Assembly (NCBI RefSeq): GCF_001418335.1
Contig: NZ_LIPP01000036.1
Location: 1-64,000 of the forward strand
Direction of reading: 5' to 3'
Length of the DNA stretch: 64,000 nt
Source of the DNA: Streptomyces aurantiacus
GTDB lineage: Bacteria > Actinomycetota > Actinomycetes > Streptomycetales > Streptomycetaceae
Both the position numbers and the translations under genes were made by a program. Below, piece after piece: positions 1 through 64,000 of this stretch (position 1 is its first letter; each line of letters begins with the position of its first letter). Under the pieces are notes generated by a model. It saw only the letters and a list, made by a program, of their open reading frames with translations, made no database searches and had not been told where the DNA came from.

Positions 1-156
1 CCCCTGCGCCGTGGCCGCCGACGAGGCAGCGGGGACCGACGGGGCGGCGGGCGCCGCGTAGGAGCCGCTCGGGAGTGCCGCCAGGGCGAGGGCCAGGGCG
101 GTGGAGCAGAGTGCGGCCAGAATATTTCTGCCGCGTCGCTGCGCGAAGGTGCGCAC
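1..156 (-). CDS. secreted protein, N-terminal fragment (cut by the window edge)
   Basis: Only the first 52 codons lie in the window. A GTG start at 156 sits eight bases after GGAGG (165-169 on the complementary strand). The protein begins MRTFAQRRGRN, a basic stretch, then a hydrophobic core rich in Ala and Leu, then a small-residue region ending PSGSYAAPAAP, so it has a Sec signal peptide with a likely cleavage near residue 35. What remains after that is Ala/Pro/Ser linker. It is divergent from a sugar ABC transporter and an alpha-galactosidase, which suggests, without proving it, a secreted carbohydrate-active enzyme or binding protein. The function cannot be named from this fragment. Confidence 0.75.
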   Translation of the reverse strand, partial: MRTFAQRRGRNILAALCSTALALALAALPSGSYAAPAAPSVPAASSAATAQG

Positions 157-318
157 GGTGTCAACCTCCGGTATCGGGTCGGGACATGCCGTCCGGCGGT
201 CCGCCGGACAGCTCTACGAGCCTGCCAATCCCCTTCTGACGTGCACGGACGCGAGCCGTCACGAGGTCGCGTGGGCCGGTTTCCACCGGAGCTCCGGTGG
301 TCTCGGAGCCAATTTGTT

Positions 319-360
319 ATGAGCCAGCATTGACAAAGTTTCGCTGTTGCTCATCAATAT
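319..360 (+). promoter_or_regulatory. promoter and candidate operator for the sugar-transport operon
   Basis: TTGACA at 330-335 is a perfect -35 box; the matching -10 (ATCAAT at 353-358 or CAATAT at 355-360) is weak. The -35 lies inside an inverted repeat, ATGAGC at 319-324 and GCTCAT at 349-354, so a repressor binding both arms would cover the promoter. TGCTCATCA at 348-356 resembles TGCTCAGCA at 5363-5371 upstream of the ROK regulator gene, which makes ROK control of both a reasonable guess. Confidence 0.4.
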
Positions 361-417
361 GTGACCACGGTGCCCCACTGGCAAGAGGTGCGGCGCAGAT
401 CTCTTCGAAGGGGAACC

Positions 418-1371
418 ATGGGCGCCGACACCGCAGTTGCGCCACCGCAGAAGGGCGCCGGCTCCGATCCCGGTAAGGCCCGTGCGCCGGGCGGAGCACG
501 CCGGAGCCGCGACGACCGCAAGGCCGCCTGGCTGTTCCTGGCGCCCGCGCTGATCGGCTTCGCGCTGTTCTACGCGTATCCGACACTGCGCGGGATCTAC
601 TACTCGTTCACCGACTACAACCTGCTCACCGACCCGGTCTTCACCGGAGCGGACAACTACCACCAGCTCATCGGTGACGAGCAGTTCTTCAACGCGCTCA
701 AGGTCACCGGCTACTACGTCGTCCTCAACATCGGCTCGCAGACCGTGCTGGGGCTGCTGCTGGCGACACTCATGCACCGGCTGACCCGGTCGGTGGCACT
801 GCGGGCGATCCTGCTGGTGCCCTGGCTGGTGCCCAACGTGACCGTCGGCCTGCTGTGGATGTGGATGCTGGACGCCAACCTCGGCTTCGTCAACCACATC
901 CTCGACGCCCTCGGGCTCGGCACCACCGGCTTCTTCACCTCGCCCACCTGGGCGATGCCGACCGTGGCCGTGGTCAACACCTGGGCGTACACCGGCTACA
1001 CGGCCCTGCTGCTCTACGCGGGGATGCTCCAGATCCCCCATCACCTCTACGAGAGCGCCTCGTTGGACGGCGCCGGCGAGTGGCGCATGTTCACCAGGAT
1101 CACCCTGCCGCTGCTGCGGCCGGTCCTCGCCCTGGTCCTCGTGGTGTCGCTGATCGGCTCGTTCCAGATCTTCGACACGATCGCGGTGACCACCAAGGGC
1201 GGCCCGATCAGTTCGACCCGGGTCATCTACTTCTACATCTACGAGCAGGCGTTCACGAACTTCCACATGGGCTACGCCTCCGCCGTGGCCGTGGTACTCG
1301 CGGTGATCCTCGGCGTGCTGACCGCGGTGCAGATGCGTCTGCTGCGTGCCTCCCGCTCCGACCTGGCCTGA
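418..1371 (+). CDS. carbohydrate ABC transporter permease 1 (CUT1, MalF/UgpA-like)
   Basis: Inner-membrane permease of a sugar importer. The 317-residue protein has a basic Ala/Pro/Gly-rich cytoplasmic tail of about 40 residues, then six predicted membrane segments starting at AAWLFLAPALIGFALF. The binding-protein-dependent transport EAA loop is visible as SASLDGAGEWRMFTRITLPLL. ATG 418 is preferred because AAGGGGAA lies just upstream; an in-frame GTG at 361 would add 19 residues without a ribosome site. The next permease starts 12 bases after the stop. No ATPase is encoded here, as is usual for Streptomyces CUT1 systems that share MsiK. The GH36 gene downstream suggests an alpha-galactoside such as melibiose or raffinose as substrate. 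Confidence 0.93.
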   Translation: MGADTAVAPPQKGAGSDPGKARAPGGARRSRDDRKAAWLFLAPALIGFALFYAYPTLRGIYYSFTDYNLLTDPVFTGADNYHQLIGDEQFFNALKVTGYYVVLNIGSQTVLGLLLATLMHRLTRSVALRAILLVPWLVPNVTVGLLWMWMLDANLGFVNHILDALGLGTTGFFTSPTWAMPTVAVVNTWAYTGYTALLLYAGMLQIPHHLYESASLDGAGEWRMFTRITLPLLRPVLALVLVVSLIGSFQIFDTIAVTTKGGPISSTRVIYFYIYEQAFTNFHMGYASAVAVVLAVILGVLTAVQMRLLRASRSDLA

Positions 1372-1382
1372 GGAGGCACACG

Positions 1383-2333
1383 ATGACCCAGACCCCGACC
1401 CTGACCCCGACCGAGGACGCGCGCCGGAAGCCGTCCCCACGTACCAAGGGCCCCCGGCGGAGGATCACCCCCGGCCGGATCGCCGCCTGGACACTGCTCG
1501 GCGTCGCCCTGTTCGTGACCGTCTTCCCGTTCTACTGGATGATCCGCACCGCTCTGACGCCGGCGGCCGACATCTACTCCGACTCCACCGGCCTGATCCC
1601 GGAACACCCCACGATGATCAACTTCCTGCGGGTGCTCGGGCTGACCAGCCAGGCCGAGGCGCAGGCGGCCGGCGGCTCCGGCGCGCACGTGGACTTCCTG
1701 CGCTATCTGCTCAACTCCGTCGTCTACAGCGGCCTGATCGCCGTACTGCAGACGCTGTTCTGCGCGATGGCCGGCTACGCCTTCGCCCGGCTGCGCTTCC
1801 CCGGCCGGGACGCCGTCTTCGGGGTGCTGATCGCCGCGCTGATGGTGCCGCCGATCTTCACCGTGCTGCCCAACTTCGTCCTGGTGAAGAACCTCGACCT
1901 GCTCAACACCTTCGCCGGCATGGTCGCGCCGAGTGTGCTCATGACGCCGTTCGCGGTGTTCTTCCTGCGGCAGTTCTTCCTGTCCATCCCCCGGGACGTG
2001 GAGGAGGCGGCCACCCTGGACGGCGTCGGCTCCTGGGGCATCTTCTGGCGGATCGTCATGCCGATGAGCCGCGGCCCGCTCATCACCATCGGGCTCACCA
2101 CCACGGTGTGGTCGTGGAAGGACTACCTGTGGCCGCTGCTGACCGGCCGTGAGGAGGAGACCCGCGTCCTGACGGTGGCGCTCGGCATCTTCCAGCAGCA
2201 GTCGCCCAACGCCCAGCCCGACTGGACCGGCCTGATGGCCGGCTCGGCGCTCTCCGTCCTGCCCGTCCTCGTCCTGCTGATCGTCCTCGGCCGCCGCCTG
2301 GTCGAGTCGCTCAACTTCACCGGAATCAAGTAA
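1383..2333 (+). CDS. carbohydrate ABC transporter permease 2 (CUT1, MalG/UgpE-like)
   Basis: Second membrane subunit of the sugar importer, 316 residues. The ATG follows GAGGAGGCACACG, which overlaps the end of the upstream permease gene, so the two are co-translated. A basic tail is followed by a membrane segment (WTLLGVALFVTVFPFYWMI), a large periplasmic loop and five more membrane segments. The EAA loop reads EEAATLDGVGSWGIFWRIVMP and would contact a shared ATPase. The C-terminus VESLNFTGIK is typical of MalG-like permeases. It should pair with the permease encoded immediately upstream. Confidence 0.93.
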   Translation: MTQTPTLTPTEDARRKPSPRTKGPRRRITPGRIAAWTLLGVALFVTVFPFYWMIRTALTPAADIYSDSTGLIPEHPTMINFLRVLGLTSQAEAQAAGGSGAHVDFLRYLLNSVVYSGLIAVLQTLFCAMAGYAFARLRFPGRDAVFGVLIAALMVPPIFTVLPNFVLVKNLDLLNTFAGMVAPSVLMTPFAVFFLRQFFLSIPRDVEEAATLDGVGSWGIFWRIVMPMSRGPLITIGLTTTVWSWKDYLWPLLTGREEETRVLTVALGIFQQQSPNAQPDWTGLMAGSALSVLPVLVLLIVLGRRLVESLNFTGIK

Positions 2334-2424
2334 CGCCTGCTTGCACCGCTCCGGCCGCTCCCGCCTCACCGGCGTCAGCCAGCCATCACGCCATGCTCTC
2401 CGTATCTGCCAAAGAGGTCCCGCG

Positions 2425-3777
2425 ATGAGTTCCAAGCACCTGCGCCTCGGCGCCGCCCTGCTGTGCCTGTCCGCCACCACCACTCTCGTCTCCTGCGGCA
2501 ACTCCGACGACGACGCCGCCGGAGGAAGGACGACCCTCAACTACTGGCTGTGGGACGACAAGCAGATGCCCGCCTACCAGGAATGCGCGACCGCCTTCGA
2601 GAAGGCCAATCCCGACATCACCGTCAAGATCACACAGACCGCGTGGGGCCAGTACTGGCAGAACCTCACCACGCAGCTCACCTCCGGTGAGGCCCCGGAC
2701 GTATGGACCGACCAGGCGTCCTACTATCCGCAGTTCGCCACCAGCAACCAACTCCTCGACCTCCAGCCCCTGGTGGACCGCGACAAGGTGGACCTGTCCG
2801 CCTACCAGGCGGGACTGGCCGACATCTGGGTCAAGGACGGCAAGCGCTACGGACTGCCCAAGGACTGGGACACCATGGCGCTGACCTACAACACCGCACA
2901 GCTCAAGAAGCAGGGCGTGGACGCCGCCGAGCTGGACAAGCTGACCTGGAACCCCACCGACGGCGGCACGTTCGAGGAGACCATCGCGAAGGCCACCGTC
3001 GACACCGAGGGCCGTAACGGACTCGACCCCGACTTCGACAAGAACCACGTGAAGACCTACGGCTTCCTGGCCGAGTGGGCCGACGGCTCCCAGGGCCAGA
3101 ACGGCTGGGGGGACCTGGCCGCCGCCAACGGCTTCACCTACGTCGACAAGAACCCGTGGGGCACGCACTACACCTACGACGACCCCAAGCTCGCCGAGAC
3201 GATCGCCTGGTTCAAGCGACTCATCGACAAGGGGTACGCGCCCCGCTTCGACAAGCAGTCGTCCGTCGCCAACTCCGAGCTGCTCATCGCGGGCAAGGGC
3301 GCGATGATGGTCTCCGGTTCCTGGACCATCTCCACCTTCACCAACCCCAAGAACCAGCAGAAGTTCGCCTTCGCGCCGCTGCCGACGGGGCCGAACGGCC
3401 GCAAGAGCCCCATCAACGGACTCTCCGACGCCATCTGGGCCGGCACCAAGCACCCGGACCAGGCGTGGAAGTGGGTCAAGTTCCTCGCCTCGGCCAACTG
3501 CCAGAACCTCGTCGCCGAGCGGGCCGTCGTCTTCCCGGCGCTCAAGTCCGCGACCCGGAAGGCGCTCGCCGCGCACCAGGCCAAGGGCGACGACGTCACC
3601 GCCTTCACCGACGTGGCCGCGGCCAAGGGCGAGACCTTCCAACTGCCGGTCACCGAGCACGGCACCGAGATCAACCCCATGGTCCAGGACGCCATTCAGT
3701 CGGTGATCCTCGGCAGGGACAAGCCCGAGGCCGCGCTCAAGTCGGTCAACGACAAGGTCAACGACCTGTTCAAGTAG
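2425..3777 (+). CDS. sugar ABC transporter substrate-binding lipoprotein
   Basis: Extracellular binding protein of the importer, 450 residues. The N-terminus has two Lys/Arg-type residues, a hydrophobic stretch and the lipobox LVSC, so it is lipidated at that Cys. The next part, GNSDDDAAGGRTTLNYWLWDD, is the usual acidic linker leading into an SBP_bac_1 fold (family 1 solute-binding protein). ATG 2425 is chosen because AAAGAGG lies 8 bases upstream and the lipobox then falls at a normal distance. It is the third gene of the operon, 91 bases after the second permease. The ligand is inferred to be an alpha-galactoside from the next gene only. Confidence 0.92.
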   Translation: MSSKHLRLGAALLCLSATTTLVSCGNSDDDAAGGRTTLNYWLWDDKQMPAYQECATAFEKANPDITVKITQTAWGQYWQNLTTQLTSGEAPDVWTDQASYYPQFATSNQLLDLQPLVDRDKVDLSAYQAGLADIWVKDGKRYGLPKDWDTMALTYNTAQLKKQGVDAAELDKLTWNPTDGGTFEETIAKATVDTEGRNGLDPDFDKNHVKTYGFLAEWADGSQGQNGWGDLAAANGFTYVDKNPWGTHYTYDDPKLAETIAWFKRLIDKGYAPRFDKQSSVANSELLIAGKGAMMVSGSWTISTFTNPKNQQKFAFAPLPTGPNGRKSPINGLSDAIWAGTKHPDQAWKWVKFLASANCQNLVAERAVVFPALKSATRKALAAHQAKGDDVTAFTDVAAAKGETFQLPVTEHGTEINPMVQDAIQSVILGRDKPEAALKSVNDKVNDLFK

Positions 3778-3821
3778 CCGCCCCACAGGCTGCTCATCTT
3801 TCCCAGGACGCAAGGAGATCC

Positions 3822-5321
3822 ATGGCCCAGCTCGCAGACCTCGGCGGACGCGCCCTCGCCCTCGAACTCGAAGGCGACAGCCCGCCCCAGGTCGTCGACG
3901 GCGGACTGCTGCTGCCCCCCGGCCGTGTGGCCGTCCTGCACGGCCTCGGTGACGCGCTGTTCTATCGCCACGGGCACAACTCCTGGAGCCCCTGCGGATG
4001 GCGTCGCCTCTCCGACGCCCCGCTGCGGATCGCGAGCGCCGAGCGTCGTCTCACCGCCGACGACACCGTCTGGGACGACCCCGCCCGTCACCACTCCTCC
4101 GCCGTCGCCGCCCTTCAGGGAGCCGACGGGCAGGTGCTGCTGCTCGGCGCGCTCGGCCCGGACATCCCGCGCCTGTCGGCGGACCGGGACACGCTCACCG
4201 GCTGGTCCGAGGGCGGGGAAGCACCGTGGTTCCTCGCTCTCGGCGGCGAACAGGAGGTCTTCGCCGCCTACACCCGCCACCTCGCCGCCCGCCTGGGCCA
4301 CAGCGACAAGCGGGCCGGCAACGTGTGGTGCAGCTGGTACGCGTACTACGAGAACATCACCGAACAACAGCTCACCAAGGACATCACCGCCCTGCGCGGC
4401 CTGCCCTTCGACGTCGTCCAGGTCGACGACGGCTGGGAACAGGCCGTGGGCGACTGGGAACCGAACGCCAAGTTCCCCTCCGGGATGAAGGCGTTGGCCG
4501 ACCGGATCACGGACGCCGGGCTGCGCCCCGGACTGTGGATCGCCCCGTTCATCGTCCATCCGCGGTCCCGCACCGCACGGCAGCGCCCCGAACTGCTGCT
4601 GCGCGACGACCGGGGCGAACCGGTGGTCGCCGGACACAACTGGGGCACCGGCTACTGGACTCTCGACCTCACCACGACCGCCGCGCAGGAGCATCTGCGC
4701 GAGACCGTCCACCGGGTGAGCCGCCAATGGGGATTCACCTATCTCAAGCTCGACTTCATCGGCGCCGGCACCGTCCCCGGCGTACGCGCCGAGGAGATCG
4801 GCCGCGAACAGGCGTACCGGCTCGGGCTGCGCATCGTCCGTGAGGAAGCGGGCCCTGACGCCTACCTGCTGGGCAGCGGCGCACCGCTGCTGCCCTCCCT
4901 CGGGCTGATCGACGGCATCCGCAGCGGCCCCGACGTCGCCCCGCTGTGGGAGCACTACGCCACCGAGGACCCGTCCGACGCCCTGGCCCGCAACGCCGTC
5001 GTCAACACCCTGCACCGCCTGTGGCAGTCACCGCTGCTGGAGGTCGACCCCGATGTCGTCTACTTCCGCAGCCGCCTCAACCTGCTCACCGAGGAACAGC
5101 AGCAGTGGCTGCGCGACCTCGCCGACATCTGCGGCTTCCGGGCCGTCTCCGATCCGCCCGGCTGGCTGCACCCCGACGAACTGGAGGACATGACCGCCTA
5201 CTTGGCCGCACGCCCCGAGGTGCACAGGCTGAGCCGCTACCGCTTCACACTCGACGGCCGCGAGGTCGACTTCGCCCCGGCGGTCGATCCAGGGACGGAG
5301 CAGCGCTATCCCATCGCCTGA
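3822..5321 (+). CDS. alpha-galactosidase, glycoside hydrolase family 36
   Basis: Retaining alpha-galactosidase acting in the cytosol, since the 499-residue protein has no signal peptide. The catalytic TIM barrel begins near NVWCSWYAYYENITEQ and contains VVQVDDGWEQAVGDWEPN. The nucleophile is Asp311 in LKLDFIGAG, and the acid/base is Asp371 in RSGPDVAP, both in the positions expected for GH36 and GH31-like melibiases. The start ATG follows AAGGAG at 3812-3817. It directly follows the sugar importer genes, so imported alpha-galactosides are probably hydrolysed here to galactose plus glucose or sucrose. The N-terminal beta domain is short compared with larger GH36 enzymes, which matches the compact bacterial subgroup. 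Confidence 0.9.
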   Translation: MAQLADLGGRALALELEGDSPPQVVDGGLLLPPGRVAVLHGLGDALFYRHGHNSWSPCGWRRLSDAPLRIASAERRLTADDTVWDDPARHHSSAVAALQGADGQVLLLGALGPDIPRLSADRDTLTGWSEGGEAPWFLALGGEQEVFAAYTRHLAARLGHSDKRAGNVWCSWYAYYENITEQQLTKDITALRGLPFDVVQVDDGWEQAVGDWEPNAKFPSGMKALADRITDAGLRPGLWIAPFIVHPRSRTARQRPELLLRDDRGEPVVAGHNWGTGYWTLDLTTTAAQEHLRETVHRVSRQWGFTYLKLDFIGAGTVPGVRAEEIGREQAYRLGLRIVREEAGPDAYLLGSGAPLLPSLGLIDGIRSGPDVAPLWEHYATEDPSDALARNAVVNTLHRLWQSPLLEVDPDVVYFRSRLNLLTEEQQQWLRDLADICGFRAVSDPPGWLHPDELEDMTAYLAARPEVHRLSRYRFTLDGREVDFAPAVDPGTEQRYPIA

Positions 5322-5362
5322 CGTCCGTCCGTCGGCGCGGTCACCGGCATGAATTAGTAAAC

Positions 5363-5371
5363 TGCTCAGCA
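5363..5371. promoter_or_regulatory. candidate ROK-regulator half palindrome
   Basis: TGCTCAGCA lies 45 bases before the ROK regulator start, and is close to a palindrome around its central C. Eight of nine bases match TGCTCATCA at 348-356 in the transporter promoter. Two copies are weak evidence, but they are placed where an autoregulated sugar repressor would bind. Confidence 0.25.
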
Positions 5372-5415
5372 TTATCCAGCGGCGGGGACCCGCCCCCTTC
5401 CAGGGAGCACACCAC

Positions 5416-6573
5416 ATGGCGACGACCGGAACGGACCTGTCCCGGATGCGCGAGATGAACCAGCTGTCCATCGTGTGGGCGCTACGCGGCAACCAGCCCT
5501 CGACGGTCACTGAGCTCGCGGGCCGGGCGGGCCTGTCCCGGCCGGCCGTCGACGTCCTGGTGCAGACCCTGGTCGCCGACGGCTGGGCCGAGGTGGAGGA
5601 ACCGGGCGCCAACAGCGTGGTGGGGCGCCCGGCCCGCCGCTTCCGCTTCCGCGCCGACGCCGGTCATGTGCTCGGCATCGACATCGGCGTCCACAAGATC
5701 CTCGTCATGCTCAGCGACCTGGAGGGCAATCTCGTCCACACCCTGCGCCGCCCGGCCGACCCCGAAGCGGACCCGAGGACACGACTCGCGGCCGTGGACC
5801 GCGCGATCGACGAGGTACTGCGGAGGGCCGGTATGACACCCGCCGACATCTGGGCGGTCACCCTCGGTGTGACCGGTCCCGTCGACGCAAGCGGGCGCAC
5901 CATCATCTCGACCCCGCTGCCCGGCTGGACCGCCGCGGACCCCGTCGCTCACCTCGCCGCCCGGTTCCCCTGCCCGATCCAGGTCGAGAACGACTGCAAA
6001 CTCGCCGCCGTGGCCGAGCGCTGGAAAGGAGTCGCATCGGACGCCGACGACATCGTCTTCCTCCTCGCGGGACTGCGCACCGGCGCCGGACTGATCCTGG
6101 ACGGCACCCTGCGCCGCGGTCACGGCGGCGCCGCGGGAGAGATCGGCGCCCTCAAGGCCGTGCGGTGGCTCAGCGCACCCGGCCACCTGGAGAACTGCCC
6201 CGGTATCCCCGCCACGGCGGCACCGGGAGAGGCCGCGGCCTGGGTGTTCCAGGCCGCCCGGGACGGCGACCGGCAGGCGAAGACCGCCGTCCGCCGCTAC
6301 ACCCGGGACCTCGCCGTCGGAGTCGCCGCCCTGGTCCTCGCCCTGGACCCCCAGGTCGTCGTCTACGGCGGTGGCTTCTCCCGGTCCGCCGACGTCGTCC
6401 TGGAGCCACTGCGCCAGGAACTCACCAAACACTGCCTGCGCCTGCCGGAACTGCGCGCGTCGACCCTCGGCGACGAGAGCGTGGCCCTGGGCGCCGTACG
6501 CCTCGCCCTCGACGAGGTCGACAGCCGCCTGCTCAGCGACGGACTGGCGGCGCCGACGGCACCGACGGCGTGA
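5416..6573 (+). CDS. ROK-family transcriptional regulator
   Basis: Sugar-responsive repressor, 385 residues. Residues about 10-75 form a winged helix-turn-helix (STVTELAGRAGLSRPAVDVLVQTLVADGW). The rest is a ROK kinase-like domain starting VLGIDIGVHKILVML, with the signature LLAGLRTGAGLILDGTLRRGHGGAAGEIG. The zinc-binding CxCGxxGCxE motif usual after this signature is absent: the matching stretch GHLENCPGIPAT keeps a single Cys. It follows the alpha-galactosidase gene by 94 bases and is read in the same direction, so it is the likely local regulator of the galactoside genes. The ATG follows CAGGGAG. Confidence 0.9.
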   Translation: MATTGTDLSRMREMNQLSIVWALRGNQPSTVTELAGRAGLSRPAVDVLVQTLVADGWAEVEEPGANSVVGRPARRFRFRADAGHVLGIDIGVHKILVMLSDLEGNLVHTLRRPADPEADPRTRLAAVDRAIDEVLRRAGMTPADIWAVTLGVTGPVDASGRTIISTPLPGWTAADPVAHLAARFPCPIQVENDCKLAAVAERWKGVASDADDIVFLLAGLRTGAGLILDGTLRRGHGGAAGEIGALKAVRWLSAPGHLENCPGIPATAAPGEAAAWVFQAARDGDRQAKTAVRRYTRDLAVGVAALVLALDPQVVVYGGGFSRSADVVLEPLRQELTKHCLRLPELRASTLGDESVALGAVRLALDEVDSRLLSDGLAAPTAPTA

Positions 6574-6599
6574 GACCTCTCGTCGCGACGAACCGAACT

Positions 6600-6663
6600 C
6601 AACGAACCAGATGCAACGAACCAGACTCAGTTGAACTGAACTGAACTGAGTCGAACTGAACTG
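6600..6663. repeat. GAACT-type short repeats with a 9-bp inverted repeat
   Basis: The 103-base gap before the oxidoreductase gene is made of short repeats. CGAACCAG-like units come first, then GAACT repeated from 6633 onward. Within it GACTCAGTT (6624-6632) and AACTGAGTC (6644-6652) form a perfect inverted repeat around an 11-base spacer. It could be an operator, an RNA hairpin in the leader, or a slippage-prone repeat. Confidence 0.6.
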
Positions 6664-6676
6664 AAGGGACGGGTAC

Positions 6677-7921
6677 ATGGGCGACCATGCCCAGACACCG
6701 GCTGCCGAACTGCGCATCGGAGTAGTGGGGATCGGCCAGCGCGCCCCCATGGCCACGCTGGCGAACCGGCCGGGCGTCGCCCGGGTCGTGTCCTGCGCCG
6801 ACCCTGACTCCAGGGGGCAGGACGACGCCAGGCGCCTGTTCGGAGCGGACGTCGCGGTGCACGAGCGGTACGAGGACATGCTCGACGACGACCTGGACGC
6901 GGTGTTCGTCCTCACCCCCGACCATCTGCACACAGGAGCCGTGCTGTTCTTCCTCGATGCCGAGATCGCCGTGTTCGTGGAGAAACCCCTCGCGATCACC
7001 GTCGAGGACTGCGACACCCTGCTCGACGCCGCCTTCCGCACCCGCACCCGTCTGTTCGTCGGCCACAACCTGCGCCACCTGCCGGTAGTGCGACGCATGC
7101 GTGAGCTGATCGACCAGGGTGTGATCGGCAGTGTGCGTTCCATCTGGTGCCGGCACTTCGTCGGTCACGGCGGGGACTTCTACTTCAAGGACTGGCACGC
7201 AGAGCGGGCCCACACCAACGGCCTGCTGCTGCAGAAGGGCGCACACGACCTCGACGTGATCCACTGGCTGGCCGGCGGCTACACACGTGACGTCGTCGCC
7301 CACGGCACACTCGCCGTGTACGGCGACAATCCGCGCCGCTCCGCGCGGAGTCCCGCACCCGGGGGGGAGCGGATGCCCGACTGGTACGACCCGGACGTCT
7401 GGCCACCGTCGGCCCTGCGCGACCTCAACCCCGTCGTCGACGTCGAAGACCTCAGCATGATGCTCGGCCGCCTGGACAACGGAGTGCTCACCAGCTATCA
7501 GCAGTGCCACTTCACCCCCGACTACTGGCGCAACTACACCGTCATCGGCGACGAGGGCCGCCTGGAGAACTTCGGCGACGGTATCGACGGCGACGCCGCC
7601 ACCGTCAAGGTGTGGAACCGGCGACGCTCCGGCTACCGTCAGGACGCCGACCTCTGCCTCCCCATTCCCGTGCAGGACGACGGCCTGCACGGCGGCGCCG
7701 ACCAGGCGCTGGTCGACGAATTCCTCCGCTTCGCCGCCACCGGAGGCCCCACCGAGACCTCCCCGATGGCCGCCCGCGAGGCAGTGGCCTGCGCGGCGGC
7801 GGCGACGACCTCACTGCGTGCGAACGGCACACCGGTCGCCGTACCCGAACCCGCGCCGGAACTCGTCGACTACTTCGCCAACCACCAGACTCTTCCGGTG
7901 GCCGGCGACGTCACCGCCTGA
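6677..7921 (+). CDS. Gfo/Idh/MocA-family NAD(P)-dependent oxidoreductase
   Basis: Sugar or polyol dehydrogenase, 414 residues. The N-terminal Rossmann fold starts LRIGVVGIGQRAPMATLA (a G-x-G-x-x variant), and the family Glu-Lys-Pro motif is present as VFVEKPLAITVED. The second domain includes LLLQKGAHDLDVIHWLAGG, with the conserved Lys/Asp/His positions of the substrate site. The length is near the family norm of 350-420. A ribosome site AAGGGA lies 9 bases upstream of the ATG. It is read in the same direction as the ROK and galactosidase genes, and converges on the GH43 gene with only 25 bases between them. The exact substrate cannot be read from the sequence. Confidence 0.88.
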   Translation: MGDHAQTPAAELRIGVVGIGQRAPMATLANRPGVARVVSCADPDSRGQDDARRLFGADVAVHERYEDMLDDDLDAVFVLTPDHLHTGAVLFFLDAEIAVFVEKPLAITVEDCDTLLDAAFRTRTRLFVGHNLRHLPVVRRMRELIDQGVIGSVRSIWCRHFVGHGGDFYFKDWHAERAHTNGLLLQKGAHDLDVIHWLAGGYTRDVVAHGTLAVYGDNPRRSARSPAPGGERMPDWYDPDVWPPSALRDLNPVVDVEDLSMMLGRLDNGVLTSYQQCHFTPDYWRNYTVIGDEGRLENFGDGIDGDAATVKVWNRRRSGYRQDADLCLPIPVQDDGLHGGADQALVDEFLRFAATGGPTETSPMAAREAVACAAAATTSLRANGTPVAVPEPAPELVDYFANHQTLPVAGDVTA

Positions 7922-7946
7922 CGGACACACATGACCAGCGCTGAGG

Positions 7947-9386
7947 TCAGTCCGTGTAGACCTCGGCGCGGTCCACACTCACGAACGCCGCTCCGGACGC
8001 GGAGTTGCGTTCCCCGGTGACCCGGATCTGCACGGTGTGCGCGCCGTACGGCAGGCGTGGGCTGAGGTACTGAAGCGTCTCGCCGGTGCGGAGGGCGCCG
8101 TAGAAGTCGACGCGTTGTTCGGCGCCCCCGTCGACACGGATGCCCGCGATGCCGTTGCCGGTGTCCTCGACCGACAACAGCGCGAGCCTGGTGCCGGTGA
8201 AACTGATCGTCGCGGTGCTGCCGGCCTGGTCGCTCCAGTGGTCGTCGCTCCAGAAGCACTGGGCGGCGCAGCCCGTGCCCGAGTTCCAGGAACCCTGGTA
8301 CGTCACCGTGCCGTTGCCGCTGGACCGGCCGTCGTCGTTGATCCAGTGGTTGCCGGACCCGGGGTCACCGGCGGGCAGGTTCTGGGTGGCGCCCAGTGCG
8401 AGCGGCGTGCCGAGGTCCGGGCTGCCGTCGGCCTTCCAGCCGATCTTCTGGGCGCGGGTCGTACGGTTGGTGTACGTGAATTCCGTGGTGGTCTTGGCGT
8501 GGTAGATGATCCAGTCCTCCGTGCCGTCGGGGGAGCGGAAGAAGGCGTGGTGGCCGGGACCGAACACACCCCTGGCGTCGTTGCGTGAGAAGACGGCCCC
8601 GCTGTGCTGGGTCCAGTTGCCGGGCACCAGCGGGTCGGCCCCGTCGGGGAGCGACATCGTCCACACCTGGTAGTCGGGCTTGCCGGTGTCGCATGCCGAG
8701 TACGTCATCCACGTACGGCCGTTGCGGTTCAGGAACTCCGGGCCCTCACGGACCTCCGGGCAGCCGCCGGCCCCGTTGAGTGCCACGGCGTTGCCGGAGA
8801 CGGTGTAGGGGTTCGACATGGGCGCGATGTTCAGGCCGTTGTGCTGATAGGCGTTGATGCCGCTGTAGGCGAGGTACAGCCTGCCGTTGTGCTGGAGGAT
8901 GCCTGGGTCGATGGCGAAGTCGTTCGTGTGGTTGGGCGGGGTGAGCTTCGCCTTGAAGTGGTACGGCCCGGCCGGGTTGTCACCGGCCGACTCCAGGACG
9001 TACAGCCGGTGGTGGTCGTCCACTCCGTCATCGGCCGTGTAGTACATGTACCAGCGGCTGTCGAAGCGGTAGAACTCGGCTGCCCAGATGTGCTGATTGC
9101 GCGAGGCGTCGGTGTCCGTCCACACCGTGATCGGCTCGGCGTCGAGCAGGGTGCTCAGTGACGGCGAGCGCCACATCTTGATGCTGCCGCCCTGTGTGGT
9201 GGTGAGGTGGTAGGCGCCGTTCGCGTACGTCATGAACGGGTCCGGGCCTGTGTTGAGCGGATTGCGGAAGGTCCCGGATGCCGCTGCTGTTGTCGGTGTC
9301 GCGGACGTGGCCTGCGGCGCACAGAGCAGGCCGACCAGCAGGGCGAACAGGGTGGTCATCAAGGTGGCGACGGACCGAGCGCGCAT
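7947..9386 (-). CDS. secreted glycoside hydrolase family 43 protein (arabinofuranosidase/arabinanase-like)
   Basis: Exported enzyme of 479 residues. The start at 9386 is chosen because GGGAG lies 6 bases upstream and it gives a clean signal peptide (MRARSVATLMTTLFALLVGLL, cleavage after ATSA or nearby). The five-bladed propeller begins TFRNPLNTGPDPFMTYANG, the usual GH43 opening with its catalytic-base Asp. The central Asp (FAIDPGILQHNG) and the acid Glu (CPEVREGPEFL) are also visible. A C-terminal beta-sandwich follows from about residue 360 (GTVTYQGSWN to DRAEVYTD), probably carbohydrate-binding. Candidate substrates are arabinan or arabinoxylan side chains. A perfect 14-bp palindrome and a run of nine G lie in its upstream region. 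Confidence 0.88.
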   Translation of the reverse strand: MRARSVATLMTTLFALLVGLLCAPQATSATPTTAAASGTFRNPLNTGPDPFMTYANGAYHLTTTQGGSIKMWRSPSLSTLLDAEPITVWTDTDASRNQHIWAAEFYRFDSRWYMYYTADDGVDDHHRLYVLESAGDNPAGPYHFKAKLTPPNHTNDFAIDPGILQHNGRLYLAYSGINAYQHNGLNIAPMSNPYTVSGNAVALNGAGGCPEVREGPEFLNRNGRTWMTYSACDTGKPDYQVWTMSLPDGADPLVPGNWTQHSGAVFSRNDARGVFGPGHHAFFRSPDGTEDWIIYHAKTTTEFTYTNRTTRAQKIGWKADGSPDLGTPLALGATQNLPAGDPGSGNHWINDDGRSSGNGTVTYQGSWNSGTGCAAQCFWSDDHWSDQAGSTATISFTGTRLALLSVEDTGNGIAGIRVDGGAEQRVDFYGALRTGETLQYLSPRLPYGAHTVQIRVTGERNSASGAAFVSVDRAEVYTD

Positions 9387-9425
9387 CAACTGCTCCCAAT
9401 GTCTCTTGAGGTGCCTTGTGTGTGT

Positions 9426-9434
9426 GGGGGGGGG
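9426..9434. repeat. run of nine G in the GH43 leader
   Basis: Nine consecutive G (C on the coding strand) start 40 bases upstream of the GH43 start codon, followed by GGAGGGAGG-like purines. Runs of this length are prone to slippage, so leader length or expression could vary between cells. Confidence 0.7.
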
Positions 9435-9487
9435 AGGGAGGTGGACAGCACGACATGAGCTGGTGGTCACCCATGGCACCACGGTGA

Positions 9488-9501
9488 TTACATCGATGTA
9501 A
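9488..9501. promoter_or_regulatory. perfect 14-bp palindrome upstream of GH43 (LacI/GntR-type operator)
   Basis: TTACATCGATGTAA reads the same on both strands. Its centre is about 108 bases upstream of the GH43 start. The size and the central CG step fit a LacI- or GntR-family operator. No regulator of those families is encoded nearby, so a distant regulator is implied. Confidence 0.55.
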
Positions 9502-9531
9502 AGAGCGGCGTGGCGAGCGATTCCGACGTGC

Positions 9532-10698
9532 CTACTGTTCGCCCAACTTCGTCGCGCCGTGGTCCACCTCGGCGCCCGAGCGTCGTACGCCGGTGAAGCG
9601 AGTGGGCCGGAAGGCGCCGAGGAGGGCCTGTTCCTGATCGGTCGTGATCTCGGTCGCGGCCAGCCGCCCCAGAATCGGCGCGAGGGTGACGCCGCTGTGC
9701 GAGACGAGGCAGTAGACGCGGGAGTGTCCGGCGGCGTAACCGGCGATGGTGTGGCCGTCCGCCGGCAGTGATCTCAGACCGACCCGCAGGTCGATGTCCG
9801 GTGCCGGGACCGGCTCGGGCAGCAGCGCGGAGAACCGGCGGGCGAGAGTGCTCGCGATGTCGCCGCCGGCGGACGGCGGGTCCGCCGGATCGACCTCCGC
9901 GTTCAGGTCGAGCGCCTGCACGACCGCGCGACCGCCGCCCGCCGGGCGGACGTTGAGGCCGGGACTGTGGATCACGCAGCGCAGGTCGAGTCCCGGGAGG
10001 CCGACGTATCCGAGCAGACCGACCGTCGGTGAGCCGCGGCGGGAGTCCGTCACCATGGGGACGTCGATCCCCGCCCGCGCGGCGAGTTGTCGGGTCCAGC
10101 GGCCTGCCGCCAGGACGACTCGGTCGCCCCTGCGGACCGTGCCGTCGGCCAGGGTGACGGACACGCGGTCGGGTGTCTCCTCGATCTCCACGACCTCGCC
10201 GATCACGTACGCGGCTCCGTGGCGCTCGGCATCCGCCAGCAGGTTGCGCACGAAGAGGTCGGGCAGCACGTACCCCTCGCCGGGGAAGTGCGCGAGGGAC
10301 GTGATGGTCGCCGGAATCCGCAGGTCACCCGCGATCCGCGTGGCTTCGCCCGACGTGACCCGGTGCGTGGGGTAACCGAGGGACCGCAGTCGGGCCACGT
10401 TGTCGGCGAGCCACTGCTCGTTCGCGGCGTCCGCCCACTGCAACGCTCCGCTGGGGAAGTACGCCGCCGCACCGGGCAGTTGTCGGGCGAGCCTCGCATG
10501 CTCTTCCATCCCCGCGAGGCCGAGCCGGTGGTAGTCGGGGTCGAGCCTGCGGTACGAGTTGGTCCAGGCGAAGGTGGTCCCGCTCGTACCCGTGCCGGCG
10601 CCCCGCTGGTCGAGAAGGAGTACGTCTTCGCCGGCGAGGGCGAGCTGCCGCGCGACGCTCACGCCGAGCACTCCGGCACCGATGACGATGACCTTCAT
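9532..10698 (-). CDS. FAD-dependent amino acid oxidoreductase (DadA/glycine-oxidase-like)
   Basis: Flavoprotein of 388 residues predicted to oxidise an amine or amino acid. The FAD-binding Rossmann motif starts at the N-terminus (MKVIVIGAGVLGVSVARQLA, then VLLLDQ), and the DAO fold continues with GTSGTTFAWTNSYR. A second dinucleotide-fold end is seen near GLRSLPADGHTIAGY. The ATG at 10698 follows GGAGGGAGCC and places the GxGxxG at residues 8-13; longer in-frame starts add Pro/Gly-rich sequence with no homology look. It lies 195 bases downstream of the reductase-M20 fusion on the same strand, so it may be the last gene of that unit or have its own promoter. Confidence 0.87.
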   Translation of the reverse strand: MKVIVIGAGVLGVSVARQLALAGEDVLLLDQRGAGTGTSGTTFAWTNSYRRLDPDYHRLGLAGMEEHARLARQLPGAAAYFPSGALQWADAANEQWLADNVARLRSLGYPTHRVTSGEATRIAGDLRIPATITSLAHFPGEGYVLPDLFVRNLLADAERHGAAYVIGEVVEIEETPDRVSVTLADGTVRRGDRVVLAAGRWTRQLAARAGIDVPMVTDSRRGSPTVGLLGYVGLPGLDLRCVIHSPGLNVRPAGGGRAVVQALDLNAEVDPADPPSAGGDIASTLARRFSALLPEPVPAPDIDLRVGLRSLPADGHTIAGYAAGHSRVYCLVSHSGVTLAPILGRLAATEITTDQEQALLGAFRPTRFTGVRRSGAEVDHGATKLGEQ

Positions 10699-10893
10699 TG
10701 GCTGCGTGGCTCCCTCCGGCAGCGGGGCACGCTGCCCGTGTGGCGGGCCGGCAGCTCCGGGAAGAACGGGCGCCGGCACCCGATGCGGCCCGACCATGCC
10801 ATGGGAACGACGGACCGTCACCCCCCTTCGGTCCGAGCCCGGCCGTCCGAGCAGGCCCTCCCGGGCTGCACCGAGAGCGCGGTGCCCGTGCGG

Positions 10894-13152
10894 TCAGCCG
10901 GCGGCCAGCGAGCCCAGTACCGTGGCGGCCAGCGCGGCACGTGCGACCATGCCGGACACCGAGGTGTTCTCCGAGCGGGCGTGCGCGCCCGAGCCGACCG
11001 CCCCGATGCCGTCCAGGACCGGTGTGCCCGCGGCCACGACGAAGTTCCCGTCGCTCGCCCCGCCGACGGACACCTCCCGCAGCTCCTCTCCCAGCAGTGC
11101 CGCGCACCGGCGGGCCAACTCCGCGAGCGCCGCGACCTGTTCGGTCCGCTCGAAGACGGGACGGTTCCAGTCCCCGGTGACCTCGACGCGGGTCCGCGGA
11201 TCCACCGGGCGCAGGGCGGCCAGGGCGTCGGTGACGCGCTTCTGCTCGGCCGCGGAGGCGACGCGTACGTCGATGCGGCCGACGGCACGTCCCGCGGTGA
11301 CGTTGCTCCGGGTGCCGCCCTCCACCACGCCCACGTTGAGCGAGGTGCCCGCGTCCGGGTCGCGCAGTTGGGCCAGGCGCAGGATCTGGTGGGCGAGTTC
11401 GTCCACCGCGCTCGCCCCGGCGGTGGGGTCGAGTCCCGCGTGGGCCTCGCTGCCGGTGACCGTGACGGTGAACAGTCCCACACCCTTGCGGGCCGTCTTG
11501 ATCGCGCCGTCGGCGGCCGCCTCGAAGACCATGGCGAGCCTGCTGCCGTGGGACTCCGCGACGACGGCCTCGTGGGAGGCGAGGCTGCCGGTCTCCTCGT
11601 CGCCGTTCAGCATCAGTGTGCAGGCCGGCCGGGGCAGGCCCAGGGTGTCGAGGGCGCGCAGGGCCCACACCGCCTGCACGAGACCGGCCTTCATGTCGAA
11701 GACGCCGGGCCCGCTGATGTGGTCGCCGTCCCGCGTGAAGGGCCAGGTGTCGAGGGTGCCGGTCGGCCAGACGGTGTCGTAGTGGCCGAGGAGCAGGACC
11801 GGCCGGCCGTCGTCGGCGGACGCGTTGCGGGCCGGGTAGCGGCGGACGAGGATGTCCCCCGCCTGCTCGCGGGGGAGGGTCTCCTCGGCGTCCGGCGCGC
11901 CCAGGCGCCGGTCGAGCCACTCGCGCAGCCAGCCGAGACAGGCGTCGAGGTCGTCCGGATCGTCGCTGGCACTGCCCTGGGAGGTGTACGCGTCGAGGTC
12001 GGCGACCATGTCCTCACGGTGCTCGTCGAGCCAGTCCCGGACCGCCGCGGCCTGGTCCGCTTCCGGCAGATGTCCGGGCACCGGGGCCTCTTCCGTGTCC
12101 GGCAGGACTCCGGGCACCGCTGGTCCGGCGAGCCGGTCCAGTTCCGCCAGCCGTGTCTCCGACATCCGGTGCGCGGCGCCCTCCAGTTCGCGCAGGCCGG
12201 CCATGACCGTGCGCAGGAGCGGCGCGGGCAGTCCTTCGCGGGCCGCGTGGCCGAGGACGTCGGCGTAGTGGGTGGTGACCTCCACGGGCCGATGGCGTAC
12301 GGCGAGGTCGCGCCAGATCCCGCTGCGGTCCTTCGTCTGCGTGCGCAGCCACGCGGTGAGGCGGTCGAAGGCGGCGTCGCGGTCCGCCGGGTCGGCTCCC
12401 CGCCGGAACGGGTGGGGGTCGAAGGCGTCGAAGGCCTCCAGGGTGACGCCGAGCCGGTCGGAGACGGCGAAGATCTCACCGGTCAGCGCGGCCATGGCGG
12501 GCCGGTGCCGGTCGATGAGGTCGGCCATGGGGGCGTCGGCGAGGGCCGTGGCGGCGAGCATCGCGCCGAAGCCGGCCTTGGCCCAGAGGTACCCCTCCAC
12601 GTTGTCGCAGGCCACGGCCGGACCCCAGCTCTGCAGGTCGGCGACGAGTGCGCCGACGCGCGGGCTGACCGGCGCCCCGTCGGGCTCGCCGACGACGACG
12701 GCGCCGGCGCCGCCGTCCAGGACGACGCCCGGTTCGACGACGTCGGCGAAGATGTTCACGAACGCGGCGACGGTGCGGTGGGCGCCCACGTGCTCGGCGA
12801 TCAGGGCCTCGTTGAAGCCGTTCTGGAAGGAGGCGACATAGCCGTCCGGGTCCAGGTGGGGCGCGATCCATGCGGCCGCGGTGGCCGTGGCCTGCGCCTT
12901 CACGGCCAGCAGGACCCGTCCGAGGGTGCCGGAGAACTCGTCCGGGGTGGTGGCCGTGACGGGCACGGCGGTACGGGTGTCGCCGTGCGCGACGACGAGT
13001 CCGCCCGCGCGGATCGCGGCCACGTGGGCGGGGTCGGTGTCGACGACGGTGACCGGGTGGCCGGCGCGCGCCAGGGCGAAGGCGAGCGTGCCGCCGATCG
13101 CGCCCCCGCCGACGACGGTGTAGGCGGCCCGCTGCGGGGAGGGGTCGGTCAT
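10894..13152 (-). CDS. fusion of a ketopantoate-reductase-like domain and an M20-family metallopeptidase
   Basis: One 752-residue reading frame joins two enzymes. Residues 1 to about 345 resemble ApbA/PanE ketopantoate reductases: a nucleotide loop GGGAIGG at 15-21, the VKAQ lysine near 84, QNGFNEA at 110-116 and an EGYLWAKAGFGA helix where the usual KLxxN asparagine is missing. Residues about 360-752 are an M20 aminoacylase/carboxypeptidase with its metal set: His457 (GHYDTVW), Asp486 (FDMKAG), Glu519-Glu520 (GDEETG), Glu544 (FEAAAD) and a C-terminal His (GAHARSEN). The linker is a predicted helical stretch. The ATG overlaps the stop of the SDR gene as ATGA. Together with the flanking genes it probably processes an imported N-substituted amino acid or related amide. 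Confidence 0.85.
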   Translation of the reverse strand: MTDPSPQRAAYTVVGGGAIGGTLAFALARAGHPVTVVDTDPAHVAAIRAGGLVVAHGDTRTAVPVTATTPDEFSGTLGRVLLAVKAQATATAAAWIAPHLDPDGYVASFQNGFNEALIAEHVGAHRTVAAFVNIFADVVEPGVVLDGGAGAVVVGEPDGAPVSPRVGALVADLQSWGPAVACDNVEGYLWAKAGFGAMLAATALADAPMADLIDRHRPAMAALTGEIFAVSDRLGVTLEAFDAFDPHPFRRGADPADRDAAFDRLTAWLRTQTKDRSGIWRDLAVRHRPVEVTTHYADVLGHAAREGLPAPLLRTVMAGLRELEGAAHRMSETRLAELDRLAGPAVPGVLPDTEEAPVPGHLPEADQAAAVRDWLDEHREDMVADLDAYTSQGSASDDPDDLDACLGWLREWLDRRLGAPDAEETLPREQAGDILVRRYPARNASADDGRPVLLLGHYDTVWPTGTLDTWPFTRDGDHISGPGVFDMKAGLVQAVWALRALDTLGLPRPACTLMLNGDEETGSLASHEAVVAESHGSRLAMVFEAAADGAIKTARKGVGLFTVTVTGSEAHAGLDPTAGASAVDELAHQILRLAQLRDPDAGTSLNVGVVEGGTRSNVTAGRAVGRIDVRVASAAEQKRVTDALAALRPVDPRTRVEVTGDWNRPVFERTEQVAALAELARRCAALLGEELREVSVGGASDGNFVVAAGTPVLDGIGAVGSGAHARSENTSVSGMVARAALAATVLGSLAAG

Positions 13153-13964
13153 GGGGTGGGTCCTTCCGTGGTGGCGGCCGAGGCCGCGAGCGGGGTGGCA
13201 CGGGTGTCGCCGGGCTGCCAGATGCGGGGCAGGTGCAGTGCGCCCGTACTGGACCCGCCGTCCACCCGCAGGACCTCCCCGGTGATCCAGGAGGCGTCCG
13301 GGCCCGCGATCCAGCACACCGCGCGGGCGATGTCCCGCGGACTGCCGGGGCGGCCCAGCGGGTTGGCGCCGATGGCCGCGGCGTACTCGGCGGAGACGGG
13401 GTTGCAGTCGCTGGACACCTGGACGAACCCGGGGCTCACCGCGTTGACGCGGATGCCGTGCTCACCCAGTTCCAGGGCTGCGGCGCGGGTGGCCATCTCC
13501 AGGGCCGCCTTGGAACTCGCGTACGGGCCGCCGCCGGGGCGGGACCGCAGCGCCGAACCGGAGGAGATGTTGACGACCGCGCCGGGCCGCCCGCCCGCCA
13601 CGGCGAGCCGGGCGAACGCGGCGGTCGTGAGCACCGGAGCGCGCAGGTTGACGGCGAACAGCCGGTCCCAGGCGCGGGCGTCGACCTCGGCCATGTCCAG
13701 GGACGGATAGACACCGGCCGCGTTGACCAGGACGTCCACGGGGCCGCGAGCCGCCCAGGCCTCCTCGACCAGGGCGGCGGGCGCGTCCGGTTCTGCGAGG
13801 TCCGCGGCATGCGCCGCCGCTCCGCCGCCCAGCCGTGCCGCGGTCCGTTCCAGTGCCTCGGGATCGCGGTCGGAGAGAGTGAGCAGCGCACCCTGAGCGG
13901 CGAACTCCTCGGCCACCGCTCCGCCGATACCGCCCGCGGCACCGGTGACGAGTACGTGCGCCAT
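13149..13964 (-). CDS. short-chain dehydrogenase/reductase
   Basis: Classical SDR of 271 residues. The cofactor motif TGAAGGIGG is at residues 7-15, NAAG follows in VDVLVNAAGVYPS, the catalytic Ser lies in VVNISSGSAL, and YASSK supplies Tyr and Lys. Asp after the second strand (LTLSDRDPEAL) suggests NAD(H) preference. The C-terminal tail after VDGGSSTGALHLP is about 25 residues longer than usual. The start overlaps the stop of the upstream transporter by one base, and the stop overlaps the downstream fusion gene by four, so all three are translationally coupled. Confidence 0.9.
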   Translation of the reverse strand: MAHVLVTGAAGGIGGAVAEEFAAQGALLTLSDRDPEALERTAARLGGGAAAHAADLAEPDAPAALVEEAWAARGPVDVLVNAAGVYPSLDMAEVDARAWDRLFAVNLRAPVLTTAAFARLAVAGGRPGAVVNISSGSALRSRPGGGPYASSKAALEMATRAAALELGEHGIRVNAVSPGFVQVSSDCNPVSAEYAAAIGANPLGRPGSPRDIARAVCWIAGPDASWITGEVLRVDGGSSTGALHLPRIWQPGDTRATPLAASAATTEGPTP

Positions 13965-15292
13965 CAGTCGAACTCCTTGTCCTTGGTCTCCGGCATCGTG
14001 AGGTAGACGACGAGGGAGACGAGCGCCGCGCCGGACACGTAGATCCACAGCAGGTCGCTGTGGCCGCTCTCGTGCAGCCAGGTGGTGAGATAGGGCGCCG
14101 TGCCGCCGAACACGGCCACCGCCAGGGCGTAGGGCAGGGCGATGCCGGTGGCGCGTACCTCCGCCGGGAACTGCTCCGCCATGATGACGGCACAGTTGGC
14201 CGAGTAGCCGAGGATCAGCAGCATTCCGACGAGCTGTACCAGGAACAGGCTGAGGAAGCTGCCGCTGAGCAGGTGCAGCAGGGGCCAGGCCAGGACGACG
14301 AAGCCGCCGGCGAAGGCCGCCATGGTCGGCTTGCGCCCGACCCGGTCGGAGAGCAGCCCGGCGAACGGCAGCGCGACGACGAAGACGACCAGGCACAGCG
14401 TCTGCGACAGCAGGGCGGTTCTCAGTGGGATGCCGGTGGTCAGATTCGCGTACGTGGGCAGGTAGTTGACCCAGATGTAGTAGGTCAGGGTGCCCGCGAT
14501 CGTGATGCCGGCGACGCGCAGGGTCGCCGCGGGGTGTTCGACGAACATCGTCTTGACGGGGTTGGTACGGGTACGGCCCGCGCCCTGGGCCTGGGTGAAG
14601 GACTCGGTGTCCGCGACGGAGACCCGCAGCCACAGACCGACCAGGCCGAGGAGGCCGCCGAAGACGAACGCGGCACGCCAGCCCCAGGAGTGCACGGCGT
14701 CGTCGCTCAGCACCGAGGTGGTGAGGGTGCCCAGGAGGGAGGCGATGAGGACGCCGCCCGCGACCGACACCTGCTGCCACGACCCGGCGAACGCGCGCCT
14801 GCCGCGGGCGGCCGACTCCACGAGGAAGGCGGAGGACGAGCCGAATTCGCCTCCCGCGGAGAAGCCCTGCACGAGCCGGGCGAGGAGCAGCAGGAGCGGC
14901 GACAGGACGCCGATGGCCTCGTAGTTCGGAGTGATCGCGATCAGGAAGCCGGCGCCCGCCATGAGGGCGACCGTGAGCGTCATGCCCTTCTTGCGTCCGC
15001 GGCGGTCGGCGTAGGCGCCGAGCACGGCGGCGCCGACCGGGCGCATCACGAAGCCGACCGCGAACACGGCGAGCGTGGACAGCAGGGCCACCGCTCCGTC
15101 GCCCTTGGGGAAGAACTCGTCGGCGATGATCTTGGCGAAGATGGAGTACAGGGCCCAGTCGACCCATTCGACGGTGTTGCCGATGGTGCCGGCGACGATG
15201 GCCTTGCGCTGGGCGCCGCTCAGTCTGCCGGGGGCGGCGGGGCCGCCGTCCTTGTGCAGGGAGCCGGCGGGTGCGGCGGATCCGGTGTTCAT
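13964..15292 (-). CDS. MFS transporter, metabolite:H+ symporter (MHS) type
   Basis: Membrane importer of 442 residues with twelve predicted helices. The opening KAIVAGTIGNTVEWVDWALYSIFAK is typical of the MHS group (ShiA, KgtP, ProP), as is the loop GAYADRRGRKKGM between helices 2 and 3. Such transporters bring organic acids, shikimate-like or betaine-like solutes in with protons. The ATG overlaps the stop of the deacetylase gene as ATGA. Its position inside the coupled operon makes it the probable uptake step for the compound degraded by the neighbouring enzymes. Confidence 0.9.
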   Translation of the reverse strand: MNTGSAAPAGSLHKDGGPAAPGRLSGAQRKAIVAGTIGNTVEWVDWALYSIFAKIIADEFFPKGDGAVALLSTLAVFAVGFVMRPVGAAVLGAYADRRGRKKGMTLTVALMAGAGFLIAITPNYEAIGVLSPLLLLLARLVQGFSAGGEFGSSSAFLVESAARGRRAFAGSWQQVSVAGGVLIASLLGTLTTSVLSDDAVHSWGWRAAFVFGGLLGLVGLWLRVSVADTESFTQAQGAGRTRTNPVKTMFVEHPAATLRVAGITIAGTLTYYIWVNYLPTYANLTTGIPLRTALLSQTLCLVVFVVALPFAGLLSDRVGRKPTMAAFAGGFVVLAWPLLHLLSGSFLSLFLVQLVGMLLILGYSANCAVIMAEQFPAEVRATGIALPYALAVAVFGGTAPYLTTWLHESGHSDLLWIYVSGAALVSLVVYLTMPETKDKEFD

Positions 15293-16245
15293 GGCGTCTG
15301 CTCCGGGGCTTCGGGGACGGAACGGGCGGTGGTCCGGCCGGCCGGCACGGCGCGGGCCGTGTCGGCGAGCTGGGCGTGCGTGGCGTACCAGACGCCGGAG
15401 TGGGCGGCGATGTGGTCGAGGAGTCCGCGCAGCGCCACCAGGCGCGAGCGGTGGCCGATGACGTGCGGGTGCAGGGTGAGCTGGAAGACACCGCCGTCCC
15501 GGTACGCGGCGTCGAATTCGTCGGTCCAGATCTCCAGCACGTCACGCGGGCGGCTGTGCGGGCGCACGGAGCCGTAGCGGTCCATCGTGAAGTACGGGGC
15601 GTCGTCCCGGATCCAGTCCACCGGGATCTCGACCAGACCGGTGGGCCTGCCGTCGGCGACGATCTCGTAGGGCTCGTCGTCGGCCATCAGCGAGGAGTCG
15701 TAGGCGAAGCCGAGTTCGAGCATGATGTCGAGCGTGGAGTCCGAGAAGTCCCAGGACGGCGTGCGGATTCCGACGGGCCGCTGCCCGGTCAGGGTGTCGA
15801 GGGTGTCGAGGGCGCGTGCGGTCAGCTCCCGCTCGTCGTCGCGGCCGAGCAGCATGTTGCGCTCGTGGATCCAGCCGTGGACGGCCAGTTCGTGCCCGTC
15901 ACGGGTGTACGCGCGCGCCTCCTCGGGGTGGACCAGGGCGGAGACCGCCGGCATGAAGAACGTCGCGGGCACGCCGTGCCGGGCGAGGAGGTCCAGGATC
16001 CGGGGTGCGCCGACGCGGGCCCCGTACTCGCCCTGGGCGAGGCGGCCGGGGCTGGTCTCGCCGTCGCGCAGCGGGATCGTCTCGTGGTCGGAGTCGAAGG
16101 ACAGGGCGACCGCGACCCGGGCGCCGCCGGGCCAGCGGTCGGGGACCAGCCGGCGTCCGGCACGCACGGCGTCGAGGTGACCGCGCCAGGTCTGTTCGGT
16201 CCAGCGCCAGCTCTCGGCGGGCAGGCCGGAGTCGTCTGTGGGCAT
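15289..16245 (-). CDS. polysaccharide deacetylase-fold hydrolase (NodB/PuuE-like)
   Basis: Metal-dependent hydrolase of 318 residues without a signal peptide. The NodB-fold metal motif appears as ALSFDSDHETI (Asp-Asp equivalent) and HGWIHERN (His-x3-His type), with the catalytic-base region RTPSWDFSD and the late motif QLTLHPHVIGHRSR. Cytosolic members of this fold include allantoinase PuuE and cyclic imide hydrolases rather than cell-wall deacetylases. The neighbours (importer, SDR, M20 amidohydrolase, amino acid oxidase) fit opening of a cyclic amide or imide followed by side-chain degradation. That pathway is an inference; the fold assignment is firm. Confidence 0.85.
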   Translation of the reverse strand: MPTDDSGLPAESWRWTEQTWRGHLDAVRAGRRLVPDRWPGGARVAVALSFDSDHETIPLRDGETSPGRLAQGEYGARVGAPRILDLLARHGVPATFFMPAVSALVHPEEARAYTRDGHELAVHGWIHERNMLLGRDDERELTARALDTLDTLTGQRPVGIRTPSWDFSDSTLDIMLELGFAYDSSLMADDEPYEIVADGRPTGLVEIPVDWIRDDAPYFTMDRYGSVRPHSRPRDVLEIWTDEFDAAYRDGGVFQLTLHPHVIGHRSRLVALRGLLDHIAAHSGVWYATHAQLADTARAVPAGRTTARSVPEAPEQTP

Positions 16246-16338
16246 GGTGACTCCACGGGGGTCGGGGACGGTACGAAGGAAGAGGGAGGAGAAAGAGAGG
16301 GGGGAGGTATGGGGAAGCGCGACCGGACGGACACCCGT

Positions 16339-17346
16339 TCAGGTGGGGCGGACCATCCGGTGCCAGGAGTACTTCATGGTGACGAGGTGCAGCGTCACGT
16401 CGGAGGCGAGCAGTCCCGGCAGCGCTCCGATGACGTCGCTGGTGTAGTGGAAGAGGTCGGCACGGCGGGGCAGCACCATGTGCCCGACGAGGTTGAAGCG
16501 CCCGGTCGCCGCGCTGAGGAACTTCGTTCCCGGATGCCGGGCGAGCTGCCGTCCCGCGGCGTCGAGCCGGTCGGGCTCGATCGACAGCCAGACCATGAAC
16601 TCGGCGTCGTACCCGAGCAGTGCCGGTTCGACGAGCGTGCGGAACTGCAGGACACCGCGGGAGATGAGCCGGTCCATGGCCCGCGCGACGCTGGACTCGG
16701 TGTGCCCCAGACTCCGGGCCAGGGCGCTGACCTGGGTGCGGCCGTCCTGCTTGAGCGCCGCGACGACCGCCTGCTCCAGGGCGGTGAGCGCTTGTGGCGT
16801 CACGTCCCAGTCGGCGCGGTCGCAGGAGGACGCCAGGGAGTCGGGCCGCAGGTCGGCAGCCGCCTCGGCGGGCAGCAGCCCGGTGTCCCACATCGACGCG
16901 GAGGTGAACGCGCGGATGACCGGTACGGCCTCGGTGCTGGTGATGAGGTCGGCCGCGGGCAGGTCGGTGAAGAGCATCCGCATCATCTCCTCGTTGTCCC
17001 GGGCGACGAAGTCGACGACGAGATCGGCGGAGCCGGTGACGACGGCCACGAAACGCACGTCCGGACTGGCGGTGAGCCGGTCCGCGGCCTCCAGACCACG
17101 ACCGGGTCTGGCCTGTACCCGGACGAGCATGGAGGATCCCTCCCGCGTCCGGTCCAGCTCCAGGGTGCCGACGACCCGCAGCAGGCCCCGCTCGCGCAGG
17201 GCACGGTAGCGCCGCTGGGCGGTCGTCTCGCTGGCGCCCACCCACCGCGCCACGGCGCTCCACGGGGCACGACCGTTGAGCTGGAGCGCGGCGATGATGC
17301 GCCGGTCCAGTTCGTCGATGCTCTCCACGGGAGCCGGCTGGTTCAT
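16339..17346 (-). CDS. Lrp/AsnC-type regulator with two tandem modules
   Basis: Transcription factor of 335 residues, about twice the normal Lrp length, containing two copies of the AsnC winged helix. The first lies at about residues 8-60 (SIDELDRRIIAALQLNGRAPW), with a sensor domain after it. The second lies at about 170-220 (ALTALEQAVVAALKQDGRTQV), with its own sensor. Such tandem proteins are known in actinobacteria. The start at 17346 has no ribosome site but lies 7 bases after a -10 box, so the mRNA is probably leaderless. It is the first gene of the operon and presumably senses the substrate or an amino acid product. Confidence 0.88.
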   Translation of the reverse strand: MNQPAPVESIDELDRRIIAALQLNGRAPWSAVARWVGASETTAQRRYRALRERGLLRVVGTLELDRTREGSSMLVRVQARPGRGLEAADRLTASPDVRFVAVVTGSADLVVDFVARDNEEMMRMLFTDLPAADLITSTEAVPVIRAFTSASMWDTGLLPAEAAADLRPDSLASSCDRADWDVTPQALTALEQAVVAALKQDGRTQVSALARSLGHTESSVARAMDRLISRGVLQFRTLVEPALLGYDAEFMVWLSIEPDRLDAAGRQLARHPGTKFLSAATGRFNLVGHMVLPRRADLFHYTSDVIGALPGLLASDVTLHLVTMKYSWHRMVRPT

Positions 17347-17353
17347 GACGCCG

Positions 17354-17382
17354 ACGCTAATGAGCACCGGGGTCCTCGTCAA
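17354..17382 (-). promoter_or_regulatory. promoter for the Lrp-led operon (leaderless)
   Basis: On the complementary strand TTGACG (17382-17377) is followed after 17 bases by TAGCGT (17359-17354), then by ATG seven bases further on. Spacing and match are good for a housekeeping sigma promoter. The short distance to ATG implies a leaderless transcript, which also explains why no ribosome site is visible. Confidence 0.55.
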
Positions 17383-17637
17383 TGAAGGAATCCTGCATCA
17401 CCGCTGGTCAAGGCTGTGTCATCCAGCACCCGTGGCGTTACGGAGGGGTAAAGAACGCAGTTGGGGCCCGCCGCCGCGCATGGCTGGAAAGGTGACGGAT
17501 TACGCCACGTGCCTGTCCGAAAAAGTTCACACCTGCCGGGTCGGCACCACAGCACGGGCCAGCGCGGACGCCGCCGCCTGCCGTCGTCCGCGCGACGGCG
17601 GGCGGCCGGCGGGTCGCCGGGCCCGGCCGCACGGTCG

Positions 17638-18597
17638 TCAGCGCCCCCGGCGCGAAAGCCAGGCGGCGGCGAGGGCGCCGGAGACGTTGTGCCAGACGGA
17701 GAAGACCGCGGCGGGCAGCGCGGCCAGCGGGCTGAAGTGGGCGGTGGCCAGCGAGGCCGCGAGGCCCGAGTTCTGCATGCCGACCTCGAAGGCCATGGCA
17801 CGGCTCGCCGGCTCGCCAAGCCCGGTGAGCCGCCCCGCGCCGTAGCCCAATACCAGACCGAGGCCGTTGTGGAGCACGACGGCGACGAAGACCAGCAGCG
17901 CGGCCGACTTGATGGCGTCGGCGCTGCCCGCCACGACCACGGTCACGATCACGCCGATGGTCACGGCGGACAGCCAGGGCAGCAGCGGCAGGGCCCGCTG
18001 CACGTAGCGGCCCGCCAGGAGCCGTACGGCGAGACCCGCGAGGACCGGCAGCAGCACCGTCTTGAGAATGTCGGTGACCATGGAACCGGTGTCGACGGGC
18101 AGGTACTCGCCCGCCAGCAGCAGCGTCAGCGGCGGGGTGACCAGCGGGGCGACGAGCGTGGAGACGGTGGCCACGGAGACGGACAGCGCGACGTCACCGC
18201 GCGCCAGGTACGTCACCACGTTGGAGGCGGTGCCGCTGGGTGCGCAGCCGACGAGGATGACGCCCGCGGCGAGCTGCGGCGGGAGCTGCAGCAGGTGGGC
18301 GATGGCCCAGCCGAGGCCCGGCATGATGACGTAGTGCGCGACCAGCCCGAGGGCCACCGCCCAGGGCCGTCTGGCGACACCTCGGAAGTCCTGCGGGGTC
18401 ATCGTGATGCCCATGCAGAACATCACGACCCCCAGCAGATACGGGACCGACTCGCCCCAGCCGGTGAAGCTGCCCGGGAACAGCAGGCCTATGGCGCCTG
18501 CGAGGAGGACGAGGACGGGGAAGATGGCGACGGCGCGGCGCGCGGAGCGGTCGCCTGCGGTGTCGTTGCCCTGGTGTTCGGGTCGTTCGGTACTCAC
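17638..18597 (-). CDS. bile acid:sodium symporter (BASS) family transporter
   Basis: Sodium-coupled organic anion transporter of about 319 residues with nine or ten predicted helices. Family features are VMFCMGITMTPQDF after the first helices, the GCAPSGTASNVVTYLARGD unwound segment, and FEVGMQNSGLAASLA in the second repeat; the last two form the crossed sodium and substrate site. GTG 18597 (VSTERPEHQG) is preferred, though an upstream TTG at 18633 is possible and neither has a strong ribosome site. Substrates of the family include bile acids, pantoate (PanS) and other carboxylates. It is read in the same direction as the Lrp-led operon downstream of it, but has no clear tie to it. Confidence 0.87.
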   Translation of the reverse strand: MSTERPEHQGNDTAGDRSARRAVAIFPVLVLLAGAIGLLFPGSFTGWGESVPYLLGVVMFCMGITMTPQDFRGVARRPWAVALGLVAHYVIMPGLGWAIAHLLQLPPQLAAGVILVGCAPSGTASNVVTYLARGDVALSVSVATVSTLVAPLVTPPLTLLLAGEYLPVDTGSMVTDILKTVLLPVLAGLAVRLLAGRYVQRALPLLPWLSAVTIGVIVTVVVAGSADAIKSAALLVFVAVVLHNGLGLVLGYGAGRLTGLGEPASRAMAFEVGMQNSGLAASLATAHFSPLAALPAAVFSVWHNVSGALAAAWLSRRGR

Positions 18598-18651
18598 TGT
18601 GCGAGACAACGCCTGGTCAGGACCCTGACGCAAGGCTGTCTCGCGATGTGA

Positions 18652-19971
18652 TCACCGCGCCGCCGGAAGCGTGCGGCCGAGGCGCGCGAGCGGGGACAGC
18701 GCCATCACCACCGGGGACAGCATCATGCCCGCGGCCGTCACCAGGAGACCGGTGCGCACCCCCCACTCCTCGGCGAGGAATCCGCCGAGCAGGGAACCGA
18801 GCGGGGACAGTCCCATGCCGACAAATGTGATCGTCGCGGCCACGCGGCCCTGCAAGCCGTCCGGAGTGACCGTCTGCCGGACGGCCATGACCGCCACATT
18901 CACCAACTGGCCGCCGGCCCCGAACACGAAGCCGACCGCGAGGAGCGCCGCGACGGTCACGGCGGAGGAGCCGTGCAGCGCCGGTACGCACAGGAACACG
19001 CCGTCGCCCAGTGCCGCCGCGGTCACGAGCACCGGGCCGTACCCGAACCGGTGCGGCAGGCGGGCGGCCAGCACGGAACCCAGGAGCGCGCCCGGCCCTG
19101 TCGCCGCGAGTGCCAGCCCGACGGTGGTCCCCGACAGGTGCAGTTCCCGCGGCAGGAAGAGCAGATAGACGGTCATCACGGCCGCGAAGAAGAACTGGAA
19201 GGCGGCCGAGGCCAGGCACACGGCCCGCAGCGCGGGGTCGCCGACGACGAACCGGAGGCCCTCGTGGATCCGCCGCCAGACCCGGGAGGGACGTTCCGGG
19301 CGTTCTTGGTGTTCGGGGTGTTCCGGGCGCTCCGGGGTCGATTCGGTCCGGCGGATGCGTCGGATCGACAGGAACGACAGCGCGAAGAACAGCGCACTGG
19401 AGGCGACAGCGATCGGTGCCGACAGCAGGGACACCAGCGCGCCGCCGAGGGCGGGACCGCCGATCTGCGCCGCGGACCGGCTGCCCTCAAGCGCGCTGTT
19501 GCCCCGTACCAGTTGATCGCGGTGCGCCAGCCGTACGAGAGACGTCTGGTACGCCACGTCGAAGAACACGGAGAGAGTCCCGACAGTGAAGGCGATCACG
19601 AAGAGCGCGGGCAGGCCGAGCAGGCCGAAGAGGCCGGCCACGGCGGCGGCACCCAGGGCAAAGGTCCGGCCGGCGTCCGTCAGCACCATCACCGTGCGCG
19701 TGCGCCACCTGTCCACCCAGGCGCCGACGAAGAGCGAGAGCAGCAGGATCGGCGCCTGGCCCACGGCGCGCAGGGCGCCCAGCTGGCTGGCACTGGCGTC
19801 GAGCGCCAGGACGGCGAAGAGCGGAATGACCACCAGACCTGTGTGCTCGCCGAGTTGGGAGGCGGTCTGCCCCAGCCAGAGTCTGCGGAAGTCGCGGTCC
19901 CGCCACAGGCTCGACGGAACGGGGCCACCGGAATCGGATACATCGGATACATCGGAGGAAGCGGACGGCAC
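18652..19971 (-). CDS. MFS exporter (enterobactin/macrolide exporter-like)
   Basis: Drug or siderophore exporter-type MFS protein, about 439 residues with twelve predicted helices. SLWRDRDFRRLWLGQTASQLGE opens helix 1 and VGAWVDRWRTRTVM is the A-motif loop. A Pro/Glu-rich loop (ESTPERPEHPEHQERPERP) joins the two halves. GTG 19971 is chosen because GAGGGA lies 5 bases upstream; TTG 19995 would add eight residues. A 9-bp tandem repeat (GGATACATC twice at 19936-19953) encodes DVSDVSD near the N-terminus. No regulator is adjacent and the substrate is unknown. Confidence 0.85.
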   Translation of the reverse strand: MPSASSDVSDVSDSGGPVPSSLWRDRDFRRLWLGQTASQLGEHTGLVVIPLFAVLALDASASQLGALRAVGQAPILLLSLFVGAWVDRWRTRTVMVLTDAGRTFALGAAAVAGLFGLLGLPALFVIAFTVGTLSVFFDVAYQTSLVRLAHRDQLVRGNSALEGSRSAAQIGGPALGGALVSLLSAPIAVASSALFFALSFLSIRRIRRTESTPERPEHPEHQERPERPSRVWRRIHEGLRFVVGDPALRAVCLASAAFQFFFAAVMTVYLLFLPRELHLSGTTVGLALAATGPGALLGSVLAARLPHRFGYGPVLVTAAALGDGVFLCVPALHGSSAVTVAALLAVGFVFGAGGQLVNVAVMAVRQTVTPDGLQGRVAATITFVGMGLSPLGSLLGGFLAEEWGVRTGLLVTAAGMMLSPVVMALSPLARLGRTLPAAR

Positions 19972-20309
19972 AGGGATCCCTCGGGTTGCCGACAACGAGG
20001 CCCGCCACCGGGCACACGACGGGTGCGCCGACGGTTCGGGCAGGGGAAGGCTCGCTGTGCCGCGACATCAAGAACATCGAGGGCAGCACGCGATGACAGG
20101 CCGATCGGCCTACGACGTCAACGCGCGCTCGGGCGACCGGGCATGTCTGCATCTCCTCGTGGTTCGACTCGCTGCTTCCGGACACTAACGCCCGGAGGCT
20201 CGACGCGAAAGGCAATTCGGGGCCGTCCTGTCCAGCACACGGCAAGGGCCCCGGTGGCGGGCGTGATCCGCCCGCCACCGGGACCCCTGTCGTGCGCTGC
20301 CCATGAGGG
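19972..20309. other. intergenic region with a terminator
   Basis: This 338-base stretch between the exporter start and the end of the GH2 gene holds the GH2 terminator at its right end. The rest is presumed exporter promoter DNA, with no coding signal on either strand. Confidence 0.6.
20250..20282 (-). terminator. terminator of the GH2 gene
   Basis: CCCGGTGGCGGGCG (20250-20263) and CGCCCGCCACCGGG (20269-20282) form a perfect 14-bp stem with a five-base loop, 28 bases past the GH2 stop codon. No T run follows, which is usual for Streptomyces hairpin terminators. Confidence 0.8.
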
Positions 20310-23300
20310 CTATGCAGGCTTCTCCTCGCTGTAGAGAGTGCTCACCTCCGCGGCGCTGAGTGCCCGGTCGACAGCGTGGATCTCGTCGACGGCACCGTTC
20401 CAGAAGTCGACGTTCGAGCCGTTCCAGTGGGCACGGCCGACGGTCAGCGGGCCGGTGCTCCCGTAGGCGGCACCGCCGGTCGTCGTCGCAGCGAGCTTTC
20501 CGTCGAGGTACAACCGGATCTCGTTGGTGGCGGCGTCCCGTACCCCGACCAGGTGGTACCAGCGGCCCGTCTCCGCGGCGACGGGCACCTGGGCGCGGCG
20601 CTCATCGGGGGTACTGAAGGCGAACACGCCGTGCCCGTACTGGAGGTAGAACGAGTTGACCGTGGCCCGCGAGTCCTGGCTGACGGCCGTGGCGTAGTTG
20701 CCGGGGATCGCGTCGAGCCGGACCCAGGAGGACACCGAGTAGCTGCCACTGGTGTCGAGCACAGGGCCCGAGGTCTCCGCGTACTGCTTCTGGCCGTCGA
20801 ACTGCAGGGCGCTGCCGTTGACACCGTCGGTCCAGGAAGCGCCCTCACGCAGGGTGAGAGGTTTGCTGCTGGGGCCGGTGTCCCCGGCGGTGGTGCCGGT
20901 GCCCTCGTCGAGGGTCCAGTGCCCGCCCTTCAACGGCTTCTTGCCCGCCGCGGCGCCGGCGGCGATCACCTTGAGGTTGACCTTCCGTACCTCGGCGGGG
21001 TCCATCTTGATGTCCCGGCGGTCGTACGTGTACAGGCCGTTGAGCTCGTTCTCCAGGTCGGTGATCTGTGTGTACACCGAGCCGGACAGTTCGGCGCCCG
21101 CCTGCTCGACGTAGAACTTCTCGGTGTTCTCGACGTACTTGCGGGTCAGCTCCGCCTTGGTGGTGACACCGCTGTAGATCACGGTCGGGGCGCCCGGCCA
21201 CATGTGGCCCGGGGAGCGGAGGGTGAAGCCGCCGTGCTCGCCGTCCATGGCGGCCCGCTTGCCGTCGGGGAAGGGTGGGTCGTCGTTGTTGTAGTCGTGG
21301 TGGTCGAGGATGTTGCCCTTGCCCGAATCTCCCTTGGAGTTACAGCAGTTGACGCCGCTGTGGGCATTGACGACCCGGGACGGGTCGGCGGCCTGGACGG
21401 CTTCGGTGAGGCGTCCTGTCTCCTCGCGGTTCCACTCGCCCCAGCCCTCGTTGAAGACGATCCAGCCGATCACGGCGGGGGAGTTGTGGTGCTGGCGCAT
21501 CATCTCCTTGCCCTGGTCGACGAACGCCTTCTGACCTGTCTCGTTGGTGAGGTTCCCGGAGACGAAGTCCTGCCAGACGAGCAGGCCGAGCTTGTCGGCG
21601 TGGTAGAACCACCGCGCCGGCTCCACCTTGATGTGCTTGCGCACCGCGTTGAAGCCCAGCTTCTTGTGCGCCTGCAGGTCGAAGGCGAGGGCGTCGTCGC
21701 TGGGCGCGGTGTAGAGACCGTCGGGCCAGAAGCCCTGGTCGAGGGTGGCGAGGGAGAAGATCGGCTTGCCGTTGAGGACCAGCTTGTTGAAGCCGCCCAC
21801 CTTCTCGACACCGATCTTCCGCATGCCGAAGTAGCCGCGGACCTTGTCGCTCGACCTGCCGTCGGTCAGGGTGACGTCGAGGTCGTACAGGTACGGGTCG
21901 TCGGGGCTCCACAGATGCTGCTTCGCCACGGGCAGGGTGAGCTTCTTGTCGGCCGCGCCGCTGACCCTGCCGACGACCTTGCCGTGGGCGTCACGTGCGA
22001 CGGCCTCGACGCGGGCGGAGGCGGAAGCGTCCTCCGAGTCGACCGTCACCGCGAGGGTACGGGTGTCGATGTCGGGCGTGGTGACGATGTTCTCGACCGA
22101 GACGGGAGCCACGGGCTCCATCCACACCGTCTGCCAGATACCCGAGGTCTGCGTGTAGAAGATGCCGCCCGGGTTCGTGGACTGCTTGCCCATGGGCTGG
22201 TCCGCGCCACCGGTGTCGGTGACGGCGACCACGATCTCCTGCTTGCCGGTTCCCTTCAGCGCGTCGGTGACGTCGACGCTGAAGGCGTTGTAACCGCCGG
22301 TGTGTTCGGCGACCTTCGTGCCGTTGACGAAGACGCGGGCCTGGTAGTCGACGGCGCCGAAGTTGAGCTTGAGCCGGTTCGAGCGGTTGTCCTTGCCCAC
22401 CTTCCAGCTCCGGGGCACGTCGACGACCCGGCGGTAGAACATGTGGTCCTCGTGCCGTTCGAGCCCGGACAGCTGAGACTCGACCGGGAACGGCACGATG
22501 ATCTTCTCGTCGAGGTTCTTGCCGAAGACCGGCTGCTCACCCGCCTTGGCGGCGCTGAACTGCCAGGGCCCGTTGAGGTTCTCCCACTTGGACCGCTTCT
22601 GCTGCGGACGCGGGTACTCGGGCAGCGGGTGCTTCTTGTCGACCTCGTCGCCCCACTTGGTGGTGAGGCGGTGGGTGGAGCCGTTCTCCGCGTAGCGGAT
22701 GACCTTCGGCACGGCCTTGCCGCCGGCCGTCAAACCGCCCTCACCGTCGTAGGAGACCCGGACCAGCTGGTTCTTCTGGATCGGCTCCGAGAGGTTGACG
22801 TTGAGGGAGGAGGAGTCCCCGGGTACGGAGGTGACCGACTTGATCGGCATCGCGGTCGTGTCGGCCTCGGCCTTCAGATGGTCCTTGACCGCCTGGAGGC
22901 TGCCCACCTTGCCGTCGAACCGTGCGCGCAGCCGGCGCCCGTCCTGCGCGACGGTGAGCTCCACCGGGAAGACCTCGAAGTCGGCCGGCGGGGTGAACGC
23001 GGACATCGGCACGATCTGCTTGGCCAGCGTCGGCGTCGACCAGCGCAGGTACATGTTGGCGCCGCCGGTGTCCTGGAACAACTCCAGGCGGAACGTGTGC
23101 TTCTCACCCGCGGTCAGCTTGACGGCCTGACTGGTCTGCTCCCGGTCCCAGTCGCCCTCCCAGTGGTCGATGACCGGCTGGTCGTCGATGTAGAGCCGGA
23201 AGCCGTTGTCGCCGATGGCGTAGAAGGTGTAGTCACCCGTGGCCGGCGCCTCGATCTGGCCCGTCCAGCGGGCCGTGGTGTGCTCCGTCTTCCCGGTGAA

Positions 23301-23603
23301 CTCCTTGAACGTGTCGGTCAGACCGGAGAAATTGATCTGCGGGTCGAGCGTCGCACCACCGAGTTCGGCGAAGTCCCGGGCCCCGGGGGCCGACATGCTG
23401 AAGTACTCGCCCTTGAGGCCGTGCGTCTCGACGGCGCCCTGTTCGGTCTGTTCGGCGGCGACTGCCGAGGCACCGCCGGTCAACTCTGCGGCCGCCGCGG
23501 CCGGCAGCATTCCGCTCGGGGGCAGCACCAGGGCCGCCGTGGCGAACAGCGCCAGCATTCTGGCCCTGCTCCTGGCTCTGGGGCGGGAGTCGTGTCGTGT
23601 CAT
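20310..23603 (-). CDS. secreted multidomain glycoside hydrolase family 2 protein (PA14 - GH2 - LamG)
   Basis: Exported enzyme of 1097 residues. A signal peptide occupies residues 1 to about 40 (RARSRARMLALFATAALVL). A PA14 domain at 62-205 (GLKGEYFSM to APATGDYTFYAIGDNG) and a SwmB-like beta domain at about 207-305 follow. The GH2 module covers about 338-860: jelly-roll sugar-binding domain, Ig-like domain and TIM barrel. The acid/base is Glu719 in FNEGWGEW; Glu789 in MDGEHGG is the likely nucleophile. A LamG/concanavalin-type domain closes the protein at about 905-1090. ATG 23603 follows GAGGAAAGG. Candidate activities are beta-galactosidase, beta-glucuronidase or a similar exo-enzyme on plant polymers. 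A LacI-type palindrome lies 124 bases upstream. Confidence 0.9.
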   Translation of the reverse strand: MTRHDSRPRARSRARMLALFATAALVLPPSGMLPAAAAAELTGGASAVAAEQTEQGAVETHGLKGEYFSMSAPGARDFAELGGATLDPQINFSGLTDTFKEFTGKTEHTTARWTGQIEAPATGDYTFYAIGDNGFRLYIDDQPVIDHWEGDWDREQTSQAVKLTAGEKHTFRLELFQDTGGANMYLRWSTPTLAKQIVPMSAFTPPADFEVFPVELTVAQDGRRLRARFDGKVGSLQAVKDHLKAEADTTAMPIKSVTSVPGDSSSLNVNLSEPIQKNQLVRVSYDGEGGLTAGGKAVPKVIRYAENGSTHRLTTKWGDEVDKKHPLPEYPRPQQKRSKWENLNGPWQFSAAKAGEQPVFGKNLDEKIIVPFPVESQLSGLERHEDHMFYRRVVDVPRSWKVGKDNRSNRLKLNFGAVDYQARVFVNGTKVAEHTGGYNAFSVDVTDALKGTGKQEIVVAVTDTGGADQPMGKQSTNPGGIFYTQTSGIWQTVWMEPVAPVSVENIVTTPDIDTRTLAVTVDSEDASASARVEAVARDAHGKVVGRVSGAADKKLTLPVAKQHLWSPDDPYLYDLDVTLTDGRSSDKVRGYFGMRKIGVEKVGGFNKLVLNGKPIFSLATLDQGFWPDGLYTAPSDDALAFDLQAHKKLGFNAVRKHIKVEPARWFYHADKLGLLVWQDFVSGNLTNETGQKAFVDQGKEMMRQHHNSPAVIGWIVFNEGWGEWNREETGRLTEAVQAADPSRVVNAHSGVNCCNSKGDSGKGNILDHHDYNNDDPPFPDGKRAAMDGEHGGFTLRSPGHMWPGAPTVIYSGVTTKAELTRKYVENTEKFYVEQAGAELSGSVYTQITDLENELNGLYTYDRRDIKMDPAEVRKVNLKVIAAGAAAGKKPLKGGHWTLDEGTGTTAGDTGPSSKPLTLREGASWTDGVNGSALQFDGQKQYAETSGPVLDTSGSYSVSSWVRLDAIPGNYATAVSQDSRATVNSFYLQYGHGVFAFSTPDERRAQVPVAAETGRWYHLVGVRDAATNEIRLYLDGKLAATTTGGAAYGSTGPLTVGRAHWNGSNVDFWNGAVDEIHAVDRALSAAEVSTLYSEEKPA

Positions 23604-24082
23604 CGAACCTTTCCTCGTACAGAGGCCGTGACCGCGTTCGACTGCCGGGGCAGACATACGGGCTCCTGCGAGGAAGCCCGTAAGAAGAAACTGCACACAG
23701 GCTGAGGCGCGTTCGGTAAGGCGGCCTTTTCAACGTTGGAAACCCTCTGCCAGCGGTATGACAGCACGCTCACAGGAGCCTGTCCAGACTTCGCGCAGCA
23801 CTCTGTTGTCCGGGGTCACGACGAGGGGAGCCCGGGGCCTCGCGAACTTGTCGTATACCACGAAGGAGATGGGGAAGGGGCGTTGCGCTCGTCAAGGCGG
23901 TCCGCGGCGGCGCGAGTTCGGGGCGGGCGGGCCTTTGGAGCGGGCTACGACCGTGGGTGGGCGCGGGCCACTGCGCGACTCGGGCCGTAGCCGGCGCGAC
24001 TCGGACCGACTGTCCGCCGGCACGGTTTCGAGCGGGCCTGCGCGAGGGTAGGGGCAGGGCACACGGCAGACGCCGTTCCCTG
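23604..24082. other. intergenic region upstream of the GH2 gene
   Basis: 479 bases between the GH2 start and the end of the TetR gene. It holds the GH2 leader and the palindrome at 23727-23742. A 44-codon open stretch on the complementary strand ending at 23727 (containing VVYDKFARPRAPLVVTPDN) looks protein-like but has no start codon or ribosome site, so it is not called as a gene. Confidence 0.5.
23727..23742. promoter_or_regulatory. LacI-type operator upstream of the GH2 gene
   Basis: TTTTCAACGTTGGAAA is palindromic around CAACGTTG, with one mismatched pair in the flanks. The AACGTT core and 16-base size fit LacI/GalR operators that control Streptomyces glycosidase genes. No LacI gene is in the window. 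Confidence 0.5.
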
Positions 24083-24766
24083 TCATGCCCCGGAAGGCCG
24101 CTGCTCCCGGGAGCCGTCGGCCGGCAGGGGAAAACCGCGCAGTGACAGCGTGCTCGGCTCGGGCAGCGCCCCGTGGGCCGCGTCGGCCCGGAACGACTGG
24201 AGCAGGTACGCCACCAGGCGCCGGGATGCCGCACGGTCGTGGGGCAGCGCGTTGACCAGACCGCAGTGGGACAACAGGGCCACGGCGAGATCGGAGGGCT
24301 GGAAGTCGGCCCGCAGCGCGCCCGCCGCCTGCGCCCTGCGGACGAGGGTCATCAAGTCCCGCTCCGCCCGCTCCCGTACCCGCGCATGGTCCACCGCGCT
24401 GTCGGGGAAGACCGCGACGAACGCGGCAGGGAACCCCCGTTCCTGCCGCTGCAGTTCGCAGACCGTCTCCAGCAGTCGCCGGAAGCCCCGCCACGGGTCC
24501 GGGTCGGCCAGCGCGTCCGTCAGCGCCCGGCCGCAGATCTCCGTCTGCTCCGCGAACGTGGCCCGCACCAGGGCGTCGCGGGTCGGGAAGTGCCGGTACA
24601 GCGTCGCCACGCCGACCCCCGCACGCCGGGCCACGGTCGCCATGGGCGCGTCGATCCCGTGCTCGGCGAACACCGCGCGGGCGGCGACGAGGATGCGCTC
24701 CCGGTTGCGCCGGGCGTCCGCCCGCAGCCCGTCCCGCTCCGTGATCCGAGAGGAATTCCCCACCAC
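24083..24766 (-). CDS. TetR-family transcriptional repressor
   Basis: Repressor of 227 residues. The DNA-binding helices are at about 17-63 (RADARRNRERILVAARAVFAEHG, then VARRAGVGVATLYRHFPTRD). The rest is a helical ligand domain resembling regulators paired with oxidoreductases or exporters. GTG 24766 is chosen from two adjacent in-frame GTG codons because GGAGG lies 9 bases upstream. It is divergent from an MDR oxidoreductase, with a perfect palindrome between them, so it probably represses both itself and that gene. Confidence 0.9.
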   Translation of the reverse strand: MVGNSSRITERDGLRADARRNRERILVAARAVFAEHGIDAPMATVARRAGVGVATLYRHFPTRDALVRATFAEQTEICGRALTDALADPDPWRGFRRLLETVCELQRQERGFPAAFVAVFPDSAVDHARVRERAERDLMTLVRRAQAAGALRADFQPSDLAVALLSHCGLVNALPHDRAASRRLVAYLLQSFRADAAHGALPEPSTLSLRGFPLPADGSREQRPSGA

Positions 24767-24785
24767 TGTCTCTCACCTCCGGTAC

Positions 24786-24807
24786 AAACGGACGATCTCG
24801 TCCGTTT
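24786..24807. promoter_or_regulatory. TetR operator between divergent genes
   Basis: AAACGGACGA (24786-24795) and TCGTCCGTTT (24798-24807) are perfect inverted copies separated by TC. It lies 20 bases from the TetR start and 60 from the oxidoreductase start. The size and symmetry are as expected for a TetR dimer pair. Confidence 0.75.
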
Positions 24808-24866
24808 CGCAGCCTACGCTCAGCGCCCGGATCTCCGCATGATCGCTGGTGACGAAGGTGGCAACG

Positions 24867-25838
24867 ATGGACGACCGCACGATGAGAGCCGTACTGTTCG
24901 ACCGCTACGGCGGCCCCGAGGTGCTGTACACGGACCGGGTGCCACGCCCCGAACCGGCGCCGGGCGAGGTCCTCGTGCGCGTGCGTGCATTCAGCGTCAA
25001 CGGAGGCGAACTGGCGGCCCGTTCCGGCCGCGTCCGCCTGCTCACCGGCCGGAAGTTCCCACAGCGCATCGGAGTGGATTTCACCGGCGAGGTCGCCGCA
25101 CTCGGCACCGGCGCAACGGGCGTCGCGGTCGGCGACCGGGTGTGGGGCATCGTGGGCCGCACCGGATTCGGCAGCGCCGCCGAGTACGTGACCGTACGGG
25201 CCGGACGGCTCGGCCGGGTCCCCGACGGACTCGACCTGGTGACCGCCGCCGCGCTGCCGGTGGCCACCACGGCCATCACCGCACTGCGCGACAAGGCGGC
25301 ACTGCGCCCGGGCGAACGCCTGCTCGTACGGGGCGCGGCGGGCGGTGTCGGCAACGCCGCGGTGCAGCTCGGCCACGCCTGGGGCGCCGAGGTCACGGCG
25401 CTGGCCCGGTCGGCCAACCTCGATTTCGTCCGTACGCTCGGTGCCCGCCACGTCATCGACCACCGGACCGTCACCCCGGCGGAACTGGGCCGGTTCGACG
25501 TGGTCCTGGACACCGCGGGCTCCGACCTGCGGGCCTTCAGACGGCTGCTCGCACCCGGCGGACGCATGGTCACCATCGCTTTCGACCTGACACGGTCCGC
25601 CGCCTCGCTGGGCTACATCGCGGCCAGCGCCCTGTACGGACGCGGCCGGGTGCGCTTCTTCAGCGGCAACCCCGGGCGGGCGCTCTTCGACGACCTCGCC
25701 CGCCAGGTGACGGAGGGAAGGCTGCGCCCGGCGGTGGACACGGTCTTCGCACTGGAGGAGACAGCGGCGGCACACCGGGCGCTGGAAGCGGGCGGGGTAC
25801 GCGGCAAGTACGTCGTCAGGGTCGACCGGGTCGACTAG
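24867..25838 (+). CDS. NADP-dependent MDR oxidoreductase (zinc-free, quinone-reductase-like)
   Basis: Medium-chain reductase of 323 residues. The GroES-like domain opens MRAVLFDRYGGPEVLYTDRV and the nucleotide domain has LVRGAAGGVGNAAVQLG, the AxxGxxG motif of the quinone oxidoreductase group. No catalytic or structural zinc cysteines are present. ATG 24867 is preferred (AAGGTGG six bases upstream) over GTG 24849. The last 23 bases overlap, tail to tail, the end of the next TetR gene. Divergence from a TetR gene and the operator between them suggest induction by a small electrophile or drug-like ligand. Confidence 0.87.
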   Translation: MDDRTMRAVLFDRYGGPEVLYTDRVPRPEPAPGEVLVRVRAFSVNGGELAARSGRVRLLTGRKFPQRIGVDFTGEVAALGTGATGVAVGDRVWGIVGRTGFGSAAEYVTVRAGRLGRVPDGLDLVTAAALPVATTAITALRDKAALRPGERLLVRGAAGGVGNAAVQLGHAWGAEVTALARSANLDFVRTLGARHVIDHRTVTPAELGRFDVVLDTAGSDLRAFRRLLAPGGRMVTIAFDLTRSAASLGYIAASALYGRGRVRFFSGNPGRALFDDLARQVTEGRLRPAVDTVFALEETAAAHRALEAGGVRGKYVVRVDRVD

Positions 25839-26436
25839 GTTCTGGCCGGGCCCCGGGCGGCTGGGTGAGTGTGGTGACGGCGGTGGTCACCGCGGCCTTG
25901 CGGTCGGTGGCGGACGCGTGCCCGGTTTCCGACTGCAGCGCCTTCAGCGACCAGGACGCGGTGTCCCAGCTGATCACCAGCGCGATCACCATGGCCATGA
26001 GTTCCACGGGCGGGATGTCGGCGCGGATGTGGCCTGCTTCCTGAGCGGCCCCGATCGCGGTGACGTTCCGGCGGTATTCGTCGACCTCGGCGTCGATCGG
26101 CTGTTGCCGTTCGAGCCCTGCCCACAGGTACAGCCGTCGTACGTGGGGCCGCCGCTCCAGCCGGTCGTACAGTTCGCCGGCGTAGGCGGGCAGGTCGGTG
26201 GCGTCGATGGCGACCGCTTCCGCCAGTTCCGACATGCTGTCGGCGACGACCTTGTCGAACAGTTCTTCCTTGGTCCCGAAGTGCACGTAGATCGACCGCT
26301 TGTTGGCCCTGGCGGTTTCGGCGATGCGGTCGATCCGGGCGCCGGCCAGGCCGTACGCGGCGAACTCCTCGACGGCCGCCTTCATGAGGCGTCGTTTGGT
26401 CTCGGTGGCGTCAGGTGGCATGCGCTCATCGTACAT
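25816..26436 (-). CDS. TetR-family transcriptional regulator
   Basis: Repressor of 206 residues with the helix-turn-helix at about 10-57 (TKRRLMKAAVEEFAAYGLAGARI, then RANKRSIYVHFGTKEELF). The C-terminal domain (PHVRRLYLWAGLERQ) resembles the TetR_C-type ligand domain seen with SDR partners. ATG 26436 and an in-frame ATG at 26421 are both possible. It is divergent from an SDR gene that it probably controls. Its 3' end overlaps the convergent oxidoreductase gene by 23 bases. Confidence 0.88.
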   Translation of the reverse strand: MYDERMPPDATETKRRLMKAAVEEFAAYGLAGARIDRIAETARANKRSIYVHFGTKEELFDKVVADSMSELAEAVAIDATDLPAYAGELYDRLERRPHVRRLYLWAGLERQQPIDAEVDEYRRNVTAIGAAQEAGHIRADIPPVELMAMVIALVISWDTASWSLKALQSETGHASATDRKAAVTTAVTTLTQPPGARPEPSRPGRP

Positions 26437-26493
26437 AACTATCCAGGTGTTTACGTTGGGGGTGAGGGTGGGGTATGAATATAACCAGTTAGT
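26436..26493. promoter_or_regulatory. TetR/SDR divergent promoter with candidate operator
   Basis: TATGAA at 26474-26479 is a good -10 for the SDR gene, with TTTACG about 18 bases before it. TAACCAGTTA at 26482-26491 is a near-palindrome placed at the expected transcription start. TAACTA (26436-26441) and TAGTTA (26488-26493) form a wider inverted pair. Confidence 0.4.
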
Positions 26494-26516
26494 TACCCCA
26501 TCCTTAGGAGCACACC

Positions 26517-27401
26517 ATGACGCGCACTTGGTTCATCACCGGCACGTCCTCCGGCTTCGGCCGTCACCTCACCGAGCAGCTGCTCGCACGAGGGGACCGG
26601 GTCGCCGCCACCGCGCGACGCCCGGAGAGCCTCGACGACCTGGCGGCCCGCTACGGCAGCCGACTGTGGCGTTCCCGCCTGGACGTCACCGACACGACCG
26701 AGCTGCGCGAGGTCGTGGACCGCGCGTTCGCCGAGCTCGGCCGGATCGACGTCGTCGTGTCCAATGCCGGCTACGGACTGTTCGGAGCCGCCGAAGAACT
26801 CACCGACGAGCAGATCGACCGGCAGATCGCGACCAACCTCACGGCATCGATCCAACTCGCCCGCGCCACCACCGGGCACCTGCGCCGCCAGGGCGGCGGA
26901 CGGTACATCCAGATCGCGAGCATCGGCGGCCAGGTCGCCTTCCCCGCGATGAGCCTCTACCACGCCACCAAGTGGGGCATCGAAGGATTCTGGGAGTCGG
27001 CCGCCGCCGAACTCGCGCCGTTCGGCATCGGCGTGACCCTCGTCGAGCCCGGCGTCTCCCGCACCAACTTCGGCGCAGGCGGCTCGGTCCTGGGCGCGCC
27101 CCTGCCCGAGTACGCCGACGGCCCGTCAGGACAGCTGCGCGGCATTCTCTCCGGCGAACTGCCCCCGCTGCCCGCACCCGGTGACCCCGCGAAGATCGCG
27201 GCAGCCATCATCGCCTCCGCCGACCGGACCGAAGCGCCGTTGCGCCTGACGCTGGGCTCGGACGCGTACGCGCTGGCCACCGCCGCCCTGCGTGGCCGCC
27301 TCGAAGCCCTCGAAGCCGGCCGAGGCCTCGCCCACTCCACCGACGCCGACGACGTCACCGCCCCCGCCCCGGCCGGCCACGCCGATCACGCCGATCACTG
27401 A
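26517..27401 (+). CDS. short-chain dehydrogenase/reductase
   Basis: SDR of 294 residues. TGTSSGFG at 8-15 is the cofactor loop, Arg residues after it (ATARRPESL) favour NADP(H), NAGYG is present, and IQIASIGGQVAF with YHATK gives the Ser-Tyr-Lys catalytic set. The C-terminal tail is rich in Ala, Asp, His and Pro, and ends in a GHADHADH repeat. The ATG follows TAGGAG. It faces a TetR gene and is immediately followed by a relic of a second SDR gene. Confidence 0.9.
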   Translation: MTRTWFITGTSSGFGRHLTEQLLARGDRVAATARRPESLDDLAARYGSRLWRSRLDVTDTTELREVVDRAFAELGRIDVVVSNAGYGLFGAAEELTDEQIDRQIATNLTASIQLARATTGHLRRQGGGRYIQIASIGGQVAFPAMSLYHATKWGIEGFWESAAAELAPFGIGVTLVEPGVSRTNFGAGGSVLGAPLPEYADGPSGQLRGILSGELPPLPAPGDPAKIAAAIIASADRTEAPLRLTLGSDAYALATAALRGRLEALEAGRGLAHSTDADDVTAPAPAGHADHADH

Positions 27402-27515
27402 AAGGGGGCCGGCGGTGGCGCGATCGTCGACGTCAACTCCGTCGCCGGTCTCGCGGCAGCCCCGGACCTCGTCGCCTACAGCAGCAGCAAGTGGGCACTG
27501 CGCGGCCTTGCGGAC
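27402..27515 (+). pseudogene. relic of a second short-chain dehydrogenase gene
   Basis: Directly after the SDR stop codon, a frame without a start codon reads KGAGGGAIVDVNSVAGLAAA and continues PDLVAYSSSKWALRGLAD. This is the central catalytic part of an SDR (Ser strand plus YSSSK). The nucleotide-binding half and the C-terminus are missing, and after about residue 37 the frame turns into unrelated sequence. It is best explained as the remains of a neighbouring SDR gene after deletion or gene conversion. Confidence 0.75.
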
Positions 27516-27686
27516 AGATCGGCAGCACCCCGCCACCGGGCCGCCGCGGAGCCGAACCATGCGGCAAGGGCGAGTGTCCCCGGGGGCGGGGTGCGTCGGG
27601 CTGGGAGAGGCCCCGGGCGGCCGAGCGGGCGTATACGCGGCTGGAGGGGCCCGCGTGGAACCGGCCTGTCGCCCGGGGCGGAAGCG

Positions 27687-28184
27687 CTAGATCTTCAGCT
27701 CGCCCGAGGAAGCGATCACGATCTTCGAGCGGGTGGTGCCGGAACGCGAACCCAGGGACTCGATCTTCGTCACCAGGTCCTGGCCCTCGACGACCTCGCC
27801 GAAGACCACGTGCTTGCCGTCCAGCCACGACGTGAGCACCGTGGTGATGAAGAACTGCGAGCCGTTGCTGTTGGGGCCGGAGTTCGCCATGGACAGCAGG
27901 AACGGCTTGTCGTGCTTGAGCTTGAAGTTCTCGTCGTCGAACTTCGCGCCGTAGATGCTCTTGCCGCCGGTGCCGTCGCCACGGGTGAAGTCGCCGCCCT
28001 GGAGCATGAACTCCGGGATGACACGGTGGAAGCCCGAGCCCTCGTACCCGAAGCCGTGCTGGCCGGTGGCCAGCTCACGGAAGTTCTGCGCCGTCCTGGG
28101 GACGACGTCGTCGTACAGCTTGAAGACGATCCGGCCCGCGGGGGCGCCGTCGATGGTGATGTCGAAGAAGACGTTGGTAGACAT
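27687..28184 (-). CDS. peptidyl-prolyl cis-trans isomerase (cyclophilin)
   Basis: Cytosolic cyclophilin of 165 residues, near the family's minimal length. The core is complete: [20 protein letters not shown] (active-site Arg, Phe, Met, Gln), [17 protein letters not shown] and [12 protein letters not shown]. It catalyses prolyl bond isomerisation during folding. No purine-rich ribosome site precedes the ATG, so initiation may be leaderless or depend on another signal. It is a probable housekeeping gene between accessory units, 285 bases from the SDR gene. Confidence 0.95.
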
Positions 28185-28357
28185 GAGGAGATCTTGTCAC
28201 GGCCCCGCATCATGCCCGGGAGCCGCCCTGCGCGGCAGCGTCAGGACGTGCCGTGCTCGGTGGGCTCGGCCCGGTTCTCGTATGGCTACGGCAGACAGAC
28301 GTGTAGCGGAGAGTGATGGAGCAGCCCGCCGCCAAGTGGGCAAGGGCATCTTTTCGG

Positions 28358-29041
28358 TTATTGCGGGTGGGGATTACGCAGCGGCCCACTCCGTGATCGG
28401 CTCGGGTCTTCTTCCATGGCGCGGATGGCGTCGCATCGGTCGCGGACGTAATCGTTGTGGGTCGCGATGACGATGGCGCATCCGGCGTCACTCATCCTGC
28501 GCAGGATGTCGACCACCATAGTGGTGTTGGCGTGGTCCAGGGCACCGGTGGGCTCGTCGGCCAGCACGAGGGCCGGCTCCTTGACCATGAGCCGGGCCAG
28601 GGCAACACGCTGCTGCTCTCCGCCACTAAGTTGGTGAACCCTCTCCTTCTCCCGCCCCGCGAGGCCGACACGGTCGAGGGCTTGGGCGATGGTGAGACCT
28701 GAGTCGCGCCGGAACGACCGGCGTGGCCTGACGGCGACATCCAGATTGGCGGCGACGGTGGCGTTGTCGATCAGGGCGTAGTTCTGGAAGAGGTAACCGA
28801 GAACGTCGCGGCGGAAGCGCCTGGCTCCACGCTGGTCGAATCGGGTGATGTCCTTTCCCTCATGACGGATCGCTCCGGCACTCGGCGCGTCAAGGAGACC
28901 GAGGCAATTGAGGAGGGTGGACTTGCCCGATCCGCTGGGGCCGACGAGGGCGAGCATCTCGCCGCGGTTGATGGAGAAGGTCACATCGGACCACAGGGTC
29001 CGAGCGCCGAAGGACTTCGACAGCCCGTCAATATCGATCAC
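28358..29041 (-). CDS. bacteriocin ABC transporter ATP-binding protein
   Basis: ATPase of 227 residues, LolD/MacB-like in type. Walker A is GPSGSGKST at 34-42, the Q-loop is YLFQNYAL, the signature LSGGEQQRVAL starts at 138, Walker B is ALVLADEPTG, and the switch His is in IATHND. GTG 29041 follows AGGAG. It is the last gene of the lactococcin-972-type unit, 45 bases after the membrane protein gene. In such loci this ATPase works with the DUF1430-type membrane protein in export of, or immunity to, the bacteriocin. The C-terminus has a short basic tail, SRSRSGPLRNPHPQ. Confidence 0.9.
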   Translation of the reverse strand: MIDIDGLSKSFGARTLWSDVTFSINRGEMLALVGPSGSGKSTLLNCLGLLDAPSAGAIRHEGKDITRFDQRGARRFRRDVLGYLFQNYALIDNATVAANLDVAVRPRRSFRRDSGLTIAQALDRVGLAGREKERVHQLSGGEQQRVALARLMVKEPALVLADEPTGALDHANTTMVVDILRRMSDAGCAIVIATHNDYVRDRCDAIRAMEEDPSRSRSGPLRNPHPQ

Positions 29042-29086
29042 TACGGTGCTCCTGTTGGAGTCGAAGGGGCCGGGTGTGGGCGGGGC

Positions 29087-31198
29087 TCATGCTTCGGTCG
29101 CCCTTTCCTTGACGATGCGGCGGTGGAAGACCACCAGGGCCAAGAGCACCGCGCTGACCTCAACGGCGATCAGCCCGAAGGTGAGGCTGATGTCCAGCGT
29201 GGTGATCTGGACAGGGCTGCTGGGAGCTGGGATGCCGCGGGCCGTGTACCTCTCCAGCTCCTGGTTCTCGTGCCACACGTCGAACGGGACCCACACAGCG
29301 AGGAGGATGGCGAGAAGTGCCTCGCCGGCGAGCACGGAGCGGTGGGCGGCGGCGAACCTCCAGCCGCTGATGTGCTTGACGAAGACCGCCTGGGCGTTCT
29401 TGCGCGAGTAGACGATGCAGACGCCGACACCTGTGATGAGGAGCACGGCCACGGCCATGCCGAGGTTGAACAGCTGCATCCGGAATTCGTTGACGACCCT
29501 CCGCAGTTCCAAGGCCGCGTTTTGCCCGATCGGACTCATGGCTTTCACATAGGTTTGCAGCTTGTGAGCCTTGACGCCGTCCAAGACGTCGTCAGGGTCG
29601 GAGAAAACCACTCCCCCCTGGGTGGCAAACGCGGTGTAGGCGTTGTCCGTGAGGTATGTCGAGCCATTCGGGACGACGACCAGGACCGGATTGCGAACCA
29701 TCGACCGGTCCTGGTCCGGGTTGGCGCCAGTGCTGCGGGTGTGGCTCCCCGGGTCGTAGCCAAAGACACGCTGTCCGCTCCTCGCCCGGGATGTCTTCAT
29801 ATCGGTCGGCCGGATGCGTTCCGGATCGTGCGGGCTCAGCAGCCCGGGAATCTCCGCAGTGACGGTCGACGCATAGCGGTTGAGGGATTCGGGGACGATG
29901 ATCCGCACCGGGCCGGCGCCTCGGGCCTTCTCATCCCGTGGCGCCGGGCCATAGCGCCGTCCCATGGGGTCGAGGATTGGCTGCTCGGCGAGGAATGTCT
30001 CGTTGACGATGAGTATCTCGCCCTGAGGCAGGTTCGAGCCCGGGGCGATGTCCTGGAGCTCCCGGCGTCCGGCGACGATGATCTGCCCGTGTGCGTCGGC
30101 CTTGCGCAGCCACTGCCCCACCTGTACTTCCATCTCCGCCGTCTCGGGGCCCAGGCTGCCGTTGAGCAGGATGGCTGTGGCGTCGCCCGCCTTGGCGTAG
30201 GCATCCCGGCTGTCCTGCCGCGCCAGTACGTCCTGGGCTGCCAGGACGACGGTTGTGGCGATGCTGAGGGCAAGCAGCAGTGCGGGGGCACGCACCATGT
30301 AGGCGCAGACAGTCGCCAGCCGGGCGGGCAGTTCTCCCTTGAGGGCACGCAGCACTTCAATCCTGCAAGTCAGCGCGAGCGCGGCCGCATGGGCAGCCAA
30401 CACCACCAGAATGAGCAGCCCGGCGATGCCCGCGGTCACCGAAGCATAGAGACCCAACCACGCCAGGCCGTTATAGGAGCCGAGGAAGAGCAACGCTGCC
30501 GCGGTCACCGTACCGGCCGCGATCGCCCAGAACCTCCCCAGTTGCCGAAGATCTCGGAGAAGGAGCTCAGCGAATGACTTCCCCTGGAGCCGCAGTGCCC
30601 CGTACGTCTTCGCGCTGAGAAGCACACTGGCACCGGTCAGCGTGACCGCAGCGAGAGCGACCACCAGGAAGGACCAGAACAGGGCACCGTCTGAATAGAC
30701 CGGGGTCAGCTCGGAGACCGACAGGGGATGGTTCACCTGCCCGCGCAGGCCGAGATCGGCAAACATGGCCAGCAGCGCGTCTCCGGCCCCGGGTGACCCG
30801 AACACATAGTAGAAACCCCGGGGATCCCGCTGTCCGAACTCGGCGATCGGGTGGACGTCCGTGTGGTAGTCCCTGCCGAACGCCGGATACCCCTTCGCCA
30901 GCCACGACGCCGCGTCAGAGCCCGGGTTGCCTGCGGCGAGATAGAGATGTCGATGCTGGTGCGGATCCCTGAGATCGGGCAGCTCACGGGCCACAGTCAC
31001 CCCGTGCTTGGCTGCGAACGACTCGATCGCCCGCACGACCTGCTCGCCGCTCGACGAGTGGTCGGACTCTGACACCCAGACCAGAGCAGAGTGACCCAGC
31101 ACCCAGTCCTCATCCAGCCCTCGCACGAACAGAAACGCCAACACCGCAGAAAAGGCCAGCACGGCGGCATGGACGTACTTAATACCTTGGTGCAGCAT
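29087..31198 (-). CDS. bacteriocin-associated integral membrane protein (DUF1430 type)
   Basis: Large membrane protein of 703 residues from ATG 31198. One hydrophobic segment lies near the N-terminus (AAVLAFSAVLAFLFV), with a cluster in the middle (FWSFLVVALAAVTLTGASVLL, GLYASVTAGIAGLLILVVLAA) and pairs near the C-terminus. Between them are big extracytoplasmic loops, in the manner of MacB/FtsX permeases. The order precursor, large membrane protein, ABC ATPase is the known lactococcin 972 arrangement, which is the main reason for the call. It probably forms the permease for the ATPase downstream, giving export or self-protection. Base composition is somewhat less GC-biased than in neighbouring housekeeping genes. 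Confidence 0.85.
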   Translation of the reverse strand: MLHQGIKYVHAAVLAFSAVLAFLFVRGLDEDWVLGHSALVWVSESDHSSSGEQVVRAIESFAAKHGVTVARELPDLRDPHQHRHLYLAAGNPGSDAASWLAKGYPAFGRDYHTDVHPIAEFGQRDPRGFYYVFGSPGAGDALLAMFADLGLRGQVNHPLSVSELTPVYSDGALFWSFLVVALAAVTLTGASVLLSAKTYGALRLQGKSFAELLLRDLRQLGRFWAIAAGTVTAAALLFLGSYNGLAWLGLYASVTAGIAGLLILVVLAAHAAALALTCRIEVLRALKGELPARLATVCAYMVRAPALLLALSIATTVVLAAQDVLARQDSRDAYAKAGDATAILLNGSLGPETAEMEVQVGQWLRKADAHGQIIVAGRRELQDIAPGSNLPQGEILIVNETFLAEQPILDPMGRRYGPAPRDEKARGAGPVRIIVPESLNRYASTVTAEIPGLLSPHDPERIRPTDMKTSRARSGQRVFGYDPGSHTRSTGANPDQDRSMVRNPVLVVVPNGSTYLTDNAYTAFATQGGVVFSDPDDVLDGVKAHKLQTYVKAMSPIGQNAALELRRVVNEFRMQLFNLGMAVAVLLITGVGVCIVYSRKNAQAVFVKHISGWRFAAAHRSVLAGEALLAILLAVWVPFDVWHENQELERYTARGIPAPSSPVQITTLDISLTFGLIAVEVSAVLLALVVFHRRIVKERATEA

Positions 31199-31265
31199 CA
31201 ATCATCCCAAAATCCAGGGCGCTCGAAGAGCGCATCTCGTGAGACTGAGTGAAGTGCCGGCAACG

Positions 31266-31303
31266 AGCTGTTGGGGAGCGGAGAAACCCGCTCCCCAACA
31301 GCT
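31266..31303 (-). terminator. 16-bp hairpin between bacteriocin precursor and transporter genes
   Basis: AGCTGTTGGGGAGCGG (31266-31281) and CCGCTCCCCAACAGCT (31288-31303) are perfect inverted copies around AGAAAC. It sits 48 bases past the precursor stop and 68 before the membrane-protein start. It is probably a partial terminator or RNA-stabilising hairpin that keeps precursor mRNA in excess over transporter mRNA. Confidence 0.8.
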
Positions 31304-31350
31304 GGAAACACTTTCTGAGAAACACGGAGCCGCGAATGTTCCTCGTCAGC

Positions 31351-31641
31351 TCAGCAGGTGTTCCGCCACCACGCCTGGTTACCGAACGACGCTGCGTTGG
31401 CGCTGGCCCTGGCCCAGTCGTTTGCCGCCACGTTGCCGCTTGAGTCGTAGTACTGACCTTCAACCGAGGAACCGTGGCACCTGGTTTGGTGGAAGTAGTT
31501 CGAGCGCACGGTGCTGGAGCTCACGCCGTAGTCCCAGGTGCCACCACCCACACCGATTGTGGTGGCCAACGCTGGGGTGGCCATCCCGGCGACAAGGGCA
31601 CCGGCCGCGATCGAAAGCTTGATGCTGCGCTTGATCTGCAC
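31351..31641 (-). CDS. lactococcin 972-family bacteriocin precursor
   Basis: Secreted peptide precursor of 96 residues. GTG 31641 is chosen because GAGGGAG lies six bases upstream; a TTG two codons earlier would touch that site. A Sec signal peptide (IKRSIKLSIAAGALVAGMA, then TPALA) is cleaved to leave about 70 residues. The mature part has the family pattern: GGGTWDYGVSS, a SNYFHQT stretch like the SNYHH of lactococcin 972, then a Ser/Asn/Ala-rich half ending in WWRNTC. It has two Cys, unlike lactococcin 972 as known. Lactococcin 972 blocks septum formation by binding lipid II; whether this peptide does so is an inference. Confidence 0.87.
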   Translation of the reverse strand: MQIKRSIKLSIAAGALVAGMATPALATTIGVGGGTWDYGVSSSTVRSNYFHQTRCHGSSVEGQYYDSSGNVAANDWARASANAASFGNQAWWRNTC

Positions 31642-31905
31642 TTTCAACTCCCTCTTCTGTCAGAAGCCTTTGGCGAACTCACTAACGGGTGCATCTGGGA
31701 GCGGCGACTTGCATTGCCCCTCATCACCCCAGCCTGAGTAGGAGCCCAAACTGGTGAATTGATGCAGCCAAAGCGCCACTGACGTTTCGTACGACCCGGT
31801 TCACTCGGGTCGTTATGTGTCCCACCGTGCCGGGGTGCGGTGGGCTCCCCGGCGTTTGCATGACCGAGTTCAGCGGCTGTGGCACCGGTGGGGAAGGGGG
31901 TTGCG

Positions 31906-31960
31906 CTGTCCGGGACAGGATTAGGTGTCCGACCTGCGTATTTGCCCATGTCCCGGACAG
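31906..31960. repeat. inverted repeat, possible insertion-sequence end
   Basis: CTGTCCGGGACA (31906-31917) returns inverted as TGTCCCGGACAG (31949-31960), 12 of 12 bases. The first copy is itself palindromic. Next to transposase fragments this could be a terminal inverted repeat, but the second end of the element has not been found. Confidence 0.4.
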
Positions 31961-32096
31961 TTCGCGGCGATGATCGATGCGTTTTCATATCTGTGGCGAC
32001 CTCGGGTTGCACGTGGCAGCAGGTGCCGACCGCGTCGTTCGGGCCGACCGGAGCGACGGCTCACCGGCGTTTCACGGAGTGGTCGAAAGCCCGGGT

Positions 32097-32223
32097 GTGG
32101 GTCTGAATCCTGTAGACCGGGGCAAGTGCGGATCAAAGGTCCACGCTCGCCGGATGTCGACGCCTGCTCCGCCTCTACGAACGTGCTTGCACCCTGATCT
32201 GCTACCGCAGACTCACCAATGAG
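32097..32223 (+). pseudogene. decayed IS5-like transposase
   Basis: Two pieces in different frames look like parts of one transposase. GLNPVDRGKCGSKVH at 32100-32144 matches the GPxPVDRGxxGSKxH block before the middle of IS5-type DDE transposases. LLRLYERACTLICYRRLTNEM in the next frame (about 32164-32223) matches their C-terminal end. The 100 or so residues normally between them, including catalytic Asp and Glu, are deleted. The relic ends just inside the neighbouring hydrolase gene region. Confidence 0.6.
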
Positions 32224-32231
32224 ATGACTTT

Positions 32232-33134
32232 CTATTTGCTGTCGACCCGCCCGGTGAACTCCACCATCGTGGCCGCGAGTGCTTCAGGAGCTTCCTGGGC
32301 GATGAGGTGGCCGACTCCGTCAAGACGCACCGCGGTGACCTCACCGGCGGTCACCTGACGGAAGGTGTTCTCGGTATGGGTATGGCCGGCACCGTCGACG
32401 GTGAGCACCGGTACGGCGAGCGGGTGCGACTCGGCCAGAGCCCTGGTCGCGCCGTTGTCCGAGAACACTCCTCGATAGAGACCCTCCGTGCCTCGCCAGG
32501 CGTTCGGACGCGCGTAGGTCCGGACGAACTCGTCGACATCACTTTCGGTGATGGAGCCCTCTGTCCCGTTCATCAGAGGGAAGGCGAAGTCGGCCAGGAG
32601 TTCGCGCTCATGGCCGGGAAGAAGCATTCCGGGGATGCCCGGAGCACCGAGGAACCCGACGTGCCAGGACCCGAAGTTGTTCACGTCGGCAAGAGACTCA
32701 AGGCCGAAACCGGCCAGTGTCGTCTCGACTCCGGTGAAGCTGATGACGTCCTCGGGATGTGTTGCCGCGAAGCGGAAGCCTGTGCCGCCGCTGATGTCCT
32801 GGCAGAGGAGGTGAACAGGGCCCGCACCGATGTGCTCGACGAGATGGTGCAGGTCCTCGGCGGTGACCGCCTCGCCGTACTCGGTGTCGGCGTTGCCGGA
32901 GTCGCCGAACCCGCGGAGGTCGGGGGCGAAGACCCGGTGGGTCTGTGCGAGCAGCGGAATCAGCTTGCGGAACGCCCACCACGTCTCCGGCCACCCGTGC
33001 ACCAGCAGGATCGGGGAGCCGGTGGTGCCGGCGGAGACGTAGTGCAGTCGCGTTCCGTTGATGTCCGCGAGGTGGTGCGTGACGCCCGGAAGGGTCGCGC
33101 CGGAGGGCGCGGTTGCGGTCCTGGTCGTGGTCAC
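32232..33134 (-). CDS. alpha/beta hydrolase, epoxide-hydrolase-like
   Basis: Soluble hydrolase of 300 residues. HGWPETWW (oxyanion His-Gly-x-Pro) is at 46-53. The nucleophile is Asp113 in LLCQDISGG rather than Ser, which marks the epoxide hydrolase and haloalkane dehalogenase branch. The catalytic His is in DGVGHLIAQEAPE near the C-terminus. GTG 33134 follows GGGAGC at good spacing. Its own promoter, bracketed by two 15-bp palindromes, lies between it and the MFS gene upstream, so it is tightly regulated. The natural substrate is unknown. Confidence 0.87.
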   Translation of the reverse strand: MTTTRTATAPSGATLPGVTHHLADINGTRLHYVSAGTTGSPILLVHGWPETWWAFRKLIPLLAQTHRVFAPDLRGFGDSGNADTEYGEAVTAEDLHHLVEHIGAGPVHLLCQDISGGTGFRFAATHPEDVISFTGVETTLAGFGLESLADVNNFGSWHVGFLGAPGIPGMLLPGHERELLADFAFPLMNGTEGSITESDVDEFVRTYARPNAWRGTEGLYRGVFSDNGATRALAESHPLAVPVLTVDGAGHTHTENTFRQVTAGEVTAVRLDGVGHLIAQEAPEALAATMVEFTGRVDSK

Positions 33135-33151
33135 GAGAAGCTCCCGAAGTA

Positions 33152-33199
33152 GGCAACCTGGTTGTCTATAAAAGTAGGCAACCAGGTTGTCCTTGTCAA
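33152..33199 (-). promoter_or_regulatory. promoter with two tandem operators for the epoxide-hydrolase-like gene
   Basis: On the complementary strand TTGACA (33199-33194) and TACTTT (33176-33171) are 17 bases apart. The 15-bp near-palindrome GGCAACCAGGTTGTC (33177-33191) fills the spacer. A second copy, GGCAACCTGGTTGTC (33152-33166), lies just downstream of the -10. Centres are 25 bases apart. Occupied sites would block the promoter. The size suits a TetR or MarR repressor, but none is adjacent. Confidence 0.75.
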
Positions 33200-33218
33200 A
33201 CGGGTCACGCCTCCGAGG

Positions 33219-34454
33219 TCACGTGCGCTGCGGCGCTGTGCCCTCTTCGGTTGTTGTCGAGGGTTCTCCCATGGACGAAGCGACCGTCTTGGAACGACGG
33301 GGACCAACGGGACCACCTCGGTCCATGAGGCCGCCTGTGACGGCGAGGCCGAGGCCTGCCACGGCAAGCGCCGCGCCGATCAGGTTGGGTGCGGCCCAGC
33401 CCCATCCCGCCGAGATGACCAGGCCGCCGAGCCAGGCGCCGCCGGCGTTCGCCAGGTTGAAAGCCGAGTGGTTGGAGGCCGCCGCCATGGTCGGAGCGTT
33501 CTTCGCCTTGGCCATGAGGAGCATCTGGACGGGCGTGGTGATGAGGGAGCCCATCGCTCCGATGAAGGTAATCGTGATCAGGGCGGGCACGGTGGCGTGG
33601 ACGGTGAAGTAGAACGTCACCAGCGCCGCGGCCAGCGCGATGAGCCCCGCGTACAGCGTCGGCCGCAGGGCGCGGTCGGTGAGCGGACCTGCGAGCAGCG
33701 TGCCGACGGTCATGCCGACGCCGTAGAGCGCGAGGACCAGGGTGGTCGAGGTGTCGGAGATGCCCGTCAGGTGCGTCAGCATGGGCACCAGGTAGCTGTA
33801 GACGGCGAAGAAACCGCCGAACCCGACGACGGCCGTGGCCAGCCCGATCGCCACCTGCTTGTTGCCCATGGCCCGCATCTCGTGCCGGATGCCGGAGTGC
33901 TGCCCGCGTGGCTGGTGAGGAACGAAGAGGGCCAGCGAGATGAGGGCGACGAGGCCGAGGACGGCGACCGCCCAGTAGGCGGAGCGCCAGCCGAGCTGCT
34001 GTCCGAGGGCTGTGCTGGCAGGTACGCCGACGATGTTAGCGACGGTCAGCCCGAGGAACATCTTCGAGACGGCGCGTGCCGCCCGCTCGGGAGCGACCAG
34101 CCGGGAGGCGACGACCGCTCCTACGCCGAACAGCGCTCCGTGCGGCAGGCCCGCAAGGAAGCGTGCGGCGAAGAGCAGGGTGAAGTTGGGGGCGATCGCG
34201 GACGCGGCGTTGCCGACCACGAACAGCCCGGTCAGGAGCAGCAGCAGCCGCTTGTGGGGTATGCGCGCACCGATGCCGGTCAGAACGGGGGCGCCGACAA
34301 CGACCCCGAGAGCGTAGGCGGAGACGAGGTTTCCGGCGTGGGGTACGGACACCCCGACCCCGTCGGCGATCTGGGGGAGCAGCCCCATGGTGGCGAACTC
34401 GGTGGTGCCGATACCGAACGCGACGACGGCCAGGGCCAGCAGTGCCAGGGGCAT
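33219..34454 (-). CDS. MFS transporter, AraJ/drug:H+ antiporter type
   Basis: Exporter of 411 residues with twelve predicted helices. The opening LALAVVAFGIGTTEFATMGLLPQIA and motif GARIPHKRLLLLL are typical of the AraJ/DHA1 group, which exports sugars, arabinosides or drugs. The cytoplasmic tail is long, with a Glu/Thr-rich end (SSMGEPSTTTEEG). It is read in the same direction as the LysR gene 222 bases upstream, and 84 bases before the epoxide-hydrolase-like gene. No clear regulatory sequence was recognised before it. Confidence 0.9.
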   Translation of the reverse strand: MPLALLALAVVAFGIGTTEFATMGLLPQIADGVGVSVPHAGNLVSAYALGVVVGAPVLTGIGARIPHKRLLLLLTGLFVVGNAASAIAPNFTLLFAARFLAGLPHGALFGVGAVVASRLVAPERAARAVSKMFLGLTVANIVGVPASTALGQQLGWRSAYWAVAVLGLVALISLALFVPHQPRGQHSGIRHEMRAMGNKQVAIGLATAVVGFGGFFAVYSYLVPMLTHLTGISDTSTTLVLALYGVGMTVGTLLAGPLTDRALRPTLYAGLIALAAALVTFYFTVHATVPALITITFIGAMGSLITTPVQMLLMAKAKNAPTMAAASNHSAFNLANAGGAWLGGLVISAGWGWAAPNLIGAALAVAGLGLAVTGGLMDRGGPVGPRRSKTVASSMGEPSTTTEEGTAPQRT

Positions 34455-34676
34455 GGTGCGAGAGACCTTTCAAGGACGGTGATCCGGTCAATGGGAGGCG
34501 AGGTCGGGCCGGGGAACATGTCCAGCCCTGGCCCGTCGCGCTGAGCACCATTGCCCGGCAGCCCCAGAACAGGGCAAGCCTATCCAGAGGCGGCAGCGAG
34601 GACGGACGGGCCGAGCCACCGCGACTGTCAAGAGAGGATCAGCGGGGTGTCGTCGTTCGGCCGTTGCCAGGGTCGG

Positions 34677-35558
34677 TCACGTCTCGGATGCTGTGAGGAA
34701 GGCGCGTACGAGGGGACGTTCGTCTCCTCGGCGGGTGGCCATGAAGATCTGGCTCGTCCGAGGGGGCCCGTCGAGTTCGAGTCTCCGGGCGCCCGCGGGG
34801 AGCAGTGTGGTGACGCTGTAGGGCGCGATGGTGACGCCGAGCCCGGCAGCGACGAGCAGGATGATGGTGTGCCAGTTCGAGCACTCCTGGGCGACCTGGA
34901 CCTCGACCCCTGCGTCCCGTAGCGGCTGCGTGTTCACGTCGAACGCATGCGGTCCCGCCGACCGCGGGAACAGGATGAGCGGATCGGCCGCCAGCGCCGC
35001 TGCCTCCAGGCGCTCGCCCTTCGCGGCGGGGTGATCTGCCGGAACGACGCCCACGAACGGTTCTGATGTCAGGGGGAAAAGGGCGATTCCGTCGCGCTCC
35101 TCGGCGTCCCGGACGATCCCGACATCGGCCGTGCCTCGCTCCAGGGCCGTCAGAACGTCAACGGTGAAGGCGCCATGAAGCTTGACCTGGACATCCGGAC
35201 GGCGGCGTGAGAAAGCACGGAGCCGTTCGCTCACGATCGAGGTCGCCGAGGTGATGAAGGCGACATCCAGGCGGCCTGCTTCGCCCCGGCCGACACGGCC
35301 GGCCTCGTCGAGGTCGGCCGCCAGACGACTCAGCAGGTCACTGGCCCGTGGCTGGAACGTCGCTCCCGCGTCCGTGAGGCGGACATTTCGGGAGGTCCGC
35401 CGGAACAGCTCGACACCGACGATCTTCTCAAGCTGCTTGATCTGCTGGGACAGGGCCGGCTGAGCGATGTGCAGTCGCTGCGCGGCCCGACCGAAGTGGA
35501 GTTCCTCGGCCACAGCCAGGAAGTACCGCAGATGCCGGAGCTCGATGCGCGGATCCAT
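34677..35558 (-). CDS. LysR-family transcriptional regulator
   Basis: LysR protein of 293 residues. The N-terminal helix-turn-helix is at about 5-65 (RHLRYFLAVAEELHFGRAAQRL, QPALSQQIKQLEKIVGVELF). An effector-binding domain follows from about residue 95 (GRLDVAFITSATSIVSERL). It is divergent from the GNAT gene and also sits upstream of the AraJ-type MFS gene on its own strand, so either may be its target. The ATG has only a weak ribosome site. Long subfamilies with a HxGRAAxRL start usually control aromatic or drug-response genes. Confidence 0.92.
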   Translation of the reverse strand: MDPRIELRHLRYFLAVAEELHFGRAAQRLHIAQPALSQQIKQLEKIVGVELFRRTSRNVRLTDAGATFQPRASDLLSRLAADLDEAGRVGRGEAGRLDVAFITSATSIVSERLRAFSRRRPDVQVKLHGAFTVDVLTALERGTADVGIVRDAEERDGIALFPLTSEPFVGVVPADHPAAKGERLEAAALAADPLILFPRSAGPHAFDVNTQPLRDAGVEVQVAQECSNWHTIILLVAAGLGVTIAPYSVTTLLPAGARRLELDGPPRTSQIFMATRRGDERPLVRAFLTASET

Positions 35559-35657
35559 AGGTTCAGCTTATTGGTGGAGGTCATCGGTTGTATTGGACGT
35601 ATGGGTGAGCCCGGCCGGAGGCTGGTCGCAAGCCGCACAGCAAAGGAAGCCTGCCTG

Positions 35658-36149
35658 ATGTCGCCCCTCTCTGCCCCGACCGTGGTCTCTTCGATCGCCT
35701 CCCCGAGCGACGCCGACGCGTTCCGGGCGCTGAACGAGGAGTGGATCTCGCGCCTGTTCACCTTGGAGGAAGAGGACCGGGCCGTCCTTGGAAATCCGTT
35801 CGACCGCATCGTGGGCCCGGGCGGCGACGTTCTCCTGGCTCGGGATACCGGCAGCGGCGCTGTGGTCGGGTGCGTCGCGCTTCTGGCCTACCCGGACGCG
35901 GTGTTCGAACTGGCGAAGATGGCCGTGGCCCCCGTCGCTCAGGGACACGGCATCGGCCGTCAGCTCATTGCCGCGGCGATCGACCGCGTCCGTGAACTGG
36001 GCGGAGCCCGGCTGTTCCTCGGCACGAACAGCAAGCTCGGCCCGGCCGTCCACCTCTACGAGGACGCGGGGTTCGTCAGGATCACCTGCGACCGTCTCCC
36101 GGTGGCCGACTACTACGCCCGTGCGGACATCCTCATGGAGCTGATGTGA
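35658..36149 (+). CDS. GNAT-family N-acetyltransferase
   Basis: Acetyltransferase of 163 residues. The acetyl-CoA loop is VAPVAQGHGIGRQLIAAAI (R/Q-x-x-G-x-G/A), preceded by the beta strand FELAKMAV and followed by RLFLGTNSKLGPAVHLYEDAGFVRI. ATG 35658 follows AAGGAA; longer readings have no support. It is divergent from a LysR gene. The acceptor is unknown; the size and motif order are typical of single-domain GNATs that act on amino acids, amines or drugs. Confidence 0.87.
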   Translation: MSPLSAPTVVSSIASPSDADAFRALNEEWISRLFTLEEEDRAVLGNPFDRIVGPGGDVLLARDTGSGAVVGCVALLAYPDAVFELAKMAVAPVAQGHGIGRQLIAAAIDRVRELGGARLFLGTNSKLGPAVHLYEDAGFVRITCDRLPVADYYARADILMELM

Positions 36150-36194
36150 CGGCAAGGGCCGCCACCGACGACGGATGGTGCGCCCTCACTTGGC

Positions 36195-36230
36195 GGGCTT
36201 CACGGGCTTCACGGGCTTGAGGGGCTTGGC
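36195..36230. repeat. four tandem copies of a 9-bp GGGCTT unit
   Basis: GGGCTTCAC is repeated at 36195 and 36204, then GGGCTTGAG and GGGCTTGG follow. It lies between convergent ends of the GNAT and MFS genes. On the complementary strand in another frame it would encode a KPVKPVKPAK-like tail, but that frame is not joined to the MFS gene. Confidence 0.7.
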
Positions 36231-36255
36231 GAGGAACAAAGGGTGACCGGGGTCG

Positions 36256-37461
36256 TCAGCGGATTCGATCGGGCTGTGGCCAGTGCGGGAAAGCGTGCCG
36301 CCTGCCCGCGCTGATCGTGAGCGCCGTAGGAATGACGATCGCGAGGGCGACCCACGGAATCGAGCTGACACCGAGCCCTCCCAGCAGGAGGCCGCCGAAC
36401 ACCCCTCCGGCCGCGATGCTGAGATTGAAGACGGTGACGAGGACCGACTGAATGCCGTCCGTGCCGGCCGCCCGCATGCCGGCCGTGACGAAGAGCGTGG
36501 CGGAACCGCCGAACCCGAAACCCCACGCGGTCACTCCCAGATAAAGGACCACGGGATTCCACTGCACGAAACCGAGGACGACAGCGCTGGCACCCAGGAC
36601 GACCGTACTCATGACGATCAGCCGGCGGTGGTGCGGGTCGACGTATGTTCCCGTGGCCCAGATACTGAGAAGGGCCGCGACGCCAAATACAAGAAGAACC
36701 CATTCGATCTGGCTGCCGACGCCCGAAGCGACCGTCAGCGGACCGATGTACGTGTACAGGATGTTGTGGGCGACCATGAATCCGGCGACAACCCAGAGAA
36801 TCGCCCGCACCCCAGGGGCCCGGAGGATGGTCGCGACCGGCACATGCCCGCCCGCGGCCTGGCCCGGGAGGTTGGGCAGCGAGGCGAACATCCAGACGAT
36901 CAGGGCGACGCTGACAACCGCCACCACGCCGAAGGTCGCCTGCCATCCGGCGGCGTCTCCCAGGAAGGTACCCGCCGGAAGACCGAGCGACAGCGCGACA
37001 GGCGTGCCCGCCATCGCGATGGCGACCGCCTTGCCCTGGAATTCGGCGGGGACGATCCGAGCCGCGTACCCGCCGAGGTTCGACCAGATCAGTCCCGCTC
37101 CGACGCCGGCGACGAAGCGCGTGACGAGGAGTACCTCGAAGCTGCTCACGTAAGTTGCGACGGTGTTCGCCAGAATGAAGGCGACCAAAGCCGAAACGAG
37201 TACGGTCCGACGCCCCAGGTTCTTCATGGCGGCGTTGAGCGGGATCGCGGTGAGTGCCGTCGCCAGCGCGTACACCGTCACGGTTTGACCGACGACGGAC
37301 TCCGAAAGGCCGAGACTCTTGGACATTTCCGGCAACAGGCCCGCCGGAATTGTCTCGTTGATAATTCCCAGGAATCCCGCCGTGAACAACGCCAGGAGGC
37401 CGGCCAGGGGAAGCCTTGCCTTCTCTCCGACGCGAGTTTCTTCGTTCGTCGCCGACGACAT
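36256..37461 (-). CDS. MFS transporter, DHA1 type
   Basis: Exporter of 401 residues with twelve predicted helices. Features are LFTAGFLGIINETIPAGLLPEMS in helix 1, LNAAMKNLGRRTVLV as the A motif, and GTPVALSLGLPAGTFLGD as the antiporter C motif. The C motif points to proton-driven export of a drug or metabolite. It is read from the same strand as the LysR gene 205 bases upstream, which is the best candidate regulator. It converges on the GNAT gene. Confidence 0.9.
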   Translation of the reverse strand: MSSATNEETRVGEKARLPLAGLLALFTAGFLGIINETIPAGLLPEMSKSLGLSESVVGQTVTVYALATALTAIPLNAAMKNLGRRTVLVSALVAFILANTVATYVSSFEVLLVTRFVAGVGAGLIWSNLGGYAARIVPAEFQGKAVAIAMAGTPVALSLGLPAGTFLGDAAGWQATFGVVAVVSVALIVWMFASLPNLPGQAAGGHVPVATILRAPGVRAILWVVAGFMVAHNILYTYIGPLTVASGVGSQIEWVLLVFGVAALLSIWATGTYVDPHHRRLIVMSTVVLGASAVVLGFVQWNPVVLYLGVTAWGFGFGGSATLFVTAGMRAAGTDGIQSVLVTVFNLSIAAGGVFGGLLLGGLGVSSIPWVALAIVIPTALTISAGRRHAFPHWPQPDRIR

Positions 37462-37666
37462 GATTGAGCCTTCCGGGAAACCCTGAATGGATGTTTACAC
37501 CGGGGCTCAACATGACCGCTTCCACGGCGATTCCTGGAACAACCTTCGGTTCTTCTGGGTCTGACCTTCAGCGATTCGATGGGTGCCGGCGTCGCCCCAC
37601 TGCTGGCCGCCGGCGAACGACCTGAGTGAACGACCTGAGCGAACGACCGCGTCGGTGCGGCGATCC

Positions 37667-38608
37667 TCAGGAGGCCGGTCTCGTCTTCGCGGACGCGGAG
37701 TTGTCGTCCGCGAGCCGGCTTCGCACGCCGCGCGGCAGACGCACGCCATGAGTGCGCAGATTGCCGATGAATCGTGCGACGAGCGGATCCGGTTCCGTGG
37801 ACGTCACCGCCACCAGCTGCCTGACCCACCGTGGTGAGAACGAGCGCACCGCGCCCGGGAAACCATCGCTGACCGCACTCACCGGGCACACCGCGATTCC
37901 CAGACCGGCGGCCGCGAGCTGTGGTGCCGCAGCCGTGACCGATGTCCTCATCACCGTCTCCGGGTGGACTCCGGCGCGGGCGAGGGACTGATCGAGCCAG
38001 ACGCTGAGGCCGTTGTCCGGTGCGAAGTGAACGAGTGGCGCGCCTTCGAGGTCCTCGATGCGCACAGCCGGCTGCTCGGTCAGGGGGTGACCGGTGGGCG
38101 CCGCCAGCACGATCTCCTCCTCGGCGACGGCGGTGATCGTGAAGCGCCCGGGCGGAGGGGTGGACATCAGCACCAGGTCGACCTCGTCGGAGTCGAGGAA
38201 GCCGAGGATCTCGTCCATCGCCGTGGATTCCCGCAGAGTGATCGCCACCTCGGGGTGGCGGCGGTGCCACTGGCGGATCACCGGGGCGAGCAGCGCCACG
38301 GTGAGGCTCTGCGCACAGGCCAACCGCAGGACTCCTCCGGCCGCTTGACCCGCCGCACGGGCCGACCTCACCGCGGAGGCGGCCGCCTCGATCGCTCGTC
38401 TGGCATCCGCGACGGCGGCACGCCCTGCGGGAGTGAGCTTGACCCCCCGGGGTTCGCGGCGCAGCAGGACCGTCCGGGTCTCGCGTTCCAGTGCAGCGAT
38501 CTGATGGGAGACGGCGGGTTGCGACGAATGCAGCAGCAGCGCGGCCTGTGTGATCGACCCGGAGTCCGCCACCGCGACGAGGCACTCCAGCGCCCGAAGA
38601 GAAGTCAT
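37667..38608 (-). CDS. LysR-family transcriptional regulator
   Basis: LysR protein of 313 residues. The DNA-binding part is MTSLRALECLVAVADSGSIT, then SQPAVSHQIAALERETRTVLL. The effector domain starts near GGVLRLACAQSLTVALLAPV. It is divergent from the epimerase/F420-reductase-like/SRPBCC cassette with 135 bases between the starts, the classic arrangement for a LysR activator and its target. CTTCGAAG at 38629-38636 in that gap is a possible part of its binding site. Confidence 0.92.
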   Translation of the reverse strand: MTSLRALECLVAVADSGSITQAALLLHSSQPAVSHQIAALERETRTVLLRREPRGVKLTPAGRAAVADARRAIEAAASAVRSARAAGQAAGGVLRLACAQSLTVALLAPVIRQWHRRHPEVAITLRESTAMDEILGFLDSDEVDLVLMSTPPPGRFTITAVAEEEIVLAAPTGHPLTEQPAVRIEDLEGAPLVHFAPDNGLSVWLDQSLARAGVHPETVMRTSVTAAAPQLAAAGLGIAVCPVSAVSDGFPGAVRSFSPRWVRQLVAVTSTEPDPLVARFIGNLRTHGVRLPRGVRSRLADDNSASAKTRPAS

Positions 38609-38743
38609 CCATAAATCTTATCGCAGCCCTTCGAAGCATGAATCTCGTCGAGGGAAGACCTCGGAGCCCCTGATTGCTACAACCCAACGACACCTTCTCG
38701 CCAAGACAGGCGAGGAGGCTCGCACTCGGCGAAGGAGAGATCC

Positions 38744-39676
38744 ATGGCGCAGACGTTCGTCACGGGCGGTTCAGGGTTCATCGGTCAGGTGCTGGTACGT
38801 CGGCTCATCGACGAGGGGCACTCGGTCCGTGCTCTGGTCCGAAGCCAGGCGTCGGCCGAAAAGGTGTCAGCGCTGGGGGCGGAGCCTGTCCGAGGGGAGT
38901 TGACCGACCCGACCACATGGCGGGATCAGGTGGCGGGCAGTGACGTGGTGTTCCACCTCGCTGCCGAGACGGACGTCACCGCTGACCGTGAACGCCACGA
39001 GCTGGTGTCGGTCCGCGGCACCCAGGCAGCGGTTGACGCGGCCCGCTACGCGCAGGTTCCTCGGTTCGTCCACTGCGGGAGCGAAGCTGCCCTCCTCGCC
39101 GGCGACCCCCTCGTGGACGTCGACGAGACCGCGCCGCTGCGGCCGGACTCGGAAGCCGCCTACTGCGCGGTGAAGGCCGCTGCCGAGAAGATCGTGCTCG
39201 ACGCGAACGCCCCGGGGTTCGCCACGGTGTCGATTCGCCCGAGGTTCGTCTGGGGTCCCGACAGCATCCTCACCGACAGCCTGGCGGCGGCGGCGAAGGC
39301 GGGCCAGTTCGCCTGGATCGACGGAGGCCGCCACACCACTGACGTCACGTTCGTGGAGAACGCCGTCGAGGGCCTCGTCCTCGGATGGCGGCGCGGCCGG
39401 CCCGGCCAGGCCTACTTCGTCACTGATCGGCACCGCGTCTCCCTGCGCGAGTTCCTGGAGACGCTGTTCGAGATCCATGGCGTCGATACGCCGATCCCCG
39501 AGCTGGACGTCGAGACCGCAGCTCGCGAGGTCCCCGTTCCCGTCCGATGGTTCCTCGGGCAGTCGTGCACCCTGCGGACGGACAAAGCCGTGGCTGAGTT
39601 GGGATACGAGCCCATTGTCTCGCATGCCGCCGGTCTGGACGCTGTCAGGAATTCGCTGGCTGTCAGCGGCACGTGA
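38744..39676 (+). CDS. NAD-dependent epimerase/dehydratase family protein (extended SDR)
   Basis: Extended SDR of 310 residues. TGGSGFIG at 7-14 is the NAD(P) loop, VVFHLAAETDVTADR follows, and YCAVKAAAEK carries the Tyr-Lys pair. The C-terminal half (TDVTFVENAVEGLVLGW) resembles 3-beta-HSD and dihydroflavonol reductase-like members more than sugar epimerases. GAAGGAGAG precedes the ATG. It is the first gene of a four-gene forward cassette facing a LysR gene. The substrate is probably a ketone or sterol-like compound rather than a nucleotide sugar. Confidence 0.88.
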   Translation: MAQTFVTGGSGFIGQVLVRRLIDEGHSVRALVRSQASAEKVSALGAEPVRGELTDPTTWRDQVAGSDVVFHLAAETDVTADRERHELVSVRGTQAAVDAARYAQVPRFVHCGSEAALLAGDPLVDVDETAPLRPDSEAAYCAVKAAAEKIVLDANAPGFATVSIRPRFVWGPDSILTDSLAAAAKAGQFAWIDGGRHTTDVTFVENAVEGLVLGWRRGRPGQAYFVTDRHRVSLREFLETLFEIHGVDTPIPELDVETAAREVPVPVRWFLGQSCTLRTDKAVAELGYEPIVSHAAGLDAVRNSLAVSGT

Positions 39677-39746
39677 AACTCCCCATCCGTTCGACCGACC
39701 TCTGTGAATGCCTGAACTGGAAATGCCGGAACGAAGGGAAACCAAA

Positions 39747-40289
39747 ATGAAGATCGTCACGATCGGAAGAGGAATGATCGGCGGAGGGCTGGCCGGCCTG
39801 TGGCGCACTGCGGGCCACGACGTGGTGGGACTCGGTCGTGACGGCGGGGACGCGTCGGACGCGGACGTCGTCCTGGTTGCCGTTCCCGGCGACAAGATCT
39901 CGGCTGCCCTGAGCAAGGTGACGGGGCTCGGGGGAAAGACCGCGATCGACGCGACGAACATCATGCCGGCGCGGCATGGCGACTTTCCGTCGTATGCCGA
40001 GGAGGTGAAGTCGTTTACCGGCGGCCCGGTGGCCAAGAGCTTCAACATGAACTTCGGAGGCCTGTTCGGCGTCGTGCGCGAGCAGCGAGTGCGGCCGAGC
40101 AATTGGTACGTCGCGGACGACGGCGCCCGCGAGGTCACCGAGCGGCTCATCCGTGACGCCGGCTACGACCCCGTGCGTGTCGGGGATCTCTCACGGGCCC
40201 GCGATTTCGAGAACGCGGTCTGGCTGCTCATGGGCATCCAGCCGGTCGGCGGCGTGTTCTACCGGTTCGCCGTTCCCGGCGAGCTCTGA
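39747..40289 (+). CDS. NADPH-dependent F420 reductase-like Rossmann protein
   Basis: Small oxidoreductase of 180 residues. The N-terminus MKIVTIGRGMIGGGLAGLW has a GxGxxGxxL nucleotide loop, and DVVLVAVPGDKI plus AIDATNIM match the F420:NADP+ oxidoreductase-like family (Npd-type), which is normally about 200 residues. AGSFN-like VAKSFNMNFGG is present. ATG 39747 follows GAAGGGAA. It is 70 bases after the epimerase gene and 98 before the first SRPBCC gene, so probably co-transcribed. Whether it uses F420 cannot be told; many relatives are NAD(P)-only. Confidence 0.8.
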   Translation: MKIVTIGRGMIGGGLAGLWRTAGHDVVGLGRDGGDASDADVVLVAVPGDKISAALSKVTGLGGKTAIDATNIMPARHGDFPSYAEEVKSFTGGPVAKSFNMNFGGLFGVVREQRVRPSNWYVADDGAREVTERLIRDAGYDPVRVGDLSRARDFENAVWLLMGIQPVGGVFYRFAVPGEL

Positions 40290-40387
40290 GGCCGGGCGCC
40301 CGCCTTCCGGGTCCCGGCACCCGCGTTCCGTGCAAGGGAAATGTTCCCTCCAGAATATTGAAGAAGAAATAGAAAGAGAAGTGACCG

Positions 40388-40891
40388 ATGTACGACAAGG
40401 TGAATTGGCCCGAGCGGTACGATCCGAAGACGTCGGCCATCTACGCGCTCAACGACATCGACGTGAAGGCGCCGCCCGAAGTGGTGTGGAAGCTGCTCGT
40501 CGACGCCGAGAACTGGTCGAGCTACTTTCCTGCCGAAGATCAGGTGAAGATCCTGAGTGGCGACCCGGAACTTGCGCTCGGAACCAAGTACAGCCGGGTG
40601 ACGGTCGGTTTTCCCATGAGCCTGAGCGTGACGGAGTTCGAGCCTTTCAGCAGGCTCTCGTGGGAGACGGTGGTCGACAGCGACGAAACCGGTTCGAGCG
40701 CATACCACGGCTGGGTGATCACACCCACGGACGACGGTTGTCACGTGCTGACCGAGGAAACGCAGCAGGGACTCTTCTTCCTTGAGGAACTCGGGCACAA
40801 GCATCCCGGCGCCCTCTACCGCTATCACCAGGACTGGGTCGAACGCCTCGCCCGCGCCGCAGAGGCGGAAGTGGCGAATCGTCCGGTCTGA
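40388..40891 (+). CDS. SRPBCC (START-like) protein A
   Basis: Ligand-binding protein of 167 residues with the helix-grip fold. The start, MYDKVNWPERYDPKTSAIYA, leads into DIDVKAPPEVVWKLLVDAENWSSYFP, the usual strand and helix of polyketide cyclase/dehydratase-like proteins. Strands with GTKYSRVTVGFPMSLSVTEF follow. It is a close relative of the protein encoded 29 bases downstream, sharing VNWP, a central PExVWxLLVDxExW and the AYHxWxITPT block. A purine-rich leader (40362-40386) supplies the ribosome site. It may bind or cyclise the product of the two oxidoreductases upstream. Confidence 0.85.
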   Translation: MYDKVNWPERYDPKTSAIYALNDIDVKAPPEVVWKLLVDAENWSSYFPAEDQVKILSGDPELALGTKYSRVTVGFPMSLSVTEFEPFSRLSWETVVDSDETGSSAYHGWVITPTDDGCHVLTEETQQGLFFLEELGHKHPGALYRYHQDWVERLARAAEAEVANRPV

Positions 40892-40920
40892 CCCCTTTCA
40901 TTGAACATCTGGAGATTGAT

Positions 40921-41436
40921 GTGTTCGAAGCAGTGAATTGGCCGCAGGCCATGGTTCCCAGCCGCTCTCCGATCCACTTCACCAACGAACTGGAGGTCGC
41001 GGCATCTCCCGAAACAGTCTGGTCCCTGCTTGTGGACCCGGAGGCCTGGCCCAGCTTCTACCCGGGCGTCGAGCACGTCCAGCTGCTCGACGGCCATGAC
41101 TCGCTGCGCCTCGGCACGCGGTTCGAAACCAATCTGGCCGGCCAGGACGTCTTCGCGTCCGTGCAGGAATTCGAACCCATGACGCGTATCGCCTGGGGCG
41201 GGTATCCCAAGGCCGCGGAAGCGTCCAAGGCCTATCACGCGTGGATCATCACGCCCACGCCGAACGGATGTCATCTCTGGACCGAGGAGACGATGCAGGG
41301 TCCGTTCTGGATCGAATTGGCGAAGAACGCTCCTGACGCTTTCTGGCGCACGCACGAGCAACTCCTTGCGGCGCTCGCCAAGATCGCGACCGAGCGCGGG
41401 GACAGGTCCGGAGCATCAGGACCGGTTGCGCGGTAG
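40921..41436 (+). CDS. SRPBCC (START-like) protein B
   Basis: Paralogue of the preceding protein, 171 residues. The GTG at 40921 is used, since the ATG three bases upstream opens a frame that stops at once; a GGAG lies upstream. MFEAVNWPQAMVPSRSPIHF is followed by ELEVAASPETVWSLLVDPEAWPSFYP and AYHAWIITPTPNGCHLWTEETMQGP. The two genes look like a tandem duplication, perhaps forming a heterodimer or taking two related ligands. It is the last gene of the cassette and ends before a terminator at 41458. Confidence 0.85.
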   Translation: MFEAVNWPQAMVPSRSPIHFTNELEVAASPETVWSLLVDPEAWPSFYPGVEHVQLLDGHDSLRLGTRFETNLAGQDVFASVQEFEPMTRIAWGGYPKAAEASKAYHAWIITPTPNGCHLWTEETMQGPFWIELAKNAPDAFWRTHEQLLAALAKIATERGDRSGASGPVAR

Positions 41437-41457
41437 GCCGACACTCCCTCGCTCTCG

Positions 41458-41493
41458 CCCGCGCCGTGCCGCTGATCGACGGCACGCCGCGGG
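41458..41493. terminator. bidirectional terminator between convergent genes
   Basis: CCCGCGCCGTGCCG (41458-41471) pairs with CGGCACGCCGCGGG (41480-41493) with a single mismatch and an eight-base loop. It lies between the SRPBCC B stop and the SDR stop. Confidence 0.75.
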
Positions 41494-41575
41494 CGGAGCC
41501 GGTCAGCCCGCCCGGTAAGGCATCTGCCGCCATGAGAAGGCCGCGCCGGGCAGACGACGCTGTCGAGGGGTACTG

Positions 41576-42310
41576 TCACCACGCGCTGAGCGCGGTGCCT
41601 GTCTCCTTGGCCAGCGTGTGCAGGAGCCGGTCCTGGAACGCCTCGTCGTGTGCGGCGGGATGCGGCTGCTGCCGCTGGCGGTGATACCAGTAGCCGCCGG
41701 TGGTCAGTGCCTGGGGATCGTCGCTGCTCGCCAGCCACTGCTGTGTCCGGTGGCCGAGTTCGAGATCGTCGGGTGCGCCGGGCCCACCCATCTTGGTGGG
41801 CACCCAGCCCGGATCCACGGCGTTGCTCAGCACGTCGGGGTACAGGCGGGCCATCGCGGTGGCGAGCGTGGTGACGAACAGCTTGCTGTCCGCGTACGAA
41901 CCTGGCTTCGTGTCGGCCGAGTCGATGCCCTCCAGTGAGGGGCGGCCGTCGAAGTGCGAGCCGCTGCTCAGGTACACCAGGCGGCGTGGGCGGCGCAGCA
42001 CTGCGGTGAGCAGGTAGGGCGCGACGACGTTGACCGGCATGACCGCCCGTCCGCTCCAGACGCCGGCGTTGTGGATGACCGCGTCGAGCGGTGGTCCGTC
42101 GTTCAGCTCGGTGGCGATGTGCCGTACGGCGTCGGGGTCGGTGAAGTCGGCGACGACGAGGTCCGCCCCGCGGCCGACGAGCGGGTCGAGGGCCCTGGCG
42201 CGCTGCGGGTTGCGGGCGTGGACCACGATGTCGTGCCCGGCGGACTGCAGTGCGTCCGCCGTGGCGTATCCGAGGCCGTCCGTGGAACCGGTGATCAGGA
42301 TCCGGCTCAT
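41576..42310 (-). CDS. short-chain dehydrogenase/reductase
   Basis: SDR of 244 residues. TGSTDGLG at 7-14, VIHNAGVW, LVYLSSGSHFDG and YADSK provide the cofactor loop and catalytic residues. It resembles the retinol dehydrogenase/WW-domain oxidoreductase-like bacterial SDRs. ATG 42310 has AGGA at a suitable distance; a longer frame upstream has no support. It is divergent from a zinc alcohol dehydrogenase gene. Confidence 0.88.
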   Translation of the reverse strand: MSRILITGSTDGLGYATADALQSAGHDIVVHARNPQRARALDPLVGRGADLVVADFTDPDAVRHIATELNDGPPLDAVIHNAGVWSGRAVMPVNVVAPYLLTAVLRRPRRLVYLSSGSHFDGRPSLEGIDSADTKPGSYADSKLFVTTLATAMARLYPDVLSNAVDPGWVPTKMGGPGAPDDLELGHRTQQWLASSDDPQALTTGGYWYHRQRQQPHPAAHDEAFQDRLLHTLAKETGTALSAW

Positions 42311-42651
42311 GATCGTCCTGTGTGCTGCACGGGAGGACTCCTTGGGGTGTTGTTGCCCGGAATTGCTGTGCTGAACGGCTTTCAGTGTGCCGGGAACCGG
42401 CGTGTGGGCGGGACAGCCCTTAGGGCCCTTCTGATGGATCTCCGCGGCATCGCGACGCCCGGCACCCTCCCCCAAGCTCTTCGAGCAGGGGCCCCACTCG
42501 CCGCACCACCGGCCGCGCCCCGGGCGGATTACGCCTATTCAGCGGGCTCGGCGGTCGGGGGCGCACAAGCCGAGGAAGCGGCGGCGATCTCGTGCCTTCC
42601 TGACACACGAACCGGCGCGAAGCGCCGGCACACCGAGTGAGGAGACCCACC
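42311..42651. other. divergent promoter region with two hairpins
   Basis: 341 bases between the SDR and alcohol dehydrogenase starts. It contains a Streptomyces-type intergenic palindrome at 42464-42496 and, nearer the dehydrogenase start, CCGGCGC/GCGCCGG with a three-base loop at 42612-42628. No coding signal is visible. Confidence 0.6.
42464..42496. repeat. Streptomyces-type dispersed intergenic palindrome
   Basis: CCCTCCCCCAAGCTC, TTC, GAGCAGGGGCCCC: a GC-rich hairpin with AAGCTC/GAGC at its heart. It resembles the short palindromic element (CCCCCAAGCTC...GAGC...GGGG) scattered between genes in many Streptomyces genomes. Only one copy was recognised in the window. Confidence 0.5.
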
Positions 42652-43674
42652 ATGCGTGGAGTAGTGATGCACACGGCCGGTGACGTCCGCGTGGAGGACC
42701 GCGACGATCCGAAGATCATCGAGCCGACCGACGCCGTCGTGAAGCTGACCGCGACCTGCATCTGCGGCTCGGACCTGTGGCCGTACCGCGGCATCGAGCC
42801 CGCCGACCACACCCTCATGGGGCACGAGTACGTGGGCGTGGTCGAGGAGGTCGGCTCCGCGGTGAAGACCGTCAAGCCCGGGGACTTCGTCGTCGGATCG
42901 TTCGTCATCTCCGACAACACCTGCGAGATCTGCCGGGCCGGGTTCCAGTCCAAATGCGTGCACGCCGAGTTCGTCCACGCGGGGATCGGCACCCAGGCCG
43001 AGAAGGCCCGTATCCCGCTGGCCGACGGCACCCTGGTGGCCACCCCGGGGCAGCCCGACCCCGAGCTGATCCCCGCCCTCCTCGCCGCATCCGACGTGCT
43101 CGGCACCGGCTGGTACGCCGCCGTCGCCGCAGAGGCCGGCCCCGGCAAGACCGTCGCGGTCGTCGGCGACGGCGCGGTCGGACTCATGGCCGTCCTCGCC
43201 GCCGAGCAACTGGGCGCCGAGCGGATCATCGCGATGTCCCGGCACCCCGAGCGGCAGAAGCTGGCCCGCTACTACGGCGCCACCGACATCGTCGAAGAGC
43301 GCGGCGAGGAAGGCGTCGCGAAGATCAAGGAACTCACGAACGGGCTCGGCGCGCACTCGGTCATCGAGGCGGTCGGCACCCAGGAGTCATTCATGCAGGC
43401 CGTCGGCGCCACCCGCGGCGGCGGACACCTGGGCTACGTGGGTGTGAACTACGACGTGACCGTCCCCGGAATCGAGCTGTTCTTCGCCGGCATCCACACC
43501 CTCGGCGGTCCGGCCCCGGTGCGCCGGTTCCTGCCCGAGCTGATCCAGCTCATCTGGGACCGCAGGATCGACCCCGGCAAGGTCTTCGACCTCACGCTCC
43601 CTCTGGAGCAGGCCCCCGAGGGTTACAAGGCCATGGACGAGCGCCGCGCCACCAAGGTGCTCCTCACCCTCTGA
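42652..43674 (+). CDS. zinc-dependent alcohol dehydrogenase
   Basis: MDR alcohol dehydrogenase of 340 residues. Catalytic zinc ligands are Cys in TCICGSD and His-Glu in GHEYVG. The structural zinc lobe reads DNTCEICRAGFQSKC, so the first of the four usual Cys is Asp. The nucleotide domain has AVVGDGAVGLMAVLAA. ATG 42652 follows GAGGAG at 8 bases. It belongs to the common actinobacterial ADH group that acts on simple alcohols or formaldehyde-like aldehydes; the substrate is not determined. It is divergent from an SDR gene and converges on the nucleotidyltransferase gene across a hairpin. Confidence 0.9.
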   Translation: MRGVVMHTAGDVRVEDRDDPKIIEPTDAVVKLTATCICGSDLWPYRGIEPADHTLMGHEYVGVVEEVGSAVKTVKPGDFVVGSFVISDNTCEICRAGFQSKCVHAEFVHAGIGTQAEKARIPLADGTLVATPGQPDPELIPALLAASDVLGTGWYAAVAAEAGPGKTVAVVGDGAVGLMAVLAAEQLGAERIIAMSRHPERQKLARYYGATDIVEERGEEGVAKIKELTNGLGAHSVIEAVGTQESFMQAVGATRGGGHLGYVGVNYDVTVPGIELFFAGIHTLGGPAPVRRFLPELIQLIWDRRIDPGKVFDLTLPLEQAPEGYKAMDERRATKVLLTL

Positions 43675-43703
43675 CGCACCGTGGCCCCCACACAGCCGCC
43701 CCT

Positions 43704-43744
43704 GGCCGGGCTCTGCCACTGCGCTTCAGCGGCAGGCCCGGCCG
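43704..43744. terminator. terminator between alcohol dehydrogenase and nucleotidyltransferase
   Basis: GGCCGGGC-T-CTGCC pairs with GGCAG-GCCCGGCC around a 13-base loop, with one bulged T. It lies 30 bases past the dehydrogenase stop and serves two converging genes. Confidence 0.65.
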
Positions 43745-43824
43745 GGGCCGGAGGCCGGATCGAACACAGCCCAGGGGAGTGTGCGCGGCGACAACCCCGT
43801 ACGAGTTCGTCGACGCCCGGAAAG

Positions 43825-44535
43825 TCACCCCGCGGCAGTGTTGGTGTTGTAGTTGACGATCTCCTCCACCATGAGAGCGACCGCACCGGTCAATGGGCTG
43901 TCCACCCCTTTGCTCACCACGTCGGGCAACCGGTGTGCCTCTGCCTCGGTGACCGCCACCATGCCCCAGAACGCGTTGAAGCCCGACGGATCCGCCGGCT
44001 TGTCGGCGGCTGCCCCGACCGTCAGGAGGCCGCCACTCTCGCTCACGGCCAGCGCGCCCATCTGCTGCAGGGTGTCAGGGTTCCGTTCCTCGGCGGCCAC
44101 CACGCTCCACCCCGACACCGCTGTGTGCCGTAGCGCGGCGAGCAGGCTGCCGACGCTGCCCGCACCGTTGACAACGATGTCAGGCAGTACGAGGGCTACC
44201 GGCCCCCGCGTCATCGGCAGGGCCGACCGAATCGCCCCGTCGAGACCCGGTTCGAACGACTCGTCCTGGTAGACGAAGACCATTTGAAAGGTCTCGGCAT
44301 AGCGCGCGAGATAACTCACCGTGTCCAGCTTGTGTGTCCCGAATACGACGACCACGCGTACGTCGAGTCCGCTTTTGGTCAGTTCGACGACGGCATCCAG
44401 ACTGCGGTCCAGCACAGTGACCCCGGGTGCCAGACAGTGCAGTTCCTTCGAGTAGGGAGCCCTGAAGCGCGTGCCGAATCCGGCGCAGGGCAAGATGATC
44501 GAAACATCGGGGACGGGCGCGGACGAACTATGCAT
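43825..44535 (-). CDS. sugar nucleotidyltransferase-like protein
   Basis: GT-A-fold protein of 236 residues. VSIILPCAGFGTRFRAPYSKELHCLAPG carries the G-x-G-T-R and Lys of sugar-1-phosphate nucleotidylyltransferases, and LVLPDIVVNG marks the metal-binding Asp. The last third (GFNAFWGMVAV) fits the sugar-binding part. It is divergent from a GT1 glycosyltransferase gene, so the pair may supply and transfer an activated sugar. The identity of the nucleotide or sugar cannot be judged. Its length is shorter than RmlA (about 290). Confidence 0.8.
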   Translation of the reverse strand: MHSSSAPVPDVSIILPCAGFGTRFRAPYSKELHCLAPGVTVLDRSLDAVVELTKSGLDVRVVVVFGTHKLDTVSYLARYAETFQMVFVYQDESFEPGLDGAIRSALPMTRGPVALVLPDIVVNGAGSVGSLLAALRHTAVSGWSVVAAEERNPDTLQQMGALAVSESGGLLTVGAAADKPADPSGFNAFWGMVAVTEAEAHRLPDVVSKGVDSPLTGAVALMVEEIVNYNTNTAAG

Positions 44536-44905
44536 TGAGTGGCTCTCAGGTTGTCTTGAGATCGAGGACCTTGCGCACTTCGCCGGGTACGGGCACGGGT
44601 ACGGGCACGCCCCAAGGCCGACACCGCACTGTCGGCTTCGGCCTGGAACGCACGCCGGCGCTCACCGTAGCCACCGAGGACGGTTCCACGCGAGAGGGCG
44701 AGGCGCTGGGGGCGAGGCACAACTCCCGTCCGACATCGCCCGGTTGCGCATACACTGCTGCCGCACACGCGCTACGAACAACGCACCGAACGACCAAACG
44801 CACCGAAGACCGAACGCGCCGAAGACCGAACGCACCGAACGCACCGCCGTCAACGAAGACGGCGGGCCGAAACGTATGGGAAGACAGAACGAAAGAGGAC
44901 GCGGA
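44536..44905. other. repeat-rich divergent region
   Basis: 370 bases between the nucleotidyltransferase and glycosyltransferase starts. GGGTACGGGCAC occurs twice in tandem at 44585-44608. CGAACGCACCGAAGACC-like units recur at about 44774-44856. No coding signal was accepted. The repeats are probably slippage products in the leader of the glycosyltransferase gene. Confidence 0.6.
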
Positions 44906-46111
44906 ATGCGGGTGCTGTTGTCCACATACGGGACGCGTGGCGATGTCGAACCGCTGGTGGCACTCACGGTGCGGCTACAGGAACTCGGCGTGGAGGTGCG
45001 GATGTGCGCCCCGCCGGACGAGGAGTTTGCCGAGCGGCTGGCAGGACTCGGGGTGGACCTGGTGCCGGTCGGGCCACCGGTACGGGCGTTGATGCGCGGC
45101 GCGAGCCTGCCGTCGGCGGCGGAACTGTCCCGGTACCGGACCGAGATGGTCGAGGCACAATTCGGCATCTTTCCCGCGGCGGCCGACGGGTGTGACGCGC
45201 TCGTGGCGGCCGGCCTGGCGCAGATCGCGGCGCGGTCCGTGGCCGAGGCTGCGGGCATCCGCTACGTGTACGTGAGTTACGCGGCGAACAGCCTGCCGTC
45301 ACCGCACCATGCGCCCCCACCACGGCCGGGCTGGCCGGAGCCGGAGGCGAACGACAACCGGACGTTGTGGGAGCTGGACGCCCATCAAGCGAATGCGCAG
45401 TTCAGCGAGACGCTCAACGGCCACCGGGCAGCGATCGGCCTGCCACCCGTGGACAACGTCCGCGACCACGTCCTCACCGACCGGCCGTGGCTGGCGGCGG
45501 ACCCGGTCCTGGGACCTTGGCGACAGACCCCCGGCCTTCACGTGACACAGACGGGTGCGTGGAGCCTGGCGGACGAACGCCCGCTCCCCGCGGATCTGGT
45601 GTCGTTCCTGGAGGCGGGCACGCCGCCGGTCTACGTGGGCTTCGGCAGCCTGCGCCCGTCGCCGGGCATCGTCGAAAGGGCCATCGAGGCGCTCCGCACA
45701 CAGGGGCACCGCGTACTCGTCTCCCGGGGCTGGGCGGATCTGAACCCGGTCGACGACCGGGACGACTGCTTCGCCATCGGCGAGGTCAGTCATCAGCGCC
45801 TGTTCGGCAGGGTGGCCGCAGTGGTGCACCACGGCGGCGCGGGCACGACGGTGACGGCAGCCCGGGCGGGCGTGCCGCAAGTGGTGGTGCCTCTTCAACT
45901 GGCGGACAACCCGTACTGGGCCGGCCGGGTGGCAGACCTGGACATCGGTGCGGCACTCGACGGTCCGACTCTGACCACCGAGTCCCTGGACGTCGCGTTC
46001 AAGACGGCCCTGTCGCCCGAGACCCGGACGCGGGCAAAGGATGTGGGCAGCAGGATCCGTACCGACGGAGCGGCGGTGGCCGCGAGCCTGCTGCGCGACG
46101 CCCTCCGGTAA
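44906..46111 (+). CDS. GT1-family glycosyltransferase (GT-B fold)
   Basis: UDP- or dTDP-sugar-dependent glycosyltransferase of 401 residues. MRVLLSTYGTRGDVEPLVALTVRL is the acceptor-domain opening of the glycopeptide/macrolide-type GT1 enzymes. VAAVVHHGGAGTTVTAARAGVPQVVVPL with NPYWAGRV is the donor-binding signature. ATG 44906 follows GAGGAC. Such enzymes glycosylate small hydrophobic natural products, and some inactivate antibiotics. No aglycone biosynthesis genes are nearby, so detoxification or a tailoring role for a compound made elsewhere is possible. Confidence 0.9.
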   Translation: MRVLLSTYGTRGDVEPLVALTVRLQELGVEVRMCAPPDEEFAERLAGLGVDLVPVGPPVRALMRGASLPSAAELSRYRTEMVEAQFGIFPAAADGCDALVAAGLAQIAARSVAEAAGIRYVYVSYAANSLPSPHHAPPPRPGWPEPEANDNRTLWELDAHQANAQFSETLNGHRAAIGLPPVDNVRDHVLTDRPWLAADPVLGPWRQTPGLHVTQTGAWSLADERPLPADLVSFLEAGTPPVYVGFGSLRPSPGIVERAIEALRTQGHRVLVSRGWADLNPVDDRDDCFAIGEVSHQRLFGRVAAVVHHGGAGTTVTAARAGVPQVVVPLQLADNPYWAGRVADLDIGAALDGPTLTTESLDVAFKTALSPETRTRAKDVGSRIRTDGAAVAASLLRDALR

Positions 46112-46176
46112 GCATGGCGGATGGGCTGATCGCCCTGTGACCGACGCCGTAACCGACACTGCTAGCGTTCGGGCGC

Positions 46177-46563
46177 ATGGAAGACGGCGTGTACGTGGGC
46201 AACGCAGGCAAGGACGCGGCGCTGGACCGGGGATGGCTGCTCGGGCACTTCAAGGAGCCCGGCGGTCCTCGCCACAGCCAGGCCGTGGAGGTCAAATGGG
46301 GCGTCCACCCACGTGGCGAACAGCGGGCGCAGTGGGTGAAGGGCGAAGTGCGTACAGCCCTCCTGGTTCTCATCACAGGTCGCTTCCGTATGGAGTTCCC
46401 CGGTCGTAGCGTGCTGTTGGAAGAACAAGGCGACTACGTCGTCTGGGGCCAGGGAGTGGATCACTCCTGGGTCGCGGAGGACGAGTCGGTGGTACTGACC
46501 GTGCGATGGCCTTCTGTCGCTGGATACGCCGTACCACAGGACGAAGAGCGAGCGGGTTCGTAG
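46177..46563 (+). CDS. cupin-domain protein
   Basis: Single-domain protein of 128 residues with a predicted double-stranded beta helix. The pattern GHFKEPGGPRHSQAVEVKWGVHP, LLVLITGRFRMEFPGR, VLLEEQGDYVVWGQGVDHSW matches a cupin, with His residues in the two motifs. It is 65 bases after the glycosyltransferase gene on the same strand, possibly co-transcribed. Similar proteins have been labelled signal peptidase I in Streptomyces annotations, but no signal-peptidase catalytic site is visible. The ligand is unknown. Confidence 0.75.
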   Translation: MEDGVYVGNAGKDAALDRGWLLGHFKEPGGPRHSQAVEVKWGVHPRGEQRAQWVKGEVRTALLVLITGRFRMEFPGRSVLLEEQGDYVVWGQGVDHSWVAEDESVVLTVRWPSVAGYAVPQDEERAGS

Positions 46564-46624
46564 AGCCGATTGCGGCCTCGCCCACACATGACGGACACAC
46601 AGACCCCCACGCACACGAAGGGCC

Positions 46625-46659
46625 CCGCGGTCACCCGGTCGACTCCCGGATGACCGCGG
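46625..46659. terminator. terminator after the cupin gene
   Basis: CCGCGGTCA (46625-46633) and TGACCGCGG (46651-46659) pair around a 17-base loop, between the converging cupin and small secreted-protein genes. Confidence 0.6.
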
Positions 46660-46801
46660 AACCTCATGCATGACCGCGCCCTCCCGGTGTTCGCGGGAGG
46701 ACCGGCGCTCAAGTGACCACAGCCGTGGGACCACGTCGTGCGATACGAGCCCACGCGCCCCGAGGCTCGGACGGTCGCGGAGTACCAGGGCTCATGCCAC
46801 G

Positions 46802-47026
46802 TCAGAACGAGGAGCGGCCCTCTTGGCCATCGCCCTTCCAGTGGCCCTCCGCGCAGCCGGCGCCGTAGGAGGCGTGGCCGTCGCCCGCGTTCGCGAACTC
46901 GCCGCAAATCCGGAAGTCGCCCTCGCTGCGGTGCTCGTCGTGGTCGTCGGCGAGGGCCGAGCCGGCGCTGCCCAGGATCGCGGTGACGGCGAAGGCGCCG
47001 GCGGCAAGGATGGTACGCACACGCAT
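46802..47026 (-). CDS. small secreted protein
   Basis: Exported polypeptide of 74 residues. ATG 47026 follows GGGAGC. The signal peptide, MRVRTILAAGAFAVTAILGSAGSALA with its usual cut after ALA, leaves about 48 residues: an Asp/His/Glu-rich start (DDHDEHRSEGD), two Cys spaced 20 residues apart, and a Gly/Ser-rich end. The two Cys may form a disulfide. It is not long enough, and lacks the hydrophobic repeat, to be a chaplin. The function is not recognised. Confidence 0.7.
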   Translation of the reverse strand: MRVRTILAAGAFAVTAILGSAGSALADDHDEHRSEGDFRICGEFANAGDGHASYGAGCAEGHWKGDGQEGRSSF

Positions 47027-47258
47027 GGTTGCTCCCGATGGAGAGGTGATGGACACATGAGCGGGAGATCCGGTGCGCGGATGCGCACCCTCACCGCCCT
47101 TGCGCCCAGCATCACGGCGGGACGTGCCGTCGGCGAGCATTCATCACCCAAACGTGGGCGCCGCGCAGGACGCCCTCCCGCAGCAGGACGCCCTCCGCAG
47201 ACGGCCAGTGATGGTCGCGGACTGATCGCCGGGTTGTGCAGCTGATCATGTGCACCGG

Positions 47259-47762
47259 TCAGGGCGTCGGAGCCTGCCGCGTGCGCTCCTGGTGGCGACG
47301 GGCCTTCAGACGATTGCCGCAGGTCTTCATCGAGCACCAGCGGGCGGTGTTCGCACGGCTGCGGTCGAGGAGGAAGAGGCGGCACTCGTCGTTGCCGCAG
47401 GGACGCAGTCGTCCGGGCCTGCGTTCCCGGACGTCGTACCAGGCGAGCACCAACTCCACCGCGAGCATCCGCTCGGGTGGCACCTGGAGACGCCACCGTA
47501 GGCCCGACTCGCCGACCTCGGGAAGCCGGCAGACGCCGGAAAGCATCTGTTGCAGCTCCGCCTCGGGCACGGGGCCGAGCGTGGCGGTCCGGAGGACATC
47601 CCGCGCCGTCCGCAGCCAGTCGATCGCCGGCGCGTCGTCGGGGCCGCCATGCTCCTGAGCCCACCGCCGCAGCTCGGCCTCGTCGGCCCACAGATCCTGT
47701 GACCGGCCGTCCACCACCGGGGTGCTGTTCAGCGCCTCAAGCAGCGCGCGTTCATCGATCAT
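47259..47762 (-). CDS. CGNR zinc-finger regulator (ABATE-domain protein)
   Basis: Protein of 167 residues. The first 120 are helical and match the ABATE (DUF1470-like) domain. The C-terminus carries a zinc finger, CGNDECRLFLLDRSRANTARWCSMKTCGNRLKARR, with four Cys and the eponymous CGNR. Such proteins are thought to be stress-linked transcription regulators. GGGAGGTGG precedes the ATG. It is divergent from a dehalogenase-like hydrolase gene, with two AGGTnACC palindromes between. Confidence 0.88.
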   Translation of the reverse strand: MIDERALLEALNSTPVVDGRSQDLWADEAELRRWAQEHGGPDDAPAIDWLRTARDVLRTATLGPVPEAELQQMLSGVCRLPEVGESGLRWRLQVPPERMLAVELVLAWYDVRERRPGRLRPCGNDECRLFLLDRSRANTARWCSMKTCGNRLKARRHQERTRQAPTP

Positions 47763-47800
47763 GTCCGCCCACCTCCCCCTGTCTAACCCCGTTCATGGCC

Positions 47801-47847
47801 TTGACAGGTTACCTCGACATCCGGTCCACTGAGGGCGCAGGTAACCA
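47801..47847. promoter_or_regulatory. promoter and twin AGGTnACC sites between CGNR and hydrolase genes
   Basis: AGGTTACCT (47806-47814) is a 9-bp palindrome around its central T, and AGGTAACCA (47839-47847) is a near copy 33 bases away, about three helical turns. TTGACA at 47801-47806 is a -35 box for the hydrolase; the -10 is weak (TCCACT). The facing CGNR protein is the natural candidate binder. Confidence 0.5.
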
Positions 47848-47872
47848 TCAAAGCGGATTGAGAGGGTTAGAT

Positions 47873-48754
47873 ATGACTGAGATTCGCCATCAGTACGCCA
47901 CCGTGCGCGGACACCGCGTCTTCTACCGGGAGGCCGGACCCGGCGACGCGCCGACTCTGGTACTCCTGCACGGATTCCCCACCAGCTCGCGCATGTTCCG
48001 CCGATTGATCCCGGAGCTGGCCGACCGGTTCCACGTCATCGCCCCCGACCACCTCGGCTTCGGCCACTCCGACACCCCGTCCGCCGACACGTTCCCGTAC
48101 ACGTTCGACGCACTCACCGACATCACCGAGGAACTCCTGGCCGGGCTCGGTGTCACCGACTACGCCATCTACGTACAGGACTACGGCGCGCCCATCGGGT
48201 GGCGGCTCGCGCTGCGCAACCCGCAGTCGATCACCGCGGTGATCACCCAGAACGGCAACGCCTACGAGGACGGCTTCGTCCCCGAGTTCTGGGCGCCCGT
48301 GTGGGCCTACGCGAAGGACCCGGGGCCCGGGACGGAACCGGCGGTCCGCGGCGCCCTCGATCTGGACGCCGTCCGCTGGCAGTACCTCCACGGGGTGGAC
48401 CGCCCCGAACTGGTCGACCCCGACACCTGGACGGCCGACCACCGCGACATCAGCCGCCCCGGCAACGACCTCGTACAACTCGCTCTCTTCCGCGACTACG
48501 CCACCAACCCGCCCCTCTACCCGCAGGTGCACGCGTACTTCCGCGAGAGTCGCGTCCCGCTCCTGGCGGTATGGGGAGCCGAGGACCAGATCTTCGGCCC
48601 CGACGGCGCCCGCGCCTTCGCGCGGGACCTGCCGGGCGCCGAGATCCACCTGGTGCCCGGAGGCGGCCACTTCCTGCTCGAAAGCCACCTGGACGGCACG
48701 GCCGGCCACATCCGGGACTTCCTGACCCGTACATTGTCGGCGACTCGGGTATGA
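47873..48754 (+). CDS. alpha/beta hydrolase, haloalkane dehalogenase/epoxide hydrolase type
   Basis: Hydrolase of 293 residues. HGFPTSSRMFR gives the oxyanion segment, Asp103 in IYVQDYGAPIGW is the nucleophile, and GGHFLLESH supplies the catalytic His. The QDYGAP nucleophile elbow is common in dehalogenase-like proteins annotated in Streptomyces. No ribosome site beyond GAGAGGG is visible at some distance. It is divergent from the CGNR regulator gene and is followed after 66 bases by a second hydrolase gene on the same strand. The substrate is unknown. Confidence 0.88.
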   Translation: MTEIRHQYATVRGHRVFYREAGPGDAPTLVLLHGFPTSSRMFRRLIPELADRFHVIAPDHLGFGHSDTPSADTFPYTFDALTDITEELLAGLGVTDYAIYVQDYGAPIGWRLALRNPQSITAVITQNGNAYEDGFVPEFWAPVWAYAKDPGPGTEPAVRGALDLDAVRWQYLHGVDRPELVDPDTWTADHRDISRPGNDLVQLALFRDYATNPPLYPQVHAYFRESRVPLLAVWGAEDQIFGPDGARAFARDLPGAEIHLVPGGGHFLLESHLDGTAGHIRDFLTRTLSATRV

Positions 48755-48820
48755 CAGGCAGAGTCGGTCGGCGGAGGTTTCCACGGAGTGTGGGGGCCAC
48801 GACAGGAAAGGCGGTGTGCG

Positions 48821-49375
48821 ATGGCCGCGTACGTCATCCTCCCCGGAATTGACGGTTCCGATGAAAAGCATTGGCAGAGCTTGTGGGAGAACGAGTGGGG
48901 AGCCTCAGCGGTCCGGATCGCGCCGGCCTCGTGGAGCAGGCCGGACCTGAGTGACTGGGTCGCCGCGGTCCAGGCTGCCTATGAGGTGGCTTCCGAGCGC
49001 GACGGCCAGGACGACCAGGTGGTGTTGGTGGCGCACAGCCTCGGCTGCTGGGCAGCCGCTCAGTGGCTGGAGCGGGTGCGGCCCGACGGGGTCACCGCGT
49101 TCCTGGTGGCACCGCCCAACCCCCAGGGACCGGCGTTCCCACGTGCGGCCGCGTCGACGTTCCTCGGCGTGTCCGCCCGCCCTTTGCCGTGCCCGAGCCT
49201 GATGGTGGCCAGCGACGACGACCCCTATTGCGACCCGACGGCCTCGGCCTCGTTCGCGCAGGGGTGGCAGGCGCAACCGTCTTTCGTCGGAAGCCACGGA
49301 CACATCAATTCCGACAGCGGCCTCGGCGACTGGCAGGCCGGCCGGGAATTCCTGCGCACGCTCGTCGACCGCTGA
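48821..49375 (+). CDS. RBBP9/YdeN-family alpha/beta hydrolase
   Basis: Serine hydrolase of 184 residues. The opening AAYVILPGIDGSDEKHWQSLWE is characteristic of YdeN/RBBP9 proteins. The nucleophile Ser lies in VLVAHSLGCWAA, an Asp in SDDDPYC and His in GSHGHINSDSGLGDW. ATG 48821 follows AGGAAAGG. It is probably in one transcript with the preceding hydrolase gene. The family has serine esterase-type activity with no settled substrate. Confidence 0.9.
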   Translation: MAAYVILPGIDGSDEKHWQSLWENEWGASAVRIAPASWSRPDLSDWVAAVQAAYEVASERDGQDDQVVLVAHSLGCWAAAQWLERVRPDGVTAFLVAPPNPQGPAFPRAAASTFLGVSARPLPCPSLMVASDDDPYCDPTASASFAQGWQAQPSFVGSHGHINSDSGLGDWQAGREFLRTLVDR

Positions 49376-49444
49376 GATGTCCCAGCCCCGGCACCAGCCC
49401 CGGCCCCAGTTCAATTCAAGTGTTCAGCTCACGTGTGTGTCCAG

Positions 49445-49466
49445 TTCAGAAGTTCAGAAGTTCAGA
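49445..49466. repeat. TTCAGAAG tandem repeat at a gene end
   Basis: TTCAGAAG occurs at 49445 and 49453 and again partly at 49461, overlapping the stop codon of the next, leftward gene. Related GTTCA units lie just before it. Confidence 0.7.
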
Positions 49467-50403
49467 TCGGATCGTGCTCTTCGTTCTCAAAGCGAAACTT
49501 CACCAGCGGCACCAGAAATGAGAATGGTTCGGCGTCGCCTGTGATGGCGCCGGCGGCAGCGGAATGAACCGGTCCTGTGAGGGCTACGCAGACATCGAGA
49601 GGGATCCCCAGGGAAATCTCCTGCCGGGTTATTCGTCCGTGCCACGGCTGAACCGACAGCGCACGGTCCTGAGGCACGCAGTAGGCCAGCATCTGCTCGT
49701 AGTCGGAAAAGGCGCAGCGCCAAGGTCCGTCCGTCGGCCACTCGGGCAGCGGGGCGAGATGGGCTTCGGCGTCCGGCGCGCTACCGTGCCCCGGACCCAG
49801 AAGAAGATCGATCCGCCCGTCCTCCGAAGTGAGCAGCGACGCTCGCCCAAGGACGTGCATGGGCAGCGCCTCGGCCGTCATACGCGCGCCGAGGGCGTGG
49901 AACGTGCGATCGATGGCGGTGCTGAGGAAGTGGACGCCCAAGGCACCGGTGCGACGGTGGTGCACGTAAACGCGCCAGTTGCTCTGCAGCGGCGAGGGCA
50001 GCAGGCGCCGCCAGCGGCCGAGCGACGCCGGCCCCAAGTGCCCATGGCGGTAACTCAGGAAAGTCAGCATCGCCTGGTCGCCGGCCTCGCCGATGCGCTG
50101 CAGTTCCAGGCCGGGCGGAATGAGTGGCTCGATGCGACGGGCGTCGACCACGTAGTTGACGTAGACGACGTCCCTCATGTCGCTGGCGAAGGCCACCGGT
50201 GGAATGCGCTCGCACAGTGTCCGCAGCAGTCGGCTGTCAGCCACCCAGTTGAGCGGAGCAGCGAGCCGGCCCCGTGGGTGGATCCACGGCGCGTACCGCC
50301 CGTAGCGGGTCTGCCGACGAGTGCGACGCAGGGCGTGCTCGGCGATCCAGGCCGCTGAGCCGACCGACAGGACCAGGGCGAGCACGGCGAGGAATACGAA
50401 CAT
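49462..50403 (-). CDS. DUF2071-like (YqjF-type) membrane-anchored protein
   Basis: Protein of 313 residues. A membrane segment at 2-22 (FVFLAVLALVLSVGSAAW) is followed by a soluble domain. That domain contains ASDMRDVVYVNYVVDARRIE, a pattern seen in DUF2071 proteins (acetoacetate decarboxylase-like fold), and GVHFLSTAIDRTFHALGARM. ATG 50403 is used; no strong ribosome site is present. It stands alone, converging on the RBBP9-type gene. The biochemical role of the family is unknown. Confidence 0.65.
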   Translation of the reverse strand: MFVFLAVLALVLSVGSAAWIAEHALRRTRRQTRYGRYAPWIHPRGRLAAPLNWVADSRLLRTLCERIPPVAFASDMRDVVYVNYVVDARRIEPLIPPGLELQRIGEAGDQAMLTFLSYRHGHLGPASLGRWRRLLPSPLQSNWRVYVHHRRTGALGVHFLSTAIDRTFHALGARMTAEALPMHVLGRASLLTSEDGRIDLLLGPGHGSAPDAEAHLAPLPEWPTDGPWRCAFSDYEQMLAYCVPQDRALSVQPWHGRITRQEISLGIPLDVCVALTGPVHSAAAGAITGDAEPFSFLVPLVKFRFENEEHDPI

Positions 50404-50453
50404 CACGAGAGTATGGCAAATGCGGTGGGGCCTTTTCCGTAAAGACGTAAGAG

Positions 50454-50481
50454 GAGGACCATAAGGAGAGGACCGTAAGGA
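50454..50481. repeat. 14-bp tandem repeat, GAGGACCRTAAGGA
   Basis: Two adjoining copies differ at one base, then a third begins (GAGGAAAG). It lies in the 103-base gap between the SDR gene end and the DUF2071-like gene start. Confidence 0.75.
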
Positions 50482-50506
50482 GAGGAAAGGGCCGGGCGAG
50501 GCGTCG

Positions 50507-51256
50507 TCAGCGCATGCCGCCGGAAGCGAGGATGACGTCCCCGGTGATCCAGCGCGCGTCGTCGGAGGCCAGGAAGGTCACCAGCGGGCCGTAGTCGTCG
50601 GGGGTGCCCGTACGGCCCAGGGGCGTCGCGGCGATGGTCTGGGCCTCCTGCTCCGACCCGACATAGCCGATGGCCCTGGTGCCCTCGGTGTCCGAAGGGC
50701 CGGGCATGATCGCGTTGACACGGATGCCGCGCGGGCCCAGTTCCTTGGCCATGATGACGGTGAAGGCGTTGACGGCGCTCTTGGACGCGACGTAGAGCGA
50801 GGCGTAGGGAGGGTGGCTGACCGTGCCGGCCGTCGAGATGTTGATGATCGACCCGGCGTCGATGTCGTCCTGCGCGGCCAGGGCCTGCGTGGTCAGGATC
50901 GTGCCCAGCACGTTCGTGGTCATCTCGCGCTGGAACTCCTCCTCGGTGATGCCCGACAGCGGTGCGAAGGTGACGACGGACGCGTTGTTCACGAGCACGT
51001 CGACCGGGCCGTACACCTCGCGCGCCCGGTCGAAGAGCCGGCGTACGTCGTCGCCGCCGGCGACGTCCGCCTGGACCGCGATCGCCCGGCCGCCCTTGGC
51101 GGTGATGTCCGCGACGACCCGCTCGGCGCCTTCCGCGTCCACTCGGTAGTTCACCACTACGGCCGCGCCGGTCCCGGCCAGTGCTTTGGCGATGCCTGCG
51201 CCCAGCCCCTTCGACGCGCCTGTGACGATCGCCGTACGTGCGTTGTTGCTGCTCAC
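50507..51256 (-). CDS. short-chain dehydrogenase/reductase (FabG-like)
   Basis: Classical SDR of 249 residues. TGASKGLGAG is the cofactor loop, NNAS is present in VDVLVNNASVV, the Ser strand is IINISTAG and YVASK gives Tyr-Lys. DVILASGGMR ends it. GTG 51256 follows TAGGAG. It is divergent from an HxlR gene with a perfect palindrome between, so redox- or quinone-type regulation is likely. Confidence 0.9.
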   Translation of the reverse strand: MSSNNARTAIVTGASKGLGAGIAKALAGTGAAVVVNYRVDAEGAERVVADITAKGGRAIAVQADVAGGDDVRRLFDRAREVYGPVDVLVNNASVVTFAPLSGITEEEFQREMTTNVLGTILTTQALAAQDDIDAGSIINISTAGTVSHPPYASLYVASKSAVNAFTVIMAKELGPRGIRVNAIMPGPSDTEGTRAIGYVGSEQEAQTIAATPLGRTGTPDDYGPLVTFLASDDARWITGDVILASGGMR

Positions 51257-51306
51257 AGTGGCTCCTAGAACGGTTGGTGCGTGTGGAAGCAACCGTAGGA
51301 AAACCA

Positions 51307-51339
51307 CTTACTGATGGGAAGTACGTACTTTTTTGTAAG
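51307..51339. promoter_or_regulatory. HxlR operator region
   Basis: AAGTACGTACTT at 51319-51330 is a perfect 12-bp palindrome. CTTAC (51307-51311) and GTAAG (51335-51339) form an outer inverted pair. HxlR-type regulators commonly bind such GTAC-centred sites between divergent genes. Confidence 0.65.
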
Positions 51340-51347
51340 CTCCTGTC

Positions 51348-51761
51348 ATGATGGAAACAGCGCAGGTCGCGACCGCCGGCAGGCTCCTGGCCCATGACAC
51401 CTTCGACAGCAAGTGCCCGCTCAGGCCGATCATGGACCAGACGACAAGCCGCTGGGCGACCCTCATCGTGTCGGCCCTCGTCGGCGGCCCGCACCGTTTC
51501 GCGCAGCTGCATGTACGAGTCGGTGGCATCAGTCAGAAAATGCTGTCGCAGAACCTCAAGGCGCTGGCCCGGGCCGGACTCGTCGCCCGCCATGTCGCGC
51601 CCACCAATCCGCCTCAGGTCACCTACAGCCTGACGGAGCTCGGTGTCAGCCTGGCCGGACCGCTGACCGACCTCATCGGATGGTTCGGCCGGCACGGAGA
51701 CGAACTCCTCGCCGCGCAGAAGGACTACGACAGCCGGCAGGCGGAGAGTGCTGCGAACTAG
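51348..51761 (+). CDS. HxlR-family transcriptional regulator
   Basis: Winged-helix regulator of 137 residues. The HxlR pattern is clear: CPLRPIMDQTTSRWATLIVSALVGGPHRFAQL, then GISQKMLSQNLKALARAGLV. A Cys (about residue 23) just before the first helix is the redox-sensing position of this family (YodB, HypR). Two adjacent ATG codons are possible starts; no ribosome site is visible. It is divergent from an SDR gene that it probably controls. Confidence 0.92.
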   Translation: MMETAQVATAGRLLAHDTFDSKCPLRPIMDQTTSRWATLIVSALVGGPHRFAQLHVRVGGISQKMLSQNLKALARAGLVARHVAPTNPPQVTYSLTELGVSLAGPLTDLIGWFGRHGDELLAAQKDYDSRQAESAAN

Positions 51762-51861
51762 GGAGCGGATGCCTCGGCGACTTCCCCCCCGACGCCACGC
51801 GCGGCGGGTGGCTGTCCTCGGTGCGACCGGCGGAAGTCGCACGGCGAGGACGGCCTACGGC

Positions 51862-51900
51862 ACTTGGTCCCATCACTCGTGTACGGTGATGGGACCAAGT
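51862..51900. promoter_or_regulatory. 15-bp perfect inverted repeat before the MDR oxidoreductase
   Basis: ACTTGGTCCCATCAC (51862-51876) and GTGATGGGACCAAGT (51886-51900) are exact inverted copies with a nine-base spacer, ending 29 bases before the start codon. As DNA it is a strong operator candidate; as RNA it would be a 15-bp stem in the leader. It is not followed by a T run. Confidence 0.75.
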
Positions 51901-51929
51901 ATCGTCACTCTGCCTGCTGGAGGTCTGCC

Positions 51930-52859
51930 ATGAGCCGAGCCGTCATCTATGAGGCGTTCGGAGGTCCCGAGGTGCTGGAGGTGCGAGAGGTCCCGGAGCC
52001 GCACGCCGGTCCGGGCGAGGTCCGTGTCCGCGTAGCGGCAGCCGGCCTGAACCCCATGGACTGGATCCTTGCCTCGCTGCCCGAGGCGGCGGAGCAGTTC
52101 GGCGTCACCGTGCCGTCCGGCTTCGGGCACGACTTCGCCGGTGTGGTGGACGAGGTCGGCGTCGGCGCCACGGGTTTTGCGGTGGGCGACCGCGTCTACG
52201 GAGGCGCGCTGAGCAGGGCCGTCGCTGACTTCGTGGTGGTCAAGGTGCCCGCGGAGGCGTCCGAGGTGCTGTCTCACACGCCGGAGGGCATCAGCGACGA
52301 GGTGGCGAGCACGCTTCCCGTGGCCGGCCTGACCGCGGCCGCCGCTCTGTCGGCGATCGACCTGCGGTCCGGCGACACCGTCCTGATCGGCGGCGCCGCC
52401 GGCGGTGTGGGCGTGTTTGCCGTACAGCTCGCGAAACTCGTCGGCGCCAGAGTGATCGGGACCGCCTCGGAGAGCACGTTCGAGTTCCTGCGGCAGCTGG
52501 GCATCGAGCCCGTGGCATACGGCGCCGGGTTGGCCGACCGGGTACGGACACTGGCCCCCGACGGCGTGACCGCGGCGACCGACCTGTTCGGCACCGAGAC
52601 AGCGGAGACCGCGCTCGCGCTCGGTGTACCGCCCGAGCGGATCTCCACGATCGCCGCGGGGCCCAACCCTCCCGGCGGCGTGCGCGCGACCGGCGGCAGC
52701 GAAGCGGGGCCGGACGCGCTGGCGCGGATCACCGACGCGATCCTTGCCGGGAAGATCACCGTGCCGATCGCCGCTACCTTCCCGATCGAGCAGACCCACG
52801 ACGCCGTGACCCTGCAAGCCGGACGCCACGTCCACGGCAAGATCGTGATCACTCTGTGA
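51930..52859 (+). CDS. NADP-dependent MDR oxidoreductase (quinone-reductase-like)
   Basis: Zinc-free reductase of 309 residues. MSRAVIYEAFGGPEVLEVREV opens the GroES-like domain, and VLIGGAAGGVGVFAVQLAK is the AxxGxxG nucleotide motif. ATG 51930 follows GGAGG six bases upstream. It resembles the other MDR protein in this window (gene at 24867) but is not a recent copy. A long inverted repeat sits between it and the HxlR gene. The substrate is probably a quinone or enone. Confidence 0.88.
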   Translation: MSRAVIYEAFGGPEVLEVREVPEPHAGPGEVRVRVAAAGLNPMDWILASLPEAAEQFGVTVPSGFGHDFAGVVDEVGVGATGFAVGDRVYGGALSRAVADFVVVKVPAEASEVLSHTPEGISDEVASTLPVAGLTAAAALSAIDLRSGDTVLIGGAAGGVGVFAVQLAKLVGARVIGTASESTFEFLRQLGIEPVAYGAGLADRVRTLAPDGVTAATDLFGTETAETALALGVPPERISTIAAGPNPPGGVRATGGSEAGPDALARITDAILAGKITVPIAATFPIEQTHDAVTLQAGRHVHGKIVITL

Positions 52860-53279
52860 GCAGGTCCCCGGGTGCGCTGAACGCGATGCGGGAAGCACAT
52901 GACCGCCGAGATCGGGCTCGGCAGCGCCGAACCCGCTCGGGCATCACCCGAGTGCTTGATGGTGAGGCGTCCGGGCGGCAGTTGACCTAAGGGCTGTCGG
53001 AAGAACCCATGCAGTACGTTCCCCTCGGCGCGTCGGGGCTCAAGGTCTCCCGGCTGCCCGCCTACTACCCGTGGTGGCACCGCGCCCTCAACGCCACCGA
53101 CCGGCCGGATCCGGCCGAGTCGCCCTACCTGACCGAATTCCAGCGGTACGCACTTCCGGACGCCTGATCCCGGAACTCCGGTGCGGCCGGCGGGGGGTGA
53201 CTGATACAGCGCCGGGACACGCCGCCCGGCTACGTCGCCGGGTCCGGTCCTGCTGTCGGCGGCTGTCGGCGGCTGCCTG
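52860..53279. other. intergenic region with a gene remnant
   Basis: 420 bases after the MDR gene. A small hairpin at 52936-52952 (CTCGGG, CATCA, CCCGAG) may end that transcript. The only coding-like element is the short frame at 53009-53167. Confidence 0.5.
53009..53167 (+). pseudogene. aldo/keto reductase-like N-terminal remnant
   Basis: An ATG opens a 52-codon frame whose first 16 residues, MQYVPLGASGLKVSRL, match the start of aldo/keto reductases. The rest (PAYYPWWHRALNATDR and onward to ALPDA) does not continue the fold and is unrecognised. The family is normally 300 residues or more. A deletion joining the start of one gene to a second sequence is the simplest reading. No ribosome site is obvious. 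Confidence 0.4.
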
Positions 53280-54437
53280 TCAGCGGCCGTCGTTCAGTTC
53301 CTGGTGCATCTGGGGCTGGTTGTCCTGGTCGTGGGTGATCGCGTACTTCTCGATCTCGTTGAAGTGCCTGGAGGCAGTGCCGAGGACTTCCTTGTAGGGA
53401 TTGACGCCTACGGTTTTCTCGGCGGCTCCGCCGAACAGACCGCCGCCGATGCTGCTGACGACCTTGTGTCCTTCGGCGAGGGGCTTGGCGGCGAGGTCGA
53501 GGGGGTTCTTGGGGACGCCCGCCATGTCGGCGTACTTGTCGCCGAGGCCCACGCGGGTGACGGCGATGTAGGCGTCACTGACTCCGGGCGGCAGCAGGTC
53601 CCGGTAGAACTTGATGGCCTGCTCGGTCATGAAGAGGCCGTCGTCGGTCTTCTTCCACTCCGTCTCCCGTGCCTGGTTCCACAGTTGTTCGACGTCGTCG
53701 GCGTTCTTGGGCAGGAGCCACTTCTCGGGTGTGCCGAGGTAGTGGGTGACGTAGTGCCAGGCGCAGATGAACCCGTGGGCGTCGTCCCTGGAGACGTCGA
53801 CGCCGAGGTTCTTCAGGGCCTGGAGGATCTGGGTGGAGAAGACGCAGGCGGCGCCGGTGGTGTACTTCTGCGAGACGGGCTCACCCCACTTGGCATAGTC
53901 CCACTCGCCGCTCTTCTTGTGCAGCTGGCGCACAGAGGCGTGGACCAGGCGCACCTTGGTCACGTTCGCCTTCAGCGTCCCGTCTGTCATCGCCCCCTTG
54001 TTGCCCATGTCGAGGAACAGCCGTGAGGACTGCGACAGGCGCCGGCCCGGCCCTTCCACGCCGCCGAGGCGGCCGGTGGAGCGCAGGGTGAAGGCGCCGG
54101 TGGGGGAGAGGTAGGTGCCGATGAGGCCGACGGTGCCCTGGAGCATGGACGCTTCGCCGTGGTGGTGGTCGAAGAAGCCCTCCGCGGCCCTGACGTCCGC
54201 CTTCGTCCAGCCCGGCGGGTCAGCCGCGGCCTTGTCCATGAAGTCGGCGAGCCGCTCGGGCAGCTGCGCGTGGTAGTCCTGGTTCTTGCTCAGCTTGCCG
54301 ATGGTGCGGAACAGGTCGTTGACCCCGTCGACCTCCCGGTTGTCGATCAGGTCGGACACCAATGCGTCGGCGTCCGGATCGCCGACCTTGTTCGCGGCCT
54401 CCAGCTCGGCCGCGATGTTGGCAGTCGTCAATGCCAT
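53280..54437 (-). CDS. MpaB-family oxygenase (DUF2236-like, Lcp-related)
   Basis: Protein of 385 residues. The MpaB/Lcp fold is suggested by LTTANIAAELEAANKVGD, ATYLSP-like LIGTYLSPTGAFTL, GTLKANVTKVRLVHASVRQLH and FICAWHYVTHYLG. The last two hold the His and Arg residues typical of this heme oxygenase family. No Tat or Sec signal is present, unlike the exported rubber oxygenase Lcp, so it works inside the cell. GGGAG precedes the ATG. It is a lone gene; its substrate is unknown. Confidence 0.75.
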   Translation of the reverse strand: MALTTANIAAELEAANKVGDPDADALVSDLIDNREVDGVNDLFRTIGKLSKNQDYHAQLPERLADFMDKAAADPPGWTKADVRAAEGFFDHHHGEASMLQGTVGLIGTYLSPTGAFTLRSTGRLGGVEGPGRRLSQSSRLFLDMGNKGAMTDGTLKANVTKVRLVHASVRQLHKKSGEWDYAKWGEPVSQKYTTGAACVFSTQILQALKNLGVDVSRDDAHGFICAWHYVTHYLGTPEKWLLPKNADDVEQLWNQARETEWKKTDDGLFMTEQAIKFYRDLLPPGVSDAYIAVTRVGLGDKYADMAGVPKNPLDLAAKPLAEGHKVVSSIGGGLFGGAAEKTVGVNPYKEVLGTASRHFNEIEKYAITHDQDNQPQMHQELNDGR

Positions 54438-55234
54438 AACAGAACTCCCGTCTTGTGTTGATCAGGGCTGTGGCGCTGCGGTGACCAGGCCGCTGACCTC
54501 GGCCGAGTACGGGTTTCGCCCCCGGCCGCGCTCACACGGAGCAGGAGCCAGGCAAGATCACCTTTTACGATCCTGCCTCGGCAGGCTGCACGTTCGCGAT
54601 GCCCCGTTCGAGGCACGCAGGAGCACGCCCGCGTGCTGAAGCGGCGCACGGCCGCGCTCGCCGCCCGGTGGCCGCGCCGGCGTCGCCGGTCCTACGGACA
54701 GGGCTTCGCCAGGTCAGGAAGGGACAGCGCAGCCGACGAGCTTCATACACACGGTCTCGCCGGAATCGTGGCCCGTAGTAGCGCGATCGCGGGGCGGGAA
54801 GGTGTGTGTCTGGCGCGGGAGTTGCACAACGGCAGACGGTTGACGAAATCGCACGCCGGGGGTGCGTGCGACGACTGGCCGGACTCTGGCTTCGGGAAGG
54901 TCCAAGGCGTGGTGCCGAATCACCCGAAAGAGCACCCTGGGCAGTGTTGCGGTTACTGGTGGACGCGATTCATGGTGATAAGACCGTCGGCGGGCGTCGA
55001 CAGGTCCCGTGAACCGTTCGGACGCCTGCCGTTCCGTCGAGTTGATCAGGTCCGAGTAGCTCGCCGTCGGATGGGTGAGCCCATCGACTCAGGCCGCAGT
55101 TTCCTCGGTTCCCCCGTGTCGGCGGCAGACCTTTCGCAGGTCCGCCGAGCTCTTGCGCCGACCTGTCCGGCACCTGCCGAGGGCAGTGCCCGGCCAGGCA
55201 CCGGAAACGTCCCCAAACCATGGAGAGAGGCAGC
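54438..55234. other. gene-poor region of about 0.8 kb
   Basis: No frame here has both Streptomyces-like third-position GC and a recognisable product; frames of up to 200 codons are open but look random. The last 100 bases must contain the lectin gene promoter. No tRNA or repeat was seen. Confidence 0.5.
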
Positions 55235-55768
55235 ATGAAGTCCAATTCCGGGTTCTTCGCCCGACTCGCCGTCATCGCAGGCACATTATTCGCGCTGGTC
55301 GTCGGAAACTCGGCCGCCGCCACCGCGGCCCCCGGGTTCGACAGTGGTCCTTGGCGCATCGTCAACTCCGCCACCAGCGGCCATCTCATGCCCGCCGGAT
55401 ACGGGCTGAACCATCAGGACGGCATCCTCATCTACGCCTGGAACGAAACGGCCACCGGCGACTCGTGGCACCTGGAGTGGGTGGAACAGAACTACTACAT
55501 CATCCGCAACACGGACACCAGCAAGTGTCTCAAGCCCGGGGGCCTCTTCGACGGGCTGAAGACGTTCGTCACCCAGGCCACCTGTTCCAACAGCTACGAG
55601 TTCCAGTGGGACATCGTCTCCCGCTGGAACAACCCCTACGAGGGGCAGATCATCTCCCGCTCCACCAAACAGGCCCTGCGTCCCTACTACAACCTGCCCA
55701 ATCAGGTTGTCATCCTGGACACCCCGAGTGAGTCGGCCATGAACTCCTGGTCGTTCAACCGCCTGTAA
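55235..55768 (+). CDS. secreted ricin-B-like beta-trefoil lectin
   Basis: Exported protein of 177 residues. A signal peptide (FARLAVIAGTLFALVVGNSAAATA) precedes one beta-trefoil of about 140 residues. The first repeat is PWRIVNSATSGHLMPAGYG, and later ones contain IIRNTDTSKCLKPGG and IISRSTKQALRPYY. The QxW motif is only loosely kept (DSWHLEW, YEFQWDI, NSWSFNRL). It should bind carbohydrate outside the cell; there is no enzyme domain. GAGAGAGG precedes the ATG. The gene is single, with a terminator at 55819. Confidence 0.82.
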   Translation: MKSNSGFFARLAVIAGTLFALVVGNSAAATAAPGFDSGPWRIVNSATSGHLMPAGYGLNHQDGILIYAWNETATGDSWHLEWVEQNYYIIRNTDTSKCLKPGGLFDGLKTFVTQATCSNSYEFQWDIVSRWNNPYEGQIISRSTKQALRPYYNLPNQVVILDTPSESAMNSWSFNRL

Positions 55769-55818
55769 CAGCACACGAAGTCGCCACGAGCTTCGACAGG
55801 CGTACGAGGCGACCGAGC

Positions 55819-55849
55819 TGGTCGCAGCCCTCAACCGGGGCTGCGACCA
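55819..55849 (+). terminator. terminator of the lectin gene
   Basis: TGGTCGCAGCCC (55819-55830) and GGGCTGCGACCA (55838-55849) pair perfectly over 12 bases around a seven-base loop, 50 bases after the lectin stop. Confidence 0.8.
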
Positions 55850-56035
55850 ACTGGCTTGTCCGATCCTGGCCCGCGCCCAGTGGGCCGTCACTTCCCTGCC
55901 CCCCGACCAGGCGCGACTTCACCGGCCCGGCAACGATCACGGTACGGCTGTCGAGTAAGGTGCCGATGCGTCTCGCACACCTGCGAAAGAGACCATCAGC
56001 CACGGCCGTTGGCCGGAATTCGAACGGGGTGGGGA

Positions 56036-56863
56036 TTGTCCAGGCACCGCTTGTCCAGAAAGAGCCGCTACATCGCGTGGGCGACCGCGGGAGCCGCGGT
56101 CGTCGCGGGGGCCGGGATCGCGGCGCAGACGTCGATGGCCGCCACCACCTGGCCGGCGCAGAAGACGTATACGGGGCGCGCGTTCGACGCGTGCACGGCG
56201 CCCTCGCTCGCCGCGATGAAGGCGTGGAAGACCGGCTTCTACGGCGCGGCGGCCGTCTACATCGGCGGCAAGAACCGCGGCTGCAACCAGCCCAACCTCA
56301 CCAAGTCATGGGTGAAGTCGGTCAGTTCCACCGGCTGGAAGCTGATCCCGCTCTACGTCGGTGCCCAGCCGCCCTGCCAGACGGGCTCGAACCCGGAGAA
56401 GTTCACCGCCGCCAACGCCGCCTCCGTCGGCGCGAGCAACGCCAAGGACGCCGTCGCCAAGGCCTCCACGCTCGGTATGAAGGCCGGCAGCCCGATCTAC
56501 CTCGACATGGAGCCGTACGACATCACGAACACGTCGTGCAACAACGCCGTACTGAGTTACGTGCGCTCCTTCACCAAGACGCTGCGCGCCAAGACGTACC
56601 GCGGCGGCTACTACGGCTTCAGCAGCTCCAGCGCCAAGGCGATCGCCACGGCCACCGACCGCACCGACCTGCCGGGCAACCTCTGGTACGCGCTGTGGGA
56701 CAAGAAGAACACCACGACCACGGACTGGCCCTGGGACCCGAAGCTGTACACCGGCCACAGCCGCGCCCACCAGTACATGGTCAACAGCAAGGAGACCCGC
56801 GGCGGCCACACCATCACCGTCGACCGCAACGCCTGGGACGCTCCGGTCGCCATCATCGGCTGA
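56036..56863 (+). CDS. secreted DUF1906 (glycoside hydrolase-like) protein
   Basis: Exported protein of about 275 residues. The start is uncertain: TTG 56036 has GGTGGGGA just before it, and TTG 56051 is possible; no ATG or GTG fits. The N-terminus RLSRKSRYIAWATAGAAVVAGAG is a signal peptide, cleaved before TTWPAQKTYTGRAFDACTAP. The domain is DUF1906, a TIM-barrel like lysozyme-type family 25 enzymes, with IYIGGKNRGC-like YIGG, IYLDMEPYD and GYYGFSSSSAKAI. The acidic pair in LDMEPYD is the likely active site. The target polymer is unknown. Confidence 0.82.
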   Translation: MSRHRLSRKSRYIAWATAGAAVVAGAGIAAQTSMAATTWPAQKTYTGRAFDACTAPSLAAMKAWKTGFYGAAAVYIGGKNRGCNQPNLTKSWVKSVSSTGWKLIPLYVGAQPPCQTGSNPEKFTAANAASVGASNAKDAVAKASTLGMKAGSPIYLDMEPYDITNTSCNNAVLSYVRSFTKTLRAKTYRGGYYGFSSSSAKAIATATDRTDLPGNLWYALWDKKNTTTTDWPWDPKLYTGHSRAHQYMVNSKETRGGHTITVDRNAWDAPVAIIG

Positions 56864-56936
56864 CCATCCCTGGGGGTGGCGTCGTCAGGAGCGCGTGCCG
56901 TGCATCCGGCGCCACCCGCGGTGGGTGTCACATGTG

Positions 56937-58088
56937 TTATCTGTTCGGGTCCCGGAAGCGGCCGAATCCCTTTTTGATGGCGTTCAGCGGTGAGCTGCCT
57001 GTCCTGGCTGTCTCCGACGCGGATGGCCGGGGTGTGCCGTCGCCGTTGGTGAGCTCGGCCAGTGCGGCATGCGCTGCCTCGGCTGCCTTCTGGTAGAGAT
57101 CAGCGGATTTCGTCATGGCGTCGAGCGCTTCGGCGTACTTGGTGACCATGCTCTGGGCGTGGGCCAGTTCCTCGTCCGGGGTGAGCAGGTGCCAGCCCTG
57201 GCGCAACTGTGTCAGGGCCCGTTCGGCGCCTTCTGGCATGGGCCGCGGCAGCTTGGCGAACTCCTCGATGAGGGCGAGGAGTTCCGTGGGCTCGGAGCCG
57301 TCCAGGAAGACACTGTGCACGCTGAAGTGTTCCGCGTCGTGGTCCGGGCTTCGCGGCTGTGTGGGCAGGATGACGGCGCCGCCGCGCGGCAACCGCACGT
57401 TCAGTTCCCGTTTCACCGCGAAATCGGCGACCTCTGCCTGCTCCGGTGTGGCCCGGTGCTCGACCACCCGGTGCCGCAGGCCCGGCGGCAGGAACGTGGA
57501 GACCGGTTGCCGGCCCCTCGCGTCGGGTGTCATGGCCTCATGCACCACGACATGGATGTACCAGGTGTTGCGGGAGCAGTCCCGCAGGCGGCGGCGCAGC
57601 TCGCCTTCGTCCTTCGGCAGGTGGTTCGCCGTCCGCAGGCGCACCTCGGGTACGAGGTCGTGGTCCCAGGCGACCTGGTCGCTGTCGGGCCAGAACATGG
57701 TGGCGGGCGAGGGCCACCGGTGGTTCCACGCAGGCTGGGCCTCGGCGGCCAGGATCCAGGTGATTCCCTCGTTGTCCGCGCGGCGGGACCCGTGTTCGTA
57801 CGTCGTCAGCTGGGCGCGCACCGTGACGCCGCCGGCCACGCTCCAGCGGGCCTCGAAGAGCCGGCGGGCCGACGGGCCGGGGCCGGCGGACTCCTCCCGC
57901 GGGTACAGGACGGTGGAGCGGGCCGCCTCCAGGGGATCGAGGTCCAGGAAGTCGTCGAGGACCCCGGCCGCCTTGAGGGCGATCAGGTTGCGCCGGACGT
58001 CCCGCTCGGGTTCGGGCCCGAGATGGCGCCCGCGCGCCAGCCATACGGTGCCGGGTACGGTCGTCGGAGAGCTGCTGTTCTTGGCCAT
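56937..58088 (-). CDS. uncharacterised protein with a helical C-terminal region
   Basis: Protein of 383 residues that I do not recognise. Residues 1 to about 240 are mixed alpha/beta, with TVWLARGRHLGPEPE at the start and Trp/His-rich patches (PAWNHRWPSP, NTWYIHVVVHEAM). Residues about 290-350 are predicted long helices (LAHAQSMVTKYAEALDAMTKS, LYQKAAEAAHAALAEL), perhaps a coiled coil. There is no signal peptide or membrane segment. ATG 58088 has only a weak ribosome site. It lies between converging and same-strand genes with no clear partner. Confidence 0.7.
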   Translation of the reverse strand: MAKNSSSPTTVPGTVWLARGRHLGPEPERDVRRNLIALKAAGVLDDFLDLDPLEAARSTVLYPREESAGPGPSARRLFEARWSVAGGVTVRAQLTTYEHGSRRADNEGITWILAAEAQPAWNHRWPSPATMFWPDSDQVAWDHDLVPEVRLRTANHLPKDEGELRRRLRDCSRNTWYIHVVVHEAMTPDARGRQPVSTFLPPGLRHRVVEHRATPEQAEVADFAVKRELNVRLPRGGAVILPTQPRSPDHDAEHFSVHSVFLDGSEPTELLALIEEFAKLPRPMPEGAERALTQLRQGWHLLTPDEELAHAQSMVTKYAEALDAMTKSADLYQKAAEAAHAALAELTNGDGTPRPSASETARTGSSPLNAIKKGFGRFRDPNR

Positions 58089-58361
58089 GGAACCGTTCTG
58101 TGGGCGATCGGGGCCCGACCAGTATGGTCCCTCGCTCCTGCGCATGTCGCGCCGCGCCCCGTCCGACGGCAGGTCAACGGCCGTGTTCGGCGTGGCGTTC
58201 GCATTCCGGGCCGGCCTCCGGCGAGCGGGGTTCCGCGGCTCGCTGATGACGTACAGCCGCCGACGGGAGGCTCCGAGAGGCCGGGACGGCCACCCCCGTC
58301 GAGCGCCTCGGTGTGGGTACCGTGGCAGCCGTCCCGCTCGTCCCCGGAACAGGTCCCCCGG

Positions 58362-59639
58362 TCAGGTCTGCGGGCAGGTGCCGCGGTCGGGGGCCTGGCG
58401 GGAGCGGAGCCACTGGGCGAGCAGCGCGAGGGCGGCGAGGAAGGCGACCGTGGCGGCGTAGGCGACGGATGTCTCGTGGAGCCCGATATGGGTGGTGGCG
58501 ATCCCGGCGACGACCGCGGGCACGCTGAAGGACAGGTAGGAGATCACGAAGGCCACGGAGAACAGTTCACCGCGTTCGGAGGGTGCGGCCATACGGGCCA
58601 GCGTGCCGAAAGTGGCGAGAGCGGAGGCGCCGAATCCGACTCCGGCGACGACGGTGCCGAGTGCCGCGGTGAGCAGGGAGTCCGCCTCGATCCCGGTCAG
58701 GGCGACGAGCGTGCCGGCCAGCAGGAGGCCGGCGCCGAGCGCGAGGGTGTGGGAGACGGGCCGGCCGCGCAGCGCGATCGCGGTCAGGCAGGCCGGTACG
58801 GTCAGCAGGGTGACCACCAGTCCGCCGACGACGTGGCTGGAGAGGCCGAACAGACCCGCGGCGACCGACGGTCCCAGGGAGAGGTAGAGGCCGCCCAGCG
58901 CCCAGCTCGCGACGAGGATCGGCACCAGACGCAGCAGGTCCGCCCGCAGGTGGGAGGCCACTTTGAGGCGGGGCTGGAGGGAGCGGGCCGCCCCGGGCCG
59001 CCGCAGCGACGTCTCGGGCAGGGCCGCGACCGCGGCCGCGGCCGGCAGGAGGGCCGCCAGCAGGAGCACGTACACGAGGCGGGTGGGGTGCGGTCCGTAC
59101 TCGACGAGGATGCCGCATCCCAGAGCGCCAAGGCCCAGCCCGAAGGTGGGTGCGGCGCCGGTGACGAGGCCGGCGCGGTGCGGCGCGTGGGCGGGATTCA
59201 GATCGGCGAGGGCCGCGCCGAGGGCCGTCATGGCGGCCCCGGTGGCGACGCCCTGGACCAGTCGCGCGACCAGCAGCAGGGACACACTGTCCGCGACGAG
59301 GAAGACCGCCATCGACGCGGCTTCCAGCGCGATCGCGGACAGGAGCACCGGGCGGCGTCCGAGATGGTCGGACAGGGCGCCGAGCACCAGCAGTGCCGCG
59401 ATCATCCCGAGCACGTAGACGGCGAACACCGTGGTGAGGGTGGTCGCGGAGAAGTCCCACCGCTGCTGGTAGACGACGTAGAGGGGGGAGGGCGCGCTGG
59501 ACGCGGCCATGAAGAGCACGAAGACGACCGCGAGGGCGGCAAAAGCGGCCGGAGGGTTCAGCTCGCGGCGGCGACGGCGGGGCGGGACTGTGCCGGACGG
59601 CGGGGGTATCTGGTTGTCGGGCAGGGCGGAGACGGACAC
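58362..59639 (-). CDS. MFS transporter
   Basis: Exporter of about 425 residues with twelve predicted helices. FVLFMAASSAPSPLYVVYQQRWDFS is helix 1, and GALSDHLGRRPVLL is the A motif. GTG 59639 is chosen because GGAGAGAG lies just upstream; longer frames add Arg-rich sequence. It is divergent from a TetR gene, with two 20-bp operator copies between, so it is probably induced by its own substrate, for instance a toxic compound. Confidence 0.9.
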   Translation of the reverse strand: MSVSALPDNQIPPPSGTVPPRRRRRELNPPAAFAALAVVFVLFMAASSAPSPLYVVYQQRWDFSATTLTTVFAVYVLGMIAALLVLGALSDHLGRRPVLLSAIALEAASMAVFLVADSVSLLLVARLVQGVATGAAMTALGAALADLNPAHAPHRAGLVTGAAPTFGLGLGALGCGILVEYGPHPTRLVYVLLLAALLPAAAAVAALPETSLRRPGAARSLQPRLKVASHLRADLLRLVPILVASWALGGLYLSLGPSVAAGLFGLSSHVVGGLVVTLLTVPACLTAIALRGRPVSHTLALGAGLLLAGTLVALTGIEADSLLTAALGTVVAGVGFGASALATFGTLARMAAPSERGELFSVAFVISYLSFSVPAVVAGIATTHIGLHETSVAYAATVAFLAALALLAQWLRSRQAPDRGTCPQT

Positions 59640-59650
59640 AACTCTCTCCA

Positions 59651-59705
59651 AACGCAGTGATCGATGCGTTAAGGACGCTACCACTAACGCAGCGATCGGT
59701 GCGAT
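59651..59705. promoter_or_regulatory. two copies of a 20-bp TetR operator
   Basis: AACGCAGTGATCGATGCGTT (59651-59670) and AACGCAGCGATCGGTGCGAT (59686-59705) agree at 17 of 20 positions and each has AACGCA/TGCG arms around GATC. Centres are 35 bases apart. One site is near the MFS start, the other just before the TetR start. Confidence 0.75.
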
Positions 59706-59714
59706 AATTTCCCC

Positions 59715-60284
59715 ATGGTTGACGCTCCGACTCAAGTACGCCCCGGTGGCCGCTCCGCGAAGGTCCGGGCGGCCGTACACCGCGCCGTCGCGCAGCACCT
59801 CGCGGAGGAACCCGAACAGGCCCTGACGATCCCCGCCGTCGCCGCCCGCGCGGGCGTGCACCCGACCACGGTGTACCGACGCTGGGGTTCAGCCGCCCAG
59901 CTCCTCGGCGACGTGGCCACCAGCCGGTTCAGCGGTGACGTCGTCGTGCCCGACACCGGCACCCTCGCCGGTGACCTCGAACGCTGGCTGGGCGACGTGG
60001 CCACCGACCTCGCCGACCCCGACACGCTGGCCCTCATGCGTGCCGCCATCGGCTCAGGACCGGAAGGCGGCTGCGCCTGCATCGGCGACCGCCACGAGCA
60101 GCTCAGCGCCATCATCGAGCGCGAACGCTCCCGCGGCGGCCGTGTCCCCGAGGTGGAGAGCGCCGTCGACTTCCTGCTCGGACCGCTGTACTACCGCGCC
60201 ATCTTCAGCACCGAGCCGGCCTCCAGCGGCTGGGCCCGGGAGCTGGTGGCAACTTTCCTCGCGGCGTCCGAGGCCCTGGCCTGA
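59715..60284 (+). CDS. TetR-family transcriptional repressor
   Basis: Repressor of 189 residues. The DNA-binding part spans about 15-65 (KVRAAVHRAVAQHLAEEPEQA, IPAVAARAGVHPTTVYRRWG). The C-terminal helical domain (LLGPLYYRAIFSTEPASSGW) resembles TetR_C-type exporters' regulators. The ATG lies 9 bases after the second operator copy, so repressor binding would directly cover its start. It is divergent from an MFS gene and presumably controls it and itself. Confidence 0.92.
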   Translation: MVDAPTQVRPGGRSAKVRAAVHRAVAQHLAEEPEQALTIPAVAARAGVHPTTVYRRWGSAAQLLGDVATSRFSGDVVVPDTGTLAGDLERWLGDVATDLADPDTLALMRAAIGSGPEGGCACIGDRHEQLSAIIERERSRGGRVPEVESAVDFLLGPLYYRAIFSTEPASSGWARELVATFLAASEALA

Positions 60285-60361
60285 ACCTGCCACGCGGTGC
60301 GCCGTCCCGAAGAGCTGGTCCGGTTCGGTGGCGGCCGGGGGCGTCGTCTCCTGGAAGACCG

Positions 60362-61216
60362 TCACTTCTTGTCCTGGATGCCGGTCAGATAGTCGCGGAG
60401 GACGTCCTCAAGGTGGTCGAAGGATTCGGCGCAGAAGAGGACCGGCTGGTAGCCGGTGACGACGTACGGCTGTCGCTGGACGGCTGTCGTGTCCAGGGGG
60501 CGGATGTCGGCCCGGGCGATGTTCTCCAGTTCTCCGCAGGACGACAGGAGGGTGGCGCCGCATGCCTTGATGTCGCCGTCCTCCTTGACGAGGCCGGCCT
60601 CCATGGTGAACCAGAACACGTTCGATACGGCGCTCACGGCCTCGCGGCCGGCCAGCCGGCGGACTGTGTGGCCGAACATCTCGTAGAGGTCGGCCCACCG
60701 GTCGTGGGCCAGGGCGGTGCCGTGACCGATGATTTCGTGGATCATGTCGGGTTCGGGGGAGAAGTGCGGCCGCGAGGGGTGCCGGATGTACTGCGTGGCC
60801 TGGAAGCGGCGCTCCGCGAGGGAGCTGTAGAAGTCACGCGGTGCGAGCATGCCGGGGGCTGGGCTGAACCGCGCTCCGGTGAGTTGCTCGATCCTGTCGG
60901 ACACCTCGCCTAGCTGCGGTAGCCGGTCGGCGGGCAGGTCCAGGCGGTCGGCGCCCTCCAGGAATTCCCGGCAGGCGTGCTTGACGTGCGGGCCCGTCAG
61001 GGCCGCGCTGACCGTCCGCCACACGCGCTGTTCCTCATCGGTGTACGCGATGTCAGGAGCCGACGATGCGGGACCGGCGCGGAAGGCCGCCTCGGCGATC
61101 GCGACGCGCCGCCGGTGATAGGCGACGTCATGGTGTCCCGGATGGCTGGGAGGGAAGTCCACGACGACCGTGCCGCCAACGTTTCTGATGTCCGGGTAGC
61201 CGGAGTTCTCCTCCAC
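60362..61216 (-). CDS. aromatic amino acid hydroxylase (phenylalanine 4-monooxygenase-like)
   Basis: Iron- and pterin-dependent hydroxylase of 284 residues. The iron ligands are His160 and His165 in MIHEIIGH and Glu206 in FWFTMEAGLV. Supporting motifs are RDFYSSLAERRFQATQYIRH and PDMIHE. The length is that of the monomeric bacterial enzymes, which lack the regulatory ACT domain. GTG 61216 follows a weak AAAGG. It converts phenylalanine to tyrosine, or has a related substrate. It is in a leftward row with a carboxylate-amine ligase and a hydrolase gene, but gaps of over 140 bases argue for separate transcripts. Confidence 0.92.
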   Translation of the reverse strand: MEENSGYPDIRNVGGTVVVDFPPSHPGHHDVAYHRRRVAIAEAAFRAGPASSAPDIAYTDEEQRVWRTVSAALTGPHVKHACREFLEGADRLDLPADRLPQLGEVSDRIEQLTGARFSPAPGMLAPRDFYSSLAERRFQATQYIRHPSRPHFSPEPDMIHEIIGHGTALAHDRWADLYEMFGHTVRRLAGREAVSAVSNVFWFTMEAGLVKEDGDIKACGATLLSSCGELENIARADIRPLDTTAVQRQPYVVTGYQPVLFCAESFDHLEDVLRDYLTGIQDKK

Positions 61217-61360
61217 GAGGAAGCCTTTCGACGGCCGGTCGGGCCGGCTGGGCCCGGGCTTTCATCGTTGCCGTGCCGCCCGGGCCGCGCGCGCAGCGCA
61301 GGTCCGAACAGGTGAACGGCGATGATCCCGCCGGCCGGGGCTTCGGCAGCCGTACCAGGT

Positions 61361-62560
61361 TCAGCGGGACTCGGTCGTGGCGATGGGCTGCCGCACGACG
61401 GGGTCCGGTGTCTGGGTGTCGGCAGGCGGCGTACCGTACCCCGTCGCCGCCCCGATGGTGTCGGCGGTCAGCGCGTCGACCACGTCCCTCAGGTCTCCTC
61501 GGCGGCCGAAGGCCGCACGCTGGACCGTCGCACCGCCACCCTGTCGGCACCAGCGCCGCAGGGTCCGGCAGACCCGTTCGAACTCGCCGTACTCGGTCAG
61601 CACCGGCCTGACGTCCCGCACGAGCTGGGTGACGAGTTCGTGCACCGGAAGCAGCCGTCCGCCGACCGTGTCCACTCCATGGCCGCGCAGCCCGTCACGC
61701 GCGGCGCGCCAGTACGCGGTGCTGAGCACGGGCTCGGGCAGTTCGGGGCCGGTGTCGCCCTTGCTCACCCGTGCCAGGGCGGTCACCACCATCGCCCTGA
61801 TCAGGACGGCGAGCACGGCGACGACCTCGGCGTCGGCGACGGCGTCCATCACCCGGATCTCCACGGTCGGCAGATGTGTGCACGGCCGGACGTCCCAGAA
61901 GAGCATGCCCTCGTCGACCACCGCTTCGGCCTCCCGCAGGCCGGCGGCGACCTGGTCGTAGTGGTCCAGGGAGGAGAAGTACGGCGGCGGCCCGAAGACG
62001 GGCAGGGCATGCGCCGCCATGGTGCGCCAACTGGCGTAACCGGTGTCACGCTCCGCCCAGAAGGGAGAGTTGGCCGACAACGCGACCAGGGTCGGGAGCC
62101 AGGGACGCAGGTGGTTGCCGACCAGTACCGCCTCCTCCCGCCCCGGTACCTGGACGTGGACGTGCGTCGCCGAGATGACAGCGCCCTCCGTCCTGGCCCG
62201 GAACGTGGCATGGGCGGCAAGGTAGCGGGGATCGTCCCGAAGCCGCGCGGAGCCCAGCACGCCGAGCACAGGGGTGCCCGACGCGTGGATGCGAAGCCCG
62301 TGCGCACCCGCCGCCCGGGCGACCGCGTCCCGCATGGCGGTCAGATGACCATGGACCTGTTCCACGGTGAAGCACGGCGGCGTCTTCGCCTCGACCTGGC
62401 ACTCCATGAGTTCACCGGAGAAGCGATCACCCAGCACGGCCGTGGCCTGCGGCGAAATGCGCGACGCGCCGTCGGCCACGGTCCGGCTGCCGACGGCGGT
62501 CAGGAAATACTCCTCCTCCACTCCCACAGGAGGCGGCTGGTCCCCGAACACGGCTGTCAT
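61361..62560 (-). CDS. carboxylate-amine ligase, GCS2 type (YbdK-like)
   Basis: ATP-dependent ligase of 399 residues. VGVEEEYFLTAVGSRTV is the family opening. ECQVEAKTPPCFTVEQVHGHL and ISATHVHVQVPGREEAVLVGNHLRPWLPTLVALSANSPF are the conserved core of glutamate-cysteine ligase family 2. It joins the gamma-carboxyl of glutamate to an amine. Actinobacterial relatives include EgtA, for ergothioneine, and plain YbdK with weak gamma-glutamylcysteine activity. The lack of neighbouring Egt genes favours the YbdK group. ATG 62560 has no strong ribosome site. Confidence 0.85.
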   Translation of the reverse strand: MTAVFGDQPPPVGVEEEYFLTAVGSRTVADGASRISPQATAVLGDRFSGELMECQVEAKTPPCFTVEQVHGHLTAMRDAVARAAGAHGLRIHASGTPVLGVLGSARLRDDPRYLAAHATFRARTEGAVISATHVHVQVPGREEAVLVGNHLRPWLPTLVALSANSPFWAERDTGYASWRTMAAHALPVFGPPPYFSSLDHYDQVAAGLREAEAVVDEGMLFWDVRPCTHLPTVEIRVMDAVADAEVVAVLAVLIRAMVVTALARVSKGDTGPELPEPVLSTAYWRAARDGLRGHGVDTVGGRLLPVHELVTQLVRDVRPVLTEYGEFERVCRTLRRWCRQGGGATVQRAAFGRRGDLRDVVDALTADTIGAATGYGTPPADTQTPDPVVRQPIATTESR

Positions 62561-62754
62561 ACCGCAACCGTTCCTGCCACCGGCCGGGTCCGCAACGCGA
62601 AGGCCCCGACCCGCGTGACCGGCCTCATCCGGTACAGGCGCCTGACGCCCGGCCCGGCAAGAGACCCGCAGTCACCATGCCGGACGTTGGAACACGGTCA
62701 TGACGGCCGCCCGCCGAACTGCCAGTTGTGCACCTCGATGGCAGTGGGTGGGGA

Positions 62755-63924
62755 TCAGGCAGCGGCGAGCACGGTGTCGAGCCAGTCGAAGGAGCGCTGG
62801 TGGAACAGTGAGAGCGCGCCCTCGTGGCAGTGTTCGCCGCCGCCCTCGTCCTCGCGGAAGGTGATCAGCTCCTTCTGGCACGTCAGCTCCTCCAGCACCC
62901 GCTGCGGCTGGCCCTTGAAGAACTGGTCGTTCTCGGCGTCGAGGACGAGCGTCGGGCAGGTGATGCGGTCGGCGACGCCTGCCAGCGTGTACGCCTCGGT
63001 CGCCTTGACCAGCTCCTCCATGTCGGAGAGGCCGTAGGTCCACAGGCCGTTGCGCACCGCCCACCGCGTGCCGGTGTTCTGGGCCGTCAACGCCTCCAGG
63101 CCGCCAGGCAGCGACGCGGCGCGGTCGACGATCGCGGCGACGGCGGCGTGGAAGTCGAAGACGCCGTCGTGCAGCACGCAGGCGGCGAGCCGGTGCTCGA
63201 AGGCGGCCGCGCGTGCGGCGAGGTAGCCGCCGAGACTGGTGCCGATCAGCACGAGCCGCTCGGCGTCCACCTCGGGCACGGTGAGCGCGTAGTCGACGAC
63301 CGGGATGACCACGGCCTCCCAGTCCGGCCGGAAGTGCAGGCCCTCACGGACGTTGAGGCCCTGGCCGGGGCCGTCGAAGGCGATGACGTTGTAGCCGCGC
63401 CGCAGCGCGCCCGCGGCCAGCGCCAGGTAGTCCTCCTCCAGCGTGGAGTCGTATCCGCCGTGGTAGAGCACGGTCGGGCGCGGGGCGCCGGAGTCGTCGA
63501 CGAGGAAGAGGTAGCCGGGCAACGTGGTGTCCTCGTAGGGGATCCGCAGCGCGCGGACCGGGGTGTCGAGGAGGGCGGCCGCGTCGGCGAAGGTCTGTCG
63601 GGACGCCTCGGCGAGCCGCGCCGACTCGGCGTCGGCGGCGGGGTTCTCGCGGCGGTAGAAGTCGGCGGTGCGGTAGTAGTTGGACGCGCGCAGCAGCGCC
63701 TCCCGGGCGCTGACCCGGTGACCGGCGGCCAGTGCGTCGCGGCCGATGTGTTCCACGCGCGCGGCCGTCGCGGCCCACTCGGCCGACCAGGCGTCCTCGT
63801 CCCCCTCCGGTATGCGCCGGCAGGTGACCAGGACCTCGCCCAGATCGGCCCCGCTGTAGGCGGCGTAGCCCGCGGCGCGCAGCGCTTCGAAGGAGAAGGA
63901 CTCGTCGTCGTAGAGGAACTTCAT
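62755..63924 (-). CDS. alpha/beta hydrolase (FrsA/dihydropseudooxynicotine hydrolase-like)
   Basis: Hydrolase of 389 residues. A helical N-terminal domain of about 130 residues (YDDESFSFEALRAAGYAAYSG) is followed by the catalytic domain. Ser in LVLIGTSLGGYLA is the nucleophile, Asp is in LVLDAENDQF and His in EHCHEGALSLF. HGGYDSTLEED gives the oxyanion loop. GGGAG precedes ATG 63924. A large palindrome just upstream marks it as regulated. Relatives split C-C or ester bonds; the substrate is unknown. Confidence 0.88.
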   Translation of the reverse strand: MKFLYDDESFSFEALRAAGYAAYSGADLGEVLVTCRRIPEGDEDAWSAEWAATAARVEHIGRDALAAGHRVSAREALLRASNYYRTADFYRRENPAADAESARLAEASRQTFADAAALLDTPVRALRIPYEDTTLPGYLFLVDDSGAPRPTVLYHGGYDSTLEEDYLALAAGALRRGYNVIAFDGPGQGLNVREGLHFRPDWEAVVIPVVDYALTVPEVDAERLVLIGTSLGGYLAARAAAFEHRLAACVLHDGVFDFHAAVAAIVDRAASLPGGLEALTAQNTGTRWAVRNGLWTYGLSDMEELVKATEAYTLAGVADRITCPTLVLDAENDQFFKGQPQRVLEELTCQKELITFREDEGGGEHCHEGALSLFHQRSFDWLDTVLAAA

Positions 63925-63945
63925 CCTCGACTCCCTGCTCTCGAA

Positions 63946-63968
63946 CGAGGCGGAACGGTTCCGTCTCG
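63946..63968. promoter_or_regulatory. 23-bp near-perfect palindrome upstream of the hydrolase
   Basis: From each end it reads CGAGnCGGAAC toward a single central base, with the two halves inverted. It lies 22 bases before the hydrolase start. The size and internal spacer bases fit a TetR operator; the regulator gene is probably beyond the right end of the window. Confidence 0.65.
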
Positions 63969-64000
63969 CCTAGGGAGCGTAGCCTTGCGCCTTGGCGAGA

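Follow-up and report, generated by a model that had tools for sequence, protein, structure and literature searches.

Results

A reductase-amidohydrolase fusion at the end of an overlapping operon

The window, a 64,000-nucleotide stretch of a Streptomyces aurantiacus contig, carries a gene in which a domain of the ketopantoate reductase (KPR) family is continuous with an M20 amidohydrolase. This gene is the last of an overlapping operon that runs in the order PDA, MFS, SDR and fusion. The features are listed below, and each neighbour was counted over 45 loci in named bacterial genomes, with more than 45% identity required.

10894..13152, minus strand: KPR-like/M20 fusion gene, 752 aa (open reading frame and Pfam)
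12127..13131, minus strand: N-terminal half, residues 8-342, KPR-fold dehydrogenase (Pfam, AlphaFold2, PanE alignment)
12061..12126, minus strand: linker, residues 343-364, of low pLDDT, weakly constrained and differing in length among relatives
10897..12060, minus strand: C-terminal half, residues 365-752, predicted M20 amidohydrolase of carboxypeptidase G2 (CPG2) type (Pfam, Foldseek, residue alignment)
13149..13964, minus strand: short-chain dehydrogenase (SDR), present in 43/45 loci
13964..15292, minus strand: MFS transporter of the metabolite:H+ symporter type, present in 43/45 loci
15289..16245, minus strand: polysaccharide-deacetylase-fold protein (PDA), present in 42/45 loci
16339..17346, minus strand: Lrp/AsnC-type regulator with two HTH/ligand modules, present in 35/45 loci

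The fusion frame extends on the minus strand from ATG at 13152-13150 to TGA at 10896-10894 and comprises 752 codons with zero internal stops. Its start overlaps the stop codon of the SDR gene as ATGA; the PDA and MFS genes overlap in the same manner, and MFS and SDR share one base. A longer alternative frame begins at GTG 13317 (807 aa) and extends back across the SDR gene. The MFS protein scores 381 bits against TIGR00883, below the cut-off of 443. The operon is conserved among the 45 loci: two that lie at contig ends (L044, L052) and one with a changed frame (L051) are the only ones to lack PDA, MFS or SDR. An FAD-dependent oxidoreductase of the DAO family lies directly downstream in the window (9532-10698, minus strand). 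It was rejected as a member of the system, since tblastn at E 1e-12 found no match in any of the 45 loci, and it is probably only a local neighbour.

Pfam assigns ApbA (residues 12-158, 91.3 bits) and ApbA_C (184-324, 30.2 bits) to the N-terminal half, and Peptidase_M20 (453-746, 80.6 bits) and M20_dimer (553-646, 61.7 bits) to the C-terminal half, all four above their curated cut-offs. AlphaFold2, run with an alignment of 33 relatives, gave two confident blocks with a mean pLDDT of 87.7 and low confidence at residues 1-7 and 345-357. The pTM of 0.53 means that the relative placement of the two halves is not fixed by the model. In Foldseek searches against the PDB, the N-terminal half matched the KPR-family chain 3hwr (TMt 0.88), and the best structure match of the C-terminal half was carboxypeptidase G2 (1cg2, TMt 0.86). 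The fused protein is genuine and both of its folds are complete, in line with the initial annotation.

The fusion is maintained across genomes and has one origin on the rows tested

At 39 of the 45 loci the reductase and M20 parts share one open frame. Most homologues are therefore fused in frame rather than split into two ORFs, which excludes the missed stop or frameshift considered in the initial annotation and upholds its 752-codon fusion. At four further loci the two parts are separate ORFs overlapping by 4 bases: L067 and L068 (Saccharopolyspora), L069 (Amycolatopsis acidicola) and L072 (Streptomyces sp. 8L), with overlaps of GTGA, ATGA, GTGA and TTGA, respectively, when the nearest start is taken. 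Amycolatopsis sacchari (L071) has the reductase without the hydrolase. In S. niphimycinicus (L051/L027) the frame changes near reductase residue 166, and PDA, MFS and SDR are all missing alongside; this is a decaying copy outside its operon. In genome G148 (L025/L026) the fusion is split over two large contigs, one with residues 190-750 and the other with residues 1-205, and the latter contig also bears short SDR, PDA and regulator pieces. A survey of 150 Streptomyces genomes found the full-length fusion in five, including that of the window, and broken copies in two; the fusion is an accessory gene in this genus. Some of the surveyed genomes recur among the 45 loci (L024/L042 and L027/L051; L093/L055 is a further such pair).

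A concatenated tree of 34 rows (27 of the 39 fused loci, the window and six separate-gene loci, with L085 and L071 omitted) placed the 28 fused rows in one clade (98/95) beside Saccharopolyspora. The tree made from the KPR part only, with rows L051, L042, L021, L093, L030 and L031 omitted, did not separate the fused rows from Saccharopolyspora (30% of 200 bootstrap trees, with one change). On the rows tested, the M20 fusion had a single origin, and its best explanation is the joining of two neighbours in the operon whose reading frames overlapped.

Purifying selection acts on both halves. In eight pairwise comparisons their dN/dS was 0.17-0.37, whereas the short linker gave 0.36-1.2; one value was saturated. 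The spacing between the aligned halves varies from -17 (the alignments overlap) to 261 residues, and the frame is nonetheless kept. The linker of Streptomyces sp. HNM0575 (L065) has about 260 residues of low complexity, rich in Ala, Thr, Ser and Gly.

Many linkers contain in-frame start codons, through which internal initiation might yield two products from one frame. A 5-base ribosome-binding motif precedes the fusion's own start in 35 of 40 cases, but no ATG or GTG within a linker has one (0/40); for 4-base motifs the counts are 40/40 and 3/40. This distribution makes a separate hydrolase product unlikely. With the frame intact at so many loci, internal initiation and a sequencing or assembly artefact together are an extremely improbable account of the fusion.

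The reductase half has lost the residues that hold ketopantoate

Alignment with E. coli PanE identifies K192, N111 and E291 as the catalytic equivalents in the N-terminal half. Among 72 relatives, PanE Lys176 and Glu256 are kept in all and Asn98 in 71, with one gap. The substrate side is altered: G196 replaces PanE Asn180 and G278 replaces Ser244, the Asn184 column holds Ala in the window protein, and the Arg31 column holds Val. The Asn180 column is Gly in 71/72 relatives and Ala in 1/72; the Ser244 column is Gly in 72/72, with a Ser one column earlier. The motif reads K192-A-G-F-G196, so the Asn of KLxxN is indeed missing, as first noted from the letters. The roles of the PanE catalytic and ketopantoate-binding residues follow passages of PMC3478992 and PMC10127515. 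Since the ketopantoate-binding residues Asn180, Asn184 and Ser244 are replaced while the catalytic Lys and Glu remain, identity as ketopantoate reductase proper (EC 1.1.1.169) was rejected. Many plasmid records label relatives with this signature 2-dehydropantoate 2-reductase, and some assign them to pantothenate synthesis. These labels are contradicted by the residues, and judged by them the whole KPR subfamily is mis-annotated.

The same replacements weigh on another reading, that of a pantothenate-type catabolism in which the M20 half would split a pantoyl amide such as pantothenate itself, leaving pantoate to be oxidised by the KPR half. A KPR fold beside an amidohydrolase would suit such chemistry. 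However, the residues that hold ketopantoate in PanE are gone, and the PDA, asparaginase-type and peptide-transport partners described below fit it poorly, which leaves pantothenate catabolism very unlikely.

At the cofactor loop, Asp38 is invariant in 33/33 relatives and shares its column with the Asp of the D-mandelate dehydrogenase chains 8wl1, 8wl3 and 8wl4. One D-mandelate dehydrogenase of the KPR family with Asp in this column, 5x20, was solved with NADH according to its structure title. The shared Asp column suggests NAD use, and the N-terminal half is probably an NAD-linked enzyme. It is a candidate 2-hydroxy-acid/2-oxo-acid oxidoreductase of KPR fold that would act on a substrate other than ketopantoate.

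The hydrolase half resembles carboxypeptidase G2

The M20 residues H457, D459, D486, E519, E520, E544 and H724 are present in 44/44 fused rows, a few of which are the same genome twice, and the complete set of metal ligands reported at the outset thus stands. The two-metal ligand set and the catalytic Glu also occur in 7/7 separate-gene rows and in 13/13 standalone M20 rows; these residues are therefore markers of the family and no pointer to a special substrate. M20 enzymes are unusual catalysts for primary amides. The best NCBIfam model for this half is PRK07338, which reaches 234 bits where its cut-off demands 357. R664, present in 44/44 fused rows, is the equivalent of CPG2 Arg324, described in the relevant part of PMC6271292 as a carboxylate-binding residue. 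The fusion thus has the M20_dimer lid domain (553-646) together with an Arg of the carboxylate-binding type, and the C-terminal half is predicted to be a two-metal amidohydrolase of the carboxypeptidase G2 type.

The PDA neighbour has an HpPgdA-type active site

The PDA protein scores 181 bits against 3rxz, 147 against HpPgdA (3qbu) and 96 against PuuE. Its motifs FDSD at 50, HGWIH at 123 and LHPHV at 258 fit the HpPgdA metal site by motif matching (metal ligands from PMC3084791), so that an active site of this type, with an Asp pair, His-xxx-His and a distal His, is present. PuuE lacks the second metal His in the alignment. Because 3rxz and HpPgdA outscore PuuE and the second metal His is present, identity as a PuuE allantoinase is not favoured. 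The PDA protein may be a cyclic imide hydrolase by analogy, the comparison structure HpPgdA itself being without an assigned substrate. PDAs of this kind accommodate small molecules.

The PDA of the window is 58-60% identical to the PDAs of three alphaproteobacterial KPR-SDR-PDA runs. Relatives were found in 255 plasmid records. Among the eight stretches examined, an SDR gene is adjacent in six, hydantoinase/oxoprolinase genes occur in three, and no annotated KPR-type reductase lies beside the PDA gene in any (8/8). One of the plasmid stretches, from Methylobacterium currus (L113), holds a run of HyuB, HyuA, M20, amidohydrolase, MFS, PDA and SDR genes, which is probably a cyclic-amide degradation cluster with the same PDA-SDR pair.

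A sister clade of the reductase carries a different amide hydrolase

A class-level search of 394 genomes at E 1e-40 returned 11 matches: the window, one further M20 fusion, three loci with separate reductase and M20 genes, and six (L087-L092) in which a sister KPR is fused to an amidase-signature domain (PF01425). Pfam confirmed this domain in all four of the six that were tested; in the remaining two, whose open frames span 719 and 731 aa, tblastn locates it within the frame. The six KPR/amidase fusions form one clade (100/100) in the KPR-only tree, and they adjoin genes for a peptide-type ABC transporter, an asparaginase-type protein and an SDR. Several of their genomes are small, at 1.4-2.4 Mb. 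A plasmid search with the KPR/amidase fusion gave no such protein, as none of the records matched 80% of the query at a single site. A phylum search of 296 genomes added three matches with frames of 362-406 aa (L116-L118). At L085, one of the three loci with separate genes, an AbgT-family transporter gene (8455-10011) is inserted between KPR and M20, while the operon is otherwise similar; transporters of this family are tied to p-aminobenzoyl-glutamate.

Unfused KPR relatives in Deinococcus and Proteobacteria usually have SDR and amide hydrolase genes as neighbours, and dipeptide-type ABC transporters and M32 carboxypeptidase also lie beside unfused relatives. On plasmids, 33 records contain a reductase relative. 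Among the 13 loci examined, an SDR gene directly follows the KPR gene in 10, and in 8 the gene before it belongs to the creatininase family. Judged by tblastn and gene labels, M20 dipeptidase (5), PDA (5), asparaginase-type (4) and amidase (2) genes lie near KPR; at least one of these four is found in 10/13 loci, and they are absent near KPR in L095, L098 and L106 (3/13). The independent amidase fusion and the hydrolases beside unfused relatives show that this KPR subfamily is recurrently associated with amide hydrolysis.

These observations bear on whether the joining carries functional meaning. Neighbouring operon genes could have been joined by chance after the loss of a stop codon, so that the two activities would share a regulon or pathway without catalysing consecutive steps. 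Overlapping genes fuse easily, the linker varies widely under weak constraint, and AlphaFold2 shows no fixed arrangement of the domains, all of which agree with chance joining. Yet the frame is kept at 39/45 loci despite the changing spacing, and in the sister clade a reductase of this kind became joined to a hydrolase from an unrelated family. We consider chance joining rather unlikely, although it is the strongest competitor of a functional coupling.

Discussion

A candidate pathway for cyclic imides or hydroxy-acid amides

The reading that we favour, at a probability of about one half, is that the fusion is a bifunctional catabolic enzyme in an operon that imports and degrades a cyclic imide or amide and converts a hydroxy acid to an oxo acid. 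The MFS transporter would import the cyclic imide or amide, PDA would open the ring of the imported imide, and the M20 half would split the resulting half-amide. The KPR half would then convert the 2-hydroxy acid to a 2-oxo acid for central metabolism in an NAD-linked reaction, and the SDR might contribute another alcohol/carbonyl step. The last two steps may be reversed, with the dehydrogenase acting on the amide before its cleavage. The operon as a whole probably degrades imported cyclic imides or hydroxy-acid amides.

The initial annotation had placed the two activities in consecutive steps on one molecule, a view that is borne out in part. That they belong to one pathway is suggested by the shared and conserved operon, the overlapping separate genes in relatives and the independent amidase fusion; we infer this, and likewise the use of NAD, the classes of reaction, and their direction and sequence. 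Several observations count against the favoured reading. The KPR gene occurs without M20 at L071 and with none of the four hydrolases nearby at L095, L098 and L106, M20 enzymes are unusual catalysts for primary amides, AlphaFold2 fixes no domain arrangement, and none of the PDA-SDR pairs on plasmids (8/8 examined) has an annotated reductase. An amide with a carboxylate-bearing leaving group would suit the CPG2-like hydrolase as well as the dipeptide-type transporters found in relatives.

The same features could be read differently: the substrates may be N-(2-hydroxyacyl) amino acids, for instance those with a lactoyl or malyl group, or modified peptides, with PDA acting on a succinimide-like side product. 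A hydrolase of the CPG2 type fits this, as do the dipeptide-type ABC transporters, M32 carboxypeptidase, asparaginase-type protein and M20 dipeptidase beside unfused relatives. The Streptomyces operon, however, has an MFS protein of the metabolite:H+ symporter type and no peptide transporter, and PDA is kept at 42/45 loci. Modified peptides or hydroxyacyl amino acids are an unlikely alternative to the degradation of a cyclic imide or amide.

More tentatively, and with less assurance than the bifunctional enzyme itself, there may be a widespread undescribed pathway that acts on 2-hydroxyacyl amides or on cyclic imides bearing a hydroxyl group, made up of a non-ketopantoate KPR, an SDR and interchangeable amide hydrolases, with the dehydrogenase fused at least twice. 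If so, fusion to two unrelated hydrolases (M20 and amidase-signature) would imply a real gain from joined active sites, for example an unstable intermediate passed straight from one site to the other. That the KPR subfamily was joined independently to amide hydrolases of two unrelated families is a strong clue to its function, and the operon context narrows the candidate substrates to a short list. Both folds are known; no account of the fusion or the operon was found in the literature searched, which covered few subscription papers.

Comparison with known systems

With E. coli PanE/ApbA the N-terminal half shares the fold, GxGxxG and equivalents of Lys72, Asn98, Lys176, Asp248 and Glu256. It differs in Asn180 to Gly, Asn184 to Ala, Ser244 to Gly and Asp38 at the cofactor loop, and in its fusion to M20 within a catabolic-looking operon. 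D-mandelate dehydrogenases of the KPR family (3wfi, 5x20, 8wl1) share the fold (TMt 0.73-0.86) and the Asp in the Asp38 column, but they are unfused and about 20% identical, and the 8wl chains keep the Asn that is Gly here. Carboxypeptidase G2 (1cg2), which acts on folates, shares structure, metal ligands and the Arg324 equivalent with the C-terminal half, but it is a single enzyme of about 25% identity. The KPR/amidase-signature fusions share the subfamily signature and the joining to an amide hydrolase; their hydrolase is PF01425 rather than M20, and their KPR part is 37-43% identical.

The closest parallel in reaction types is the hxn nicotinate pathway of Aspergillus nidulans, in which an SDR, an HpPgdA-like imidase and an amide hydrolase lead to a 2-hydroxy acid. 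In the portion of PMC9304392 consulted, the SDR HxnW makes 3-hydroxypiperidine-2,6-dione, whose ring is opened by the imidase HxnM (nearest structure HpPgdA) to give alpha-hydroxyglutaramate, which the amidase HxnN turns into alpha-hydroxyglutarate; that portion names no KPR-type enzyme. The pathway is fungal and its amide hydrolase belongs to another family. Because HxnN is an unrelated amidase, the parallel is limited to reaction types. The upstream ring enzymes of hxn are absent from the Streptomyces operon, and the carboxylate-bearing leaving group favoured here differs from the hxn amide. The Streptomyces operon would thus combine the reaction types of hxn with a dehydrogenase of the 2-hydroxy-acid type.
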